From Acidimicrobiales bacterium (GTDB lineage Bacteria; Actinomycetota; Acidimicrobiia; Acidimicrobiales; SHLQ01), in contig JAHDEJ010000033.1 in NCBI GenBank assembly GCA_020628865.1, positions 1-57,448 on the forward strand: a DNA stretch of 57,448 nucleotides, given 5' to 3'. Of this stretch, positions 1 to 57,448 are shown piece by piece. The first letter of the stretch is position 1. Every line of letters starts with the position of its first letter. The notes under the pieces are model-generated. The model was given only the letters and a program-made list of their open reading frames with translations. It was not told the origin of the DNA and did not search any database. The position numbers and the translations under genes were made by a program.

Positions 1-190
1 GATCCATGCAGCCGCAGCTACCGGGGGTCGACGCAGGCGCCGACCGACTGGACCGACGCCGCGACTGAGGTGCCTGGCACCTTTTGCTCCTCCACGCGAA
101 CGAAAACGCTGATTTTTCAACGATTCCGCTCAAAGGAGCCTGGCACCTTTTGCACCGAAAGGTGCCAGGCACCGTTCGGGAGTGCGTTGG
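1..190. other. Left-edge region without a confident gene
   Basis: No complete gene is visible here. The frame beginning at base 3 is open from the window edge to a TGA at 66-68 and could be the last 21 codons of a gene entering from the left. It is too short to identify, and the other two forward frames are also open. The rest (69-173) holds the palindromic repeat cluster listed separately, lying just downstream of the stop codon of the nucleotidyltransferase gene on the minus strand. Confidence 0.4.
69..173. repeat. Three copies of a GGTGCCTGGCACCTTT palindromic repeat, two forming a hairpin
   Basis: Copy A (69-84) contains the dyad GGTGCC-T-GGCACC followed by TTTTGC. Copy B (135-151) is the same with one change (GGAGCC). 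Copy C (158-173) is inverted. B and C face each other: bases 138-150 pair perfectly with 158-170 (13 bp) around a 7-base loop, with two further outer pairs after one mismatch. I saw no other copy in the window. It sits in the 3' region of the minus-strand gene ending at 191, so it could act as an RNA 3'-end structure or be a REP-like dispersed element; which one is not decided by this sequence. Confidence 0.75.
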
Positions 191-1021
191 TCAGCGGTGT
201 GCGAGGCGGGCGCGGGCGGGGTCGAGGTCGTTCGGGTTGGTCACACCGATCCACTCCTCGGACGACGACGGCACGACCACGGTGAGGTCGCCACTGGCCC
301 GCAGCCGGTCCACGACGTCCGGAAGCAGGTACTCCGTCTTCGGCTGATCGCCGAACTCGGCGTAGAACTCGTCCCACTGGCTGGCCAGATGCGGAAACAG
401 CGACTGTGGGAAGGCGAACATGTTCATCGAGACCGGCGTGGTGGACTCCAGCACGCCCTCCGGATCCTCGGACCGAATGACCCCGTCTTCGCCGGTTGCG
501 ATGCCGTGGGTCTCGGTGATCGAACCGAGCACACCGTCGTTGACTTCGCAGACACCCCGGGACACGGCGCCCTCTCGGGGCAACGTCTTCGCGCATTCGA
601 ACGCGACGAGGGCGGCAACGCCCTGGTCGCCCTCGGCAACCGCATCTGCGGCGAGTTGGAACGATGTTGGACCGTAGTAGTCGTCGGCGTTGACCACGAT
701 GAACGAGCCATCGACTGCGGGAGCGGCGGACAAGACGGCGTGTGCAGTCCCCCACGGCTTGTCACGCCGGGGCCCCAGGTCGTCCTGACGCACCAGCACG
801 AATCCGTCGGTCGAGCCGTACTGCCGCTCGAGGTGTGCCCGGACGTCGGCCTCGATGTCGCTGCGGATGATCAGCACCACCTGATGGCAACCAGCGGCGC
901 GGCCATCCTTGATCGCGAAGTCGAGAAACGCCTCGCCATTGGGCCCGACCTCGACGAGTTGTTTGGTTCCGCCAAATCGGCTGCCCAGGCCCGCGGCCAT
1001 GATGACAAGAGAAAGATCCAT
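191..1021 (-). CDS. Nucleotidyltransferase (sugar-phosphate NTP transferase family)
   Basis: A 276-residue GT-A fold nucleotidyltransferase. The N-terminal signature AAGLGSRFGGTKQL (residues 9-22) is the glycine-rich nucleotide-binding loop with the PKQ-like Lys, and NADDYYG near residue 115 is the acidic metal-binding segment. Such enzymes transfer a nucleotidyl group from NTP to a sugar phosphate or similar acceptor; the substrate cannot be read from the sequence. The ATG at 1021 is followed directly by the fold's first beta strand, so the start is well supported. It is divergent from the HAD phosphatase gene starting at 1138, and its 3' flank carries the palindromic repeats. An antisense open frame covers most of it and is regarded as a codon-bias shadow. 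Confidence 0.85.
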   Translation of the reverse strand: MDLSLVIMAAGLGSRFGGTKQLVEVGPNGEAFLDFAIKDGRAAGCHQVVLIIRSDIEADVRAHLERQYGSTDGFVLVRQDDLGPRRDKPWGTAHAVLSAAPAVDGSFIVVNADDYYGPTSFQLAADAVAEGDQGVAALVAFECAKTLPREGAVSRGVCEVNDGVLGSITETHGIATGEDGVIRSEDPEGVLESTTPVSMNMFAFPQSLFPHLASQWDEFYAEFGDQPKTEYLLPDVVDRLRASGDLTVVVPSSSEEWIGVTNPNDLDPARARLAHR

Positions 1022-1125
1022 GCCACATTCGTAGCTCAGGTGCCACGGAAAGTGTTGGCAATGTCATGTCGATATTGTCACGTGCCGCTCCAAGGCAGCA
1101 TCCGCCCTGCGGACCGTGGTGGCGC

Positions 1126-1131
1126 TATGGT
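1126..1131 (+). promoter_or_regulatory. Leaderless -10 element, HAD gene
   Basis: TATGGT, then 6 bases, then the GTG at 1138. This is the TAnnnT-N6-RTG arrangement seen repeatedly in the window; it supports the GTG as both transcription and translation start. Confidence 0.5.
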
Positions 1132-1137
1132 CGCCGC

Positions 1138-1956
1138 GTGGAAATCGATGCGCTCGTGACCGACCTCGATGGGACCTTCTGGGCGACCGACATGGCCGTC
1201 CACCCCGCAACGCTCGATGCGGTCGCCCAGCTCGACGCTGCCGGGGTGCCGCTCCTCGTCGCCACGGGCCGTCGAGCGCAAGGAACACTCGCCGGTCTGG
1301 TGCCGGCCGGGCTCGGCGATCGCCCGGCAATCATGATGAACGGGGCCCTCGCCCGCGACCGCGTGGACGGACCGAGCTTCCTGACCGAAGCCATGGCCAC
1401 CGACGACGTCGAGTCGGTGATCGCCGCGTTCGCGGAGGTCGGACTCGAACCGCTCGCATACGTCGACCACCCGAACGAAGACCTCGTCGCCGGCCCCAAC
1501 GCCTCGGCGGGAGCCGACTACCTCGGGCGGGCACGGGGCGTCCGGCATGTGGCCGACCTTCTCGACACGCTCCGTTCGGAGCCGGTGATCGGCTTCGGTG
1601 CCTTCGGTTTCTCGAAGGACCTCCTCCAGCCGCTCGCCGATCAGATCAACGAAGCGGGCTGGGCCAACGCGCTGCTCGGCGAGTCGCTCATCGAGGGCGG
1701 GTGGGGAATCATGCTCCAAGCCTCGGGCATCGACAAGCAGACCGGCATCGAGGCATGGTGCGCCCGTGAAGGCATCGACCCGACACGACTGGCGGTGGTC
1801 GGCGACGGCGGGAACGACGTGTTGATGCTCGAGCACGCCCGAATCGCCATCGTGCCCACCAATGCCCCCGACGAAATTCGAGCGCTCGCCTCCGTGGAGA
1901 TCGCCCCGAACGAAGAGGGTGGTTGGAAGGACATTCCGGGAATCCTCGGGCTGTAG
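1138..1956 (+). CDS. HAD-superfamily phosphatase (Cof type)
   Basis: A haloacid-dehalogenase-family hydrolase of 272 residues, probably a phosphatase for a small phosphorylated metabolite. Motif I VTDLDGTFW lies near the N-terminus with both nucleophile/acid Asp residues, ATGR marks motif II, and GDGGNDVLMLEHA near residue 220 is motif IV. The long cap between motif II and the C-terminus fits subclass IIB (Cof/YbiV-like). The frame is open to 1066 with an ATG, but that adds about 24 residues with no family resemblance. The GTG at 1138 puts motif I at the usual distance and has a leaderless-type -10 before it. Its TAG stop overlaps the -10 of the next gene. The substrate is unknown. Confidence 0.85.
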   Translation: MEIDALVTDLDGTFWATDMAVHPATLDAVAQLDAAGVPLLVATGRRAQGTLAGLVPAGLGDRPAIMMNGALARDRVDGPSFLTEAMATDDVESVIAAFAEVGLEPLAYVDHPNEDLVAGPNASAGADYLGRARGVRHVADLLDTLRSEPVIGFGAFGFSKDLLQPLADQINEAGWANALLGESLIEGGWGIMLQASGIDKQTGIEAWCAREGIDPTRLAVVGDGGNDVLMLEHARIAIVPTNAPDEIRALASVEIAPNEEGGWKDIPGILGL

Positions 1957-1959
1957 TCT
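1954..1959 (+). promoter_or_regulatory. Leaderless -10 element, dehydrogenase gene
   Basis: TAGTCT, then 6 bases, then the ATG at 1966. The TAG of this hexamer is also the stop codon of the HAD gene. Confidence 0.5.
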
Positions 1960-1965
1960 CCGGGC

Positions 1966-2832
1966 ATGGCAACTCTCGGATTCATCGGCCTCGGCGTCAT
2001 GGGCTATCCCATGGCCGGGCACCTCGTCAGCGCCGGTCACGACGTGACCGTCTACAACCGCACCGCCTCCGTTTCGGAGCGATTCGTGGCCGAGCACCCG
2101 GCCGCCAAGCGAGCAGCCACACCTGCCGAGGCCGCCGCTGGTGCGGACGTCGTCTTCCTCATCGTCGGCAACGACGACAGTGTGCGGTCCGTTGCGCTCG
2201 GCGATGACGGTGCACTGGCAGCGATGCCGGAGGGAAGCGTGCTCGTGGATCACACGACCGCATCAGCCACCGTCGCCATCGAACTCGGCGAGGCGGCCCA
2301 GGCCCGCAACATCTCCGTGATCGACGGACCGGTCTCCGGTGGGGAATCCGGAGCGCAGAACGGCGTGTTGACGATCATGTGTGGAGGAACCGACGACGCA
2401 TTCGCAACAGCCGAGCCGATCATGGCTGCGTACTCGGGCACCCGGACGCTCATCGGTCCGCTGGGAAGCGGACAGAAGACCAAGATGATCAATCAGATCG
2501 CGATCGCCGGTTTGCTGCAGGGCCTGTCCGAGGCGTTGAACTTCGGCAGCCTCGCCGGGCTCGACATGGAGAAGGTTCTCGCGACGATCTCCGCCGGCGC
2601 CGCCGGCTCATGGCAGATGGCCAACCGCGGCCAAACGATGGTCGACGATTCGTTCGACTTCGGGTTCGCCGTGGAGTGGATGATCAAGGACCTCGGCATC
2701 GCGCTCACCGAAGCCGAGCGCCTCGGCGCTCCCACCCCCATCACGAGCCAGGTGGCGGCCTTCTACGACGAACTCCACGCCGCGGGCGAAGCTCGCAGCG
2801 ACACCAGCGTGCTGATTCGCCGCCTGCGCTGA
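1966..2832 (+). CDS. NAD(P)-dependent beta-hydroxyacid dehydrogenase (3-hydroxyisobutyrate dehydrogenase family)
   Basis: 288 residues with an N-terminal Rossmann domain (GFIGLGVMGYPMAGHL, the GxGxMG signature at residues 8-13) and the C-terminal all-helical domain of the 6-phosphogluconate/3-hydroxyisobutyrate dehydrogenase family. The substrate-binding segment DGPVSGGESGA (about residues 110-120) and the catalytic Lys in GSGQKTKMINQ (about residue 170) are present. It probably oxidises a small beta-hydroxyacid such as 3-hydroxyisobutyrate or tartronate semialdehyde, or reduces the matching semialdehyde. Members are close in sequence, so the substrate is not assigned. It lies in a plus-strand run with the HAD phosphatase and mycothione reductase. 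Confidence 0.85.
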   Translation: MATLGFIGLGVMGYPMAGHLVSAGHDVTVYNRTASVSERFVAEHPAAKRAATPAEAAAGADVVFLIVGNDDSVRSVALGDDGALAAMPEGSVLVDHTTASATVAIELGEAAQARNISVIDGPVSGGESGAQNGVLTIMCGGTDDAFATAEPIMAAYSGTRTLIGPLGSGQKTKMINQIAIAGLLQGLSEALNFGSLAGLDMEKVLATISAGAAGSWQMANRGQTMVDDSFDFGFAVEWMIKDLGIALTEAERLGAPTPITSQVAAFYDELHAAGEARSDTSVLIRRLR

Positions 2833-2863
2833 CTCCTTCTTCCCACCGAACGGAACACCTCAC

Positions 2864-4249
2864 ATGAACCATTTCGACCTGCTCATCATCGGGACGGGCT
2901 CGGGCAACATGCTCGTCTCGCCGGAGTTCGCGGATCGCCGTATCGCACTCGTCGAGCGTGACGTGTTCGGCGGGACCTGCCTCAACAAGGGCTGCATCCC
3001 CTCGAAGATGTTCGTCTACGCGGCCGAACTCGCCGAACTTGCGGCAGACAAGGGGCCGACGCTCGGCGTGCACACCCGCTTCGACGGAGCCGATTGGCCC
3101 GCGATCCGAGACCGGGTGTTCAGCCGGATCGACCCGATCGCCGAGGGTGGCGAGGAGTACCGGACCAACTCCGACGAGCAGGAGCACGTGACGGTGTTCA
3201 AGGGCTCGGGCCGGTTCACGGGCGACCACGAGCTCACGGTCGACATGAACAACGGCTCCACCGAAGTCATCACCGCCGACGAAATCGTCTTGGCGGCCGG
3301 GGCCCGAATCTCGATTCCGCCGGTCTTCGCAGAATCCGGCGTCGACTACCTCACGTCGGACACGATCATGCGCATCGATGCGCTGCCGGAGCATCTGATC
3401 GTCATCGGTGGCGGCTACATCGGTGCCGAACTCGGCAACGTGTTCGGCTCGTTGGGCGCAAAGGTCACGATTCTGAACCGCAGCGGTTCGCTGCTGCGGC
3501 GGGAGGACCCCGACATCAGCGAGCGATTCACCGCTGCGTACGCCAAGAAGTACGACGTGCTCCTGAACGCATCGACCACCAGCGTCGAGCAGAACGGCGA
3601 CGAGATCACCGTCCACGCCACGGTGGACGGCGAGCCGGTGTCCATCACCGGTGACGCCCTCCTCGTTGCCACCGGTCGCGTACCGAACGGCGATGAGCTC
3701 AACGTCGCCGCCACCGGCGTGGAGCTCGACGAAGACGGGTACGTGATCACCGATCCGCAGATGCGAACCACCGCACCCGGCATCTGGGCGCTCGGCGACA
3801 TCACCAACCCGGCACAGCTGAAGCACACGGCAAACGCCGAAGCCCGAATCGTCTCCCACAACCTCCGGAACCCGGACGATCTGCGAGACATCGACCGCCG
3901 CATCACACCCCACGCTGTCTTCGGGCATCCGCAGGTCGCTGCGGCGGGGCTCACCGAGCCGGAGGCTGTCGCGGCAGGTCATCGCGTGGTGACTGCGGTG
4001 CGCTCCTACGGCGACGCCGCGTACGGCTGGGCCATGGAAGACGGCGACAGTGTGTGCAAGGTCATCGCCGATGCAGACACCCGACTCCTGCTCGGCGCCC
4101 ACATCATCGGCCCGCAGGCGTCCACGCTCATCCAACAGCTGATCCAGGGCATGGCGTTCGGCCAGACGGTCGACGAGATGGCCACCGGTCAGCTCTACAT
4201 TCATCCCGCACTGACCGAGGTCGTCGAGCAGGCTCTGCTCGACCTCTGA
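2864..4249 (+). CDS. mtr: Mycothione reductase
   Basis: A 461-residue flavoprotein disulfide reductase that uses NADPH to reduce mycothiol disulfide in the cytoplasm, keeping the actinobacterial thiol pool reduced. Visible features are the FAD-binding GTGSGN near residue 10, the redox-active cysteines in GGTCLNKGCIPSKMF (about residues 38-51), the NAD(P)H-binding VIGGGYIGAELG (about 180), the second FAD motif IWALGD (about 310), and the C-terminal HPALTEVVEQALL with the catalytic His of the partner subunit. The opening (IIGTGSGN), the YGDxAYGWAMED segment and the C-terminus match mycobacterial Mtr closely as I remember it, and not lipoamide or mercuric reductases. This is a strong lineage marker for Actinobacteria. 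Confidence 0.92.
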   Translation: MNHFDLLIIGTGSGNMLVSPEFADRRIALVERDVFGGTCLNKGCIPSKMFVYAAELAELAADKGPTLGVHTRFDGADWPAIRDRVFSRIDPIAEGGEEYRTNSDEQEHVTVFKGSGRFTGDHELTVDMNNGSTEVITADEIVLAAGARISIPPVFAESGVDYLTSDTIMRIDALPEHLIVIGGGYIGAELGNVFGSLGAKVTILNRSGSLLRREDPDISERFTAAYAKKYDVLLNASTTSVEQNGDEITVHATVDGEPVSITGDALLVATGRVPNGDELNVAATGVELDEDGYVITDPQMRTTAPGIWALGDITNPAQLKHTANAEARIVSHNLRNPDDLRDIDRRITPHAVFGHPQVAAAGLTEPEAVAAGHRVVTAVRSYGDAAYGWAMEDGDSVCKVIADADTRLLLGAHIIGPQASTLIQQLIQGMAFGQTVDEMATGQLYIHPALTEVVEQALLDL

Positions 4250-4261
4250 TCGGCAGTTGTC

Positions 4262-4912
4262 GTGACTGCGGGCGACGCAGCGCAGGTGTGGGCGGTCGTT
4301 CTGGCCGCCGGACGCGGTGAGCGCTTCGGTCGGCCCAAACAGTTCGAGCGAGCGGACGGCGTCCGCCTTGTCGACCGCGCCGTCGACGTCGTCGGGCCGC
4401 ACGTGCAAGGCATCGTGCTCGCCCTGCCTCCGGGAACGCCGTGGGACGGCCCGCCCGTCGACGTGTTGGTAGAGGGCGGCGCCACGCATGCCGAGTCGAC
4501 CCGCGCCGCGCTCGGTGTGTTGCCGCCCGAAGCCGACACCGTGCTCATCACCGCTCCGAGCCACCCGTTGATCGACGCGTCCCTCATCGCCGATGTCCTC
4601 AGCGAGATCGAGGGTGGTGCCGACGCGTCGGTCCCGCTGCTTCCCCTGGCGGACGCCGTCAAGGTGCACGACGCGACCGGCGTGCATTCCGTCATCACGT
4701 CGGCTCGACCGAGCCAGGCGCAGCTGCCCTTCGGGTTCCGCCGAAGCGTGCTCGACGAAGCGACGACTCAATGGCCCGACTTCGTGGAGGAGCTCGAGGC
4801 GGTGGAACGACTGGGCGGAAGAATTGCCGCAGTCGAGGGCAGGCCGACCAACATTCACGTGGCCACCCCGGCAGATCTTGCGCTGGCCACGTTGATTCTT
4901 CGCCACGGCTGA
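4262..4912 (+). CDS. IspD-family cytidylyltransferase, divergent
   Basis: 216 residues from a GTG, 12 bases after mtr and so probably co-transcribed. The start AVVLAAGRGERFGRPKQ is the CTP-binding loop of the IspD/TarI family, and RPTNIHVATPADLALA near the C-terminus aligns with the family's NIKVTxPxDLxLA. Canonical IspD makes CDP-methylerythritol in the MEP isoprenoid pathway. Several signature positions differ: DAARP is replaced by APSHP, and the essential Lys of NIK is His. The DTxK-like segment survives as DAVKV. It may be a paralogue with another polyol-phosphate substrate, or a drifted IspD. ispH lies elsewhere in this window (28.5 kb), but no ispF is adjacent. Confidence 0.7.
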   Translation: MTAGDAAQVWAVVLAAGRGERFGRPKQFERADGVRLVDRAVDVVGPHVQGIVLALPPGTPWDGPPVDVLVEGGATHAESTRAALGVLPPEADTVLITAPSHPLIDASLIADVLSEIEGGADASVPLLPLADAVKVHDATGVHSVITSARPSQAQLPFGFRRSVLDEATTQWPDFVEELEAVERLGGRIAAVEGRPTNIHVATPADLALATLILRHG

Positions 4913-4936
4913 ACCCAACAGGGGGCGCGAATCCGT

Positions 4937-4948
4937 GCCCAGCTGGGC
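4937..4948. promoter_or_regulatory. 12-bp perfect palindrome upstream of the conservon
   Basis: GCCCAGCTGGGC is a perfect dyad in the 112-base gap before cvnA. A second short dyad (TGGGC / GCCCA around TGTACG) follows at once. It could be an operator or a weak 3'-end hairpin for the ispD-like gene; there is no T-tract. Confidence 0.3.
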
Positions 4949-5024
4949 TGTACGGCCCATGGGTCGAGGGTGAGTTTGTCCGACTGTAATTCGGAAGACA
5001 GAACATCCAGAGGAAGCCGCCATC

Positions 5025-7739
5025 ATGGGACTCCAGCCCTTCAGCGATACTCAGCTCGACGATGGACCAGTCGTCATGGGCGACACCGAGCGTCAAATCA
5101 CCTCCATTCGTCGCCGAATCTTCTCGCGCGTTTTGCCGCTCATCGTCGTGCCGGTGATCATTCTCGGTCTGCTGGCCGTCGCCGCCATCGCACTCATCCA
5201 GAGCCGTACCGACCAGGCGGTCGAAGCGGCAGAAGACGCCATCACCGAACAGGTCGTGGAAGCCGCAGTGGTCCGTACCTCGGAGGCCACCGCTCGAGAG
5301 CTGTCGAACTACATCTCGGACTGGATCCGGGACGTCGAGGTTCTCTCGCAGCGTGACGACGTCGGCATCGAGATCTCCGAAGGCACCGCCGAGGTGTCCA
5401 ACCGCCGCCTCGGCGGCGTCGAGTCGACGGAGGAACTCCAAGCAGAACTCTCCGGTCAGGCACCGCTGACCGGCCGGCTCCTCGTCCGCTCGCTGCGCTC
5501 GGAACTGACCGACGAGTTCGGCGAGCCCGTGGTCAAGATGATCTCTCGACAGGGCATCGAGGTCGCCACCAGCGCTGAAGACACGGCGCCGCAGCTGGTG
5601 GCCAACCAGCGATGGTTCACCGAAGCCATGGAAACCGGCTTCTCGTTCGTCGAGGTCGACATGAGCGACGGCATCCCGTCGATGGTCTTCACGGCCCGAT
5701 CCGAGCTCTTCGCCGCCGGCAACGTCGTCGGCGCCATTCAGGTCCGCGTGCCGCACACCAGCATGCAGGGCCTCATCGACCAGGCCCTCGAGGACTCGGG
5801 CGACAACCTGAACGCGGTCGTGCTCGACCGCGCCAACTCGGTCCTTCTGGCCGACACGGCGACCGATCACGATCCGGCACAGCTGTTCAGCATGGCGATG
5901 GTGCAGAGCTCCGACTCGCTCGAGCTGAACCTCCTTTCGCCCGGCACCTTCGAAGGCAGCCAGTCGCTGTTCGCAGCCGACGCCGTCGAGGTCGAGGAGC
6001 TCGGCAGCGATCTTCGTTGGCTCGTGCAAACACGCCAGCCGATCGGCGAAGCGACCGCCGCACTCGACACGGTGCGAACCGTGAGTGAGGACACCGGTCA
6101 GACTCGAGACCTCGTCTTCGTGCTTCTGCTCGCCATCCTGTTCGTGGTGCTCGTCGTCGGTTATGCCTCTGCTCGAGGCATTGCCGCCCGAATCACCGAT
6201 CCGCTGACGCAGCTGTCCAATCAGGCACAGCACGTCGCAGCCGAGGGCATCCCCGACGTCGTGGAAGCAGCGAAGAACAGCGACGAAGCACTGCCCACGC
6301 TGCCGCCCTTCGCCGTGGAGACGAACGACGAGCTCGCGCTTCTCGCCGACTCGCTGAACGTCATGCAGGATGCCGCCGTCGACCTCGCAGCCGGCCAGGT
6401 GCAGCTGCGTCGTCAGAACGTGTCCCGCACGTTCGTTTCGCTCGGTCGCCGAAACCAGAACCTCCTGAACCGTCAGCTCGAGTTCATCGACGAGCTGGAG
6501 CGCTCCGAGTCCGACCCGGACACGTTGCAGAACCTCTTCCGTCTCGACCACCTCGCTACTCGCATGCGTCGCAACGCAGAGAACCTGCTCGTGCTCGCCG
6601 GCGAGCAGACCCCCCGACGCTGGGTGAAGCCCATCGCAATCCGAGACGTGCTTCGCGCCGCCGCCTCCGAAATCGGCGACTACCAGCGAGTCCGCATCGG
6701 CGACATCGACGCGGTGACCGTTTCGGGCGGCCTCGCAACCGACCTTTCGCACCTTCTTGCGGAGCTCCTCGAGAACGCCGGCTCGTTCTCGCCGCCGAAC
6801 TCCCCCATCGATGTGCTGGGCCAGCTCACCCCCACGCACTACCGACTCGCGATCATCGATCAGGGCATCGGCATGGACGAGGACTCGCTCGCTCAGGCGA
6901 ACCAGCGTCTCGCCAACCCGGTCGATTTCTCCGATGCGCCTTCGGCCTATCTCGGCCTGTTCGTGGTTGGCCATCTTGCCCGACAGCTCAACATCCGAGT
7001 CCGCCTCGCTCGCAGCGATGGCGACTCGGGATCACGCACCGGAACCATCGCCTTTGTGGACCTTCCGGTCGAGGTGCTCTCGTCCGAGACGCCGAACCCG
7101 ATTCAGGTGCCTCGCGACGCCGATGCGCCCAAGACGGTCGCAGCTCCAGCACCCGAAGCATCCGCGCCGCCGGTCCCCGAGCAGGCTCCGGCGCCCGCCG
7201 CTGCACCGGCCGCACCGATGGAGCCCGTTGCCCCTGCCGTCGCCGAGCGTCCGCAGGAGCAGACGGCCGCTGGTTTCCCGAAGCGCGTTGCGCCGATGGT
7301 CGCCGGCACCACGACGACCGACGACGCGCCGAGCACGCCCGGAGCGGTCACCGCAGCCGGCTTCCCGAAGCGCCGCGCCGCTGCTGCAGAAGCGCCGACC
7401 ACGGCCGCTCCCGTCGAGGAAACGACCGCCGCCGGCTTCCCGAAGCGTCGTGGCGGTACGTCGATCACGCCGCCGCCCACGCCGGTTCCTGACGCTGCAC
7501 CTCCAACTCAGCGTCGTTCTGCCGATGAGGTCTCCAGTTCGTTGCGCAGCTTTCGTGCTGCGGTCGCCCGGGGTCGAGCAGACGCTGGTGTGCCCGGAGT
7601 CGAAGCCGAAGCGTCCCCGGCACCGCAACCACCGACCTCGGTGGCACCGGCGCCGATGCCACCACCAATCAATCCCGGAGCGCATCCCGCTCCGCCCGAC
7701 CATCAAGTTCAGACCACCGACTCGCCGAGGAGTGAGTGA
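5025..7739 (+). CDS. cvnA: Conservon sensor histidine kinase CvnA
   Basis: A 904-residue membrane sensor kinase. After a short cytoplasmic start, one membrane helix lies near residues 38-60. A large extracellular sensor region follows to about 355, then a second helix (about 362-385) and a HAMP-like linker. The kinase core has the H-box-like RLDHLATRMRRNAENLL (about 505-521), the N-box LLAELLENAGSFSPPNS (about 575) and the G-box DQGIGMDED (about 610). The C-terminal 210 residues are Pro/Ala-rich and carry the motif AAGFPKR three times (about 748, 777, 803). An AGAGGAAG ribosome-binding site precedes the ATG at 5025, favouring it over the in-frame ATG at 5076. It is followed at once by cvnB, C and D, the conservon order of Streptomyces. 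Conservon kinases are thought to act on the GTPase module, not on a response regulator. Confidence 0.9.
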   Translation: MGLQPFSDTQLDDGPVVMGDTERQITSIRRRIFSRVLPLIVVPVIILGLLAVAAIALIQSRTDQAVEAAEDAITEQVVEAAVVRTSEATARELSNYISDWIRDVEVLSQRDDVGIEISEGTAEVSNRRLGGVESTEELQAELSGQAPLTGRLLVRSLRSELTDEFGEPVVKMISRQGIEVATSAEDTAPQLVANQRWFTEAMETGFSFVEVDMSDGIPSMVFTARSELFAAGNVVGAIQVRVPHTSMQGLIDQALEDSGDNLNAVVLDRANSVLLADTATDHDPAQLFSMAMVQSSDSLELNLLSPGTFEGSQSLFAADAVEVEELGSDLRWLVQTRQPIGEATAALDTVRTVSEDTGQTRDLVFVLLLAILFVVLVVGYASARGIAARITDPLTQLSNQAQHVAAEGIPDVVEAAKNSDEALPTLPPFAVETNDELALLADSLNVMQDAAVDLAAGQVQLRRQNVSRTFVSLGRRNQNLLNRQLEFIDELERSESDPDTLQNLFRLDHLATRMRRNAENLLVLAGEQTPRRWVKPIAIRDVLRAAASEIGDYQRVRIGDIDAVTVSGGLATDLSHLLAELLENAGSFSPPNSPIDVLGQLTPTHYRLAIIDQGIGMDEDSLAQANQRLANPVDFSDAPSAYLGLFVVGHLARQLNIRVRLARSDGDSGSRTGTIAFVDLPVEVLSSETPNPIQVPRDADAPKTVAAPAPEASAPPVPEQAPAPAAAPAAPMEPVAPAVAERPQEQTAAGFPKRVAPMVAGTTTTDDAPSTPGAVTAAGFPKRRAAAAEAPTTAAPVEETTAAGFPKRRGGTSITPPPTPVPDAAPPTQRRSADEVSSSLRSFRAAVARGRADAGVPGVEAEASPAPQPPTSVAPAPMPPPINPGAHPAPPDHQVQTTDSPRSE

Positions 7740-8158
7740 TGACCGTTTCCAATGAAGCCCAGAACTTTGCCTGGCTCTTGTCTCGCTTTGCGCAGGAGAC
7801 CGCCGGAGTCCGCGAGGCGGTGGCGGTGTCGGCCGATGGCCTGCTCCTCGCCTCCTCCGCAGGTATCGACACCAGCGGCGTCGATCAGTTCGCTGCGATC
7901 GCCGCCGGCCTCACCAGCCTCACCAAGGGTGCGGCCGACTGTCTTGGATGCGGCACGGTCGACCAGGTCGTCGTCGAGATGACCGCAGGCAATCTGTTCG
8001 TCATGTCGATGGGCCACGGCGCCTCGTTGGCCATCCTGTGCCAGCAGGGTGCCGACGTCGCTCAGGTCGCATACGAAATGACGCTGCTCGCCGAACGCGC
8101 CGGTGCGGCGCTTTCACCGGAGCTCATCAGCGAACTCAAGAACGTCCTGACCGTCTGA
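7739..8158 (+). CDS. cvnB: Roadblock/LC7-domain protein CvnB
   Basis: 139 residues forming a single Roadblock/LC7 alpha-beta domain (LLSRFAQETAGVREAVAVSADGLLLASS at the start, in family style), the type that acts as a GTPase-activating or scaffold partner. The ATG at 7739 overlaps the TGA of cvnA (TGATG), with AGGAG just upstream inside cvnA, so translation is coupled. It is the expected second conservon member and should work with the CvnD GTPase at the membrane under CvnA. Confidence 0.9.
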   Translation: MTVSNEAQNFAWLLSRFAQETAGVREAVAVSADGLLLASSAGIDTSGVDQFAAIAAGLTSLTKGAADCLGCGTVDQVVVEMTAGNLFVMSMGHGASLAILCQQGADVAQVAYEMTLLAERAGAALSPELISELKNVLTV

Positions 8159-8191
8159 CCTCTGACCACGCCCACCGAGAAAAGGATCCCC

Positions 8192-8548
8192 ATGGGTTTC
8201 GAACCCGAAGCAGAACAACTGATCGAAGACGGGCCGATGGCGCGGCCGTACTTTCTCACGGGTGGGCGGACCCGAAGTGACGCCGGGGAACTCGCTGTGG
8301 AGGCCATGGTCGCCGCAGCACCCGACTCGGCCCCGCCCGCCGACGCTGAACTCCGGGCGATCCATGAACTGTGTCAAACCCCGAACTCCATCGCCGAAAT
8401 CTCGGCGAAGCGTTCACTTCCCCTCGGTGTCGCCCGCGTTCTCGTGGCCGACCTGTGGGGCTCCGGATCCCTCGAAGTGCTCGAGACGACACGATCCGAC
8501 GACATCGCAATCGTGAGGAGGTTGCTCGATGGCATTCGAAACCGCTGA
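8192..8548 (+). CDS. cvnC: DUF742 protein CvnC
   Basis: 118 residues matching the DUF742 family: an early RPYFLTGGRT segment, then a winged-helix-like region with LCQTPNSIAEISAKRSLPLGVARVLVADL and the C-terminal LLDGIRNR. Its biochemical role is unknown; it is the third conserved conservon component. An AAAAGGA ribosome-binding site stands 10 bases before the ATG. The 3' end overlaps the start of cvnD by 20 bases. Confidence 0.9.
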   Translation: MGFEPEAEQLIEDGPMARPYFLTGGRTRSDAGELAVEAMVAAAPDSAPPADAELRAIHELCQTPNSIAEISAKRSLPLGVARVLVADLWGSGSLEVLETTRSDDIAIVRRLLDGIRNR

Positions 8549-9200
8549 ACAGGCTCAACGTCCCGTCTCCGCAAAGGTCGTCGTTTCCGGCGGCTTTGGT
8601 GTGGGCAAAACCACGTTCGTTGCCGCGGTCTCCGAGATCGCTCCGCTGCGCACGGAAGCCCAGATGACGAGCGCGGCGACCGGCGTCGACGACGCCACCT
8701 TCGTCCAGGAGAAGACCGCCACCACCGTGGCCATGGACTTCGGCAAGATCACCGTCGAAGCCGGACTCGTGCTCTACGTGTTCGGCACGCCGGGCCAGGA
8801 CCGCTTCGGGTTCATGTGGAACGACATCACTGAGGGTGCGCTCGGCGCGCTGGTGCTGGTCGATTCCCGTCGTCTCGACGAGTGCTTCAACGCCATCGAC
8901 TACTTCGAGTCCCGCAACATCCCGTTCGTGGTCGCACTCAACCAGTTCGACGGCGCCCCGATGCACAACGAGGCCGACATTCGCGAAGCCCTCGACCTGC
9001 CTGCCTCGGTGCCGATCGTCCGCACCGATGCCCGCCAGTCCCAGTATGCGACCGACACGCTCGTGCAGCTGTTGGCCCACATCCTCGAGACACTCGCTGC
9101 AAGCGCAAGCCCGGTACCGGCACAACGGCCTGCTCCGGTCGTCACGACCGACATGCGCGATCGCGCCGCAAACGCACTCGCTGCCGAACGCTCGGCCTGA
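8529..9200 (+). CDS. cvnD: Conservon small GTPase CvnD
   Basis: 223 residues of a Ras-like ATP/GTP-binding protein. Walker A is GGFGVGKTTF (about residues 21-30), the G3-like segment is FGTPGQDRF (about 84-92) and NQFDG (about 138) replaces NKxD. GxPGQ is a hallmark of the CvnD/MglA-like GTPases. GAGGAGG sits inside cvnC 8 bases before the ATG. With CvnB as probable regulator it forms the G-protein-like output of the conservon. The targets are not visible; no P450 (cvnE) follows, and the next gene is aroC. Confidence 0.9.
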   Translation: MAFETAEQAQRPVSAKVVVSGGFGVGKTTFVAAVSEIAPLRTEAQMTSAATGVDDATFVQEKTATTVAMDFGKITVEAGLVLYVFGTPGQDRFGFMWNDITEGALGALVLVDSRRLDECFNAIDYFESRNIPFVVALNQFDGAPMHNEADIREALDLPASVPIVRTDARQSQYATDTLVQLLAHILETLAASASPVPAQRPAPVVTTDMRDRAANALAAERSA

Positions 9201-9227
9201 ACCTTCGGGGGTCAGGGTTCACACCGA

Positions 9228-9233
9228 TAGCCT
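9228..9233 (+). promoter_or_regulatory. Leaderless -10 element, aroC
   Basis: TAGCCT, 6 bases, then the GTG at 9240. It gives aroC its own promoter separate from the conservon. Confidence 0.5.
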
Positions 9234-9239
9234 CGGGAC

Positions 9240-10340
9240 GTGGGCAATACCTTCGGTTCCAACTTTCGCATCACCACGTTCGGTGAGAGCCACGGCGGTG
9301 GCGTCGGCGTCATCGTCGACGGCTGCCCGGCGCGCCTCCCGATCGATGTCGACGACATCCAGCACGAACTCGATCGTCGACGGCCGGGACAGAGCCGGTT
9401 GGTCACCCAGCGCGACGAGGACGACCGCGTCGAGATCCTCTCGGGCGTTGCCGACGGCTTGGCGACTGGCGCACCAATCGCCATGCTCGTCCGGAACAAG
9501 GACGCCCGCTCCGGCGCCTACGACCATCTGAAGGACCTTTACCGCCCATCACACGCCGACTACAGCTACGACGCCAAGTACGGCATCCGGTCGTGGCAGG
9601 GCGGCGGACGAGCGAGCGCCCGAGAGACGATTGGTCGGGTCGCAGCCGGTGCGATCGCCCAACGAATGCTCCGAGAGTTCGCCGAGCGGGCCGACCGGCC
9701 CGCTCCGGAGATCCTCTCCTGGGTGGATCAGGTGCACACCGTCTGCGCGAACGTCGATGAAGCATCCGTTCGTCTCGACGAGATCGAAGCAGACCCGACC
9801 CGCTGCCCGGACCCCACCGCAGCTGCCGCGATGACCTCAGCAATCGAACAGGCCCGGCGCGACGGCGACTCGCTCGGCGGAACCGTCCGGGCAGTCGTCC
9901 GGAACATGCCGCGGGGTCTCGGCGAGCCGGTCTTCGACCGCCTCGAAGCCGATCTCGCCAAGGCGATGCTGTCCCTGCCGGCAACGAAGGGGTTCGAGGT
10001 GGGAAGCGGGTTCGACGCCGTCACCATGACCGGCCTGGACCACAACGATCCGTTCGTACCGGGAGCCGACGGTCCCGACACGCCCACCAACCACTCGGGC
10101 GGGGTGCAGGGTGGCATCTCGAATGGTGCCGATCTTCGTCTGCGGATCGCCTTCAAGCCGACGGCGACCATCTCCTCCGAGCAACAGACGGTCACGCGGG
10201 ACGGCGAGGCGGTCACCCTTGCCGCCAAGGGCCGCCACGACCCGTGTGTGCTCCCCCGGGCTGTCCCCATGGTCGATGCCATGGTCGCCCTCGTGCTGGC
10301 CGACCACGAGCTCCGGCAGCTGCGGAACACGATCCTCTAG
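9240..10340 (+). CDS. aroC: Chorismate synthase
   Basis: 366 residues. It converts 5-enolpyruvylshikimate-3-phosphate to chorismate, the last step of the shikimate pathway, with reduced FMN. The N-terminal [15 protein letters not shown], the central [20 protein letters not shown] and the C-terminal TISSEQQTV and [14 protein letters not shown] segments are the family signatures, and the length is normal. The GTG at 9240 gives the family's usual start (GNTFG) and has a leaderless-type -10 exactly 6 bases upstream. The pathway partner aroA is at 30-32 kb and tyrA at 32-33 kb, so the shikimate genes here are dispersed. Confidence 0.95.
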
Positions 10341-10438
10341 CCTGTGGACGACTCGTGCGATTGGGTCATCGGCCCGATGTGGCGCGGTGCGTCGATCGTC
10401 GACCATGGTGGAAGCGGCGGCCAGGAAAGGTGGACCAG

Positions 10439-10723
10439 ATGATTCGTTTCGCTCCCGGAATGTTCGGGTTGCTGTTGTTTGCGTTCTGGGTATGGGCGGT
10501 CATCGACGTCATCTCCACGGAGAAGATCCTCGTACGCAACATGGAGAAGAACCTGTGGCTCCTTCTCGTGATTCTGGTGCCGTCCGTCGGTGCGATTGCC
10601 TGGGTCGTCGCCGGTCGACCGGCGAACGCCGGGTTCTCCCCGGGCTCGACGGCCATCCGCCGTCCGCCTTCGGCCCGGGGCGAGGCGCCTCGCGGCCCCG
10701 AGGACGATCCGAACTGGCGCTGA
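10439..10723 (+). CDS. Small membrane protein with phospholipase-D-nuclease N-terminal-like (PLDc_N) domain
   Basis: 94 residues with two membrane helices (about 8-24 and 43-60) separated by a short positively charged loop, then a Pro/Arg-rich cytoplasmic tail. The pattern FWVWAVIDVISTEK...KNLWLLLVILVPSVGAIAW is that of the short PLDc_N proteins common in Actinobacteria, whose function is not established. AGGAAAGG lies 10 bases before the ATG. The frame is open further upstream, but those codons add nothing recognisable. It converges on the M15 peptidase gene with a 7-base gap. Confidence 0.75.
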   Translation: MIRFAPGMFGLLLFAFWVWAVIDVISTEKILVRNMEKNLWLLLVILVPSVGAIAWVVAGRPANAGFSPGSTAIRRPPSARGEAPRGPEDDPNWR

Positions 10724-10730
10724 ACCCGCG

Positions 10731-11654
10731 TCAGTTGCCGGATGCCGAGAAGTGCTGCCAGTCCTTGGCGCCGGTCCAGTTGCCGCCCCAGCCCCATCCG
10801 ATCGCAAAGAACGCCTCGACGGCCGGATCCCCCGGATAGAGGCCGCCTTGGGCCCGGACGGAGCGGTCGGCGAACGGTTCACCCTCGGGCGGGAAGATGT
10901 TGGGTCCGGCGACGTAGGGATTCACGAGTGGATTGACGTCAATCGCTGCGCCGAAGGCATGGTTCGACCAGACGCCCGGCTTCCACGCCACCTCCCGGCA
11001 GTTGAACGCCGAGGTGTTGTTGGCCGCCATTGAGCGGTCGTCGTCGCCGTCGTACACGTCGACGAGTTCCATCCGCTCGATCGGGAACCGCTGCTCGAAG
11101 AGGACGGCAAAGACGTCCACGATGTCCTCGGCGTGGTCGGCGTGGACCACGAGTTCTCCCGTGCTGATTCGCTCGTCGTAGTTCCAGTGGGCGAGCTCCA
11201 ACAACCGGAGGTCGCTGAGCTCGACCGGGCATCCCGGGCGCCAGGAGGCCGACATGCGCTCGGCGATCCCGGCATCGATCTCCACGATTCGTCCGACGAA
11301 TTCGTCCGGTGCGGCGACCGTGGTCGTCGTCGAGGACGTGGTCGTGGTGGATGTGGTGGTCGCCTCGACCGTCGTCGTCGGCGCCGCCGTCGTGGTGGTC
11401 GAGTCCGCGGTCGTCGGCGCTGCAGATGCGGCCACGCTCGTCGAGCTCGCCTCGGCAGTCGTCGGCGCGGCAGAAGCGGGCACGCTCGTCGTGCCATCCG
11501 CTTCTGCGGTGGTTGCGTCCGTTGGTTCGACCGCGACGGTGGTGGTGCTGGTGGACGGCGGTGCGCCCGCGAGCGCTCCCGGTTCGGAATCCGCCACGCT
11601 CCCACATGCCATCAGCACGAGGATGAGCGCGACCGGCGTCGCGAAGTTCCTCAG
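10731..11654 (-). CDS. Lipoprotein M15-family D-Ala-D-Ala carboxypeptidase-like peptidase
   Basis: A secreted lipoprotein with a zinc peptidase domain of the VanY/M15 type, probably trimming cell-wall peptides. The mature part has a Thr/Ser/Ala-rich linker of about 85 residues, then the catalytic domain with SNHAFGAAIDVNP (Zn-ligand His and Asp) and a C-terminal DWQHF (third ligand). The signal peptide ends in the lipobox LMAC. Standard start codons in frame (GTG at 11618 or ATG at 11612) leave only a few residues before the lipobox Cys. Reading back to the CTG at 11654, which overlaps the upstream MerR gene's TGA, restores a normal lipoprotein signal, LRNFATPVALILVLMAC. No ATG, GTG or TTG was found between. 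The function is well supported; the start is uncertain. Confidence 0.8.
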   Translation of the reverse strand: MRNFATPVALILVLMACGSVADSEPGALAGAPPSTSTTTVAVEPTDATTAEADGTTSVPASAAPTTAEASSTSVAASAAPTTADSTTTTAAPTTTVEATTTSTTTTSSTTTTVAAPDEFVGRIVEIDAGIAERMSASWRPGCPVELSDLRLLELAHWNYDERISTGELVVHADHAEDIVDVFAVLFEQRFPIERMELVDVYDGDDDRSMAANNTSAFNCREVAWKPGVWSNHAFGAAIDVNPLVNPYVAGPNIFPPEGEPFADRSVRAQGGLYPGDPAVEAFFAIGWGWGGNWTGAKDWQHFSASGN

Positions 11655-12115
11655 TTGGCTGCGGCCCGGGCCGGTTGGTCGTGGGCGATCTCGACCTCGG
11701 TCGACGGGAACAGCTGGATCGCTGCGTCGAGCTCTTCCTTCACGCCGGACAGCGGGAGGATGTTGAGCACGCCCTGGCCGCTCTGGAGAAGATCGATGAT
11801 CTCTTCGCCGCTTCGGACGAGCACCGGAGTCGATCCGTTCACGACGAGATTGGCCGTTGCGACGTCTTCGCCCAACTCGTCTTGGAGGTAGTCGAACACC
11901 TCACGGACCTGCTCCAGACGAATGCCGGAGTCGAGCAGGTTCTTGACGACCTTGAGCTCGAGAAGGTTCCGGTACGAGTACCGACGACGCGAACCGCTGC
12001 CGGCGGCGTCGGTGATGCTGGGGCGAATGAGGTCGGTGCGCGCCCAGTAGTCGAGCTGCCGGTAGGTGATCCCGACGATCTCTGCTGTGGCCTTGCCGCT
12101 GTAGCCGTTGTCCAT
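11651..12115 (-). CDS. MerR-family transcriptional regulator
   Basis: 154 residues. The N-terminal winged helix-turn-helix (ATAEIVGITYRQLDYWARTDLIRPS, then SRRRYSYRNLLELKVVKNLLDSGI) is of MerR type. The following coiled coil is followed by a C-terminal domain like that of mycobacterial Rv1828-type regulators, with no cysteine metal site. It stands next to the DUF151, FHA, gcvH and pgsA genes, the same neighbourhood as Rv1828 in M. tuberculosis. AGGAG lies 9 bases before the ATG. An AT-rich repeat upstream is a likely binding site, suggesting autoregulation. Confidence 0.88.
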   Translation of the reverse strand: MDNGYSGKATAEIVGITYRQLDYWARTDLIRPSITDAAGSGSRRRYSYRNLLELKVVKNLLDSGIRLEQVREVFDYLQDELGEDVATANLVVNGSTPVLVRSGEEIIDLLQSGQGVLNILPLSGVKEELDAAIQLFPSTEVEIAHDQPARAAAN

Positions 12116-12130
12116 GATGGGCGTCTCCTG

Positions 12131-12158
12131 CGTTGTAATTATCGTAGATGTAATTACG
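12131..12158 (-). promoter_or_regulatory. Probable MerR promoter and operator
   Basis: Two copies of TGTAATTA (12134-12141 and 12149-12156) are spaced 15 bases apart in an otherwise G+C-rich gap; each contains the self-complementary core TAATTA. A TACGAT -10-like hexamer (12146-12141, minus strand) lies between and partly over them, 25 bases before the merR ATG. Binding of the regulator here would place it directly on the promoter. No clear -35 was seen. Confidence 0.45.
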
Positions 12159-12248
12159 CAGGCGTCATCCTAGGAAAGCCGTCGCGCGCGGTCAATGACC
12201 CTCGGTGGTCTTCTTCGCGCGAACCGCGCGAGGCGACCACACGTTGGG

Positions 12249-12743
12249 TCAGGCAAAGTCCTCGGGATTGACGCTGTCGATGAAGTCCTTGAACTCCTCG
12301 ACCACCGTCTCGTCCTCTTCTTCTGGCTCGGGCTCGTCGTCGTAGCCGGCTTCGGCCAACAGCTCGTCCTCGGCGAAGATCGGAATGTCGAGCCGCACGG
12401 CCAGGGCAATCGCGTCGGACGGTCGAGCCGACATGACCCGCGCCTCGGACGGCGACCGCATGTGCAGTTCGGCAAAGAACGTCCGCTCCCGCAGCTCGGT
12501 GATGACCACGCGCTCGACGGAGACGTCCATCTCTTCGAGCACGGACGCAAACAGGTCGTGGGTCATGGGCCGCGGCGGCTCGACGCCTTCCTGGGCCAGC
12601 GCGATTGCCGTTGCCTCAGGGCCACCGATGAAGATCGGCAGCATGCGGGCGGGCTCGGCCTCCTCGACCGGTGCCCGGAGCAGCACGATGGGAGTGTTGC
12701 TTGGCAGCTCGACTCGTACTCCCACCAACTCCATTGGGACCAT
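12249..12743 (-). CDS. DUF151 / bifunctional-nuclease-family protein
   Basis: 164 residues of the DUF151 (BFN) family. The core pattern is MELVGVRVE at the start, LPIFIGGPEATAIALAQEG in the middle and RPSDAIALAVRLDIPIFAEDELL near residue 120, followed by a very acidic tail (DEPEPEEEDETVVEEF). Plant and hyperthermophile relatives have been linked to nuclease activity, but the role in Actinobacteria is not known. Its neighbours (merR below, FHA protein above) match the M. tuberculosis Rv1826-Rv1829 order. GAGGTGAC is the ribosome-binding site. Confidence 0.85.
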   Translation of the reverse strand: MVPMELVGVRVELPSNTPIVLLRAPVEEAEPARMLPIFIGGPEATAIALAQEGVEPPRPMTHDLFASVLEEMDVSVERVVITELRERTFFAELHMRSPSEARVMSARPSDAIALAVRLDIPIFAEDELLAEAGYDDEPEPEEEDETVVEEFKDFIDSVNPEDFA

Positions 12744-12772
12744 GTGTCACCTCATGTGCACTCGTCGGGGGT

Positions 12773-13261
12773 TCAGCCTACCCCGCCGGTTCCGTGGAAG
12801 AACTGCAGCTTGAAGCGGCCGATCTGCAATTCGTCGCCGTCCACCAGCGTTGCTTCCTCGATCCGTTCCTTGTTCAGGTACGTGCCGTTCAGCGAGCCGA
12901 CATCACGTGCGGTGTAGACGCCGTTGTCGCTCGTCAGTTCGACGTGACGCCGAGACACCGTGACGTCGTCGAGAAAGATCTCGCTCTCCGGATGACGGCC
13001 GGCCCGCACCACGGCGGTGTCCAGCGCGTACCGGGATCCGGCCTTGGGCCCGCCGTTGACGACGAGAAGGCCCATCTGGGGTTCGAAGACGTCGCGGTCG
13101 GCAAGATGTTCCTCGTCGACCTGCTCCGGGTGGCTGTCGACGATGATCGGGATGGCCGCCGTCGGATCGTCCGGGCCACCGGCCACGCGCTCGCCACACG
13201 ACGAGCAGAAGTTGGCTCCCGGGTCGTTCCGATGCCCGCAGGCGGAGCAGATCACGTCCAC
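12773..13261 (-). CDS. Zinc-ribbon plus FHA-domain protein (GarA-like)
   Basis: 162 residues. The N-terminus is a zinc ribbon (Cys 5, 8, 19 and 22). The C-terminal half is a forkhead-associated domain with the phosphothreonine-binding signature GRHPESEIFLDDVTVSRRH and DVGSLNGTYLN, nearly identical in these stretches to mycobacterial GarA. GarA switches carbon flux at 2-oxoglutarate by binding 2-oxoglutarate dehydrogenase and glutamate dehydrogenase, under control of PknB/PknG phosphorylation of an N-terminal ETTSVFR segment. That segment is not present here; a zinc ribbon occupies its place. It follows gcvH by 2 bases, as garA follows gcvH in Mycobacterium. The GarA-like role is inference. 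Confidence 0.85.
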   Translation of the reverse strand: MDVICSACGHRNDPGANFCSSCGERVAGGPDDPTAAIPIIVDSHPEQVDEEHLADRDVFEPQMGLLVVNGGPKAGSRYALDTAVVRAGRHPESEIFLDDVTVSRRHVELTSDNGVYTARDVGSLNGTYLNKERIEEATLVDGDELQIGRFKLQFFHGTGGVG

Positions 13262-13263
13262 AC

Positions 13264-13644
13264 TCAGTCTCCGGTGAGCGATTCGTAGGCCGCCGAATCA
13301 AGCAGCGCCTCGACCTGGGCGGCGTCGCTCGCCTCGATGACACACAGCCAACCCTCGCCGTACGGATCCTCGTTGAGTTTGCCCGGCGTGGCGTCCAGCG
13401 ACTCGTTCACCTCGAGCACGGTGCCCGAAACCGGGGCGAAGATGTCCGAAACGGACTTGGTCGACTCGACTTCACCCATCGACCCGCCGATCTCGACGGT
13501 CGATCCGACAGCGGGAAGCTCCACAAAGACCACATCGCCCAGCGCGTCCTGTGCGTAGTCCGTGATGCCGATACGGAGGCCGGCCTCCTCGACGCGAATC
13601 CATTCGTGGTCGCTCGTGTAGCGGAGGTCTTCTGGAATGTTCAT
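13264..13644 (-). CDS. gcvH: Glycine cleavage system H protein
   Basis: 126 residues, the lipoyl carrier that shuttles the aminomethyl arm between the P, T and L proteins of glycine cleavage. The lipoylation Lys is in GEVESTKSVSDIFAP (about residues 57-71), and the start (RYTSDHEWIRVEEAG) and length are typical. No gcvP or gcvT is in the window. It heads a run with the FHA and DUF151 genes and has its own leaderless-type promoter. Confidence 0.95.
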   Translation of the reverse strand: MNIPEDLRYTSDHEWIRVEEAGLRIGITDYAQDALGDVVFVELPAVGSTVEIGGSMGEVESTKSVSDIFAPVSGTVLEVNESLDATPGKLNEDPYGEGWLCVIEASDAAQVEALLDSAAYESLTGD

Positions 13645-13650
13645 GCCCGC

Positions 13651-13656
13651 ACGTTA
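13651..13656 (-). promoter_or_regulatory. Leaderless -10 element, gcvH
   Basis: On the minus strand TAACGT is followed by 6 bases and the ATG at 13644. Confidence 0.5.
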
Positions 13657-13664
13657 GCCCGCGG

Positions 13665-14252
13665 TCAGGACCGTTCGCCAAGGGCGCGCCGTGCCATCGG
13701 CACATATCCCGCGGCGGCGTACCAGGAGATGGCGAGACCGGGAATTCCGCAGAGCCAGCCGAGGGCCCGCAGGATGTCGGCTCCGGCGATGTCGGCGGCA
13801 CCTCCGAGCAGGAACGGATAGGCGAACATCAGGAAGAACGTGCCCGTCTTGCCCCACCAGGTCACGTCGAATCGGGGTGCGCCGAGCAGTCCGAGACCGA
13901 TTGCTGCCAGCGAGACCAACCCTTCACGCAGCAACGTGAGTGCCGCGAACCACACCGGGACCGACCCGTCGATCCACGTGCTGATGACCGCGGTCAGCAT
14001 CATCAGGCGGTCGGCGGTCGGGTCGAGGACCTTGCCAAGTTCAGAGACCTGGTCGAAGCGACGGGCGAGCCAACCATCGACCCAGTCGGTGGCGCCGAGT
14101 GCGGCCAACAGCAGGGCCGCACCGAACCGGTCGTCCTGGGAGAAGAGCAGCCAGACGAAGACGGGAATGCAGAGCAATCGTCCGAACGAGAAGGCATTCG
14201 GCCACGTCCACGGACGCCACGGCGCCCGCGTTTCGGCTTCGGTGTCGGACAT
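13665..14252 (-). CDS. pgsA: CDP-diacylglycerol-glycerol-3-phosphate 3-phosphatidyltransferase (CDP-alcohol phosphotransferase)
   Basis: 195 residues, an integral membrane enzyme that condenses CDP-diacylglycerol with an alcohol, most likely glycerol-3-phosphate, to start phosphatidylglycerol synthesis. The catalytic CDP-alcohol phosphotransferase motif is intact: DWVDGWLARRFDQVSELG, then KVLDPTADR (D-x2-D-G-x2-A-R-x8-G-x3-D-x3-D). About five to six membrane helices are visible. A TTG at 14306 would extend the frame by 18 residues. The ATG at 14252 is preferred because a TACGCT -10 lies exactly 6 bases upstream and the extension overlaps the divergent HIT gene. A close paralogue role (phosphatidylinositol-phosphate synthase) cannot be fully excluded. 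Confidence 0.85.
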   Translation of the reverse strand: MSDTEAETRAPWRPWTWPNAFSFGRLLCIPVFVWLLFSQDDRFGAALLLAALGATDWVDGWLARRFDQVSELGKVLDPTADRLMMLTAVISTWIDGSVPVWFAALTLLREGLVSLAAIGLGLLGAPRFDVTWWGKTGTFFLMFAYPFLLGGAADIAGADILRALGWLCGIPGLAISWYAAAGYVPMARRALGERS

Positions 14253-14258
14253 GCCGAG

Positions 14259-14264
14259 AGCGTA
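14259..14264 (-). promoter_or_regulatory. Leaderless -10 element, pgsA
   Basis: TACGCT, 6 bases, then the ATG at 14252 on the minus strand. The HIT gene promoter lies back to back 24 bases away. Confidence 0.5.
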
Positions 14265-14287
14265 TCCGCCTTCGGCCACCGGTGACG

Positions 14288-14293
14288 TAGAGT
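14288..14293 (+). promoter_or_regulatory. Leaderless -10 element, HIT gene
   Basis: TAGAGT, 6 bases, then the ATG at 14300. Confidence 0.5.
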
Positions 14294-14299
14294 CGGGAG

Positions 14300-14725
14300 A
14301 TGCCAACCATCTTCACTCGGATCATCGATGGCGAAATTCCCAGTCGGATGCTGTGGGAAGACGAACACTGCGTCGCCTTCCTGGACGTCCGTCCGCTCGC
14401 CCCCGGCCACGCACTCGTCGTGCCGCGGCAGGAGACGGACCAATGGACCGATCTCGCTGCGGCGGAGGCCGCGCACCTCACGACCGTCGCCCACGCCGTG
14501 GGACGGGCCCAGAAGAAGGTCTACCGGCCGGACCGCATCGGCTTGATGATCGCCGGCTTCGAAGTGCCCCACACCCACTTGCACGTCGTACCGCTCGAGA
14601 CCATGGCCCAGCTCGACTTTGCGAACGCCAATGCGAATCCCGATCAGGGCGAGCTCGACGACGCGCTGCAGCAGCTACGGACGGCGCTCCAGGAGAACGG
14701 TCACTCCGAGGTGTCGAACCGATAG
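14300..14725 (+). CDS. HIT-family nucleotide-binding hydrolase
   Basis: 141 residues. The histidine-triad motif HTHLHVVP (about residues 93-100) and the N-terminal IFTRIIDGEIPSRMLWEDE are typical of the HINT/Hit subfamily, cytoplasmic enzymes that hydrolyse adenosine phosphoramidates and related nucleotides. The length is normal. The 3' end overlaps the tail of the convergent DUF2079 gene by 25 bases. Confidence 0.9.
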   Translation: MPTIFTRIIDGEIPSRMLWEDEHCVAFLDVRPLAPGHALVVPRQETDQWTDLAAAEAAHLTTVAHAVGRAQKKVYRPDRIGLMIAGFEVPHTHLHVVPLETMAQLDFANANANPDQGELDDALQQLRTALQENGHSEVSNR

Positions 14726-16272
14726 ACGGAGATCGACCCGAAACGGTGGGTCACCTCGTAGTCGAGGGCCCCCACGATCTGGTCGAACGTGCCGCGGGCG
14801 AGCGCTGTCCAACGCGGGTCGGCCTCGTCCACGATGATGACCTGGACGGCCTCGAAGGTGTCGCAGCTCGCCAGGCCGTCTCGGCACCGTCGGAACGTCG
14901 GGTCGTTCGGCCGATGGAAGTCGACGTCCATCGGGAAGCCGATGAGGTCCCGGCGTTCCGCGAGCAACGGCAGCGCCCAGTCCACGGCGGTGACCGACTC
15001 CCCCGGTTCGACGGTTTCGATCGCAAGGATTCCGTCGAGCTGCAGCGTGTCTCGCGTGCCCCAGAGCCAGGGCTCGCTGTAGAGCGAGGAACCGGCTGCG
15101 AACAGGTGGAAGGCCAGGGTGGCGAACAGCACGCCTCCGAGCAGTCGCCCGTTCACGAACACGCGGCGCACGCTTCGGCGGCCCACCGTACGGAAGGCGT
15201 AGGCGGTGGCGATCGGCAGGAACGCCAGTGCGGCGACCTCCTGTTGCGGGTTGCCGAACTCCCCCGGCGGGATGGCGGCGATGAAACTGAATGCGCCGAA
15301 CAGGATCAACGGAAGCTGGAACCGCAGCTTGAGCAGCGGCAGGAAGAGCCAGGGCGCAAAAAGGAAGAGCAGCTGGGAGAAGTTCTCCTCGCTGACGAAG
15401 TCCGTGATGACGTCGATCGGATTCGTGAGCATGCCCCAGAGGATCGAGACGGGACCGTCGCCGTAGCGGGCGAAGGCCTCGGAGTACACGAACTCGCCGC
15501 CGGCCAGGTCTGCCTGGAAGACCAGAAGTGCGAGGACTGCCCAGAGCGCGCCGGCCGCTGCGGTGATCCGCCCGGCACGCGTCCGTCCCTCGATGGCGAG
15601 CAGAGCGCCGAGGCCGATGACCACCAGTCCGAGGTCGGATCGGGTGGCGAGGGCGAGCGCAACCACCAGCGCGTACCGCCACCACTGCTCGCGTTGGCTG
15701 AACAGGTAGGCGTACAGAAACGCGGGAACCGCCAGGGCCTCCGGATGGAACTCGCTGAGGTTGAGGTTGTGGAGCTCCGGTTGAAAGCCGTAGGCAACGG
15801 CGAGCACGAGCGCCGTCTCGACCCCGAGTTCGAGCACGCTTCGGGCGATCCGCCACAGGGGGACGACGCCGAGCGCAAGCGCAGCCGCCTGCAGCGTGAG
15901 CAGCAGCGGCGCCGCCGGAACCACGCGGGCCATCTGGGCGATCGGCCACATGATGACGGAGAACTGCCCCTCGAACAGGCTCCGACCGGTGACGGTGACG
16001 TTGGGAGACTCTCCTTGGCCGAGCAGCCAGACGCCCTGCAGCCAGGCGGCGAACGGTTCTCCCAGATCGAGTGACCGGTATCGGGCCAGCGCCAGCGCGC
16101 TGAACAGTGCGAACAGAACGACGGCGATGCCCCACGGGAGGAATCGATCCGGGCCGGATCCCTCGAGCTTTGCCTGCCACCGCAGGAAGCGGTGGCGAAG
16201 CGACCGTCGGAGATCGGAGTCCCACCCCAACGACTCGCGCAGCGACGTCGAGTCGGGTGCCGTCGTCGTCAT
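14701..16272 (-). CDS. DUF2079 polytopic membrane protein
   Basis: 523 residues with about ten predicted membrane helices. The segment LGEPFAAWLQGVWLLGQGE, then GRSLFEGQFSVIMWPIAQ, and LNLSEFHPEALAVPAFLYA are hallmarks of DUF2079, a family with a glycosyltransferase-like membrane topology and no proven function. The C-terminal 150 residues form a soluble, probably outward-facing domain. The ATG at 16272 overlaps the upstream SRAP gene's stop (ATGA), so the genes are translationally coupled. The frame is open further upstream to 16425, but that part lies inside the SRAP gene and is rejected. Confidence 0.8.
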   Translation of the reverse strand: MTTTAPDSTSLRESLGWDSDLRRSLRHRFLRWQAKLEGSGPDRFLPWGIAVVLFALFSALALARYRSLDLGEPFAAWLQGVWLLGQGESPNVTVTGRSLFEGQFSVIMWPIAQMARVVPAAPLLLTLQAAALALGVVPLWRIARSVLELGVETALVLAVAYGFQPELHNLNLSEFHPEALAVPAFLYAYLFSQREQWWRYALVVALALATRSDLGLVVIGLGALLAIEGRTRAGRITAAAGALWAVLALLVFQADLAGGEFVYSEAFARYGDGPVSILWGMLTNPIDVITDFVSEENFSQLLFLFAPWLFLPLLKLRFQLPLILFGAFSFIAAIPPGEFGNPQQEVAALAFLPIATAYAFRTVGRRSVRRVFVNGRLLGGVLFATLAFHLFAAGSSLYSEPWLWGTRDTLQLDGILAIETVEPGESVTAVDWALPLLAERRDLIGFPMDVDFHRPNDPTFRRCRDGLASCDTFEAVQVIIVDEADPRWTALARGTFDQIVGALDYEVTHRFGSISVYRFDTSE

Positions 16273-16952
16273 GCGATCGAGTCGATCAGCGTCGGATTGT
16301 TGTTCCGCACGCTGTTGACGTCGGTGGACACCGGCCGGGTGGCGAGGAGTTCGTTGGGAGCGGGCACCAGGAGGCGCTGCAGCTGTTCGGTGTCCTGGTT
16401 CTCCGGCTGGAGCCACTCCTCCCAATCGGAGGGCGCCAGCATGACCGGCATGCGGTTGTGGATCGGTTCCATCGTGGCGTTCGGCCCACAGGTCAAGATC
16501 GTGAAGGTGTGGAACTCCCGGAGGTCCTCAGCGTCCGTCCACCGTTCCCAGAGACCGGCGAGCGCCAACGGGTCGCCGTCGGCCCGGTGGATGTACATCG
16601 GCTGTTTCGAGCCGTCGTCGTTGCGCTTCCACTCGTAGAACCCGTCGGCGGACACGATGCACCGCCGCTTGGCGAACGCCGAGCGGAACGAGTTCTTCGT
16701 GGCGACGGTTTCGCTGCGGGCGTTGATCATCTTCGAGCCGATGCGAAGGTCCTTCGCCCAGCGGGGCACGAGCCCCCAGCGGAGGTGGTCCAGATGCCGG
16801 GCGTCGTCGCGAACCCGAACGACCGGTACGTCCCGTGTGGGCGCGACGTTGTAGTCCGGCGAGGTCTCCTCGTCGGGCTCAGCCGGTGCCTCCGCGCCGA
16901 AGTAGGCGGCGAGTTTGTCCGGCGGCGTCGTTGACGCGAATCGTCCACACAT
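16269..16952 (-). CDS. SRAP/HMCES-family abasic-site processing protein (YedK-like)
   Basis: 227 residues. The protein starts MCGRF, so Cys2 becomes the N-terminal catalytic residue after Met removal. In this family it forms a thiazolidine cross-link with abasic sites in single-stranded DNA, protecting replication forks. PDYNVAPTRDVPVVR (Asn), NARSETVATKNSFR (Arg/Glu) and PIHNRMPVML (the catalytic His) are the conserved blocks. A TAGAGT hexamer stands 10 bases upstream. It overlaps the DUF2079 gene by 4 bases downstream. Confidence 0.92.
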   Translation of the reverse strand: MCGRFASTTPPDKLAAYFGAEAPAEPDEETSPDYNVAPTRDVPVVRVRDDARHLDHLRWGLVPRWAKDLRIGSKMINARSETVATKNSFRSAFAKRRCIVSADGFYEWKRNDDGSKQPMYIHRADGDPLALAGLWERWTDAEDLREFHTFTILTCGPNATMEPIHNRMPVMLAPSDWEEWLQPENQDTEQLQRLLVPAPNELLATRPVSTDVNSVRNNNPTLIDSIA

Positions 16953-16962
16953 TGCACCGCGG

Positions 16963-16968
16963 ACTCTA
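16963..16968 (-). promoter_or_regulatory. Possible -10 element, SRAP gene
   Basis: TAGAGT lies 10 bases before the ATG at 16952, slightly farther than the other leaderless-type promoters here; it would give a leader of only a few bases. Confidence 0.35.
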
Positions 16969-16991
16969 GCCGGTCGGGGCCGCCGACTCTC

Positions 16992-17963
16992 TCACAGGAC
17001 CCGGATCTCGACACCGGAGCGGTCGAGGAGCGTGCAGGAACGGGAGGCTCCGGCGATGGTGGCCCGGAGTTGGCTTCCGGGTTCGCCGCCGACGACCGGA
17101 AGCGCCAGCAGATCGACGCCGCGCAGGTCCAGTTCGCCTCGAACCGACCGCCACTCGCCGTCGCCCGGCCCGGGCCGCGCAATTCGCACGCGGATCCGCT
17201 CGACCGCCTCGGGTTCCACCAGCAGGTCGGTGCGGGCGATCGGCGGCCACACCTCGATGAGTTCCATGCCTTCGGCGGTGCAACTCGAACGGTCGCCGGT
17301 GATGGTGTGGATCGGTTCGCAGGCATCGCCTCGGGCGGCGACGTCGAGGGCCCGCAGGTCGTCGGCCACGAGCGAGACGATGAGGCAGCCGCCGGTCACC
17401 ATGTCGTCGGGTCCGGCGACCAGCACCTGCAGCCGATTGCCCCACAGGATCGGGGTGAACTGCACGTCGGTGGGGAGGTCCGCTGGGAGTTCGGTGAGAA
17501 GTTCCGGGCCGGATGGCGACGACAGAAGACCGCGTTCGAGCGGAGCGAGGAGTTCCACGCGTGCCGGAAACGGGTCGCCGGCGTAGGAACGCGGGTCCTG
17601 AGGCGCAGCGATGACGGCCTCGAACACGACACCTTCGGCGTCGTCGGCATCCTCGGTCGAATCGAACCAGCCCTGCGTGACCCCGAACGTGGCCACGCCG
17701 CCGGCGATGGCAACGGCGACCAGCAGCAGCACCGGCCCTCGTGGCCGCCGGGAAAGCTGTTTGGTGAGTTCTTCCTCGGAGCGCCGTTCCTCCTCGGTCT
17801 GCACGGCAAAGGCTTCGATTCCGGCGTCGTCGTCCCGCTCGGCCCATGCGGACGCGAAGTACTCGCGCCCGGAGTCGACGAAGCGCTCGGGCTCACCGGG
17901 GGCGGCCGTCGTCGGGAACGCAGGTGGATCGTCCGCCGCTCGTTTCCATGGCCATCGCACCAC
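16992..17963 (-). CDS. Hypothetical membrane-anchored protein
   Basis: 323 residues, not recognised. The first 75 residues are polar and acidic (cytoplasmic by charge), with a Glu/Arg-rich segment just before one membrane helix near residues 78-98 (GPVLLLVAVAIAGGVATFGV). The remaining 220 residues are probably extracytoplasmic and rich in beta-type sequence, with four cysteines in two separate parts that could form disulfides. The start is the first of two adjacent GTG codons (17963), with a leaderless-type TAGGGT 6 bases before it. The gene lies between the SRAP/DUF2079 pair and the sulfotransferase gene. No enzymatic motif was seen. Confidence 0.7.
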   Translation of the reverse strand: MVRWPWKRAADDPPAFPTTAAPGEPERFVDSGREYFASAWAERDDDAGIEAFAVQTEEERRSEEELTKQLSRRPRGPVLLLVAVAIAGGVATFGVTQGWFDSTEDADDAEGVVFEAVIAAPQDPRSYAGDPFPARVELLAPLERGLLSSPSGPELLTELPADLPTDVQFTPILWGNRLQVLVAGPDDMVTGGCLIVSLVADDLRALDVAARGDACEPIHTITGDRSSCTAEGMELIEVWPPIARTDLLVEPEAVERIRVRIARPGPGDGEWRSVRGELDLRGVDLLALPVVGGEPGSQLRATIAGASRSCTLLDRSGVEIRVL

Positions 17964-17969
17964 GCGCCA

Positions 17970-17975
17970 ACCCTA
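17970..17975 (-). promoter_or_regulatory. Leaderless -10 element, hypothetical membrane protein
   Basis: TAGGGT, 6 bases, then GTG at 17963 on the minus strand. Confidence 0.5.
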
Positions 17976-17999
17976 GCCCCGGGGTCGACGAGAACCCGT

Positions 18000-18758
18000 T
18001 CAGGCGTCGGCGAGCCAGGGGATCTGTCGGTCCCCGAAACGGTCCCGAAGGCCGTCGATCTGTGCCTCGAAGAGCGGTTCCAGGATCGAGCGATGGGCAT
18101 CGGTCATGCCCCGGGTCGGTCCGGCGTTGAACACGGTGCGCAGTGGGTAGCCGCCGAGGTTTGCCGGCCTTGCCACCTGGAGGTGGTCGAAGACCCGTCC
18201 GATCGTGGCGACGGGATCCTCGACGACCTCGTCGTGGAAGACGACCAGCAGCTGCTCGTCGGGGAAGACGCTGCCCCAGCGGCGCAGCCCCTCGAGATAG
18301 TCGCCCCGTTGCAACATCAACGGCGTCGTGGCGACGGCTTCGAACTCCTCGATCGGCAGGTCGACCACGTCGGCCTTCATCTGGTTGCGGGCGAAGTACT
18401 TGGCGGCCGACCACGCCCGATCGATCGGATTGCGAATCATCAGGATCAGCCGCATGTCCGGGTTGAGGGCGTGCATCCCCTGGATGCGGTCCTCGGGCAC
18501 CACGAGGTACGCCGGGGTGATCTCCCCCGGTCGGCGGCGCCGGACGCGCCGGGGACGGAAGTGCTGGAAGTACCAGTCGTGACCCCGATCCCAGTGGAGA
18601 TCCAGGTAGTGCAGCTCCTTGCGACGGGGAACGAACAGCTCCGGATGGATCCGAAGGTTCTCCCACAGCCAGGTGGTGCCGGCCTTTTGCGCACCGATCC
18701 CGAGAAAGGACGGCACGGGAAAGTGTGCGGGTTGGTTCGGCTCCGGACTCACGTTCAC
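18000..18758 (-). CDS. Sulfotransferase-family protein
   Basis: 252 residues with the PAPS-binding 5' phosphosulfate loop IGAQKAGTTWLWENL (about residues 20-34) and the 3' phosphate-binding RNPIDRAWSAAKYFAR (about 108-123, Arg and Ser in the usual places). It should transfer sulfate from PAPS to a carbohydrate, lipid or small molecule; the acceptor is unknown. The start is a GTG; no nearby ATG is in frame before the PAPS loop. The gene is divergent from the amidase gene, with 142 bases between them. Confidence 0.88.
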   Translation of the reverse strand: MNVSPEPNQPAHFPVPSFLGIGAQKAGTTWLWENLRIHPELFVPRRKELHYLDLHWDRGHDWYFQHFRPRRVRRRRPGEITPAYLVVPEDRIQGMHALNPDMRLILMIRNPIDRAWSAAKYFARNQMKADVVDLPIEEFEAVATTPLMLQRGDYLEGLRRWGSVFPDEQLLVVFHDEVVEDPVATIGRVFDHLQVARPANLGGYPLRTVFNAGPTRGMTDAHRSILEPLFEAQIDGLRDRFGDRQIPWLADA

Positions 18759-18887
18759 TCCGCTTTGGACGGCTCGATCACCGTAGCGACTTCCCGCACC
18801 GGCAGGGCGGAGCGCGACGACCCGGGCCGATTGCGCCGCCCCTCAGCGGATGGTCGGACGTGCCGATTCAACGGGTATGGCGACCTC

Positions 18888-18893
18888 TACACT
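18888..18893 (+). promoter_or_regulatory. Leaderless -10 element, amidase gene
   Basis: TACACT, 7 bases, then the ATG at 18901, supporting this start over the upstream in-frame ATGs at 18850 and 18877. Confidence 0.5.
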
Positions 18894-18900
18894 GCTGGCG

Positions 18901-20283
18901 ATGCGGATACGTGGCCTCACCCTGTTCCTGATGGCGGTCGTCGTCGTCCTGGGACCCGCTGCCGCCGCGCAGATCGAGGACGATCCGGCCCAGGTCGCTC
19001 CCGCCATCGGCCCATGGTTGGGTGCCGCACGCGGGTCCGTCACGACGGTCACCGCCGTCGATGGCGGTGTTTCGCTCGCCGGTGTCGCCCGAGATCCCGA
19101 CAGCGCGAGCCCCATCAGCTACGAAGTTGTCGTCGACGGCATCACCGTGGCCAGCGGAGCGACGGCCCGCCCCGACGGCTTCGGAGAACCTGTCGGTTTC
19201 TCCGAGAGCCTCGTCCTCTCCGAGGGCCTGCACGAGGTCTGTCTGCGCCTGGTGGAGCCCCGCCTCGGCGGCCGAACCGTCGATTGCCTGACCGCCACGA
19301 CCGCACCTCCGAACACGGTCACCGCAAAGGCTCGCCGCGCGGCAACCGGCATTCTCCGCACCACGAGCGGCGTCATCGTGCCGGTCAACGGCGGTGGCCC
19401 CGGCAACTGGCAGATCAGCACCCCGTGCGGCGCCGACGCCGTCCTCGAGACCGGCACCTTCATCGAGCGGGCCCGGGTCGTCATCGATCCCGGACACGGT
19501 GGATCCGAGTCCGGCGCGGCCGGTCGCGGCATCCTCGAGAAGAACCTGAACCTCGACGTGGCGGAGATCGTCGTCGAGAAGCTGCGGGAGCTCGGAATCA
19601 CCGCCGAGCTGACCCGCACCGCCGACTACCGTGTGCCGATTGCAATGCGCGCCGACATCGCCAACGCACTCGCACCGGACGTTTTTCTGTCGCTGCATCA
19701 CAACGGCGGCGCGCTCCGACGTTCGAGCCGACCCGGTACGGAGGTCTTCTACGGCAACGGCCATCCGCAGTCACAGCGCCTGGCCGCGATCATGTACGAA
19801 GAGATGGTCGATGCGCTCGACGATTTCGACGTCGATTGGGTCTCCACCGTGAGCGAAGGCGCCTCCGTGCGCTTGCGCGACGACGGGATGGACCTCTACG
19901 GCATCCACCGATTCTCCCCCGAGATCACCTCGATCATCACCGAGTTCCTCTACCTCAGCAACGTGCCCGAAGCGCTGCTCATGCAACAGCCGGGCATGAT
20001 CGAGCTCGAGGCAGAGGCGATCGTCGATGGGCTCTTGCGCTGGTGGTGGACCGAGGACACCGGCACCGAACTCGGCCGCCGCTTCACCGACTCGTCGAGC
20101 TCCGGAACGGGCGGGTTCGACGGCTGCGTCGACCCGGCACTCGAGGCTCCGGACAACGGTGCGCTGGCCGTGGGCCGAACCGAATTCCTCACCGATCAGG
20201 CCATCGCGCTCGCCGGTCTCGATGCCCCCACTCCCCTGCTGCCGGCACTGCAGCTGGGCTCGGATCCCGCCGTCACCGACTGA
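18901..20283 (+). CDS. Secreted N-acetylmuramoyl-L-alanine amidase (Amidase_3)
   Basis: 460 residues. A signal peptide covers about residues 1-23 (MRIRGLTLFLMAVVVVLGPA, then AAAQ). An N-terminal beta-type domain of about 170 residues follows, then the zinc amidase domain, with VIDPGHGGSESGA (Zn His), the ILEKNLNLDVAEIV Glu, SLHHNGG (Zn His) and the late catalytic Glu in IITEFLYLSN. These enzymes cleave the bond between muramic acid and the stem peptide to split or remodel peptidoglycan. The N-terminal domain may target the enzyme to the wall but is not identified. The 3' end overlaps the convergent citrate-synthase-like gene by 11 bases. Confidence 0.88.
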   Translation: MRIRGLTLFLMAVVVVLGPAAAAQIEDDPAQVAPAIGPWLGAARGSVTTVTAVDGGVSLAGVARDPDSASPISYEVVVDGITVASGATARPDGFGEPVGFSESLVLSEGLHEVCLRLVEPRLGGRTVDCLTATTAPPNTVTAKARRAATGILRTTSGVIVPVNGGGPGNWQISTPCGADAVLETGTFIERARVVIDPGHGGSESGAAGRGILEKNLNLDVAEIVVEKLRELGITAELTRTADYRVPIAMRADIANALAPDVFLSLHHNGGALRRSSRPGTEVFYGNGHPQSQRLAAIMYEEMVDALDDFDVDWVSTVSEGASVRLRDDGMDLYGIHRFSPEITSIITEFLYLSNVPEALLMQQPGMIELEAEAIVDGLLRWWWTEDTGTELGRRFTDSSSSGTGGFDGCVDPALEAPDNGALAVGRTEFLTDQAIALAGLDAPTPLLPALQLGSDPAVTD

Positions 20284-21457
20284 CGTTCGTCGCCGAACCC
20301 ATCCAGCGAGCCCGAGGACGGAACCGCACCGGTGGCTCGTCGTACTCCTCCATGGCGTGAGCCAGCCATCCGGCGGTTCGGGCAACGGCGAAGATGACTT
20401 CGCCCGCATCCGGGTGCATGCCGGACAGCCAGGTGAGCGCACCGAGTGCAAGATCGATGTTCGGAACGGCGTCCGAGCGTTCGTTCACCACATCCCGCAC
20501 CCGATGGACGTGACGGAGCCGCGGATCATCGGCCCATGCGTCGAGGACGCTGGCCATCAGCGAGCGATAGCGGGGGTCCTGTCGCCGGTAGACGGCATGC
20601 CCGAAGCCGGGGATGACACCGGTTCGACGGCGGGCCTCACCAATCGCCTGCGCCGGCTGGCCGGAGCCGTCCACCTCCACGAAGAGCTGGTGCACCGCAT
20701 GGGAGGCGGCGCCGTGCAGGGTTCCGCCGAGCACCCCGAGTCCGGCGCTGACGACCGAATAGGGGTCGGCGCGGACGGACGCCGCGATGCGGGCGGCAAA
20801 GGTCGAACCGGCCAGACCGTGATCGACGAGCAGTGTCATCGCCGTCTCGAGCGCGCGCCGCTGGCGGGGCGTGCCGGGTTCGCCGACGAGGCGGCACCAG
20901 AGCACGTCCGCCAGCGACCCATCGATGTGCGTGGCGTGTCCCGGAAGTCCGTGCACGAGCTCGGTGAGCAGAGTCCGCCCGGCCGCCCGCACCGCATGGG
21001 GCGACAGATCGTGCCGCAGCGGATCCTGTTGGGAGACCATCGCCGTGCGGATTCGCAGGTCGTCGATCGTCGCCGGGCGCTGCTCGACGGCACCCGTGGA
21101 CGATGGTGAGGGCCAGGGTTCGTCCGCACCGGCGAGCCAGAGGAGGTCGGCGACCTCGGTGAACGGCATCCGGTCGTTCACGAGATCGACGAGGTCGCGT
21201 CCACGAACGAGGAGACCGTCGTCGCTCACCCGCGTGATCCGAGTCGTGATGAGCGTGTGCAACTCGCCCTCGGTGTCGGTCCGGGCACCCTTCCGGAGCC
21301 GCTCGACGTCGGCCGGATCGAATCGGCTCGTCCGGCCGTCCTCGGCGACCGTCCGGGGCAGGAGACCCCGGCTCACGTACGCATAGACCGTCTGGCGCTG
21401 CACGCCGAGACGGGCAGCGACCTCGGCTGCGGTGAGTCCGGCGGATGCTTCGGTCAC
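20273..21457 (-). CDS. Citrate-synthase-family protein with N-terminal helix-turn-helix domain
   Basis: 394 residues. Residues about 8-60 form a MerR/excisionase-type DNA-binding helix-turn-helix (LTAAEVAARLGVQRQTVYAY, then VSRGLLP and RFDPADVERLRKG). The rest is a citrate synthase fold, with an inserted or divergent helical part, and the three catalytic positions are intact: His248 in TLHGAASH, His287 in GFGHAVYR and Asp335 in NIDLALG. It could be a working citrate or methylcitrate synthase that also binds DNA, or a regulator that senses oxaloacetate or acyl-CoA. The start is a GTG preceded by GAGGAGG. It is divergent from a second citrate-synthase gene across a palindrome-rich gap. Confidence 0.85.
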   Translation of the reverse strand: MTEASAGLTAAEVAARLGVQRQTVYAYVSRGLLPRTVAEDGRTSRFDPADVERLRKGARTDTEGELHTLITTRITRVSDDGLLVRGRDLVDLVNDRMPFTEVADLLWLAGADEPWPSPSSTGAVEQRPATIDDLRIRTAMVSQQDPLRHDLSPHAVRAAGRTLLTELVHGLPGHATHIDGSLADVLWCRLVGEPGTPRQRRALETAMTLLVDHGLAGSTFAARIAASVRADPYSVVSAGLGVLGGTLHGAASHAVHQLFVEVDGSGQPAQAIGEARRRTGVIPGFGHAVYRRQDPRYRSLMASVLDAWADDPRLRHVHRVRDVVNERSDAVPNIDLALGALTWLSGMHPDAGEVIFAVARTAGWLAHAMEEYDEPPVRFRPRARWMGSATNVSR

Positions 21458-21496
21458 GGGGCCTCCTCGGCAACCCGATCAGCGGGGGTTGCCAGC

Positions 21497-21526
21497 GTCA
21501 ATGTTGACGTGATCAACATTGTCAAC
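21497..21526. promoter_or_regulatory. Palindromic operator between the divergent citrate-synthase genes
   Basis: A perfect 9-bp inverted repeat, CAATGTTGA (21499-21507) and TCAACATTG (21513-21521) with a 5-base spacer, is followed by a further GTTGAC-like half-site (TTGTCAAC, 21519-21526). The gap is otherwise G+C-rich. Its position between a gene encoding a DNA-binding citrate synthase and a second citrate synthase makes it the natural target of the HTH domain. No clear -10 or -35 was assigned. Confidence 0.55.
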
Positions 21527-21553
21527 GTACCCCGAATCGGGTTCGGTGGACAC

Positions 21554-22708
21554 ATGCATGACCACTCGTTCGGCACCACCCCCGTACCGGCCGGCAGCCT
21601 CGCCCCGCCCGGCCTGAAAGGCCTGGTCGTCGCCACCACGACCGTCGGATCCGTCCGTGGAACCGAAGGGTGGTTCCACTACCGGGACCAGGATGCAGTC
21701 ACGGTCGCCCGGCACCACACGTTCGAGGCGGCGACCGGCCTCCTGCTCGACGGACAGCTCCCCGACGCCCCAGCCGAGTCTCGGGTTCGTGTCGCCCTCG
21801 CCGACGCCCGCTCGATCGACCTCGGCCTCGTCACCGATCTGCACGCCCGGGCCGAGCGCACCGGGGCGAGCCGAATGTCCGTGCTCCGGGCGACGCTGGC
21901 GTTGCTCGTCGACGACACCCCCAGCATCGATCTCGACGACGCCGGCCGACGAGATCGGCTCCACGCCGCCATTGGCGCCGTTCCGTCGGTGCTCGCGGCC
22001 CTCCATCGGCTCGACTCGGGAGAAACACCGCTGCCGTCGGACCCGGCCCTCGGGCACGTGGCCGACTTCATCCGGATGACGACCGGCGCCACGCCGTCGC
22101 CGAGGGCGGCACGGGCCGTGGAGACGTACCTGCTGTTGACGCTCGACCACGGGTTCAACGCCTCGACGTTCACGAGTCGGGTGATCACGAGCACCGGAGC
22201 CGGTGTGGGCAGCGCACTCGTCGGCGCCATCGGTGCGTTGTCCGGGCCCCTCCACGGCGGCGCGCCGAGCCGCGTGCTCGACATGCTCGAGGCGATCGGC
22301 GATCCGTCGAACACCCGATCCTGGGCGCAGGACGAACTTGGCGCCGGCCGCAAACTGATGGGCTTCGGCCACGCCGTCTACCGGGCCGACGATCCCCGCT
22401 CGCTGCTCCTGCGAGAAACCGCCGTCGGCCTCGGCGGGCCGCTCGTCGAGCAGGCCTGCGCGGTCGAGGCCGAGATGCTGCAGTTCCTGAAGGAGACCAA
22501 GCCCGACGCGGTGATCGTCACCAACGTCGAGTTCTACGCGGCCGTGGCGCTGACGCTGGCCGGTCTGCCCCAGGAAATGTTCACCCCGGCCTTCACGACG
22601 AGCCGGGTGGTCGGCTGGTCGGCGCACATCCTCGAGCAGGCGGCAGACAACAAGATCATGCGTCCGTCCGCCCGCTACGTCGGCCCGGAGCCGACCCGCT
22701 CAGCCTGA
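21554..22708 (+). CDS. Citrate-synthase-family protein with Glu at the catalytic Asp position
   Basis: 384 residues with the full citrate synthase fold: His234 in GPLHGGAPSR, His273 in GFGHAVYRADDPR, and the third catalytic position as Glu326 in TNVEFYAA, where canonical enzymes have Asp. C-terminal TTSRVVGWSAHILEQ and RPSARYVGP are normal. It may condense acetyl- or propionyl-CoA with oxaloacetate, perhaps with changed kinetics. The frame is open back to 21257 through the neighbouring gene; the ATG at 21554 is chosen because upstream codons run through the palindromic operator and the divergent gene. No ribosome-binding site stands out. Confidence 0.82.
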   Translation: MHDHSFGTTPVPAGSLAPPGLKGLVVATTTVGSVRGTEGWFHYRDQDAVTVARHHTFEAATGLLLDGQLPDAPAESRVRVALADARSIDLGLVTDLHARAERTGASRMSVLRATLALLVDDTPSIDLDDAGRRDRLHAAIGAVPSVLAALHRLDSGETPLPSDPALGHVADFIRMTTGATPSPRAARAVETYLLLTLDHGFNASTFTSRVITSTGAGVGSALVGAIGALSGPLHGGAPSRVLDMLEAIGDPSNTRSWAQDELGAGRKLMGFGHAVYRADDPRSLLLRETAVGLGGPLVEQACAVEAEMLQFLKETKPDAVIVTNVEFYAAVALTLAGLPQEMFTPAFTTSRVVGWSAHILEQAADNKIMRPSARYVGPEPTRSA

Positions 22709-22715
22709 GCGAGGG

Positions 22716-23747
22716 TCAGTCGCCGGCGGCAGCGTCGTCGGGATCCTTCTTCGCCCGGCTCGGCGACACCCGAGGCGGCTCGAACGGTTGCTTCGGGTAG
22801 ACGGGCGGCCAGGGCGCATCGCCCATCGGCTCGAGACCGGCACGGAATTCATCGACCAGCTCGTCGATCGACTGCGACTGCTCGTACATGTCGGCCCACG
22901 GATCCCCGGCTTCGGCCAGGCGACCGGGGACCGTCAATGCCGTCAACTCGTCCGGCACCACCGTCTCCAGCTCGTCCCAGCGAATCGGTGTGCTGACCTG
23001 CGCTCCGACGCGAGCGCGGATCGACCATGCCCCGAAGACCGTCTTGTGCGGGGCGTTCTGGTTGAAGTCGACAAAGACCCGCTGCCCTCGTTCTTCCTTC
23101 CACCAGGCATCCGTCAGCAACGTCGGGTGTCGGGCCGCGAGCCGTCGGGCAAGCGTGACCGCAGCCCCGCGCACGTCGTAGGAGTTCCATCCGCCCGGCA
23201 GCGGAACGTAGAGGTGGAGGCCCTTGCTCCCGCTGGTCTTCACGAAACTGGTGATGCCGGCGCGGGCGAGCTCGTCGCGCGTGAGCGCCGCCGCCTCCCG
23301 AACGTCATCGAAGGTGATGCCCGGCGTCGGGTCAAGATCGATTCGCAGCTCGTCCACATCTTCACCGGGGACGCGGAACGGCCACGGATGCAGGGTGAAC
23401 GCCCCCTGGTTGGCCGCCCACACCAAATGGGCGGCGTCAGCCATCACGATTGCCCGGCTCGGCGTGCCGTTGACGGTCTCGACGGTCGTGGTTTGCAGCC
23501 ACTCCGGTGCCGAGTCCGGGATTCGCTTCTGGAAGAAGTTCTTGCCGGAGACGCCGTTCGGGAACCGCTGCAGGAGCACCGGTCGGTTGCCCATCGTGTT
23601 CAGCAGTGCGTCGGCCACCTCGATGAAGTAGTCGACGACGTCAGACTTCGTCAGTCCCACCTTGGGGAAGTAGGGCTTCTCCGGGCTCGAGATTCGCAGT
23701 TCCTGCCCGGCAACCTGCCGGAACTCCACCTCGTCGTCGGCTGCCAT
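22716..23747 (-). CDS. Stand-alone LigD-type polymerase/primase (NHEJ Pol domain)
   Basis: 343 residues matching the polymerase domain of LigD, without ligase or phosphoesterase parts. Conserved blocks include VLLQRFPNGVSGKNFFQKR (about residues 54-72), the metal-binding DxD in RIDLDPTPG, TSGSKGLHLYVPL and VFVDFNQNAPHKTVFGAWSIR. In bacteria with NHEJ such Pol proteins add ribonucleotides and fill gaps at double-strand breaks with Ku and LigD. Stand-alone copies are common in Actinobacteria. The C-terminal extension (about 300 onward) is Pro/Lys-rich. The ATG at 23747 lies one base after the upstream gene's stop, so the two are co-translated; open frame further up is not used. Confidence 0.9.
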   Translation of the reverse strand: MAADDEVEFRQVAGQELRISSPEKPYFPKVGLTKSDVVDYFIEVADALLNTMGNRPVLLQRFPNGVSGKNFFQKRIPDSAPEWLQTTTVETVNGTPSRAIVMADAAHLVWAANQGAFTLHPWPFRVPGEDVDELRIDLDPTPGITFDDVREAAALTRDELARAGITSFVKTSGSKGLHLYVPLPGGWNSYDVRGAAVTLARRLAARHPTLLTDAWWKEERGQRVFVDFNQNAPHKTVFGAWSIRARVGAQVSTPIRWDELETVVPDELTALTVPGRLAEAGDPWADMYEQSQSIDELVDEFRAGLEPMGDAPWPPVYPKQPFEPPRVSPSRAKKDPDDAAAGD

Positions 23748-23748
23748 G

Positions 23749-24171
23749 TCAGTCGGCGTCCCGATCGAGACGGCGAATCTGGGCACACAGCTGGGCGAGC
23801 AGCGCCCGGCCGAGGTCGGGGGCGACCTTCAGGGCGTGATCGAAGTCGGGTTGGGACAGGACCACGAGGTTGGTTTCCTCGCTGGTGACGACCGTTGCGG
23901 TGCGCGGCTCGCCGTCGATCAACGAGATCTCGCCGAACGAATCGCCGGGACCGAGGGTGCGCAGCAGGTCGCCTCGACGCTCCACCCGGCAGGATCCGGT
24001 GACGACGATGCAGAAGTCGCTGCCGGGCTCCCCCTCGACCACCAGCTCCGTCGAGGCCGGCACCGTCATGGCCCGTGAATAGCGAGCGATCGTCTTGAGT
24101 TGGCGGCGCGGAAGTCCTCCGAAGATGGCGCTCTCGCCGAGTACGGCGAGCAGATCGGTCGTGTCCGGCAT
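23749..24171 (-). CDS. Cyclic-nucleotide-binding-domain protein
   Basis: 140 residues comprising one cNMP-binding beta-roll: VVEGEPGSDFCIVVTGSCRVERRG, then GPGDSFGEISLIDGEPRTATVV, with the phosphate-binding Glu and Arg of the cassette (FGEISLIDGEPRTA). No helix-turn-helix follows, so it is a ligand-sensing module and not a CRP-type transcription factor. The ATG at 24171 has GAGGGGG just upstream; an upstream in-frame ATG at 24204 would add only 11 residues. It is coupled to the LigD-type polymerase gene (1-base gap). The meaning of that pairing is unknown. Confidence 0.85.
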   Translation of the reverse strand: MPDTTDLLAVLGESAIFGGLPRRQLKTIARYSRAMTVPASTELVVEGEPGSDFCIVVTGSCRVERRGDLLRTLGPGDSFGEISLIDGEPRTATVVTSEETNLVVLSQPDFDHALKVAPDLGRALLAQLCAQIRRLDRDAD

Positions 24172-24233
24172 CGGTCCCCCTCGTGTCCGTGGAGTGTGCC
24201 ACAACCGAGTGTCCTCGGGCGACCTCCCTGCGG

Positions 24234-24262
24234 TTGGGGGCGAGGGCCGCAGCCACTACAGT
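24234..24262 (+). promoter_or_regulatory. tRNA-Pro promoter
   Basis: TTGGGG (24234-24239), 17-base spacer, TACAGT (24257-24262), about 10 bases before the mature tRNA. It is one of the few places in the window where both hexamers and standard spacing can be seen. Confidence 0.55.
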
Positions 24263-24272
24263 GTGTCCCTCA

Positions 24273-24350
24273 CGGGATGTGGCGCAGCTTGGTTAGCGCG
24301 TCGGTCTGGGGGACCGAAGGTCGGAGGTTCAAATCCTCTCATCCCGACCA
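24273..24350 (+). tRNA. tRNA-Pro (anticodon GGG)
   Basis: A 78-base cloverleaf including an encoded CCA. The acceptor stem CGGGATG (24273-24279) pairs with CATCCCG (24340-24346), followed by discriminator A and CCA. The anticodon stem TCGGT/ACCGA encloses CTGGGGG, giving anticodon GGG at the usual position. The D-arm (GCGCAGCTTGGTTAGCGC) and the T-loop (GGTTCAAATCC) are normal. The acceptor pairing starts with C-G, as usual for bacterial tRNA-Pro. Confidence 0.95.
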
Positions 24351-24415
24351 GCAGCAGATGCCCGAGGCATCACCACGGCTCGAACCCACGGGTTCGAGCC
24401 GGCTGGCGTTTTGGG
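24351..24415 (+). other. tRNA 3' flank with short dyad
   Basis: Downstream of the tRNA, GGCTCGAACCC (24377-24387) and GGGTTCGAGCC (24390-24400) form an 11-bp inverted repeat with a 2-base spacer. It is a plausible 3' hairpin for the tRNA transcript or the convergent gene, although no T-run follows. The sequence also resembles a tRNA T-arm. Confidence 0.45.
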
Positions 24416-24637
24416 TCAGTTCACGACCCAGAGGACGCCTTCGATGAGCCGCCAGATCAGGTAGGCGGCCAGGGCCACCACGACGATCCAGAAGTGCCAC
24501 GGCGCAGATTCGCCCACGGTCCGTTCCTCGACCTCTGGAGCCTCGGCCTCGACCGCTGCGCCACAGTTGGGGCAGCTGCCGTCGGTCGCCAGCGCCGAGG
24601 GGGCATGCCACGACGAGCAGCTGTCACACCATGCCAT
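24416..24637 (-). CDS. Small zinc-ribbon, single-helix membrane protein
   Basis: 73 residues. Cys4-x2-Cys7 and Cys22-x2-Cys25 form a zinc ribbon (WCDSCSSWH, then SCPNCG). An acidic linker and one membrane helix at about residues 48-70 (FWIVVVALAAYLIWRLIEGV) follow. Small proteins of this layout are widespread, with unknown roles. It follows the SpoIIE-type phosphatase gene by 13 bases and probably shares its transcript. Confidence 0.7.
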   Translation of the reverse strand: MAWCDSCSSWHAPSALATDGSCPNCGAAVEAEAPEVEERTVGESAPWHFWIVVVALAAYLIWRLIEGVLWVVN

Positions 24638-24650
24638 CGTTTCGCTCCGG

Positions 24651-25736
24651 TCAGCTACGACGAACGGCGAGGATCGCGACGTCGTCGTCGATCAGGCCGT
24701 TGGCGAAGTCTCGGGCTTCTTCGAGCAGACCCTTCGTGAGGACCTCGGGCGCCGCACCCGGATCACGTCGGATCGCCATGGCGATGCGTTCCTCACCGAA
24801 CAGCTCGTCGCCGCTGCGGGCTTCGGTGAGTCCGTCGGTGTACAGCAGGACGAAGTCGTCTGAGGCGAGCGGGATTTCCTTGCTGAAGTACTGGGCTCCC
24901 GGGTCGAGCATGAGCAGCGGACCGGTGGCGCGCAGCGGCTGCACCTCGCTGGCGTGCCAGAGCCATCCGGCCGGGTGACCGGCGGAGGCGTACCGAAGTG
25001 TGCCCGCCTCGGTGTCGAACACGACGACGATCATGGAGATGAACTCTTCGCCGCGGTCCATCTCGGCCATCTGCTGGTTGAGTTCCTCGAGTGCCTGGGC
25101 CGGGTCCCGGAACTGGCGGAGGAACACTCGCAGGAGGTACTTGGCCTGGAACGCCGTGATGGAGGACTCGATGCCGTGGCCGGCCACGTCGCCGATGACG
25201 GCGGCGAGGCGCGTGTCGCCCACGCGGTAGACGTCGAAGAAGTCGCCGGCCATGAGCCCGGATCCCGCTTCGTACACCCGGCCGACCTCGAAGCCGGTGA
25301 AGTCCGGAAGTGCGTCGGGCGCAAGGCGGCTCGCCCATGCCTTCGGGGCGAAGTCCTCCTGCTGCAGGGCTTCTTCCGCCCGCTTCTCGAGAAAGAAGCG
25401 CTGGCGGGACAGTCGTGCCTCACGAATGGCGCCACGGGACCAATAGATCGAAATGAGGGCCGGCACGCCGGCGATTGCGTAGACCATCGCCACCCGGTCG
25501 TCGTTGGACGCAGCGGTCAGGAACGACGCGAAGGACAGGGCGCCGTACAGCAGTGCCGAGTGCAGCTCCTTGCGGAATGCGGACTGGGCCAGTCGGTACG
25601 CCGAATCCTCCTGCGTGTTCTCGACGTCGTGTTCGACGTTGTTGAGGAACCGTCGGCGGTAGCGCGCCGAGCGGGCCCACCCGAAGGCGGCAACGAGGAA
25701 CACGATCCCCAGCCCGACGAGAATGACGGTCTTCAT
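24651..25736 (-). CDS. Membrane-anchored PP2C/SpoIIE-type serine phosphatase
   Basis: 361 residues. One N-terminal helix (about 3-20) and a helical pair (about 62-105) anchor the protein; a coiled segment leads to the SpoIIE-like PP2C domain (about 135-361). The metal-binding Asp/Gly blocks are visible: GLMAGDFFDVYRV, AAVIGDVAGHG, FVLLYTDGLTEAR and the final LIDDDVAILAV. Such phosphatases often act on anti-sigma-factor antagonists or similar partner-switch proteins; none is nearby. A TAGGCT hexamer is 8 bases before the ATG. It is followed by the small zinc-ribbon protein and preceded by der. Confidence 0.88.
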   Translation of the reverse strand: MKTVILVGLGIVFLVAAFGWARSARYRRRFLNNVEHDVENTQEDSAYRLAQSAFRKELHSALLYGALSFASFLTAASNDDRVAMVYAIAGVPALISIYWSRGAIREARLSRQRFFLEKRAEEALQQEDFAPKAWASRLAPDALPDFTGFEVGRVYEAGSGLMAGDFFDVYRVGDTRLAAVIGDVAGHGIESSITAFQAKYLLRVFLRQFRDPAQALEELNQQMAEMDRGEEFISMIVVVFDTEAGTLRYASAGHPAGWLWHASEVQPLRATGPLLMLDPGAQYFSKEIPLASDDFVLLYTDGLTEARSGDELFGEERIAMAIRRDPGAAPEVLTKGLLEEARDFANGLIDDDVAILAVRRS

Positions 25737-25752
25737 CGCCGAAAAGCCTACT

Positions 25753-27057
25753 TCAGTCCGACCGGCGGCGGACGCGAAGCTTGATCGGCGTCTGTCCGAG
25801 GTCGAACTCTTCGCGAATCATCCGTTCGAGGTAGCGCAGATATGTCCGCGGCAATTCCTTGTTCGTGAACAGCGTGAACGTGGGCGGATCGGTGGCTCCC
25901 TGCGTGCCGTAGAGCACGCGCCCACCCTCGGGGGCCGGCTGTGCCACCTGTGCGGCCCGCAGGAGGTTGTTGACCTTCCGGGTGGGGATTCGGGTCGAAT
26001 AGTCGACGATGGCGCCGGAGAGGGCCGGCCAGAGCTTCTGGACGCTCTTGCCGGTCAGCGCACTGATTCGCAGAATCGGCGATTCGCCGACGAAGTGCAG
26101 CTTGCGTTCGACCTGCTTGGTGACGTCGGCCCGCGCCTCGGCGTCGAGCAGCTCCCACTTGTTGAGCAGAATCACGAGCGGGCAACCGGCGGCGTCGACG
26201 CGCTCGGCGAGGCGCTGGTCCTGGGCGGTCACACCGACGGTCGCGTCGATCACGAGAAGGGCGACATCGGACTTGTCGACCGCTCGCAGCGCCCGAACGA
26301 ACGAGTAGTACTCGGTCTCCTCGTCGACGCGGGCCTTGCGGCGCATGCCGGCCGTGTCGACGAACCGGACAGGACCGTTGGGCGTCTCGACGACGGTGTC
26401 GATGGCATCGCGGGTCGTGCCGGGCATGTCGTGCACGACGGCCCGGTTCTCGCCGATGAGATGGTTGAAGAGCGTGGACTTGCCCACGTTCGGACGGCCG
26501 ACGATCGACACGGAGAAGATCCGGTCCTCGTCCTCCTCCTCGTCCTCCTCTTCGACCTCGGGCAGCACGGAGAGAATCTCGTCGAGCAGATCGGCTGCGC
26601 CGAGCCCGTGCAGTGCGCTGAGCGCCCGTGGCTCGCCGAGTCCGAGCGACATGAGGTCCCAGATGCGATGCTCCTGCGCTTCGGAGTCGACCTTGTTCGC
26701 CACGAGAAAGACCGGGGTGTCGATGCGGCGAACGAGGTTCGCCACCTGCTGATCGTCGCCGGTCACGCCGACGGCAGAGTCCACCACCATGAGCACGACA
26801 TCGGCCTCGGCGATGGCGCGCTCGCTCTGGCGGGACACCTTCGCGTCGAGCGCATCGCCGTCGGCGTCGGAGATCCAGCCGCCGGTGTCGATGAGGGTGA
26901 ACTCGCGCCCCATCCATTCACAGACGACCTCCTTGCGGTCGCGGGTGACGCCGGGGCGTTCTTCCACGATCGCCTCCTGGCGTCCGAGGAATCGGTTGAT
27001 CAGGGTCGACTTTCCGACGTTCGGACGGCCGACGATCGCGACGGTGGGCAGGCTCAT
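25753..27057 (-). CDS. der: Ribosome-assembly GTPase Der (EngA)
   Basis: 434 residues with two tandem GTPase domains, unique to Der: GRPNVGKST occurs at about residues 10 and 185, with DTGG/DTAG, NKVD and NKWE as the G3 and G4 motifs, and a C-terminal KH-like domain ending IKLRVRRR. Der is essential for 50S subunit maturation. The acidic linker between the GTPase domains (EVEEEDEEEDED) is long. The ATG at 27057 overlaps the stop of the DUF512 gene (ATGA). Open frame upstream of it is not part of the gene. Confidence 0.95.
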   Translation of the reverse strand: MSLPTVAIVGRPNVGKSTLINRFLGRQEAIVEERPGVTRDRKEVVCEWMGREFTLIDTGGWISDADGDALDAKVSRQSERAIAEADVVLMVVDSAVGVTGDDQQVANLVRRIDTPVFLVANKVDSEAQEHRIWDLMSLGLGEPRALSALHGLGAADLLDEILSVLPEVEEEDEEEDEDRIFSVSIVGRPNVGKSTLFNHLIGENRAVVHDMPGTTRDAIDTVVETPNGPVRFVDTAGMRRKARVDEETEYYSFVRALRAVDKSDVALLVIDATVGVTAQDQRLAERVDAAGCPLVILLNKWELLDAEARADVTKQVERKLHFVGESPILRISALTGKSVQKLWPALSGAIVDYSTRIPTRKVNNLLRAAQVAQPAPEGGRVLYGTQGATDPPTFTLFTNKELPRTYLRYLERMIREEFDLGQTPIKLRVRRRSD

Positions 27058-28436
27058 TTCGGCTCCAATGCCGCTCGCAGGGCCACGCCGTCGGTCGGGA
27101 TGATCTCGACCGGGCGGGGAAGGTCGTCGGGGCTCGTTCCGTCGAGGAACACGCCCCGGTTCAGGCACACGTCGGGGAGCAGATAGCGGTGCCCCTCCGG
27201 CTCGGCGGCGAGCACGCGGGCGAGGTCCTCCCCCACGAGCAGCCCGGCGACGCCGACGTTGCCACCGAAGAAGTCGTTGTCGACGGCGATGACACGAACG
27301 TCGTCACGATCCAGATCGGCGATCAACGGTTCGAGCACGGCCGCTCCCAAGGACCCGGTGAGGATCCCGACGGGTGCGTTTGCCCGGGGCCGAAGCTGAA
27401 CGAGCGATCCGCCGCCGGGTTCGTCGTCGCCACAGGTTCGCGGCGCCCGATAGCCCTCGGCCGGAGCCGCATCGACCCAGGAGAAGAAGCCCGCCTCCGT
27501 GCCGATCCCCTCGTCAACGAGCCCGGTGAATTCCGCCTCGAACGTTCGGGCCATGCCGATGCCGTCTTCGTGCATGGGCGTGTCGCCGTAGTGATCGCGT
27601 GGCGGGAAGGGACGCCGAGCGGCGATGTAGTACTCGTCGGCTGCGTGCACGAGACGGCGACCGGTCAGCTCGGCGTACACGTCCTGCCACCGTTCGACGG
27701 AATCGATGACCGCATTCGCCTCCTCGACCGTGTGCGGACGCATCCGCTCCTCGGTCGAGTACTTCGACACGCCGAGTGGCACGACACACACTGTCTCGAG
27801 GTCGGCGTAGCGATCGGCGATGTCGGCGAGCGTGCGCTCGAGCACGGCCCCATCGTTGAGACCGGGGCACACCACGACCTGTCCGTGCACTTCGATGCCG
27901 GCGTCCAGCAGCGCCCGCAACCAGCGCAGGCTCGACGCTCCCCGCCGGTTTCGCAGCATCTCCTCACGAACGGCCGGTTCGGTCGCATGGATGCTCACGT
28001 TCAACGGGCTGAGCTTCTCGGTGACCACCCGCTCGAAATCGGCTTCAGTGAAGCGGGTCAACGTCGTGTAGTTGCCGTACAGGAACGACAGTCGGTAGTC
28101 GTCGTCCTTGAGATACAGGCTCTTCCGGAGGCCGGGAGGCAGCTGATAGATGAAACAGAATTCGCAGTGGTTGTCGCACGTGCGCACCTCGTCGAACAAC
28201 GCCGAGTGCACCTCGATGCCCAGCGGTTGGTCGGTGGGTTTCTCCACCTCGAGGTCGAGCATCAGGCCGTCGCGGATGATCTCGAACGCGATCGATTCGC
28301 CGTCGGTGAGCGTGCGGTACTCGAGGATGTCCCGGGGCTGCTCCCCTTCGATCGTCCACAGCTCGTCGCCAACGGCGAGGCCGGCCGTGTCCGCCGGCGA
28401 ACCGGGTTCGACGCTGATGACCCGAGGCGAACTCAT
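27054..28436 (-). CDS. DUF512 protein: PDZ plus radical-SAM-like enzyme
   Basis: 460 residues. An N-terminal PDZ-like domain (VEPGSPADTAGLAVGDELW) is followed by a radical-SAM-like core with the cysteine triad CDNHCEFC (C-x3-C-x2-C), then FIYQLPPGLRKSLYLKDDDY, RLSFLYGNYTTLT and the C-terminal DUF512 domain (FFGGNVGVAGLLVG). The family is conserved beside der in many bacteria; its substrate is unknown. The gene overlaps der by 4 bases. A leaderless-type promoter stands before the ATG. Confidence 0.88.
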   Translation of the reverse strand: MSSPRVISVEPGSPADTAGLAVGDELWTIEGEQPRDILEYRTLTDGESIAFEIIRDGLMLDLEVEKPTDQPLGIEVHSALFDEVRTCDNHCEFCFIYQLPPGLRKSLYLKDDDYRLSFLYGNYTTLTRFTEADFERVVTEKLSPLNVSIHATEPAVREEMLRNRRGASSLRWLRALLDAGIEVHGQVVVCPGLNDGAVLERTLADIADRYADLETVCVVPLGVSKYSTEERMRPHTVEEANAVIDSVERWQDVYAELTGRRLVHAADEYYIAARRPFPPRDHYGDTPMHEDGIGMARTFEAEFTGLVDEGIGTEAGFFSWVDAAPAEGYRAPRTCGDDEPGGGSLVQLRPRANAPVGILTGSLGAAVLEPLIADLDRDDVRVIAVDNDFFGGNVGVAGLLVGEDLARVLAAEPEGHRYLLPDVCLNRGVFLDGTSPDDLPRPVEIIPTDGVALRAALEPK

Positions 28437-28442
28437 CCCTAC

Positions 28443-28448
28443 AGGCTA
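28443..28448 (-). promoter_or_regulatory. Leaderless -10 element, DUF512-der operon
   Basis: TAGCCT, 6 bases, then the ATG at 28436 on the minus strand. Confidence 0.5.
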
Positions 28449-28512
28449 CGGCTCCACGGTCCGGATGGTTGCCTACCGTCCATTGAGGCGAAGGGGTGCT
28501 GGCCGGCCCGCG

Positions 28513-28518
28513 TAGACT
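28513..28518 (+). promoter_or_regulatory. Leaderless -10 element, ispH
   Basis: TAGACT, 6 bases, then the ATG at 28525. No -35 hexamer was evident at 16-18 bases. Confidence 0.5.
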
Positions 28519-28524
28519 GGGTCC

Positions 28525-29556
28525 ATGACCGTCGATCAGGTTCTGTTGGCCGCTCCCCGGGGCTTTTGCGCCGGCGTCGAAATGGCCATCAAGGCGCTGG
28601 CGGCGATGGTGCGGGCCTTCGAGCCGCCCGTGTACTGCTACCACGAGATCGTGCACAACCGCCTCGTCGTGCAACGCTTCGAAGACATGGGGGTCATCTT
28701 CGTCGACGACATCTCCGAGGTCCCTGAAGGCCGGCCCGTCATGCTGTCCGCCCACGGCTCCGCGCCCGAGGTCGTCACCGCCGCAAGCGACGCCGGCGGC
28801 TACATGGTCGACGCCGTCTGCCCACTCGTCACCAAGGTCCACCACGAGGTCAAGGTTCGCGCCGGCAAGGGTTTCCAGATCGTCTACGTCGGCCACGAAG
28901 GGCACGAGGAGGCGGTCGGCACGATGGCGGTCGCCCCCGAGGCCATCCACCGGGTGGAGTCCATCGAGGAGGTCGAGGCCCTGCCCGAGATGGACGCCCC
29001 GACCGCCCTGCTCGCCCAGACCACGCTCAGCCACCGAGATTGGGAGAGCGTGCAGGACGCCGCCCTCGAACGCTGGCCAGACATGTGGACACCCGGCCGC
29101 AGCGACCTGTGCTTCGCCACGACCAACCGTCAGGGAGCGCTCGTCGAGATCGCCCCGAAGTGCGACGCGATGATCGTCATCGGCTCCGCCAACTCGTCGA
29201 ACACGATGGCGCTCGCCCGCCTCGCCACCGAATCGGGCTGCGAGCGGGTGTTCCGAGTCAACACCGCCGACGAACTGCCCGACGACCTGTCGGGAACGGT
29301 CGGCGTGACAGCCGGCGCCTCCGCCAGCGAGGAGCTCGTCGAGTCCGTCCTCAACCGGCTCGACCCACAGAACGGTGTGTCCGAGGTCCGGATCACCGAG
29401 GAAGACGAGTACTTCCCGCCGCCTCGTCGCCTCCGGGATCTCCTCGGCGCGATCGACGCCGCCACCGCACTCTCCCTGGGCCGGGACCCCTCGCTTTCTC
29501 CCCCGAGCGGCGATCGTCAGCTCGGAGCCAGCGAAGTCCTCCGGCTTCTCGGCTGA
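28525..29556 (+). CDS. ispH: 4-hydroxy-3-methylbut-2-enyl diphosphate reductase
   Basis: 343 residues. The last MEP-pathway enzyme, it reduces HMBPP to IPP and DMAPP using a [4Fe-4S] cluster. The three cluster cysteines are in PRGFCAGV (Cys 15), VDAVCPLVTKVH (about 97) and DLCFATTNRQ (about 195). Substrate residues are also present: EIVHN, SAHGSAP, GHEGHEEAVGT (the catalytic Glu), LAQTTLS and GSANSSNT. Length is typical of the actinobacterial form. It is monocistronic here and divergent from the DUF512-der operon. Confidence 0.95.
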   Translation: MTVDQVLLAAPRGFCAGVEMAIKALAAMVRAFEPPVYCYHEIVHNRLVVQRFEDMGVIFVDDISEVPEGRPVMLSAHGSAPEVVTAASDAGGYMVDAVCPLVTKVHHEVKVRAGKGFQIVYVGHEGHEEAVGTMAVAPEAIHRVESIEEVEALPEMDAPTALLAQTTLSHRDWESVQDAALERWPDMWTPGRSDLCFATTNRQGALVEIAPKCDAMIVIGSANSSNTMALARLATESGCERVFRVNTADELPDDLSGTVGVTAGASASEELVESVLNRLDPQNGVSEVRITEEDEYFPPPRRLRDLLGAIDAATALSLGRDPSLSPPSGDRQLGASEVLRLLG

Positions 29557-29565
29557 CGCAGGCGC

Positions 29566-30249
29566 TCAGCGCAGCGAGCGAGCCTCGTCGTACAGCTTCT
29601 GCATCTCGACGCGCAGCGCCTCGGTGTGGCGCTTGACCTCATTGCGCGACACCCGACCCTTCTCGTTCTGTATCGGCGGATCCATCGGCTCGCCGATCAC
29701 GAACACGATCTTGCGGGGGTAGACCATCTTCTTGCCGATGGGCATCGCCTCTTCGCTGCCGGCAATGCCGACGGGCACCACCGGACACTGCTGACGTCCG
29801 GCCACGAAGCTCGGTCCGTCGAACATGTTCTCGGCCAGCACTTCGTGCCCGGACCGGCGGGTCCCCTCGGGGAACATGACCAGCGTCTCGCCTCGCTCCA
29901 AGATCTCCTCGGCGGCCCGGAGGGCGCCGCGGTCCGCTGCCCCTCGGGAGACCGGGAAGCCGCCGAGCATCGTCAGCAGCCAATCCGCGGCCTTGTTGAC
30001 CTCCCACAACGACGCCTTCCCCATGAAGCGGATGGGCGCCTTGCGGACGACAGGCAGGATCGGCGTGTCCAGATTGGACCGATGCACCGGGGCCAGCACG
30101 AACGCTCCCGACGTGGGCAGCCGTTCCGCATGGTGCAGCTCGTATCGGAACCACAGCTTCGTGACGACCACCACGATCGCCCGGGCGATCACCCAGGTGA
30201 CCCGCTGCAGGCGAGAGAGCCCATCGCCGTACGCGTCCGGTGTGCTCAT
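29566..30249 (-). CDS. plsC: 1-acyl-sn-glycerol-3-phosphate acyltransferase
   Basis: 227 residues. The NHx4D-type motif reads HRSNLD (residues 56-61), and the glycerol-phosphate-binding EGTRRSGHEVL and PVVPVGIAG blocks follow. The enzyme esterifies lysophosphatidic acid at the membrane to make phosphatidic acid. The start overlaps the stop of aroA-cmk (ATGA), making it the last gene of the six-gene scpA operon. Cmk and PlsC are neighbours, or even fused, in other bacteria, so the pairing is an established context. A close paralogue acting on other acyl acceptors is possible. Confidence 0.88.
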   Translation of the reverse strand: MSTPDAYGDGLSRLQRVTWVIARAIVVVVTKLWFRYELHHAERLPTSGAFVLAPVHRSNLDTPILPVVRKAPIRFMGKASLWEVNKAADWLLTMLGGFPVSRGAADRGALRAAEEILERGETLVMFPEGTRRSGHEVLAENMFDGPSFVAGRQQCPVVPVGIAGSEEAMPIGKKMVYPRKIVFVIGEPMDPPIQNEKGRVSRNEVKRHTEALRVEMQKLYDEARSLR

Positions 30250-32180
30250 GGGGTCCCTCCGATCCCGTTCGCTGCGTCGGTGAGCGCCATCCAGCGCGTC
30301 ACGATCGTGTCGACGACGTCGTCGATCTCGACGCCGGTCGAGTCGATGACCTCCGCGTCGTCGGCGATCGTGAGCGGGTCGTGCTCGCGGTTGGAGTCGA
30401 TCTCGTCGCGCTGCGCGATTCGGCGCTTCATGTCTTCGAGATCGGTCGCTCCGGTCTGCGCCGCCCGGCGACGAGCCCGCTCCTCGACCGATGCCGTCAG
30501 ATAGATCTTCATCGTGGCACCCGGGAACACGGCGGAACCGATGTCGCGCCCTTCCACCACGGCGGCACCGCGGTCGATGGCCCAGTCGCGCTGTCGAGCG
30601 GCAAGCACCCGTCGAACGCCGGCGATCGCGGCGACCGGCGACACGGACGAGGTAACTTCCGGGGTCCGGATGTCCTCCGTGACGTCCTCACCGTCGATGG
30701 TGACGACGGAGCCGACGTGGATGACGGCGTTCTCTGCCACGGTGGTGACCGCCGCATCGTTGTCGATGCCGACGCCACTGCGCAGGACGGCCAACGCAAC
30801 CGATCGGTACATGGCGCCGGTGTCGAGATGTGGGAGCCGCAAACGGTCTGCCACCATCGCCGCAACCGTCGACTTGCCGGACCCGGCTGGACCGTCGATC
30901 GCCAGCACCAGTGGTTCGGACCGGGCGGTGGCCCGGAGCTGATCGAGCATGTCGAAGTAGCCGGGGAACGTCTTGGCGACACATCCCGGGTCGAGAACCG
31001 TGACGGGCGTGTCCACGAGGCCGAGCAGGGCCATCGACATGGCCATCCGATGGTCCTCGTAGGTCTCGACCTCGGCGTGATGATGCGGCCCACCGACGAC
31101 CGTGAAACCGTCGTCGTGGATCGTCGCCTGCACGCCGAGACGGTTCAGCTCGGTGACCGACGCCGCTAGGCGATCGGATTCCTTCGTGGTTCTGATGAAG
31201 CCGATGCCGGTGACGGAGCTCGTGCCATCGGCCCGGGCGGCAAGGGCGGCGAAGGTCGGTGCGGTGTCGCTCATCGGACCGAGGTCCACATCGATGGCCT
31301 GCAGCGTGCCGCTCCCCCGAACCTCGATGTGATCGGGGCCCACACGAACGTCGGCGCCCATGCGGCGCAGGACATCGGCAAAGCCGACATCACCCTGGGC
31401 GGAGTCGGAACCGAGGCCCCGAACCCGCACCCGGCCGCCAACGATCGCTGCAGCGGCGAGCGGGTAGCTGGCGGTCGACGCATCCGGTTCGACCGTGTAC
31501 TCGGTACCGACGTACCCGCGGGCGGCAACCCGAAGCACGTTCGGACCCGACCACTCCACGGTCGCGCCGAATCGTTGCATGACCGAGCGGGTCATCTCGA
31601 TGTACGGACGGGACACGACGGTGCCATCCAAGGTGAGTTCCAGGCCGTTGGGCAACGCCGGAGCGACGAGCATCAACCCGGAGATGAACTGGCTGGACAC
31701 GTCGGCGGGGATGGTGACCTGATCGCCGATCGTGCCAACCGACCCGACCTCGATCGGAAGGGCATCGCCCTCGACGAGGCCGCCGAGGCTTCGCATGGCA
31801 TCGAGGAGCGGACCCATCGGGCGGCCGAGCATCTGCGGGTGTGCCGTGAGGCTCCCGCCTCCGCTGCACAGCAGCATCGGCGCCACGAATCGGGCGGTCG
31901 TGCCGGACATGTTTGCGTCGATCGGCTGATCGGGCCGGCGGAGGGCCCCGCCGGTGCCGTGCACGGTCACGGTCGTGCCGTCGAGCTCGACCTTCACGCC
32001 GAATGCTTCGAGCGCACCGATCATCGCCCGCGTGTCGTCGGACAGCCCGAGGTTGTGCAGCACGCTGACCCCGTCGGCGAGCCCGGCCACCACCAACGCT
32101 CGGTTGGTGAGGCTCTTCGACCCGGGCAGATCGACGTCCAGGTCCAGCGTGCCCTCGATGGGCTCGACCCGTCGACTCAT
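30246..32180 (-). CDS. aroA-cmk: Fused EPSP synthase and cytidylate kinase (AroA-Cmk)
   Basis: 644 residues, one continuous frame. Residues 1 to about 422 are 5-enolpyruvylshikimate-3-phosphate synthase: PGSKSLTNRAL near residue 19, DANMSGTTARF near 90, IRTTKESDRLA near 330 and YEDHRMAM near 375 all carry expected catalytic residues. Residues about 425-640 are CMP kinase: Walker A GPAGSGKSTVA near 430, LDTGAMYRSVAL, VVEGRDIGSAVFP and the Arg-rich lid RARRRAAQTGA. It thus joins the shikimate pathway to CMP phosphorylation in one polypeptide. There is no stop or restart signal between the parts. Overlaps of 4 bases on both sides couple it to tyrA and plsC. Confidence 0.93.
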   Translation of the reverse strand: MSRRVEPIEGTLDLDVDLPGSKSLTNRALVVAGLADGVSVLHNLGLSDDTRAMIGALEAFGVKVELDGTTVTVHGTGGALRRPDQPIDANMSGTTARFVAPMLLCSGGGSLTAHPQMLGRPMGPLLDAMRSLGGLVEGDALPIEVGSVGTIGDQVTIPADVSSQFISGLMLVAPALPNGLELTLDGTVVSRPYIEMTRSVMQRFGATVEWSGPNVLRVAARGYVGTEYTVEPDASTASYPLAAAAIVGGRVRVRGLGSDSAQGDVGFADVLRRMGADVRVGPDHIEVRGSGTLQAIDVDLGPMSDTAPTFAALAARADGTSSVTGIGFIRTTKESDRLAASVTELNRLGVQATIHDDGFTVVGGPHHHAEVETYEDHRMAMSMALLGLVDTPVTVLDPGCVAKTFPGYFDMLDQLRATARSEPLVLAIDGPAGSGKSTVAAMVADRLRLPHLDTGAMYRSVALAVLRSGVGIDNDAAVTTVAENAVIHVGSVVTIDGEDVTEDIRTPEVTSSVSPVAAIAGVRRVLAARQRDWAIDRGAAVVEGRDIGSAVFPGATMKIYLTASVEERARRRAAQTGATDLEDMKRRIAQRDEIDSNREHDPLTIADDAEVIDSTGVEIDDVVDTIVTRWMALTDAANGIGGTP

Positions 32181-33256
32181 GAGAGCGGCCGTACCGAAGG
32201 CCGGTAGCCGCGGGCCAGCAGGCCGCCACGCAGCACGTCGGCGACCTCGGCATTGACGAGCAGCACGATCACACCGGTCGGCCCCTCGGCGGAGTGAGCG
32301 ATCTCGAGGTCATAGATGTTCACATCGAGCTCGGCCGCAAGGCTCGTCAGCGCAGCCAATTCGCCTCGCTGATCCTTCACCCGCACACGAACCTCGGCCA
32401 GGTTCGGGGGCAGCGGAACCGCCGACGGCAGGTTGACCCGCGCCTTGCGGGCATGGGTGAGCTCGGAGCGGAGCAGGTCGACGTCGCCGTCGGCCACGGC
32501 GGCACGCAACTGCCCGAGGCGACCGATCACCTCGTCGAGGGCGTCGGTGATCGCATCCCGATTCTGAATGCAGATCGGCGGCCAGATGTCCGGCGAACCG
32601 GCCGCGATCCGGGTCATGTCGCGGAAGCCTCCGGCAGCGAGCCGCAGCATGGCCATGTGTTCGTCGCTCCGGCGATCGGCCACGTTCATGAGTGCAGCCG
32701 CCGTGAGGTGGGGCACGTGCGACACCGCAGCCACGATCCGGTCGTGGTCGAGCGGTTGCAGCGTCACCGGATCGGCGCCGAAGCTGGCCACCACCTCGTG
32801 CACGAGGGCGAACGACTCGTCCGACGTCTCGGCCGACGGGGTGATCGGCCACACGGCGCCCCGGAACAGATCAGCCCGCGCACCGGCGAGCCCGGTCTGC
32901 TCCGAACCGGCCATCGGATGTGAGGGGACGAACCGGGCATGCGTGACCGCGGTCGAAATCGGCCCCTTCACGCTTCCCGTGTCCATGACGACGGCGTTCG
33001 TCTCGGCCAGGAGCGACGTTGCGAGTTCCGGCACGGCGTCGACCGGCGTGGCGATGACGACGAGTGCGCATCCCGCAGGGATTTCGGCGGTGACGACGAC
33101 GCCCTGCTCGATGGCCGCCGCCGTGCGATCGGGGTCGAGATCGAAGCCGTGCACGTCCCATCCAGCATCCTGGAGCGCAAGCGCGACGGACCCGCCGATG
33201 AGGCCGAGGCCGACGACGGCGGCCGCGCGATCTCCCGATGGAATGGTGGTGGACAC
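32177..33256 (-). CDS. tyrA: Prephenate dehydrogenase with C-terminal ACT domain
   Basis: 359 residues. A Rossmann NAD(P) domain begins at once (AAVVGLGLIGGSVALALQDAG), followed by the helical dimerisation domain with HPMAGSEQTGLAGA, the substrate-binding block, and AVSHVPHL. The enzyme oxidatively decarboxylates prephenate towards tyrosine. A C-terminal ACT domain (about 285-359, VRVKDQRGELAALTSLAAE, then VNIYDLEIA) should bind tyrosine for feedback control. The GTG at 33256 follows the rluB stop by 11 bases; a TAGGCT lies 8 bases before it but overlaps the rluB stop. Confidence 0.92.
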   Translation of the reverse strand: MSTTIPSGDRAAAVVGLGLIGGSVALALQDAGWDVHGFDLDPDRTAAAIEQGVVVTAEIPAGCALVVIATPVDAVPELATSLLAETNAVVMDTGSVKGPISTAVTHARFVPSHPMAGSEQTGLAGARADLFRGAVWPITPSAETSDESFALVHEVVASFGADPVTLQPLDHDRIVAAVSHVPHLTAAALMNVADRRSDEHMAMLRLAAGGFRDMTRIAAGSPDIWPPICIQNRDAITDALDEVIGRLGQLRAAVADGDVDLLRSELTHARKARVNLPSAVPLPPNLAEVRVRVKDQRGELAALTSLAAELDVNIYDLEIAHSAEGPTGVIVLLVNAEVADVLRGGLLARGYRPSVRPLS

Positions 33257-33267
33257 GGCAGATGAGC

Positions 33268-34032
33268 CTACTGGTCTTGGATCGGGGCCCGTTCCGCGGA
33301 TTCGGCCGCCGCGGTCTCCAACGCTCGCAGTTCCTCGCCGGTGACCTCGCGCCACTCGCCCGGCTGCAGCGTGTTGTCGCTGAGGGGGCCGATGCGAACA
33401 CGAACCAACCGGGTCACCGGGTGCCCCACCGCATCGCACATCCGGCGGATCTGCCGGTTGCGTCCTTCGTGGATGACGATCCGAAGCAGCCCGGGCGACA
33501 GCTGGGACACCCGCGCCGGAGCCGTGCGTCCGTCGTCGAGCTCGACGCCTTCGCGCAGCGTTCGGAGCGCGCCCCGGCCCGGCTCGCCGTCCACGCTGAC
33601 CAGGTATTCCTTGTCCACGCCGTAGGACGGGTGGGTCAACCGCTGTGCCAGTCCCCCGTCGTTCGTGAGCAGGATGAGGCCCTCGCTGTCTGCATCGAGC
33701 CGACCGATCGGGTAGATCCGACGGTCGGTCTCCACGAGCTCGACCACGGTCGGTCGGCCGTGCGTGTCGCTGGCGGTCGAGATCACGCCGACCGGCTTGT
33801 TGAGCACAAAGGTCACGCGGGACATGTCGACCCGGGTGACGACGCCGTCCACCGCGATCTCGTCGACGAGCGGATCGGCCTTCGCTCCGAGTTCGGCCAC
33901 TTCGCCGTTGACGGTGATCCGACCTTCGGCGATCAGGTCTTCCACGACCCGCCGGGATGCCACTCCCGCGGCCGACAGCACCTTTTGCAACCGGGCCGGG
34001 CCGGACGGCTCGGCCGGTTGGTCGTCAGTCAC
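33268..34032 (-). CDS. rluB: 23S rRNA pseudouridine synthase, RluB family
   Basis: 254 residues. An N-terminal S4 RNA-binding domain (RLQKVLSAAGVASRRVVEDL, about 14-60) is followed by the RsuA/RluB-type catalytic domain with the active Asp in GRLDADSEGLILLTND (about residues 113-128) and the conserved GRNRQIRRM. It isomerises a uridine in 23S rRNA (position 2605 in E. coli numbering, by family). Starts with a GTG overlapping the end of scpB by 8 bases. Confidence 0.92.
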   Translation of the reverse strand: MTDDQPAEPSGPARLQKVLSAAGVASRRVVEDLIAEGRITVNGEVAELGAKADPLVDEIAVDGVVTRVDMSRVTFVLNKPVGVISTASDTHGRPTVVELVETDRRIYPIGRLDADSEGLILLTNDGGLAQRLTHPSYGVDKEYLVSVDGEPGRGALRTLREGVELDDGRTAPARVSQLSPGLLRIVIHEGRNRQIRRMCDAVGHPVTRLVRVRIGPLSDNTLQPGEWREVTGEELRALETAAAESAERAPIQDQ

Positions 34033-34969
34033 CGCTCGGCGAGATGGGCTGGTCGACGCCGTCCCGTAGGTCGATCACGATGCCGTCATCGGCCTGATCG
34101 ACGACGGCAGCGGCCTCGTCGAGGGCGTGCTGTGCCGCCTCGTCGACCGGTTCAGCGTCGCTGGCCGGTGCCGCGTCCTGGGTGGCTTCGCCGGCTTCGG
34201 CGACGGTCTCGGCGCTGGATTCGCCGGCCGCGTCCTCGGCGACCTCGACGACGGGCTCGTCGGCCTCGAACCGCAGACCGTGTTCGAGCGCCTCGACCAC
34301 CTCGGGTGCGGGCACGAACTCACCGAGCTCGGGCAGGTCGGCGATCGAGTTGAGACCCAACTTCTCCAGGAAGAACGGCGTGGTTCCGTAGAGCACGGCC
34401 TGGCCAGGACCGGGATCCCGCGACACCTCGTCGATGTAGCCGCGCTGCGACAGGGTGCGAACGACCGCATCGACGCTCACGCCACGGATCGCGGCGACCT
34501 GCGCTCGGGAGATCGGCTGCTTGTACGCCACGATGGCCAGCGTCTCGAGCGCCGCCGCCGACAGGCGCGACGTCTGCCCTTCGAGCACGAAACGCTCGAC
34601 ATAGGCGGCCTGGTCGGGGTGGCTCTGGAAGCGCCAGCCGCCGGCGACACGGGCGAGAATGAAGCCGCGACCGGCGGCCTCGTACTCGTCGGTCAACAGC
34701 TCGCAGGCCGCCTCGACTGCGTCGACGCTCGTCTCGATCAGCTGGGCGAGCAGCCGTGGTTCGACGGGGCGCTCGGCCACCATCAGGATCGCCTCGATCG
34801 CTGCTCGCAGCTCCTCGGCAAGCGCTTCCGGCTCGGCGTCGGCCTGTGCCGGTGTCGCCACCTCGTTCGCCACGTCGGCCGGAGCCTCCGCACCGACCGC
34901 AGCGTCGTCGGTGGCGCCGTCGAGCGCCGCCTCTTCTGCGGTGTCCACGGTCTGTGCGTCGTCCATCAT
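34025..34969 (-). CDS. scpB: Segregation and condensation protein B
   Basis: 314 residues, longer than usual (about 200) because of acidic, Ala-rich extensions at both ends. The core (about 50-225) has the two winged-helix domains of ScpB: AIEAILMVAERPVEPRLLA and RLSAAALETLAIVAYKQP, then ISRAQVAAIRGVSVD. ScpB binds ScpA in the SMC condensin that compacts and segregates the chromosome. Start ATG at 34969 overlaps the scpA stop (ATGA). The C-terminal 85 residues are almost all Ala, Glu, Asp and Val, and look disordered. Confidence 0.92.
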   Translation of the reverse strand: MMDDAQTVDTAEEAALDGATDDAAVGAEAPADVANEVATPAQADAEPEALAEELRAAIEAILMVAERPVEPRLLAQLIETSVDAVEAACELLTDEYEAAGRGFILARVAGGWRFQSHPDQAAYVERFVLEGQTSRLSAAALETLAIVAYKQPISRAQVAAIRGVSVDAVVRTLSQRGYIDEVSRDPGPGQAVLYGTTPFFLEKLGLNSIADLPELGEFVPAPEVVEALEHGLRFEADEPVVEVAEDAAGESSAETVAEAGEATQDAAPASDAEPVDEAAQHALDEAAAVVDQADDGIVIDLRDGVDQPISPSGD

Positions 34970-35745
34970 CCCTCGTACCTGTCGATTGCAATGGCGGAGC
35001 GGGCGTCGGCGGGGTCGCCGCCGATCCACTCCAATTCGATTTCGCCGAATGCGCGGGCCTGCACGATGTCGATGAGGCCCTGCTTGAAGAGCTCGAGGAT
35101 TCCGAGGAACCGCACGACCACTTCGATCCGGTCCACCAGGCTCTCGGTGAGCGCCCGGAAGTTCACCCGGCCGGCGCCGGGAAGTTCGTCGATCAGCTCG
35201 CTGACGGCGTCGGCAACCGTCGCCTTGACCGCACTCACGTGGTAGAGGTCCAGCACCGGTTCCGGCTTGGGGGTCATCGCCCGGATGAACGCATCCCGAA
35301 CGTCGATCACCTCGATGCCCTCGAGCATGTCCGGGGCAACGTGCAGGAACTGTTCCTCGACGCCGGCGACGCGTGGGTAGGAGCGTCCGGCGAGCTCGGT
35401 GAGCGAACGCAGCACGCCGGCGGCGTCCTTGAAGGTCTTGCACTCGACGAGCCGCGCGAGCAGAAGATCGCGCTCCTCGAAGAGCGCAAGTTCGTCGTCG
35501 AGGTCGAAGTCGTTGTCGTCCGGAAGGAGCCGGCGGGCCTTCAACTCGACGAGGGTCGCGGCGATGAGCAGGAACTCGGTCGCCACATCGAGATTCGTGC
35601 TCTCCATGCGTTCGAGCTCGACGAGATAGGCGTCGATGATCGTCGTGAGGGAGATGTCGTAGAGCTCGACTTCCTCCGCCAGGATCAGGTGGAGGAGCAG
35701 ATCGAAGGGGCCGTTGAAGACGTCGGTCTCCACCTGGTAGGACAT
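34966..35745 (-). CDS. scpA: Segregation and condensation protein A
   Basis: 259 residues, the kleisin of the SMC-ScpAB condensin. The N-terminal VFNGPFDLLLHLILAEEVELYDISL and EFLLIAATLVELKARRLLP segments, the acidic centre and the C-terminal winged helix (VVRFLGILELFKQGLIDIVQ) are the family landmarks. The ATG at 35745 gives the usual start and has TACGAT 7 bases upstream. It is the first gene of scpA-scpB-rluB-tyrA-aroA/cmk-plsC. Confidence 0.95.
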   Translation of the reverse strand: MSYQVETDVFNGPFDLLLHLILAEEVELYDISLTTIIDAYLVELERMESTNLDVATEFLLIAATLVELKARRLLPDDNDFDLDDELALFEERDLLLARLVECKTFKDAAGVLRSLTELAGRSYPRVAGVEEQFLHVAPDMLEGIEVIDVRDAFIRAMTPKPEPVLDLYHVSAVKATVADAVSELIDELPGAGRVNFRALTESLVDRIEVVVRFLGILELFKQGLIDIVQARAFGEIELEWIGGDPADARSAIAIDRYEG

Positions 35746-35752
35746 GCCGCCG

Positions 35753-35758
35753 ATCGTA
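35753..35758 (-). promoter_or_regulatory. Leaderless -10 element, scpA operon
   Basis: TACGAT, 7 bases, then the ATG at 35745 on the minus strand; this would drive the six-gene operon. Confidence 0.5.
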
Positions 35759-35794
35759 TCGCTGCTGAGGCCGAAGCTCCACGGCGGGCGACCG

Positions 35795-35800
35795 TAGGAT
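35795..35800 (+). promoter_or_regulatory. Leaderless -10 element, photolyase
   Basis: TAGGAT, 7 bases, then the ATG at 35808. Confidence 0.5.
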
Positions 35801-35807
35801 CGGCGCC

Positions 35808-37160
35808 ATGACCTCACACGGCGTCGTCTGGTTCCGAAACGACCTGCGGCTCAACCAGAACCCGGCCTGGGCCCACGCGACCCGCAATCACGACACGGTG
35901 AGTGCCGTGGTGGCGATCGACCCCCGCATGCTCGCCGCAGCCGGGCCATTTCGTCGGTCGCAGTGGCTGGCCGATGTGGCCGCGCTGGACGGACAGCTGC
36001 GGTCGCTGGGTGGCGGGCTGACGGTTCGTGTCGGACCGCCCGTCGACGTGCTTCCCGCGGTCGCCGACGGGGCAGACGCCGTGTACGCCAATCGCTCGAC
36101 GAGCCGCTTCGGCCGCGCACGCGATGCAACCGTCGCCGCCGCCGTTCGGTGCCCGATCGAGGGCTTCTGGGGCACGCTGACCGCTCCACCCGGCACCGTG
36201 CTCACCGGCAAGGGCACGCTCTCCCGGGTCTTCACGCCATTCTGGAAGGTCTGGGCGAGGACGCCCCTCGATCCGTGGCCGGAGCCCGGCGACGCCCGCA
36301 TCCAGGCCGGGGAGTCGGACCCGATTCCGGAGCACGACCCCGCTCCCCGACCAGCGGGCGAGGCGGGCGCCATGGACCGATTGCTGTCGTGGCTCGACGA
36401 CGTGGACAGCTATCCCGAGACCCGTGACCTGCCGTCCCTGCCGGGAACGAGCGAACTGTCGACCGCGCTCCGCATGGGGACGCTCGGGCCACGGACGGTG
36501 CTCGACGTCGTCGGCACCTCGACCGAGGGCCGCGACGGGTTCGTTCGCCAGCTCGCCTGGCGCGACTGGTACGCCCATCTGCTCCTCGAGAACCCGACGA
36601 TGCCCGACGCGGCGATCCGGCCGGAGTACGACGCCATCCGCTGGCTCGAGGACCCGGTCGGCCTGGACGCGTGGAAGCAGGGACGAACCGGATACCCCAT
36701 CGTCGACGCCGGAATGCGCCAGCTGGCCGCCACCGGATGGATGCACAACCGGGTCCGCATGATCACGGCGTCGTTCCTCGTCAAGGACCTGCTCGTCGAC
36801 TGGCGGGAAGGCGAGCGGTGGTTCCGCTGGATGCTGACCGATGGCGAGCCGTCACAGAATGCGGGCAATTGGCAATGGGTGGCCGGAGTCGGCACCGACG
36901 CCGCCCCGTACTTCCGGATCTTCAATCCGGTGGCGCAGAGTCGGAAGTTCGACGCCTCCGGGGACTACATCCGCACCTGGGTGCCGGAGCTCGCCGATCT
37001 CGACGCCAAGACGATCCATGCTCCATGGGAGGCCGGCCCGCTGGACCTCGCAACGGCCGGGGTGATCCTTGGCGACACCTACCCGAACCCGATCGTCGAC
37101 CATTCGATGGCTCGCGATCGTACGCTCGCCGCCTACAAGCACGCCCTCGGCAAGGACTGA
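35808..37160 (+). CDS. phr: Deoxyribodipyrimidine photolyase
   Basis: 450 residues of the cryptochrome/photolyase family. The N-terminal antenna domain opens with VVWFRNDLRLNQNPAW. The FAD-binding helical domain has FVRQLAWRDWYAHLL, then RTGYPIVDAGMRQLAATGWMHNRVRM, and the C-terminal GEPSQNAGNWQWVAGVGTDAAPYFRIFNP. These are the marks of a class I CPD photolyase, which uses blue light to reverse pyrimidine dimers. The WMHNR and NWQW blocks argue for photolyase over cryptochrome. It converges on the tgpA gene with a 3-base gap. Confidence 0.93.
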   Translation: MTSHGVVWFRNDLRLNQNPAWAHATRNHDTVSAVVAIDPRMLAAAGPFRRSQWLADVAALDGQLRSLGGGLTVRVGPPVDVLPAVADGADAVYANRSTSRFGRARDATVAAAVRCPIEGFWGTLTAPPGTVLTGKGTLSRVFTPFWKVWARTPLDPWPEPGDARIQAGESDPIPEHDPAPRPAGEAGAMDRLLSWLDDVDSYPETRDLPSLPGTSELSTALRMGTLGPRTVLDVVGTSTEGRDGFVRQLAWRDWYAHLLLENPTMPDAAIRPEYDAIRWLEDPVGLDAWKQGRTGYPIVDAGMRQLAATGWMHNRVRMITASFLVKDLLVDWREGERWFRWMLTDGEPSQNAGNWQWVAGVGTDAAPYFRIFNPVAQSRKFDASGDYIRTWVPELADLDAKTIHAPWEAGPLDLATAGVILGDTYPNPIVDHSMARDRTLAAYKHALGKD

Positions 37161-37163
37161 CCG

Positions 37164-39374
37164 CTACACGCTCTCGAGGAGGGGTCGGGGGTCGACCTTC
37201 GCCTTGATCGTCTGACGGCGGGTCCGGGACTCGTTGAGCTGACGGTCGAACAGGTCGACCTCTTCCCACACGAGGTCTGCCACCTCTGGGGTCGGAGCAT
37301 GCGGAGCGTAGATGGTCGTCGTGACGTGCGGCGCCAGGGCCGACAGCGACGACGAGGCGTGCACGCCGAGGTCGCGCCGGCTGGCTGCGACGATCTCCTT
37401 GACGGTCATGTCCGGGCGGATGTCCACACCCGCTTCCAACAACCGATCCTTGCTCTCCTGCCAACCGGCGAGGATCCGATCGGTCGGATTCTCCAGGTTC
37501 TCCCGCCAGCGACGACGGAGGAACTTGATGAAGAACACGATGAGGAGCAGCATCAGCGGGAACAGGAGCAGGAACAGGCCCGACACGACCAGCACGCGAA
37601 CCGTGGTGGCAGCGCCGTCTTCATCGAGCTCGTCGGGATCCGACTCGTCCGGATCCGCCTGGTTCGGGCTCTGACCGGTACCGACGGGAACGCCGGTCGG
37701 GATGCTGGACTGATCGTCGCCACGATCGGTGGCTTCGCCCTGTGCCAGCGGCACCGGGTCGAAGGCGACCCAGCCGATGCCTTCGAATCGAACCTCGGGC
37801 CAGGCGTCGTACTGGGCGGACGTGATCGTCTCCAGGTACGCCGGAGTGCCGTCCTGGGTCTCTTCCGTGATGCGGTAGCCGACCATGATCCGGGTCGGGA
37901 AGCCACGCTGGCGGGCGGCGATGGCGAAGGCCGACACGAACTGATCGCGGTAGCCCTCCTGCGAATCGAAGAAGCTGTCGAGTCGACCGATGGAGGTACC
38001 CGAGGGTTCCGACAGCACCCAGCTCCACTCGGTCTCATCCTGGAGAAAGGCCTCGAGCGCCGTCAGTCGTTGGTGCGGCGAGCCCGTGCCGAGGCGATCA
38101 CCCAGAAGGTTGATCGGTGAATCGACGGGGATGTTCGGCAGTTCCAGGTACCGCGGGTCGCTCAGGTCCAGCTCGGCGGCGTCGAGTTGCGCATCGGTCG
38201 GGAACGGCACGTCGCTGACGACCTCGTACCGGATGGCTCGGGCGCCGCCTTGGGGAGCCAGCGCTCCGGACACATCGTCGAACCAGATGTCTTCGCCCTC
38301 GACCCGAACCGGGTTGTTGCCCGCAGGGATCCAGGGAAGGTCGGGCTCGGGGAACTCGATGATCTGTCGGACCGAGATGGTGTCGACGGCCGGTTCCAGG
38401 AGGGTCGGAAGGTCGGCCGAGGTGGCGCTGGTGGTCGACGTGGTGGTCCAGTTCGCGCCGTTGAAGATCTCCAAGGGCACGAGCCCGATGCGATCGAAGT
38501 CGCCCGGCGACGGCGGTGCCGGCAGCTCGAGGACGAACGAGTGCTCGGTCGGATCCTCGGCTTCCCGACGGGCCTTGATGATGGCGAGCGGGTTCACCGC
38601 CGAGAGCGTCTCGACCTCTTCGACCCGCAGGCGCCGCGGATCGAACGGCTCCTCGGGACCTCCGGGAAAGACGAACGCAAGCAGCGGAGCCAGCAAGCCG
38701 AGCACCACGAGGATCGGAACGCCGGAGAAGAGGCGCTCGGTGAGCATGCGCTCACCGACGAACTCGGTGACGCGGTCGCGATCGTCCGCATTCAGTGCGG
38801 CTTCCGGCACCGCCCGCACCAGCGTGAGCAGCAGTGCAGCCACGACCAGTCCGACGATGAGGAGGTAGGCGGCAACACCGTTCGGTGCGGCGAGCGGCAG
38901 TGAGAGCCCGGCGTAAAGGAGTGGCGGGATCACGGGGATGGTCGGCTCGTCCGAACGCACGAGCGAGCTTCCGACGATCGATCCGCTCAGCCAGCCCAGG
39001 ATCGTGACGAACCCGAGCGGAGCGGCCAGCCCGGTGTCGATCGGCAGTGTGGCGGCGAGGCTGTTGCGCCAGCCGTCGACCGAGGCTTCCCAGAACGCCG
39101 AGCCAACGTCTCCGGGTCCACCGAAGTTGGCGGACGGGAGGATGACGGCGAGAAGCACGAAGAGTCCGCCGACGACCGTGAGGGCAAGGATGCGGAACGC
39201 CCGGTGCATCGAGGTGCGGGCGAGCGCCATGCCGAGGGCGCCGGACAGCAGCAGGCCGCCGATGACGGGGCCGATCCAGCCGGCGCCGCCGAAGACGCGG
39301 CCGTAGAACAGGCCGGAGATGGTGAGAAGCAGACCGGCGGCGGACACCTGGCCGAGGAAGACTTGTTGGCGCAC
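37164..39374 (-). CDS. TgpA-like membrane protein with degenerate transglutaminase core
   Basis: 736 residues. The N-terminal 210 residues hold about six to seven membrane helices (DUF3488/TgpA_N type). An extracytoplasmic region to about 590 includes the transglutaminase-like core, another helix lies near 600-625, and a cytoplasmic DUF4129-like tail follows. The core keeps the fold (DQFVSAFAIAARQRGFPTRIMVGY, WPEVRFEGIGWVAFDPVP), but the catalytic Cys position in GYC is Arg476 and the HAW His position is Asp523; only the Asp (539) remains. It is probably not a protease or transglutaminase. It is the last gene of the moxR-DUF58-tgpA operon, a common actinobacterial trio of unknown function. 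Confidence 0.88.
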   Translation of the reverse strand: MRQQVFLGQVSAAGLLLTISGLFYGRVFGGAGWIGPVIGGLLLSGALGMALARTSMHRAFRILALTVVGGLFVLLAVILPSANFGGPGDVGSAFWEASVDGWRNSLAATLPIDTGLAAPLGFVTILGWLSGSIVGSSLVRSDEPTIPVIPPLLYAGLSLPLAAPNGVAAYLLIVGLVVAALLLTLVRAVPEAALNADDRDRVTEFVGERMLTERLFSGVPILVVLGLLAPLLAFVFPGGPEEPFDPRRLRVEEVETLSAVNPLAIIKARREAEDPTEHSFVLELPAPPSPGDFDRIGLVPLEIFNGANWTTTSTTSATSADLPTLLEPAVDTISVRQIIEFPEPDLPWIPAGNNPVRVEGEDIWFDDVSGALAPQGGARAIRYEVVSDVPFPTDAQLDAAELDLSDPRYLELPNIPVDSPINLLGDRLGTGSPHQRLTALEAFLQDETEWSWVLSEPSGTSIGRLDSFFDSQEGYRDQFVSAFAIAARQRGFPTRIMVGYRITEETQDGTPAYLETITSAQYDAWPEVRFEGIGWVAFDPVPLAQGEATDRGDDQSSIPTGVPVGTGQSPNQADPDESDPDELDEDGAATTVRVLVVSGLFLLLFPLMLLLIVFFIKFLRRRWRENLENPTDRILAGWQESKDRLLEAGVDIRPDMTVKEIVAASRRDLGVHASSSLSALAPHVTTTIYAPHAPTPEVADLVWEEVDLFDRQLNESRTRRQTIKAKVDPRPLLESV

Positions 39375-39377
39375 GAT

Positions 39378-40514
39378 CTACCTCCTCGACGTCTGGTTCC
39401 AGGCGCGAGCGAAATCTTCGCTGCTCGACGCAGAAAGTAGTATTGCATCCGGAATTCCGCGCTCCCAGTCGCTCGTCTCGGGCGTGAACTGGGCGATGGT
39501 GATGACCTCGTACCGGCCACGGAAGCGATTGAGCGGAGCGAGTTCGGTCGACGGTACCTGGCCGGTCACCACCGTCAACGACACGCCGCCGAGATCGGCC
39601 TGGAGCACGTCGAGAACGTCTTGCAGGCTGCCCCGGAAGGACAGGCCCAGCTCGGCGAGCCGATCCATGATGGCCGCCGACGGCATCATGTGGTTCATCT
39701 CGAGCCCGTCGGTGGTCAACAGACGGAATTCGAAGCCGCGACTCATCGATGCAGCGAGAATGGAGGCGACGCCGCGGACCGCATCCTCGAACGCCTCGGC
39801 CGAATACGACGTGGCCCGGGTGTCGAGCACGACCAGCGAACGCGGCTGGTTGGTATCGACGTTGTGGCGCACCATGAGCTTTCCGCTGCGTGCCGAGGAG
39901 CGCCAGTGGATCTGGCGCAGGTCGTCGCCGCGCACGTAGTCGCGCAGCGTGTGGAAGGTGACGCCACCCTCGAGCGCCTCACCCGAATCGGGACCCTCGA
40001 GGTCTCGGGCGATACCGCTCGGAAAGGGTTCCAGGCTGTGGACCAGCGGATGCACCCAGAGCCGGCTGATTCCCTCGTCCGGCTCGCCGGAACGCACCAG
40101 GCCGAACGGATCCGCCCGGGTCACGTCGAGCGGGCCCACACGGAACACGCCCCGCCGATCGGTCGGAAGCTCGGTCGTGACCACGGCGGACTCGCCGGGT
40201 TCGAGGCCCGGCAGTTCGATCGGCAGCTGCTCGTCGCCGAACTGTTCGAGGGCGACACCTCCGGACGTCCGGCGGCGGCCCTGGTTGACCACGGTCAGGT
40301 TCGAATACGCCTGCCGTCCAGCCCGCACCCGTTCGGGAACGACCTCACGGCTGGCGGCCACACGCGGGCGTCGGACGATCCACAGTCGGCCGATCAGCAC
40401 GGCGATCAGCAGTGCGAGACCGAGCGCGAGCAGCGTCGCATACCCGAGACCGATGCCGGCAACGAGGGCGACGGCGCCGAGCGCGAGGTAGATCTTTCCA
40501 GCGTTGGTGAGCAC
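39378..40514 (-). CDS. DUF58 membrane protein
   Basis: 378 residues. Two N-terminal helices (about 8-45) anchor the protein; the rest is a cytoplasmic or peripheral vWA-like region. The hallmark DUF58 block YVRGDDLRQIHWRSSARSGKLMVR (about 195-218) and DPFGLVRSG are present. DUF58 proteins accompany MoxR ATPases and TgpA proteins, and are thought to be clients or adaptors of the MoxR chaperone. The GTG start is 8 bases after the moxR stop; tgpA follows after 3 bases. Confidence 0.9.
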   Translation of the reverse strand: MLTNAGKIYLALGAVALVAGIGLGYATLLALGLALLIAVLIGRLWIVRRPRVAASREVVPERVRAGRQAYSNLTVVNQGRRRTSGGVALEQFGDEQLPIELPGLEPGESAVVTTELPTDRRGVFRVGPLDVTRADPFGLVRSGEPDEGISRLWVHPLVHSLEPFPSGIARDLEGPDSGEALEGGVTFHTLRDYVRGDDLRQIHWRSSARSGKLMVRHNVDTNQPRSLVVLDTRATSYSAEAFEDAVRGVASILAASMSRGFEFRLLTTDGLEMNHMMPSAAIMDRLAELGLSFRGSLQDVLDVLQADLGGVSLTVVTGQVPSTELAPLNRFRGRYEVITIAQFTPETSDWERGIPDAILLSASSSEDFARAWNQTSRR

Positions 40515-40522
40515 CTGTGGAC

Positions 40523-41512
40523 TCAGCGCTCCACGCGCTCTTTGGGGGTGGGGATCTCCTGCAGCACGGCGCGGAGGAGCTCGAGCGAGCTGATGCCCTC
40601 GAACTCGGCCTCGGGCTTGAGCAGCATGCGGTGTGCGAGCACGGCCTCGGTGAGGTCCTTCACGTCGTCGGCCGTCACGAACGGGCGGCCATTGGCTGCG
40701 GCGAGCGCACGAGCGGTACGGCCGAGCGCGATGGAACCACGGGGGCTCACGCCGATGCGCAGCTCGGGAAGCTCACGGGTGGCTCGCACCACGGAGACGA
40801 TGTACTGACGCACGGCGGGAGCGATGTAGATGACGTCGGCGACGCGGGCCATCTGCCGGACCTCTTCGGTCGACAGGACCGGTTCGACGTCGATCCGGGT
40901 GCGTCCGGCCGGCGCCGAGTCGATGATGTCGATCTCGGCGACCGCGCTCGGGTAGCCGATGGACAGGCGCATCATGAAACGGTCGATCTGGGCTTCGGGC
41001 AGCGCGTAGGTGCCGTCGTGCTCGACCGGGTTCTGCGTGGCGACCACGAGGAACGGGTTGGGCACCGGGCGCGGAACGCCGTCGACCGTGACCTGATACT
41101 CCTCCATCACCTCGAGGAGCGAGGACTGGGTCTTCGGCGAGGCGCGGTTGATCTCGTCGGCGAGGACGACGTTCGCGAACACGGCGCCGGGATGGAACTC
41201 GAACTCCGAGTTCGACTGGTTGAACACCTGCACACCGGTGACGTCCGACGGGAGGAGGTCGGGGGTGAACTGGATGCGTGTGAGCGTTCCGTCGATCGAC
41301 TCGGCCAGCGCACGGGCCAGCGAGGTCTTTCCGGTTCCGGGCACGTCCTCGATCAGCAGGTGGCCCTGGGCCAGCATGCACAGAAACGCCAGCCGGATCT
41401 CCCGCGTCTTGCCGTGGATCACCCGCTCCACGTTGTTGACGAGCTGTTGGAAACGGTCCGCGTATGTCCGAACCTCCAGCTCGAGGTCTTCGACAGCATT
41501 CATAGTTGACAC
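40523..41512 (-). CDS. MoxR-family AAA+ ATPase
   Basis: 329 residues. Walker A EDVPGTGKTSLARA (about residues 55-68), Walker B LADEINRA (about 115), the sensor region VVATQNPVEHDGTYALPEAQIDRF and the C-terminal lid (ISPRG-like GVSPRGSIALGRTARALA) match MoxR. The family supports maturation of vWA or DUF58 partner proteins. First gene of moxR-DUF58-tgpA. Either the GTG at 41512 or the ATG at 41503 could be the start; they differ by three residues. Confidence 0.92.
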   Translation of the reverse strand: MSTMNAVEDLELEVRTYADRFQQLVNNVERVIHGKTREIRLAFLCMLAQGHLLIEDVPGTGKTSLARALAESIDGTLTRIQFTPDLLPSDVTGVQVFNQSNSEFEFHPGAVFANVVLADEINRASPKTQSSLLEVMEEYQVTVDGVPRPVPNPFLVVATQNPVEHDGTYALPEAQIDRFMMRLSIGYPSAVAEIDIIDSAPAGRTRIDVEPVLSTEEVRQMARVADVIYIAPAVRQYIVSVVRATRELPELRIGVSPRGSIALGRTARALAAANGRPFVTADDVKDLTEAVLAHRMLLKPEAEFEGISSLELLRAVLQEIPTPKERVER

Positions 41513-41621
41513 AGGGCCTATCTCCGCTCTGGAACCTTCTAGAGTCAGTTTGGCGCAGAACTCGCCGCGTATCTACATCACCGCTGAGTAGTACTACACA
41601 GCCGCCCCCAGGAGGCCTCCC
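41513..41621. other. Divergent promoter region between moxR and tlyA
   Basis: 109 bases. The only gene signals I see are AGGAGG at 41610-41615 (ribosome-binding site of tlyA) and AT-richer hexamers: TAGAAG (minus strand, near 41543) and TAGTAC / TACACA (plus strand, 41589-41600) that could serve as -10 elements. A firm assignment is not possible from the sequence. Confidence 0.35.
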
Positions 41622-42440
41622 ACGACCACTCGCCGTCGCCTCGACAAAGAACTGCTTGCGCGGGGTCTTGTGGAGACCCGCCAGCAGGCGCAGGAGCTGA
41701 TTTCCGCAGGCCGCGTGACGGTGAACGGGGCTCCGGCGTTCAAGGCTGCCCGGCAGGTCTCCGGAGCGGAAGCGGTACTCGTGTCCGGTCCCCCACCCCG
41801 TTTCGTGTCCCGAGCCGGCCACAAACTGGAGGCCGCACTCGAGACGTTTGCCGTGGATCCCGACGGCCGGGTGGGGTTGGACATCGGCTCGTCCACCGGC
41901 GGTTTCACCGATTGTCTGTTGCAGGAGGGTGCGCGGCGGGTGGTCGCGATCGACGTCGGCACCAACCAACTGCACGAACGGCTGCGATCCGACGAGCGGG
42001 TCAGATCGATGGAGAACACCCACATCCGGGACGTCACCATGGAGACGTTCGTCGGCGACGACGCGGTCCCCGCAGCCGGGTTCGGCATCGTCGTGGCCGA
42101 CCTGTCCTTCATCTCCACCACCGGCCTCCTGCCTCACATGGCTGGCTTCCTGGCCGACGACGGCGACCTGCTCGTCCTGGTCAAGCCGCAGTTCGAGGCG
42201 GGACGGGCCGAGGTCAGCAAGGGTCGGGGCATCATCCGCGACGCCGAGATCTGGAAACGGGTCCTCCACGAGTTCATCGACGCCGCTGGCCCCGCCGGGC
42301 TCGAAGTGGACGGGCTGGCGATCTCGCCGGTGATCGGCGGAAAGGGAAACGTCGAGTTTCTCGCGCACCTCCGGCGGGCGGCAATACTGGGCGACGTGAC
42401 CTCCTCCACCGTCGCTTCCGCTGATCGGCCCGGCCACTGA
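41622..42440 (+). CDS. tlyA: TlyA-type rRNA 2'-O-methyltransferase with apparent ACG start
   Basis: 272 residues if read from ACG at 41622. An N-terminal S4 domain (RRRLDKELLARGLVETRQ, then QAQELISAGRVTVNG) precedes an FtsJ-like methyltransferase domain with the SAM-binding LDIGSSTGGFTDCLL, and the catalytic Lys/Asp blocks VVADLSFIS and VLVKPQFEAG. TlyA methylates the ribose of C1409 (16S) and C1920 (23S) in mycobacteria. After a TAG at 41589 the frame has no ATG, GTG or TTG before the GTG at 41670, which would cut off 16 conserved S4 residues. AGGAGG sits exactly 6 bases before the ACG. The 3' end overlaps nadK (TGATG). Confidence 0.85.
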   Translation, partial: TTTRRRLDKELLARGLVETRQQAQELISAGRVTVNGAPAFKAARQVSGAEAVLVSGPPPRFVSRAGHKLEAALETFAVDPDGRVGLDIGSSTGGFTDCLLQEGARRVVAIDVGTNQLHERLRSDERVRSMENTHIRDVTMETFVGDDAVPAAGFGIVVADLSFISTTGLLPHMAGFLADDGDLLVLVKPQFEAGRAEVSKGRGIIRDAEIWKRVLHEFIDAAGPAGLEVDGLAISPVIGGKGNVEFLAHLRRAAILGDVTSSTVASADRPGH

Positions 42441-43276
42441 TGGCCACCATCGGGCTCGTCCTCCACGGACAGGACCCCGCCGCCGCCACGGAAGCGGAAC
42501 GTCTGGGCGCCACCCTCACAGCGGACGGGCACACCGTCGTCGGTGTGGAAGGCGACGTTGCGGCAGATTCCTCGGTCACGCCGCGAAGCGAGGCCGACTT
42601 CGCCACCGACCTCGACCTCGTCGTGAGTCTCGGCGGCGACGGGACCATGCTTCGCACGGTCGGCCTCCTCGGTGGATCCGAGGTGGGGATTCTCGGCGTG
42701 AACTTCGGCGACCTCGGCTACCTGACGGTGATCGAACCGGACGAGTCCCAGAACGCGATCACCCGGGCACTCGCCGGCGAACACGAATGCGAGGAGCGGA
42801 TGCTCGCTCGGGGCACCGTCGGCGATCTGTGCTTCGACGCGTTCAACGACATCGTCGTCGAACGGGCGCCGGGCGACACGACCGTCCGGATCGGTGTGAG
42901 CATCGATGGAAAACGCTTCACGTCCTACCCCGCCGACGGCCTGATTCTCTCCACCCCGACCGGCAGCACGGCGTACGCGTTCTCGGCCCGTGGCCCGATC
43001 GTCGATCCGAACCACGATTGCCTGCAGCTCACGCCGGTCTCGCCGCACATGCTGTTCGACCGGTCCCTCATCCTCTCGCCCGATTCGGTCATCGAACTGA
43101 CTGTCGAAGGGCACCGCCCGGCAGTCGTGTCAGTGGACGGCCGTACGATGCACACCATGCAACCTGGAGACACGCTCCGATGCAGCCGATCGCCCCACGT
43201 GGCGCGGCTCATCACGTTCGACGATCGCGATCATCTCGCCGTGCTCAAATCGAAACTGGGACTCGCCGACCGATGA
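42440..43276 (+). CDS. nadK: NAD kinase
   Basis: 278 residues. Phosphorylates NAD to NADP in the cytoplasm. The signatures GGDGTMLRT (about residues 69-77), FGDLGYLT, the NE/D-type FNDIVVER and SPTGSTAYAFSARGP (about 170-185) are all present, and length is typical. The start codon overlaps the tlyA stop, and recN follows after 10 bases. The tlyA-nadK-recN order is conserved in Actinobacteria. Confidence 0.95.
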   Translation: MATIGLVLHGQDPAAATEAERLGATLTADGHTVVGVEGDVAADSSVTPRSEADFATDLDLVVSLGGDGTMLRTVGLLGGSEVGILGVNFGDLGYLTVIEPDESQNAITRALAGEHECEERMLARGTVGDLCFDAFNDIVVERAPGDTTVRIGVSIDGKRFTSYPADGLILSTPTGSTAYAFSARGPIVDPNHDCLQLTPVSPHMLFDRSLILSPDSVIELTVEGHRPAVVSVDGRTMHTMQPGDTLRCSRSPHVARLITFDDRDHLAVLKSKLGLADR

Positions 43277-43286
43277 CGGTGCCGCC

Positions 43287-44876
43287 ATGCTGACCGAACT
43301 CCGAATCGCCAATCTCGGGGTCATCGAAGACCTCTCGCTCATCCTCCCCGCCGGCTCCGTTGCCGTCACGGGAGAGACCGGCGCCGGCAAGACCATGGTG
43401 GTCGGCGCCATCCAGCTGCTCATGGGCGGCCGAGCCGAACCGGAAATGGTCCGGATCGGCGCCGAGGAAGCCATCGTCGAAGGTCGGTTCATCGACCGGG
43501 ATGGCAACGAGTTGGTGGCCCGGCGCGTCATCCCGTCTTCCGGCCGGTCTCGCGCCTATCTGGACGGTGGGCTCGCCACGGCCACCGCATTGCAGGATGC
43601 CGTTGGCCCGCTCATCGATCTCCACGGCCAGCATGCGCAGCAGTCGCTCCTCAAGCCGGAGACCCAGCGGCACGCCTTGGACCGGTTCGGCGGCATCGAC
43701 CGTGCACCGCTGCGAAACGCTCGTGCCGACGTGGCCGCCATCGATGCCGCGCTCGCCGACCTCGGCGGCGACGAGACCGAACGGGCCCGCCAGATCGACC
43801 TGCTCCGTTATCAGCTGGACGAACTCGAAGCCGCAGCGCTCGACGACCCCGATGAGGACGAGGCGCTCCGGGAAGAGGAAGAGCGGCTCGCCCATGTCTT
43901 CGACGACCAGGTGGCCGCCGCAGCCGCGTCCGCTCTGCTCGGTGGCGACGGGCCGGCCGCCGAGGCGCTGGCCGCCGCCGCAGCGGCGCTCGGTGACGGC
44001 AGTGCGTTCCGGGAACTGGCCGCCCGTCTGCAGGTGCTGCAGGAAGAGCTGACCTCACTTGGGGCGGATGTCCGGGCGATCGGCGAGAACGCCGTCGACG
44101 ACCCGGAGCGCCGGGAGAACGTGCGCCAGCGCCGTCAATTGCTCGTGGAGTTGCGCCGCAAGTACGGGCCCACGCTCACCGATGTGATGGCGTACGCGTC
44201 GGAGATGCAGCAGCGTCTGCTCCGCCTGGAATCTCATGCCGACCAGGTGAACGACCTGCTGACGCGCCGAGAGGCTGCGGTCGCCCGGCTCGAGGCCGAG
44301 TCCCGCAAGATCCGGACCGCCCGCACGAAGGCGGCCGAGCCGCTGGCGCGGGCGGTCGAGGCAGAACTCGCCCGCCTCGCCATGCCGAACGCCGCGGTCC
44401 AGGTCACCATCGGCGGCGACGCCGGCGACGATGTCGCCATTCTCCTCGCCCCCAACCCCGGTCTCCCCGCCCTCCCGGTGGGCAAGAACGCCTCGGGTGG
44501 CGAACTCAGCCGCACGATGCTGGCACTCCGGCTCGTACTTTCCGGCGGTCCGCCGATCAAGGTGTTCGACGAGGTCGACGCGGGCATCGGCGGCGAGACC
44601 GCCCGGGCGGTTGGCGCCAGCCTCGCCGACCTCGGCCGCACGGGTCAGATCTTCGTGGTGACGCACCTTCCGCAGGTCGCCGCCCTCACGAACCATCACG
44701 TGGTGATCGACAAGCGCAACCAGCACGGGCTCACCTCGTCGCAGGCCCGCTTGCTCTCCGACGAGGAACGCATCATCGAGGTTTCACGCATGCTCTCCGG
44801 CTCGCCGGACAGCGCATCTGCGCGCGAACATGCCGAAGAATTGCTCGCTGGACGCGCGGGCAGTGGTGGGTCATGA
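43287..44876 (+). CDS. recN: DNA repair protein RecN
   Basis: 529 residues, an SMC-like ATPase acting early in double-strand-break repair. It opens MLTELRIANLGVIEDLSLIL with Walker A GETGAGKTMVV (about residue 30), has two coiled-coil stretches (about 155-205 and 290-345), and ends with the ABC signature NASGGELSRTMLALRL, Walker B KVFDEVDAGIGGE and VVTHLPQVAAL. Length is normal. Third gene of the tlyA run. Confidence 0.95.
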   Translation: MLTELRIANLGVIEDLSLILPAGSVAVTGETGAGKTMVVGAIQLLMGGRAEPEMVRIGAEEAIVEGRFIDRDGNELVARRVIPSSGRSRAYLDGGLATATALQDAVGPLIDLHGQHAQQSLLKPETQRHALDRFGGIDRAPLRNARADVAAIDAALADLGGDETERARQIDLLRYQLDELEAAALDDPDEDEALREEEERLAHVFDDQVAAAAASALLGGDGPAAEALAAAAAALGDGSAFRELAARLQVLQEELTSLGADVRAIGENAVDDPERRENVRQRRQLLVELRRKYGPTLTDVMAYASEMQQRLLRLESHADQVNDLLTRREAAVARLEAESRKIRTARTKAAEPLARAVEAELARLAMPNAAVQVTIGGDAGDDVAILLAPNPGLPALPVGKNASGGELSRTMLALRLVLSGGPPIKVFDEVDAGIGGETARAVGASLADLGRTGQIFVVTHLPQVAALTNHHVVIDKRNQHGLTSSQARLLSDEERIIEVSRMLSGSPDSASAREHAEELLAGRAGSGGS

Positions 44877-44929
44877 AGAAATTACAAGGATGTAGCCCGC
44901 TGGCCGACGCGTCCGCTCGAACCGCAGGA

Positions 44930-44935
44930 TATGGT
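44930..44935 (+). promoter_or_regulatory. Possible -10 element, pyrG
   Basis: TATGGT lies 8 bases before the GTG at 44944, a slightly wider version of the leaderless arrangement. Confidence 0.35.
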
Positions 44936-44943
44936 GATCTCCC

Positions 44944-46593
44944 GTGACCAAACATGTCTTCGTGACCGGCGGTGTGGCCAGCTCACTTGGGAAGGGACTC
45001 ACGGCATCTGCCTTGGGACGCTTGCTCAAGTCCCGGGGTCTCCGGGTGACCATGCAGAAGCTGGACCCGTATCTGAACGTCGACCCGGGAACCATGAACC
45101 CGTTCGAACACGGTGAGGTCTTTGTCACCGACGATGGTGGTGAGACCGACCTCGACCTCGGGCACTACGAACGCTTCATCGACGAGAATCTGACCCGGTC
45201 ATCGAACGCCACCACCGGTTCGATCTACTCGTCGGTGATCGCCGCCGAGCGTCGCGGCGACTACCTCGGCCGCACCGTGCAGGTCATCCCGCACATCACC
45301 GACGAGATCAAGCACCGCATCCGCCAGCTCACCTCGGACGACACCGACATCGTCATCACCGAGGTCGGCGGCACGGTCGGCGACATCGAAATTCTCCCGT
45401 TCCTCGAGGCCATCCGTCAGCTTCGGCTCGACATCGGCCCGGAGAACGTCTTCTACCTCCATGTCACCCTGGTGCCATTCATCGGCCCGTCCGGGGAGCA
45501 GAAGACCAAGCCCACGCAGCACTCGGTCACCGAACTGCGCAGCCGCGGCATCCAGCCGGACGCCATCGTCTGCCGCAGCGACGAACCGATCACCGACGAC
45601 CTGAAGCGCAAGATCTCCCGGCTGTGCGACGTCCCGTTCGCGGGAGTCATCAACGCCGCCGACGCATCGAGCCTCTACGAGATCCCGCTCGTCGTGCACG
45701 ACGAGGGCCTCGACACGTTCATCTGCAACCACCTCCGCCTCGAGGTGCCCGATGCAGAACTCACCGAGTGGAAGGCCCTGGTCGACCGGGTCTTCTCCGC
45801 CGAGCAGACCGTGCGGGTCGGGGTCATCGGCAAGTACGTGAGCCTGATCGACGCCTACCTCTCCGTGGTGGAAGCACTCAACCACGCCGGCATCCACCAC
45901 CACACGAACGTGGAAATCGAATGGTTGCAGGCCGAAGACGTCGAAGGGCTCCTGGCAGACCGCCTCCGCTCGCTCGACGGCATCGTCATTCCCGGCGGGT
46001 TCGGCGAACGCGGTGTCGAGGGCAAGGTCGCTGCCGCCGGATTCGCTCGTGAACACGGCATCCCCTGTCTCGGGCTGTGCCTCGGGCTCCAGGTGATGAC
46101 CATCGAGTACGCCCGAAACGCACTCGGCCTGGCCAACGCGAATTCGCTCGAGTTCGACCCACAGACTCCGCACCCCGTGGTGAACCTGATGGAGAACCAG
46201 CGCGACGTCTCCGAGAAGGGCGGCACGATGCGCCTCGGCGCCTACGTGGCCCAGCTCGCTCCGGATTCGAAGGTCGCCCGTGCCTACGGCGAAGAGGTCG
46301 TGTCCGAACGCCACCGCCACCGCTACGAGTTCAACTCCAAGTACCTGAACAAGTTCGACGACGGGAACTTCTGGGCCAGCGGCGAATCGCCCGACGGCCG
46401 GCTCGTCGAGTTCATCGAACTCCGCGATCACCCGTTCTGGGTCGGTACGCAGGCACACCCCGAGTTCAAGAGCCGGCCGAACCGTCCCGCTCCCCTCTTC
46501 CGGGACTTCATCGAGGCCGTCCTCGATCGCAAGAACGGCCGGAACCCGCAGCTGCTCAGCCTGGAGAACTCGACGTCCCAGACCTCGTCGTGA
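44944..46593 (+). CDS. pyrG: CTP synthase
   Basis: 549 residues. The N-terminal synthetase domain opens [20 protein letters not shown] with the ATP-binding loop. The C-terminal class I glutamine amidotransferase domain has the catalytic Cys in CLGLCLGLQ (about residue 380) and the His/Glu in HPEFKSRP near the end. It aminates UTP to CTP using glutamine, matching the CMP kinase activity encoded at 30 kb. GTG start; the TGA overlaps the next gene's GTG (GTGA). Confidence 0.95.
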
Positions 46594-47132
46594 CCGGATT
46601 CCGCCGGCTCGACGAACGCCACGTCTTCGACGGGTGGATCATCAAGGTTCGAGTCGGCACCTTCGAGGCACCCGACGGCAGCACCTTCGAACGTGACGTC
46701 GTGCACCACCCGGGCGCCGTGGCGATCGCCCCGCTCGACGACGAGGGCAACATCGTCCTCGTCCGACAGTACCGATCGGCGATCGACGCACATCTCTGGG
46801 AGATCCCTGCGGGTCTGCGCGACGTCGAAGGCGAACCGCTGGAAGAAACGGCTCGTCGGGAGCTCCTCGAAGAAGTCGGGCTCACGGCGGGAACCGTCGA
46901 ACACCTCACGAGCGTGCACAACTCGGTCGGCTTCTGCGACGAGATGATCCACATCTTCCTCGGCACCGAACTGACGGAGGCCGAACGTGAACTCACCGAC
47001 AGCCCCGAAGAGCTCGACATGACCATCGCCCGGTTCCCGCTCGATGAAGCGATGCGAATGATCGAGACGGGTGAGATCACCGACGCCAAGACCGTCATTG
47101 CGGTCATGGGTGCGCTGCGGGCGGCCGGCTGA
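46590..47132 (+). CDS. NUDIX hydrolase, ADP-ribose pyrophosphatase type
   Basis: 180 residues. The Nudix box is complete: [14 protein letters not shown] followed by [10 protein letters not shown] (G-x5-E-x7-REL-x2-EE-x-G). The [18 protein letters not shown] segment before it is that of ADP-ribose pyrophosphatases, which split ADP-ribose to AMP and ribose-5-phosphate. The GTG at 46590 overlaps pyrG by 4 bases, and xerD follows after 4 bases. The same order (pyrG, nudix, xerD) is known in Mycobacterium. Confidence 0.9.
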
Positions 47133-47136
47133 GCCG

Positions 47137-48066
47137 ATGTCGGAACGAGCCCCACGCGAGGTGGAGGAGTTCCTGACCCATCTGGCGATCGAGAAGGGCC
47201 GGTCGGCCAACACGTTGGCCGCATACCGACGGGATCTCGCCACGTGGTCCGAACACACCTCGACGCCGATCGGCCAGCGATCGGCCGACGACGTTCTGGC
47301 CTTCTACCGCGCCCTGCAGGCCCGGGGGCTCGCACCTGCGTCGGTCAATCGGGCGATGGCTGCCGTCCGCGGGCTGCACCGGTTCCTGCTCGCTGAGGGC
47401 CTCATGTCGACTGATCCGACGGCGGACGTCGAGGCAGGCAAGCTTCCTCGTGGCCTTCCCAAGGCGCTCACCGAGGACGAGGTGACCCGGCTTCTGGATG
47501 CGGTCACCGGCGAGGAACCCGCTAACAGGCGAGACCGAGCCATCTTGGAAGTGCTGTACGGCACCGGAATGCGGATCTCCGAAATGGTGGCACTGTCCCT
47601 CGAAGATCTCGACCTCGATGGCGCGCTGATGCGGGTGACCGGCAAGGGCGACAAGCAACGCCTCGTCCCCGTCGGCCGGTTGGCGTCGGCGGCAATCGAG
47701 CAGTGGCTGGAACCCGGCGGTCGCCCGTCGATGGCGCCCGAGAACTGGGCCAAGCGGTCCGACCAGAACGCCGTGTTCCTCAACCAGCGGGGTGGCCGCC
47801 TGTCCCGACAGGGCATCTGGGGCGTCGTCCGCAAGCACGGGCTCACCGCCGGGATCGCCGACCGGCTGACCCCGCACGTGTTGCGACACAGTTGCGCCAC
47901 TCACATGCTGGACCACGGCGCCGACATCCGTACCGTGCAGGAACTCCTCGGCCACGCCTCGGTGACCACCACCCAGCTCTACACGAAGGTCAGCACCGAT
48001 CTGATGGTGCGGGCCTACGCTGCCGCCCATCCCCGGGCAGCCGGACGACCGGGGGTCGCCTCGTGA
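47137..48066 (+). CDS. xerD: Tyrosine recombinase XerD
   Basis: 309 residues. The N-terminal SAM-like core-binding domain (FLTHLAIEKGRSANTLAAYRRDL) precedes the catalytic domain with Arg in YGTGMRISEM, Lys in GKGDKQR, the HxxR in TPHVLRHSCATHML, His in LGHASVTTTQLY and the nucleophilic Tyr in the same block. XerD with XerC resolves chromosome dimers at dif. The length and housekeeping context argue against a phage integrase. Stop overlaps the next gene (GTGA). Confidence 0.92.
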   Translation: MSERAPREVEEFLTHLAIEKGRSANTLAAYRRDLATWSEHTSTPIGQRSADDVLAFYRALQARGLAPASVNRAMAAVRGLHRFLLAEGLMSTDPTADVEAGKLPRGLPKALTEDEVTRLLDAVTGEEPANRRDRAILEVLYGTGMRISEMVALSLEDLDLDGALMRVTGKGDKQRLVPVGRLASAAIEQWLEPGGRPSMAPENWAKRSDQNAVFLNQRGGRLSRQGIWGVVRKHGLTAGIADRLTPHVLRHSCATHMLDHGADIRTVQELLGHASVTTTQLYTKVSTDLMVRAYAAAHPRAAGRPGVAS

Positions 48067-48578
48067 CCACGATGCATCTGGTCGGACGGTTCTTCGGCTC
48101 GTTGTGGCCCGGCCCTCCCAGGGCCGAGGACGACGACTGGGCCCGCCAGCAGCTGCTTCCGGGTGAGGTCCAGCTCTGGAATCGGATGTGCAATCAGGAC
48201 CGCCGCCACAGCATCGGTGTCGCCCGCGAGACCATCAATCTTCTGGGTGGAAGCGCCGAGCGGCCGGTGATCGCGGCCGCGCTGCTGCACGACGTCGGAA
48301 AGGTGCAGAGCAATCTCGGCACGTTCCACCGGGTCGTCGCCACCCTTTCGGCCGGCATTGCGGGCCGCGAAACCGCAGAGCTGTGGGTGCGCTCGTCAGG
48401 AATCACACGCCGGATCGGCCTCTACCTGACCCATCCCGAGATCGGCGGCGACCTGCTCGAGATGGCCGGCAGCGATTCGCTCACGTCCACCTGGGCTCGA
48501 GAGCACCACAAGCCGCAGGATCAGTGGACCCTCCCGGCCGACATCACCGCCGCCCTCAACGAGGCCGACAACGACTGA
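48063..48578 (+). CDS. HD-domain protein
   Basis: 171 residues. The HD metal-binding pattern is visible: RRHSIGVARETINL (first His), LLHDVGKVQSNLG (HD pair, about residues 78-79) and a later THPEIGGDLL / AREHHKP set of histidines. Families of this size include small phosphohydrolases of nucleotides or second messengers, but no subfamily can be named. The GTG overlaps the xerD stop. It converges on the PKD gene with an 11-base gap. It occupies the position after xerD where other Actinobacteria carry different genes. Confidence 0.78.
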   Translation: MTTMHLVGRFFGSLWPGPPRAEDDDWARQQLLPGEVQLWNRMCNQDRRHSIGVARETINLLGGSAERPVIAAALLHDVGKVQSNLGTFHRVVATLSAGIAGRETAELWVRSSGITRRIGLYLTHPEIGGDLLEMAGSDSLTSTWAREHHKPQDQWTLPADITAALNEADND

Positions 48579-48589
48579 CCGACCTCCGC

Positions 48590-51500
48590 TCAGGCAATGG
48601 TGATGGTTTGCAACGATGTGTCGGAGAGGCCGGTCACCGAATCGGTGATCGTCAGCTCGACATCGAAACTTCCGGTACCGAGGAAGTCGTGCGACGGGTT
48701 CTGTGCAGACGACGATCCGCCGCCGTTGGCGAAGTCCCAGGCATACGTGATCGGGTTCGAGTTGGTCGACGTGTTCGTGAAGTTCGCTGAGGTCGTGACG
48801 CCGTCCTGCACCCACGTGAAGTTGGCATCGAGGGTCGTGTTGATCACCAAGGTTGCCGAGTCCGAACCGGCGCCGTTCGAGACGGTCAGGGTCACGGTGT
48901 AGGTCTGGCCTTCGACGACGTTCAGCGTCGTGGTTGGACCGCTGCCGGCCGCATCACCGCTCCACGCATACGTGATCGGAGATCCTGCCGCGTTCGAGCC
49001 GAGCGTGATCGCACCAGGTCCCGCGTTCGTCGTGGTGATGGTCGACACGGTGGGAGCCGTGGCCGCAGTCGAAATGTTGACCGTTCCGGTGAACGAGTCG
49101 GAGCCCGCACCGTTGGTCACCACGACGGTCACCGTGTAGTCGCCGTTCGACGTACCGGTGAAGACGGGCGTCGCCGAGCTGGCGTTGTCGAACGAGCCGC
49201 CCGGCTCAGCGACGCTCCACGAGTAGCTGGTCGGGTTGTTGGTGACCGTCGGCGTGAGCTCGACCGACCCACCGGTTTCCGTACCTTCGGTGAAGCCGGT
49301 GACCGTGGGCGGGTCCTCGATGTCGACGGTGACCACGATGACTTCCTCAGCGGAATCGCCTTCGGCGTTGCTGGCGATCACTCGGATCGTCTTGTCGCCA
49401 TCGAGGTTGAACGAGATGGTCGGGTTGCCCGTGTTCGAACCGCTGGTGATGGTGCCTCCGCCCGGGGTCCACGTCCACGAGGTCGGGCTGTTGGTGGCTG
49501 TTGCCTGCAGCTCCACCACACCGTCGACGTTCGACACAACGACGAGGTTGGTGATGTCTGGCGGCTCGGGCACGACCACGCTGATGGTCTGCGTGTCCGA
49601 ATCCGAGACGGCAGACGTGTTCGTGACCGTGAGCGTGATGTCGTAGGCGCCCGTCGACGGGAAGGTGAACGCCGGTGTTGCCGTGTCGGTTCCGGCCGAG
49701 AAGATGGCGTCGGGTGCCGTCCACGCGTACGTGTCGGCGCTGGACGAAATGGAGCCGTCACAGCTCACGCCGCCGCCTTCTGCCGTGCAGGTGAACGCAG
49801 CGACCGGGGGCGCCACATCGACCGTGAAGGTCTGTTCTTCGACGTCGGAGCCGGCCGCGTTCGAGACGGTCAGGCTGACCGTGTACGTACCAGCGGCAGC
49901 GTACGTGTGCGATGGACTCTGACTGGTGGAGGTCGTACCGTCGCCAAAGTCCCACGACCAGGCGGTTGGGGCATTGGTGGAGGTGTCGGTGAAGCCGATC
50001 GAGAGTCCGGCCTCGGCTGCGACGAAGGATGCGACTGGCGACTCGGCCACGGTCACCGTGCTCGTGAATGGCGCGGACGCACCCGCATCGTTCGCAACGA
50101 TCAGTGTCACCGTGTATGTGCCGGGAGCCGCGTAGGTCTTCGACGGGTTCTGGACGGTACTGCTCGTGCCGTCGCCGAAGTCCCAGTTCCAATCGGTCGG
50201 GTCGTTCAGCGACGCATCAGCGAAGTCGACCTCGAGCTCATCGATGGAGCGGGTGAAGGAGGCCGTCGGCGGGTCGATGACGACGATCGTCTGGGTCGCC
50301 GAATCGGAGCCGCTCACGTTCGTGACGGTCAGGGTCACCTCGTAGGTTCCGGGCTCCGAGAATGCATGTGGCGGGCTCGTGGCGGTGGACGTCGACCCGT
50401 CATCGAAGTCCCAGCTCCATTCGGCCGGGTCGTTCGTGGACTGGTCTGTGAACCGCACCACCGTGTTGACGGGCACCGTGGCGCTCGAGACGCGGAAGGC
50501 TGCGACCGGCGGATCGGGCGGCGGTGGCAGCACGGTGACGGTCTTCGCGACGGTGTCCGGGCCCTGTTCGTTCGACGCCGTCAGCGTCACGTTGTAGGTG
50601 CCCGGCTCGTCCCAGGTCTTGGTGACGTTCGCTTCCGTGGCGGTCGTTCCATCGCCGAACTCCCACAACAGCCGAGTGGGGTTGTTGAGCGAGATGTCGC
50701 CGAACGTGATCGGTTCACCCACCACGGTCTGGAGGCTCGACTGGTCGAATCGAGCAACGGGACGAACAACCGGCTCGCTGACCACCACGTCGGTGAAGGT
50801 CTCGCTCTCGCCGGCCGAGTTCTCGACGGTGAGGCGAACGCGATAGGTGCCTGGGGTGTCCCAGGACTTGCGAACTTCGACCCCCGAATCGGTCGTACCG
50901 TCGCCGAAGTCCCACACCGTGCTGGTGGGCGAGTTCGTCGATTCGCTGGTGAGCCGGAGCACCGTACCGGTCGTGATGGCTCGCTGACCGGTTGCGATGA
51001 CGGCTTCCGGCGGCAGGGCGGCGTCGATGATCGTGACCTGGCCCTCGCGGACGTCGGAGCCGGCCGCATTGCTTGCGGTCAGCGTGACGATGAACGTGCC
51101 GGGCGTGGTGTACGTGTGCTCGACGACGTCGCCGGTCTCCTGCGTGCCATCGCCGAAGTCCCAGATGAGCGAGTCGGCCTCGCCCGTGCTCTGGTTCGTG
51201 AAGGTGATCGTCTGGCCGACCTCGGCCGTTCCCGTGTCGAAGGTGAACTGGGCGTCGGGCCGGCGCAGCGTGTCTGCGGCGACAACGGTGATCTCGGCGC
51301 TCGCCCGGCTGCTCTCGCCGGCCGCGTTGGTGACGAACAGCTCGACGACCATGGTGCCTTCGGTGTCCCAGGCCTTGACGACCTCAGGGCCATTGCCCGT
51401 CGAGCCATCGCCGAAGGTCCAGTTCCATTGCGCCGGGTTTCCTGCCGACGTGTCGGTGAATCGAACGGTCTCCCCCACGCTCACCGTGTCTGCGCTGAAC

Positions 51501-52918
51501 TCGAAGTTCGCAGCCAGTTCATCGGGCGGCAGCTCGACTGCCTCGACACCGGCCACCACCGGTGGGATGTCCTCGACGTCATCGAGCCCCGTGCCTTCGA
51601 AGGTTCCGTCTTCCTCTCCACCGGTGACGCCGTCGCCGCCACCGGCGGCTCCGCCCTCGCCGTCGCCGGCAACCTGGTCGCCGGTGTCGCCGAAGGTCCG
51701 CTCTTCGGCGTCGCTGTCGTCGCCGCCGGCGATGAACGGGTTCTCACCGTTCTCGCCCGGTTCCGCGTCGCCATCGGTCGGCACGAAGCGGCTCACCTTG
51801 TTGAGCCGCTCGAGTCCGTCCCGGGTGACGATCGACGCCTGCAACCCGTTCGGTTCGTTGGCCCAAACGGCGTTGTCGAAGACCTCGAGCTCGAAGGGAC
51901 GGTTGCGCACCGTGCTGAAGGTCTCCGTGCGCAGCAGAACGCGCTCATCGAGGTCGACGATGTCGATCTGGCCCGTCGAATAGTTCGGGAGGTAGGCGGT
52001 CGAGTCGACGGCCACTGGCGCTCCGTAGATGTCTCCCCCGCCGCGGATCTCGATGCTGTAGCAGTCCGAGCGGTTCGGTTCGCTGACGCTCAACACGCCG
52101 ACTGCGGCGTCGTGCACGAGGACGCGCTGGGTCCCGCTCGGGTTGGTCAGGTGTGTGCCGCCGACCTGGACGTCGGACAGGGAGCCGGACACACAGGTCG
52201 GCGAGAGCAGCTGGCCCTCGTCATCGATCTGGTTGACGGTGCGGCGGTCCGGATCGACGACGAACATGTCCTCGTCGGCCCGGACGAGCTGTGGTCGCTG
52301 CGAGCTCCCGGCGATCGGTTCCGGCAGGTCTGCGTATGTCTCGAGGCCTTCCTCGCCCGAGCGGAGGACCTGGCGCCCGTCGCTGGTCACCATGAGAAGC
52401 TGCCCTTGGACGTCGACCTCGGTGTCCCCCGTGCCGTCCGGGGTGGCGATGAAGCTCTGGACGCTGGAGCCGGGTTCGATGACGAGGGTCCGTTCGTCGG
52501 AAATGATGTAGGCCAGCGTCGAGCCGTCGAAGTCCGCCTTGATCTGCAGGGTTTCGCCGGTGACCGGCCCGGTCGAGGTCTCGACGACGTCCTCGTTGTC
52601 CACGGCGAGGCTGACCGCGCCGATGGTCCCCACGGCGCCGGTGGTCCGGTTGAAGAACACGACGTCGCGTTCCTTCGGGATGGCCACGATGGAATCGCCC
52701 GAGGCACCAACGTCGATCTGGGCGGTGATCTCGAGCGTGCTGCCGTTGATCTGCAGGATTCGGCCGCGATCGCCGTCCTCGACCCACACGACGGGATCGT
52801 CCAACGCGACGCCGGCCGACGCCTGATTGCCGAGTCGGAAGACCACGACCACGAGCGCGATCACGAGCAGCGCGGCGACGGTCATGGCCGCCCACCTCGG
52901 TACTCCGATCTCTCGCAT
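48590..52918 (-). CDS. Giant cell-surface protein with about twelve PKD-type repeats
   Basis: 1442 residues. A membrane helix at about 10-28 anchors the protein. Residues 40-430 are rich in beta strands and resemble a beta-propeller. A Gly/Glu/Asp-rich acidic linker follows (about 395-470), then about twelve Ig-like PKD repeats spaced 75-90 residues apart. Seven have the canonical W-x-F-G/D-D-G core, at about 495, 590, 670, 750, 835, 915 and 990. The last five are degenerate, with YAWTAPDA, WTWTPGGG, YSWSVAEP, YAWSGDAA and YAWDFANGG in that place. PKD arrays serve as spacers or adhesive stalks on the surface. No sortase signal or cell-wall anchor is seen at the C-terminus. A good GAGGAGA ribosome-binding site precedes the ATG. 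Confidence 0.85.
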   Translation of the reverse strand: MREIGVPRWAAMTVAALLVIALVVVVFRLGNQASAGVALDDPVVWVEDGDRGRILQINGSTLEITAQIDVGASGDSIVAIPKERDVVFFNRTTGAVGTIGAVSLAVDNEDVVETSTGPVTGETLQIKADFDGSTLAYIISDERTLVIEPGSSVQSFIATPDGTGDTEVDVQGQLLMVTSDGRQVLRSGEEGLETYADLPEPIAGSSQRPQLVRADEDMFVVDPDRRTVNQIDDEGQLLSPTCVSGSLSDVQVGGTHLTNPSGTQRVLVHDAAVGVLSVSEPNRSDCYSIEIRGGGDIYGAPVAVDSTAYLPNYSTGQIDIVDLDERVLLRTETFSTVRNRPFELEVFDNAVWANEPNGLQASIVTRDGLERLNKVSRFVPTDGDAEPGENGENPFIAGGDDSDAEERTFGDTGDQVAGDGEGGAAGGGDGVTGGEEDGTFEGTGLDDVEDIPPVVAGVEAVELPPDELAANFEFSADTVSVGETVRFTDTSAGNPAQWNWTFGDGSTGNGPEVVKAWDTEGTMVVELFVTNAAGESSRASAEITVVAADTLRRPDAQFTFDTGTAEVGQTITFTNQSTGEADSLIWDFGDGTQETGDVVEHTYTTPGTFIVTLTASNAAGSDVREGQVTIIDAALPPEAVIATGQRAITTGTVLRLTSESTNSPTSTVWDFGDGTTDSGVEVRKSWDTPGTYRVRLTVENSAGESETFTDVVVSEPVVRPVARFDQSSLQTVVGEPITFGDISLNNPTRLLWEFGDGTTATEANVTKTWDEPGTYNVTLTASNEQGPDTVAKTVTVLPPPPDPPVAAFRVSSATVPVNTVVRFTDQSTNDPAEWSWDFDDGSTSTATSPPHAFSEPGTYEVTLTVTNVSGSDSATQTIVVIDPPTASFTRSIDELEVDFADASLNDPTDWNWDFGDGTSSTVQNPSKTYAAPGTYTVTLIVANDAGASAPFTSTVTVAESPVASFVAAEAGLSIGFTDTSTNAPTAWSWDFGDGTTSTSQSPSHTYAAAGTYTVSLTVSNAAGSDVEEQTFTVDVAPPVAAFTCTAEGGGVSCDGSISSSADTYAWTAPDAIFSAGTDTATPAFTFPSTGAYDITLTVTNTSAVSDSDTQTISVVVPEPPDITNLVVVSNVDGVVELQATATNSPTSWTWTPGGGTITSGSNTGNPTISFNLDGDKTIRVIASNAEGDSAEEVIVVTVDIEDPPTVTGFTEGTETGGSVELTPTVTNNPTSYSWSVAEPGGSFDNASSATPVFTGTSNGDYTVTVVVTNGAGSDSFTGTVNISTAATAPTVSTITTTNAGPGAITLGSNAAGSPITYAWSGDAAGSGPTTTLNVVEGQTYTVTLTVSNGAGSDSATLVINTTLDANFTWVQDGVTTSANFTNTSTNSNPITYAWDFANGGGSSSAQNPSHDFLGTGSFDVELTITDSVTGLSDTSLQTITIA

Positions 52919-52958
52919 GCGCGCTCTCCTCTGGTGGGCCTCGCTGCGTGGGCGACGG

Positions 52959-52991
52959 TCAGATGGACACGACGCTGCGCGTCATTCCCAT
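52959..52991 (-). CDS. Ten-residue upstream ORF in the PKD gene leader
   Basis: ATG to TGA encoding MGMTRSVVSI, starting 7 bases after the TAGACT -10 (52999-53004) of the PKD gene, so the transcript would begin at or beside this ATG. Its stop lies 40 bases before the PKD ATG. It could be a leaderless regulatory micro-ORF or a chance start codon. Confidence 0.35.
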   Translation of the reverse strand: MGMTRSVVSI

Positions 52992-52998
52992 CGGTTCC

Positions 52999-53004
52999 AG
53001 TCTA
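52999..53004 (-). promoter_or_regulatory. -10 element of the PKD gene
   Basis: TAGACT on the minus strand, 7 bases before the micro-ORF ATG and about 80 bases before the PKD ATG. No -35 was recognised. Confidence 0.45.
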
Positions 53005-53062
53005 TTGGAAATGACCGGCGCGACGGGCGCGCGAGGCTGGGTGGAAGCCCCACAGCTGTGGG

Positions 53063-54079
53063 TCAGCCAACCTCCCAGGTCGGGTTCGAACGGAGCAATG
53101 CGTTGAGGTCTCCGGCCGAGTCGCTCGCTTGCGCAGCGGCCAGCTGTTCGGTTGCGGCACCGGCGTATTCGGTGCGCTCGACGGCCCGGAAGATGCCGAT
53201 CGGTGTCGGCTCTGTCGGTCCGCCGGCGAGGCGAGACAGCGCAAATGCGACGGCCGGGTTCGGGCGAGCGGCATCGTGCACCACCAGGGCGTCTTCGCCG
53301 ACGTCGGCGACGTCCACGATCTGCGCCTCACCGGACGCATCGATCACCACGCCCCGTTCCTGTTCGGCGCCGAACCGGATGGGAGCGCCGTCCTCCAGGT
53401 TGATGAGCATCGCGTCACGGTTCGCCCGCTTGGACACCTGATCGAAGGCGCCATCGTTGAACACGTTGCAGTTCTGGTAGATCTCGACCAGCGACGCGCC
53501 CGGGTGGTCGTAGGCCTTCCGGAACATCTCCTGCATGTGCTGACGGTCCATGTCGTGGGTGCGGGCCACGAACGACGCCTCGGCGCCAAGCGCAACGCTG
53601 ACGGCGTTGAAGGGCTGGTCGATCGAACCGACCGGCGACGACTTCGTGACCTTGCCGGTCTCCGAGGTCGGCGAGTACTGCCCCTTCGTCAGGCCGTAGA
53701 TCATGTTGTTGAACAACAGGATGTTGACGTTGACGTTGCGGCGAAGCGCATGGATGAGGTGGTTGCCACCGATGGACAGCATGTCGCCGTCGCCGCCGAC
53801 CACCCAGATCTTGAGATCGGGTCGGGCCATGGCGAGACCGGTCGCAAACGCCGGCGCTCGTCCGTGGATCGAGTGCATGCCGTACGTGTTCATGTAGTAC
53901 GGGAACCGGGCGGCACAGCCGATGCCGGAGATGAAGACCGTGTCCTCGCGGCGGACGTTGAGGTCCGGCAGCATCAGCTGCATTGCGGTGAGGATCGAGT
54001 AGTCGCCACAGCCCGGACACCACCGGACTTCCTGGTCGGTTGCCCAATCCTTCTTCGTGGTCAGTTGCACGTCGGTCAT
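53063..54079 (-). CDS. korB: 2-oxoglutarate/2-oxoacid:ferredoxin oxidoreductase, beta subunit
   Basis: 338 residues. The TPP-binding subunit: EVRWCPGCGDYSIL (about residues 18-31), GIGCAARFPYYMNTYGMHSIHGRA and the TPP/Mg motif GDGDMLSIGGNHLIHALRRN, then NNMIYGLTKGQYSPTS. With KorA it decarboxylates 2-oxoglutarate (or a related 2-oxoacid) to the acyl-CoA, reducing ferredoxin. The ATG lies 2 bases after the korA stop. It is the second gene of a two-gene operon. Confidence 0.93.
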   Translation of the reverse strand: MTDVQLTTKKDWATDQEVRWCPGCGDYSILTAMQLMLPDLNVRREDTVFISGIGCAARFPYYMNTYGMHSIHGRAPAFATGLAMARPDLKIWVVGGDGDMLSIGGNHLIHALRRNVNVNILLFNNMIYGLTKGQYSPTSETGKVTKSSPVGSIDQPFNAVSVALGAEASFVARTHDMDRQHMQEMFRKAYDHPGASLVEIYQNCNVFNDGAFDQVSKRANRDAMLINLEDGAPIRFGAEQERGVVIDASGEAQIVDVADVGEDALVVHDAARPNPAVAFALSRLAGGPTEPTPIGIFRAVERTEYAGAATEQLAAAQASDSAGDLNALLRSNPTWEVG

Positions 54080-54081
54080 GA

Positions 54082-55959
54082 TCAGGCCTCCAGGGCTTCG
54101 AACTCGGCGAGCAGCGCCTGCTCGATCTCGGCGGCGGTGAAGGGCTGGCCCATCACCTTGTTCACGGGTTGTGCGTCGACCAGGAACTCGGCCCGAAGAA
54201 GCCGGACGAGCTGGCCCATGTTGAGTTCCGGCACGACGATTCGGTCGTAGCGGCGAAGCACCTCACCGAGATCCTTCGGGAACGGGTTGAGGTGGGTGAG
54301 ATGGATGTGGGCCACCGGCTTGCCGGCTTCGTCCAGCCGCCGCACGGCGCCCTTGATGGCGCCCCACGTGGAGCCCCAACCGACGACAGCCACCTTGGCG
54401 TTCGGGTCGCCCTCGACCGAGGTCGGCGGGATGTCGTCGGCGATCAACGCGATGCGATCCTGACGGATGCTCGTCATCAGGGCGTGGTTTGCCGGGTCGT
54501 ACGAGACGTTGCCGGTACCGTCGGCCTTCTCGATGCCACCGATGCGATGCATGAGTCCGTCGGTACCCGGAATTGCCCAGGGCCGCGTCAGCTTCTCGTC
54601 ACGCATGTAGGGCCAGAAGACCGGTTCGCCGTCTTCGTTGGTCTGGTTGGGCTCGGAGGCGAACTCGACATCGATCGAAGGAATGTCGTCGACGTCCGGC
54701 AGCTTCCACGGCTCCGAGCTGTTCGCCAGGTAGCCGTCAGAGAGCAACATCACCGGCGTCTTGTAGGTGAGGGCGATACGAGCAGCCTCGATGGCGGCCC
54801 AATAGCAGTGACTCGGGCTGTAGCTGGCCACGATCGGCATCGGCGACTCACCATGCCGGCCGTACATCGCCATCATCAAGTCGCTGGCCTCGGTCTTGGT
54901 TGGGAGGCCGGTGCTCGGTCCGCCGCGCTGGATGTCCACGACGATGAGCGGAAGCTCGAGGCTGATCGCCAGGCCGATCGCCTCTCCCTTGAGCGCAACA
55001 CCCGGGCCGGAAGTGGTCGTCACGGCGAGATGTCCGCCGTAGGCGGCGCCAATGGCGGAGGACACCGCAGCGATCTCGTCTTCGGCCTGGAAGGTGCGAA
55101 CGCCGAAGTCCTTGTGCTTGGCGAGCTCGTGGAGGATGTCGGACGCCGGCGTGATCGGGTACGACCCGAGGAAGATCGGCAGGTTCGACTTCTGGGATGC
55201 GGTGATGAGCCCCCACGAGAGCGCCGTGTTGCCGTTGATGTTCGTGTACGTGCCCGGGTCGAGCTTCGCCGGAGCGATCGTGACCACGTGGCTGCCCAGC
55301 TCGGCGGTTTCGCCGTACGCGTGGCCGGCCTTGAACGCGGCGTTGTTGGCCGCGATCACCATGTCGCGGCCCTTGAACTTGGACTGGATCCAGTCGAGCG
55401 TGGGCTCGAGCGGTCGGGTGTACATCCACGACACCAGCCCGAGCGCGAAGAAGTTCTTGGACCGCTCTGCATCCCTCGGCTTCACGCCGAGTTCGGCGCA
55501 CACCTCTCTGGTCAACTTCGTCATCGGCACGGTGATGAGTGCGTACCCGTCGAGACTGCCGTCTTCGAGGGGGTTGTCGACGTAGCCGGCCTTCTCGAGG
55601 TTCCGCTCCTCGAACGCGTCCTCGTTCACGATGAGCGTGCCGCCGGGAGCCAGGCGGGACAGGTCGGACTTGAGCGCTGCCGGGTTCATCGCCACCAGCA
55701 CCGTCGGTTCATCGCCGGGGGTCGAGATCTCCTGGGACGAGATCTGCACCTGGAAGGCCGACACACCGGCGAGGGTCCCGGCTGGCGCCCGGATCTCGGC
55801 CGGAAATTCCGGCAGAGTGGCGAGGTCGTTGCCAAACAGTGCACTCGCACTCGTGAAGCGATCTCCAGTGAGCTGCATTCCGTCGCCGGAGTCGCCGGCG
55901 AATCGGATGACCACTCGGTCCACGTCGCGCCCGGCGGGCGCATCGACCACATCTGTCAT
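54082..55959 (-). CDS. korA: 2-oxoglutarate/2-oxoacid:ferredoxin oxidoreductase, alpha (gamma-alpha fused) subunit
   Basis: 625 residues. The N-terminal gamma domain (VVIRFAGDSGDGMQLTGDRF, about 13-32) is fused to the alpha pyrimidine-binding domain (LGSYPITPASDILHELAKH, FQAEDEIAAVSSAIGAAYGG, TTTSGPGVALKGEAIGLA), followed by domain II (VAVVGWGSTWGAIKGAVRRL). The GGPSTGLPTKTEASDLMMAMYGRHGE block is typical of actinobacterial KorA. The ATG at 55959 has GGGGAGA upstream; the longer open frame to the left of it is rejected. Alternative substrates (pyruvate, branched-chain 2-oxoacids) cannot be excluded by eye. Confidence 0.92.
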   Translation of the reverse strand: MTDVVDAPAGRDVDRVVIRFAGDSGDGMQLTGDRFTSASALFGNDLATLPEFPAEIRAPAGTLAGVSAFQVQISSQEISTPGDEPTVLVAMNPAALKSDLSRLAPGGTLIVNEDAFEERNLEKAGYVDNPLEDGSLDGYALITVPMTKLTREVCAELGVKPRDAERSKNFFALGLVSWMYTRPLEPTLDWIQSKFKGRDMVIAANNAAFKAGHAYGETAELGSHVVTIAPAKLDPGTYTNINGNTALSWGLITASQKSNLPIFLGSYPITPASDILHELAKHKDFGVRTFQAEDEIAAVSSAIGAAYGGHLAVTTTSGPGVALKGEAIGLAISLELPLIVVDIQRGGPSTGLPTKTEASDLMMAMYGRHGESPMPIVASYSPSHCYWAAIEAARIALTYKTPVMLLSDGYLANSSEPWKLPDVDDIPSIDVEFASEPNQTNEDGEPVFWPYMRDEKLTRPWAIPGTDGLMHRIGGIEKADGTGNVSYDPANHALMTSIRQDRIALIADDIPPTSVEGDPNAKVAVVGWGSTWGAIKGAVRRLDEAGKPVAHIHLTHLNPFPKDLGEVLRRYDRIVVPELNMGQLVRLLRAEFLVDAQPVNKVMGQPFTAAEIEQALLAEFEALEA

Positions 55960-56077
55960 GGGTTCTCCCCGTTTGCAGCCGGCCACCACAAGCCGGCATC
56001 GGAGCGACCTTAGCTGGCCGCAAATGCTCCTCGCACGGATTTGCTGCGGAACAGATGGAGAACGTCTGGGTCGGTCG

Positions 56078-57262
56078 TCAGTCGAGTGCGTGGGCGCGCT
56101 CGCCCGCGTCGCCGAAGCCCGGCGCGGTGCGTTCCACCCATGCAAAGAGTTTGCGCGCCCGAGGGACGCTGCCGACCCGTTCGAAGAGGTCGGCAAGGGC
56201 GTACGCCCGGCGGAGATGGTGGTCCTGCGGTTCGTGCGGAACCTTCCAGCCCTTCTCCAGAATCCGGATCGCCTGATCGAGTCGTCCCTGATCGGCTTCC
56301 GCGCCGGCACGCACGATGCGGCCCTCGACGACCAGGTCTGCGGCCGGCGAGAGCTCGCCCAGCTCGATCCACAGCGCGTCGACGTCGGCCCAGTGTCCGA
56401 GCGCCCGGTGTGCGTCCATCAATGGCGGATGCTGTTCGGCGGTGCCGCTGTCGGTGCGGAACTGCTCGAGCTGTTCGATGGCGAGTTCCCACTTGCCGAG
56501 TCGATACAGCGACAGACCGAAGAGTTCTCGCATCTCCGGAATTCCCGGGTTCGCGTCGACCAACGGCTTCAGCGTGCGACGTGCATCTTCGAACTGCTCG
56601 TTCTCGTACTCTCGAGCCGCCCGGGTGAACAACCGCCACTGGCGTTGGCCGGCCGTCGCCCCGTGGATGCGGTTGAGATCCTTGGGAATGTCCCGCTGCT
56701 TGGGCGGTCGTCCGGGGAGCGGTCGACGGTCGACCGTGACCTCGGCGCCGACGGGGCGCTTCTTTGGTGCGATCTTGCTGGCCGAACGATCGATGGCCGC
56801 CTTCGCTTCCCCGCGCAACGAATCCGTTCGCTCCGCGGCCTTGGCCCGGCGGGCCTGGCGTTCCTCGAACTTGCGACGTTCTTCCGGGGAGAACCGTTCC
56901 GCTGCGTCGGCATCGTCCGCCCGCTGTCCGATGGTTGCGCCGATCGCTCCGTGTTGGGCAACCGAACCCCATCCAGAGCGTTCGGCTCGGGGTGTTGGCT
57001 TCGGAACCTCTTCGCGGCTCCGACGGTTCGGCCCGGAGCTTCCCCGTCGGGAATCGCTCCCCCGCCGCGGACCGCCGCTCGCGCTGCGACCGCCGCCCGG
57101 CTTGCCGCCACGGCTTGATCCGGAACCGGACGCGCCCCGATTCGGGCCGCTTCCCTTCCGTCCCTTCGGACCGCCTCGACCGCTGTCGTTGCCCGAAGGT
57201 CCACGACGGGCACGGTTTCCGCCCCCGGTGGGACGTGATGAGCGGCGCGACTGTTCAGGCAT
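56078..57262 (-). CDS. TPR-repeat protein with long basic, disordered N-terminus
   Basis: 394 residues. The first 100 are almost entirely Gly, Ser, Arg and Pro (RRGSDSRRGSSGPNRRSR-type sequence), a pattern found in RNA- or ribosome-associated tails. A charged helical segment (about 120-170) is followed by tetratricopeptide-like helical repeats (about 205-390: AREYENEQFEDARRTLKPLV, LFGLSLYRLGKWELAIEQLE, ALADLFERVGSVPRARKLF). No enzyme motif is visible; a scaffold role is likely. A leaderless-type TAGCCT precedes the ATG. It lies just downstream of the 5S rRNA gene on the same strand, but the terminator stands between. Confidence 0.78.
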   Translation of the reverse strand: MPEQSRRSSRPTGGGNRARRGPSGNDSGRGGPKGRKGSGPNRGASGSGSSRGGKPGGGRSASGGPRRGSDSRRGSSGPNRRSREEVPKPTPRAERSGWGSVAQHGAIGATIGQRADDADAAERFSPEERRKFEERQARRAKAAERTDSLRGEAKAAIDRSASKIAPKKRPVGAEVTVDRRPLPGRPPKQRDIPKDLNRIHGATAGQRQWRLFTRAAREYENEQFEDARRTLKPLVDANPGIPEMRELFGLSLYRLGKWELAIEQLEQFRTDSGTAEQHPPLMDAHRALGHWADVDALWIELGELSPAADLVVEGRIVRAGAEADQGRLDQAIRILEKGWKVPHEPQDHHLRRAYALADLFERVGSVPRARKLFAWVERTAPGFGDAGERAHALD

Positions 57263-57268
57263 CCGGCA

Positions 57269-57274
57269 AGGCTA
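57269..57274 (-). promoter_or_regulatory. Leaderless -10 element, TPR gene
   Basis: TAGCCT, 6 bases, then the ATG at 57262 on the minus strand. Confidence 0.5.
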
Positions 57275-57305
57275 CCGTGCCGCTGTCGTTCGCTCCGCCC
57301 TCCGA

Positions 57306-57336
57306 CCGAGTTTCTCGGCCTGGGCCTCGAAACTCG
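57306..57336 (-). repeat. Inverted repeat downstream of the rRNA terminator
   Basis: CGAGTTTC (57307-57314) and GAAACTCG (57329-57336) form a perfect 8-bp inverted repeat around a 14-base G+C-rich centre. It may be a second 3' hairpin of the rRNA operon or an operator of the TPR gene. Confidence 0.4.
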
Positions 57337-57347
57337 CGGGCCAAGGC

Positions 57348-57386
57348 CGCAAAACTGAAGAGAGCCGCCCTGTTGGGGGCGGCTCT
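57348..57386 (-). terminator. Intrinsic terminator of the rRNA operon
   Basis: Read on the minus strand, AGAGCCGCCC (57386-57377), loop CCAACA, GGGCGGCTCT (57370-57361): a perfect 10-bp G+C-rich stem, followed by CTTCAGTTTTGC. It begins about 12 bases after the 5S rRNA 3' end and should stop the operon before the TPR gene. Confidence 0.8.
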
Positions 57387-57398
57387 ATCTTCGTGCGA

Positions 57399-57448
57399 AA
57401 CCGGCGGCGACCTACTCTCCCAGGGACAGTCGTCCCAAGTACCATCGG
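57399..57448 (-). rRNA. rrf: 5S rRNA, 3' end (partial)
   Basis: The last 50 bases, read on the minus strand as CCGATGGTACTTGGGACGAC, then TGTCCCTGGGAGAGTAGGTC and GCCGCC, are the conserved 3' half of bacterial 5S rRNA: the GATGGTACT helix region and the GGGAGAGTAGG loop. The gene continues beyond the right edge, so the 23S and 16S genes should lie further right. The exact 3' end is approximate because the partner 5' strand is outside the window. Confidence 0.92.

Follow-up and report, generated by a model that had tools for sequence, protein, structure and literature searches.

A citrate synthase fused to a helix-turn-helix domain as the predicted regulator of a divergent citrate synthase gene

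The window analysed here, 57,448 nucleotides from an Acidimicrobiales bacterium, contains two genes of the citrate synthase (CS) family that point away from each other, and the left one carries a DNA-binding domain at its N terminus. Is its product an enzyme, a transcription factor or both? The divergent pair is kept across classes of Actinomycetota, so the arrangement is not by chance. By synteny, the fusion gene (HTH-CS) is the orthologue of Streptomyces SCO5831 (citA3) and its partner that of SCO5832 (citA4): as in Streptomyces, HTH-CS adjoins a sucrase/ferredoxin gene and a two-component system. Synteny with SCO5830 is given in PMC9739823. Judging from the sequence comparisons described below, we consider it highly probable that the HTH-CS proteins are one-component regulators forming a family that spans phyla, that they sense through the citrate synthase fold, and that they repress the divergent gene and their own.

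Gene calls and Pfam bear out what a sequence-only reading had proposed for the locus, namely two divergent citrate synthase genes of which the left encodes an N-terminal MerR/excisionase-type HTH (Table 1). The HTH_17 profile matches residues 8-54 with 33.9 bits (cut-off 27) and MerR_1 residues 9-55 with 30.6 bits (cut-off 21.6); the PF00376 MerR profile, at 23.9, stays below its cut-off of 28.2. A helix-turn-helix-wing-helix order is predicted for the N terminus. This part was judged by Pfam and secondary structure only, the PDB fold list being filled by citrate synthases. In the recognition helix, T-x-Y-x-Y-V-S-R-G is invariant in all 36 actinobacterial members, so that a search among orthologues for loss of the basic and recognition residues found none, and T(L/V)YAYVSRG is near-invariant. 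The AlphaFold model (pLDDT 89) superimposes on 1a59 with a Z score of 36.9 over 334 residues, and the entire modelled domain has the fold of a citrate synthase. The model contains no long coiled-coil dimerisation helix of the MerR style; a helix at residues 48-59 leads to the CS domain through a linker modelled with low confidence. The partner protein has Citrate_synt as its sole Pfam domain (313.5 bits) and B. subtilis citrate synthase (2c6x) as its closest PDB entry, and in 26 of 26 sequences Glu326 replaces the catalytic Asp.

Table 1. Positions of the genes, protein domains and predicted operator elements in the window
Feature	Position	Strand	Remarks
HTH-CS fusion gene	20273..21457	(-)	394 aa, GTG start, GAGGAG ahead of start
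Citrate synthase domain, residues 70-381	20315..21250	(-)	Pfam Citrate_synt (PF00285), 180.9 bits
MerR/excisionase-type winged HTH, residues 8-55	21293..21436	(-)	Pfam HTH_17 and MerR_1 above cut-offs
Recognition helix region RQTVYAYVSRG, residues 21-31	21365..21397	(-)	
Intergenic gap, HTH-CS/partner	21458-21553		96 bp
Operator palindrome 1, GTCAATGTTGAC	21497..21508		predicted operator; perfect RTCAAYRTTGAY
Operator palindrome 2, ATCAACATTGTC	21512..21523		predicted operator; 11/12 consensus positions, 3 bp from palindrome 1
CitA/PRK12350-type citrate synthase partner gene	21554..22708	(+)	384 aa, divergent from HTH-CS

The active site of HTH-CS bears on the first alternative, that the protein works chiefly as a citrate or methylcitrate synthase and regulates its own gene besides (a trigger enzyme), in which case catalytic loss elsewhere would be secondary and flux as important as regulation in the clade of the window. 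His213, His248, His287, Arg296, Asp335, Arg360 and Arg380 are all intact. His248, His287 and Asp335, previously noted as retained, do align with the catalytic triad, and both the triad and the substrate arginines (Arg296, Arg360 and Arg380) are kept in 36/36 actinobacterial relatives, which fits a need for turnover; with Glu in place of Asp in the partner, HTH-CS even has the more canonical triad. Two Streptomyces genomes (G169 and G324) have retained HTH-CS after losing partner and operator together. This pair also makes up the only citrate synthases in the assembly of the window (95.9% complete) and in a sister genome (67% complete). The idea that they are the sole citrate synthases of the organism was set aside, since most genus-mates have a GltA-type enzyme and its absence here is unproven; the same distribution speaks against the enzyme-first account. 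So do the scores of the CS domain, which fall far under all CS equivalog cut-offs (TIGR01800: 133 vs 421 bits), and the change of the conserved 'NAST' motif after His213 to AGST. Caulobacter has two additional CS genes, citB and citC, whose locus tags follow one another; citB complements a gltA mutant of E. coli, while citC (CCNA_03758), an HTH-CS candidate, does not (PMC7083601).

In some other members of the family the enzyme appears to have been given up. Catalytic residues have decayed in five proteobacterial members (L149, L153, L155, L157 and L161), through at least two independent events, while Arg296, Arg360 and Arg380 persist in all five and the recognition helix in four; at L149, L153 and L155 the operator motif described below was not found. 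Since these members have lost catalysis, sensing may be the main role of the family. That HTH-CS is enzyme and regulator in one, as had been proposed, is possible for the clade of the window, with its intact active site. For that clade we regard a primarily enzymatic role as a serious contender, somewhat short of an even chance.

If HTH-CS is a regulator, its target should be sought in the gap, which consists in its centre of two 12-bp palindromes, GTCAATGTTGAC-GTG-ATCAACATTGTC, that include a perfect 9-bp inverted repeat (21499-21507/21513-21521). The pattern TTGAYN{2,6}RTCAAYRTTG has one match in the 5.36-Mb assembly, which is this gap, and its reversed control has none. One more relaxed operator match occurs in the same genome, at C74:87383 (TTGACGCCATCAATTTTG).

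Both palindromes lie where promoter elements are expected. The left arm of palindrome 1 could serve as the −35 box of the HTH-CS promoter (TTGACG, minus strand, 21501-21496), with a −10-like TCGGGT (21478-21473) at 17 bp, and TTGTCA (21519-21524) could be the −35 box of the partner promoter, for which TTCGGT (21542-21547) is a weak −10-like candidate that would give a leaderless mRNA. Both −10 boxes are weak within the window. Among the partner promoters of 30 loci, 12 have TAnnnT precisely 17 bp away from the TTGAY half-site, and none has it at any other distance between 10 and 25, so where a −10 box is recognisable the operator overlaps the predicted −35 box of the partner promoter. At HTH-CS promoters two spacings are favoured, 17 bp in 8 loci and 12 bp in another 8, with one locus each at 19 and 20; here too the operator probably overlaps the −35 box, the assignment being less clear than for the partner.

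This geometry also bears on a second alternative, that HTH-CS activates the divergent genes, either in the manner of MerR or by recruiting RNA polymerase. The HTH is of the MerR type, and MerR proteins are often activators. Their layout, with the operator between −35 and −10 and a spacer of 19-20 bp, is absent at the partner promoters (0/30 loci at 19 or 20), where the spacing is 17 bp whenever a −10 box can be recognised. With the half-site itself forming the partner −35 box, a bound protein should exclude polymerase, and we consider activation unlikely.

The operator follows HTH-CS genes far beyond the window. Across Actinomycetota, the consensus RTTGAY-N(3-8)-RTCAANRTTGAY is found upstream of these genes. 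The distance from TTGA to TCAA differs between clades (9, 10, 11, 12 or 13), next to a fixed third half-site. Among 396 genomes, the operator is present in 31/40 with HTH-CS compared to 21/356 without (Fisher p 2.5e-24), a phylum-wide test in which the motif was partly defined on those very loci and related genomes are non-independent; the remaining 9/40 HTH-CS genomes have no strict match. When 20 genomes were scanned, every strict match except one lay at an HTH-CS locus (reversed control 0). In one genome (G027) a single additional copy of the operator precedes a CoA transferase gene whose product has 35% identity over 478 aa to those encoded next to HTH-CS in Comamonas and in Ewingella. An out-of-sample test comes from plasmid records collected once the motif had been defined, and here the operator is present in 14/22 upstream regions and in 0/665 other windows of the same records (p 6e-24); a fifteenth, in A. 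fabrum C58, emerges when the start codon is set further downstream. Outside Actinomycetota the operator also occurs in Proteobacteria and Deinococcus, where the neighbouring genes are unrelated. Over the loci as a whole, the divergent genes next to it encode CS, HMGL synthases, a 2-hydroxyacid dehydrogenase, CoA transferases, a gentisate-dioxygenase-like cupin and a TPP enzyme.

The weakest alternative gives the operator to a different protein, be it MtrA, GlnR or one of the Crp/FNR type, and makes the fused HTH a non-functional remnant or a domain with some other role. The TTGAT...ATCAA of the operator resembles an FNR box; an FNR/Crp-type operator (TTGAT-N4-ATCAA) was rejected on account of the variable spacing of 9-13 against a fixed 4-bp gap and of a third half-site foreign to the FNR box. 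In S. coelicolor, MtrA is reported to bind TTGACTTAACTGTCCA between SCO5831 and SCO5832 in vitro, and both genes are expressed more highly late in growth in an mtrA mutant (PMC12323332). A motif that tracks HTH-CS over Actinomycetota, Proteobacteria and Deinococcus and falls near background without it, together with an invariant recognition helix, makes this account very improbable.

The reading we prefer is set out here for HTH-CS itself. The claim that the HTH protein binds the gap operator and controls both genes is strongly supported by comparison: the helix is invariant, the operator tracks the gene over phyla and neighbours, and it sits on the predicted partner −35. Our inference covers actual DNA contact by this HTH, the sign of regulation (repression, not activation), the identity of the ligand and any catalytic activity. 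With HTH and CS domain on one chain and a conserved local operator, the left protein would act as a one-component regulator of transcription in which a citrate synthase serves as the effector sensor. Joined via the CS domains into a dimer or a larger oligomer, it would bring a pair of MerR-type HTHs onto the RTCAAYRTTGAY palindromes, cover the −35 boxes of its own and the divergent CitA-type promoter and so repress both. Binding of a CS substrate or product in the pocket, for which oxaloacetate or another 2-oxo acid, acyl-CoA, citrate or methylcitrate are candidates, would close the CS domain and alter DNA affinity, such that no auxiliary citrate synthase is made unless its substrate is present. 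In the clade of the window the regulator may also turn over, and in other members the CS domain may be a pure sensor for other acyl-CoA or carboxylate pathways.

More broadly, sequence comparison across genomes provides the fusion, the operator and its co-occurrence with the gene, the overlap with the partner promoter, the exchange of neighbours and the catalytic decay in some relatives. On these we think it likely that HTH-CS proteins are an undescribed cross-phylum transcription factor family with a CS-fold sensor and the common operator RTTGAY-N-RTCAANRTTGAY, regulating auxiliary CS, HMGL-type synthases, CoA transferases and further genes of carboxylate or aromatic catabolism, in which repeated catalytic loss has produced pure sensors and many members are misannotated as citrate synthase. 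The fold of a central metabolic enzyme would here have come to serve as a gene switch; its operator is defined, and the family would grade from members with an intact enzyme to pure sensors. Many 'citrate synthase' genes of Streptomyces, Rhodococcus, rhizobia, Burkholderiales and Deinococcus would be re-labelled as regulators, and flux models in which they figure as enzymes would change. The proteins would also point to inducers of neighbouring catabolic operons and offer a natural scaffold on which biosensors of oxaloacetate, citrate or acyl-CoA could be built.

In the open-access literature, subscription journals being largely outside our coverage, no description of HTH-fused citrate synthases as regulators was found. 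The Streptomyces pair SCO5831/SCO5832, orthologous by synteny, is taken as putative citrate synthases under MtrA, and the available part of that study mentions no HTH, own operator or self-regulation (PMC12323332). In Caulobacter crescentus, too, a citrate synthase has a regulatory function: CitA controls the cell cycle independently of its enzyme activity. It belongs to the GltA type (65% identity with GltA of E. coli) and acts on CtrA in a (p)ppGpp-dependent manner, with no DNA-binding domain mentioned (PMC7083601). With the MerR family (TipA, BmrR, MerR) HTH-CS shares the N-terminal winged HTH, the varied C-terminal effector domain and the palindromic operator, and differs in that the effector domain is a whole citrate synthase, in lacking the long coiled-coil and in the 17-bp partner spacer where recognisable. 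In B. subtilis, the LysR-type repressor gene citR is divergent from the minor citrate synthase gene citA. The arrangement of a repressor gene opposite an auxiliary CitA-type citrate synthase is the same, whereas the HTH-CS regulator is itself a citrate synthase. Another parallel in design is PutA of E. coli and Salmonella, a proline dehydrogenase/P5C dehydrogenase with a ribbon-helix-helix domain. Like the proposed HTH-CS, it combines a metabolic enzyme with an N-terminal DNA-binding domain, autoregulation and control of a divergent gene (putP) from a shared intergenic region. Its enzyme fold and DNA-binding domain are both unrelated to those of HTH-CS. PutA is also an active enzyme, in contrast to several HTH-CS members, which have shed their catalytic residues and stand beside other operons.

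A MerR/excisionase-type helix-turn-helix (HTH) domain heads one of the two divergent citrate synthases (CS) of the window, hereafter HTH-CS, where HTH_17 and MerR_1 both score over cut-off at the N terminus (Pfam). In an AlphaFold model built on an alignment of 31 relatives (mean pLDDT 89), residues 10-59 form a helix-turn-helix, wing and third helix, and the model superposes with citrate synthases (Z 36.9 across 334 residues). The sequence-only reading had located both genes correctly and had assigned His248, His287 and Asp335 to the active site of the HTH protein; neither these residues nor the substrate arginines vary among the 36 HTH proteins compared (36/36). What it missed is that the partner, whose nearest PDB matches are a B. 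subtilis citrate synthase (2c6x) and CitA of M. tuberculosis, is the non-canonical member, its triad having Glu326 in place of Asp (26/26). Over 11 bp (20273-20283) the HTH-CS gene overlaps, 3′ end to 3′ end, a convergent ORF, 18850-20283(+), which from its sequence is N-acetylmuramoyl-L-alanine amidase-like.

Features of the divergent pair and its intergenic region
Feature	Position	Strand	Description
HTH-CS gene	20273-21457	-	394 aa; N-terminal HTH and complete citrate synthase domain
Operator	21497-21523		GTCAATGTTGAC-GTG-ATCAACATTGTC; two 12-bp palindromes; four TTGAY-type half-sites
Partner CS gene	21554-22708	+	384 aa; citrate synthase, CitA/PRK12350 type

Beyond this pair, the window's assembly (95.9% complete) yielded no citrate synthase, and neither did a sister genome, G506/G523 (67% complete). 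Since most genus-mates carry a GltA-type enzyme, its apparent absence from the window's assembly is insecure; if real, the TCA cycle of this lineage would hinge on the pair.

The 96 bp between the two genes contain the putative operator. A common element, RTTGAY-N-RTCAAYRTTGAY, recurs despite unrelated flanks between the genes of orthologous pairs in Acidimicrobiia, Streptomyces, Rhodococcus and one more actinobacterial family. In 20 such genomes every strict match except one lies at the HTH-CS locus, and a reversed control pattern gave none. Across 396 genomes of the phylum, in a test that is partly in-sample, the motif occurs in 31 of the 40 with HTH-CS, leaving 9 lacking a strict match, compared to 21 of 356 scored as without it (p 2.5e-24), two of which (G277 and G420) actually carry the pair. 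Bias is also seen at core positions that the search pattern left free (position 1 A/G in 44/45, position 11 A in 41/45). The core is fixed, while its spacing from the first half-site differs between clades: TTGA to TCAA is 9 in most Acidimicrobiia, Streptomyces and Rhodococcus, 12 in family f48 and 13 in most Proteobacteria. The window's genome has a single locus with the motif; a looser pattern adds one operator-like match (G000:C74:87383-87400, TTGACGCCATCAATTTTG). In the window's own family the operator is present at 9/12 HTH-CS loci, often as longer arrays. In one genome (G512:C4, locus L126) the HTH-CS/CS gap holds about five near-tandem AAATCAATATTGCCG-like copies with a 15-16 bp period, which suggests cooperative or filament-like binding.

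In 12/30 loci the CS-facing TTGAY half-site has a TAnnnT box at a spacing of exactly 17 bp, and none of the other distances between 10 and 25 yields one; on the HTH-CS side two spacings share the signal, 17 bp and 12 bp, with 8 loci each. The operator therefore falls on the −35 box of the partner promoter and, probably, on that of HTH-CS's own promoter. Promoter positions in the window itself are tentative because its −10 boxes are weak. The simplest reading is that operator-bound HTH-CS would sterically repress both promoters; activation in the manner of MerR seems less likely. Judging from the fold, the ligand of such a repressor may be oxaloacetate or another 2-oxo acid, an acyl-CoA, or the product. 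The recurrence of enzymes condensing acyl-CoA with 2-oxo acids (CS, HMGL) and of CoA transferases as neighbours fits this ligand class.

By tblastn of plasmid records we found HTH-CS fusions, annotated as citrate synthase, in Alpha-, Beta- and Gammaproteobacteria and Deinococcus. The operator is upstream of 14/22 of them, a few being near relatives, whereas none of 665 further 200-bp windows from these records has it (p 6e-24); a fifteenth appears in A. fabrum C58 once the start codon is shifted downstream. The motif had been defined before these records came to light, which makes this test out-of-sample.

HTH-CS is divergent from a CS in A. fabrum C58, A. vitis and Tsukamurella (Actinomycetota) and, judged from sequence, in Ensifer and Sinorhizobium. 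The plasmid-borne pairs of Tsukamurella tyrosinosolvens (L151) and A. fabrum C58 pAt (L142) lie near siderophore transport genes, and could conceivably be tied to citrate-based siderophore or iron supply. Elsewhere, in Deinococcus and in the Actinomycetota Nonomuraea, G160 and G187, an HMGL-superfamily synthase is the divergent gene. Where it takes the partner's place at L108:2126-3400, L109:1965-3191 (G160) and L140 (Nonomuraea), it is NifV/isopropylmalate synthase-like, under all curated cut-offs, and may act as a Re-type citrate synthase or represent a new acyl-CoA condensing enzyme; the operator beside it is strict in L108 and L140 and a shorter variant in L109. Other genes from which HTH-CS diverges are a 2-hydroxyacid dehydrogenase/fumarylacetoacetate hydrolase operon, CoA transferases, a gentisate-dioxygenase-like cupin gene with an HpaI aldolase gene, a TPP enzyme and a ring-hydroxylating dioxygenase. 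Such varied company is what one would expect around a local transcription factor.

Several genomes have altered the pair. In G027 HTH-CS lacks a partner, the operator remains beside it, and the sole other operator in the genome is upstream of a distant CaiB-type CoA transferase gene (L066:1565-2938; G027:C1 near 133731). This protein has a long N-terminal extension and shows full-length homology (35%, E 5.5e-77) to one adjoining HTH-CS in Comamonas antarctica; homologues adjoin HTH-CS in Comamonas and Ewingella. On motif and homology it is the same predicted target, in trans. The pair in G217 is separated by an unrelated gene, and the operator remains at the CS promoter; two Streptomyces genomes have jointly lost partner and operator, keeping the HTH; in G314 the operator is present and the partner broken.

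Catalytic residues are lost in five proteobacterial members (L149, L153, L155, L157 and L161; in L157, His248 to Thr and Asp335 to Ala), and a tree requires at least two independent losses. All five retain Arg296, Arg360 and Arg380, and four the YVSRG helix (YVGRK in L155). The operator is retained in L157 and L161; the motif was not found upstream of L149, L153 or L155. What the family keeps, as read from these residues, is a putative DNA-binding helix and carboxylate pocket rather than turnover, as a sensor would. Upstream of L149, beside a ring-hydroxylating dioxygenase, lies a different palindrome, AGATCGATTTCATAATCGATCT (about 75-97 nt from the HTH-CS start), and its recognition helix is altered (SLYTYVSRG); shifted specificity is possible.

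In the largely open-access literature searched, we found no description of HTH-fused citrate synthases as regulators. The nearest functional analogues are PutA and B. subtilis citR-citA. From its ORFs, the S. alfalfae locus runs HTH-CS, a sucrase/ferredoxin-like gene, sensor kinase and response regulator; by synteny of this order with that published for SCO5829-SCO5831 (PMC9739823), the HTH protein corresponds to SCO5831/citA3 and the partner to SCO5832/citA4. Both are described as putative citrate synthases, MtrA binds the gap between them, and both genes are upregulated in an mtrA mutant (PMC12323332). Caulobacter crescentus carries two additional CS genes, citB and citC, whose locus tags are consecutive; citB, but not citC, complements an E. 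coli gltA mutant (PMC7083601); as a lead, citC is a candidate HTH-CS.
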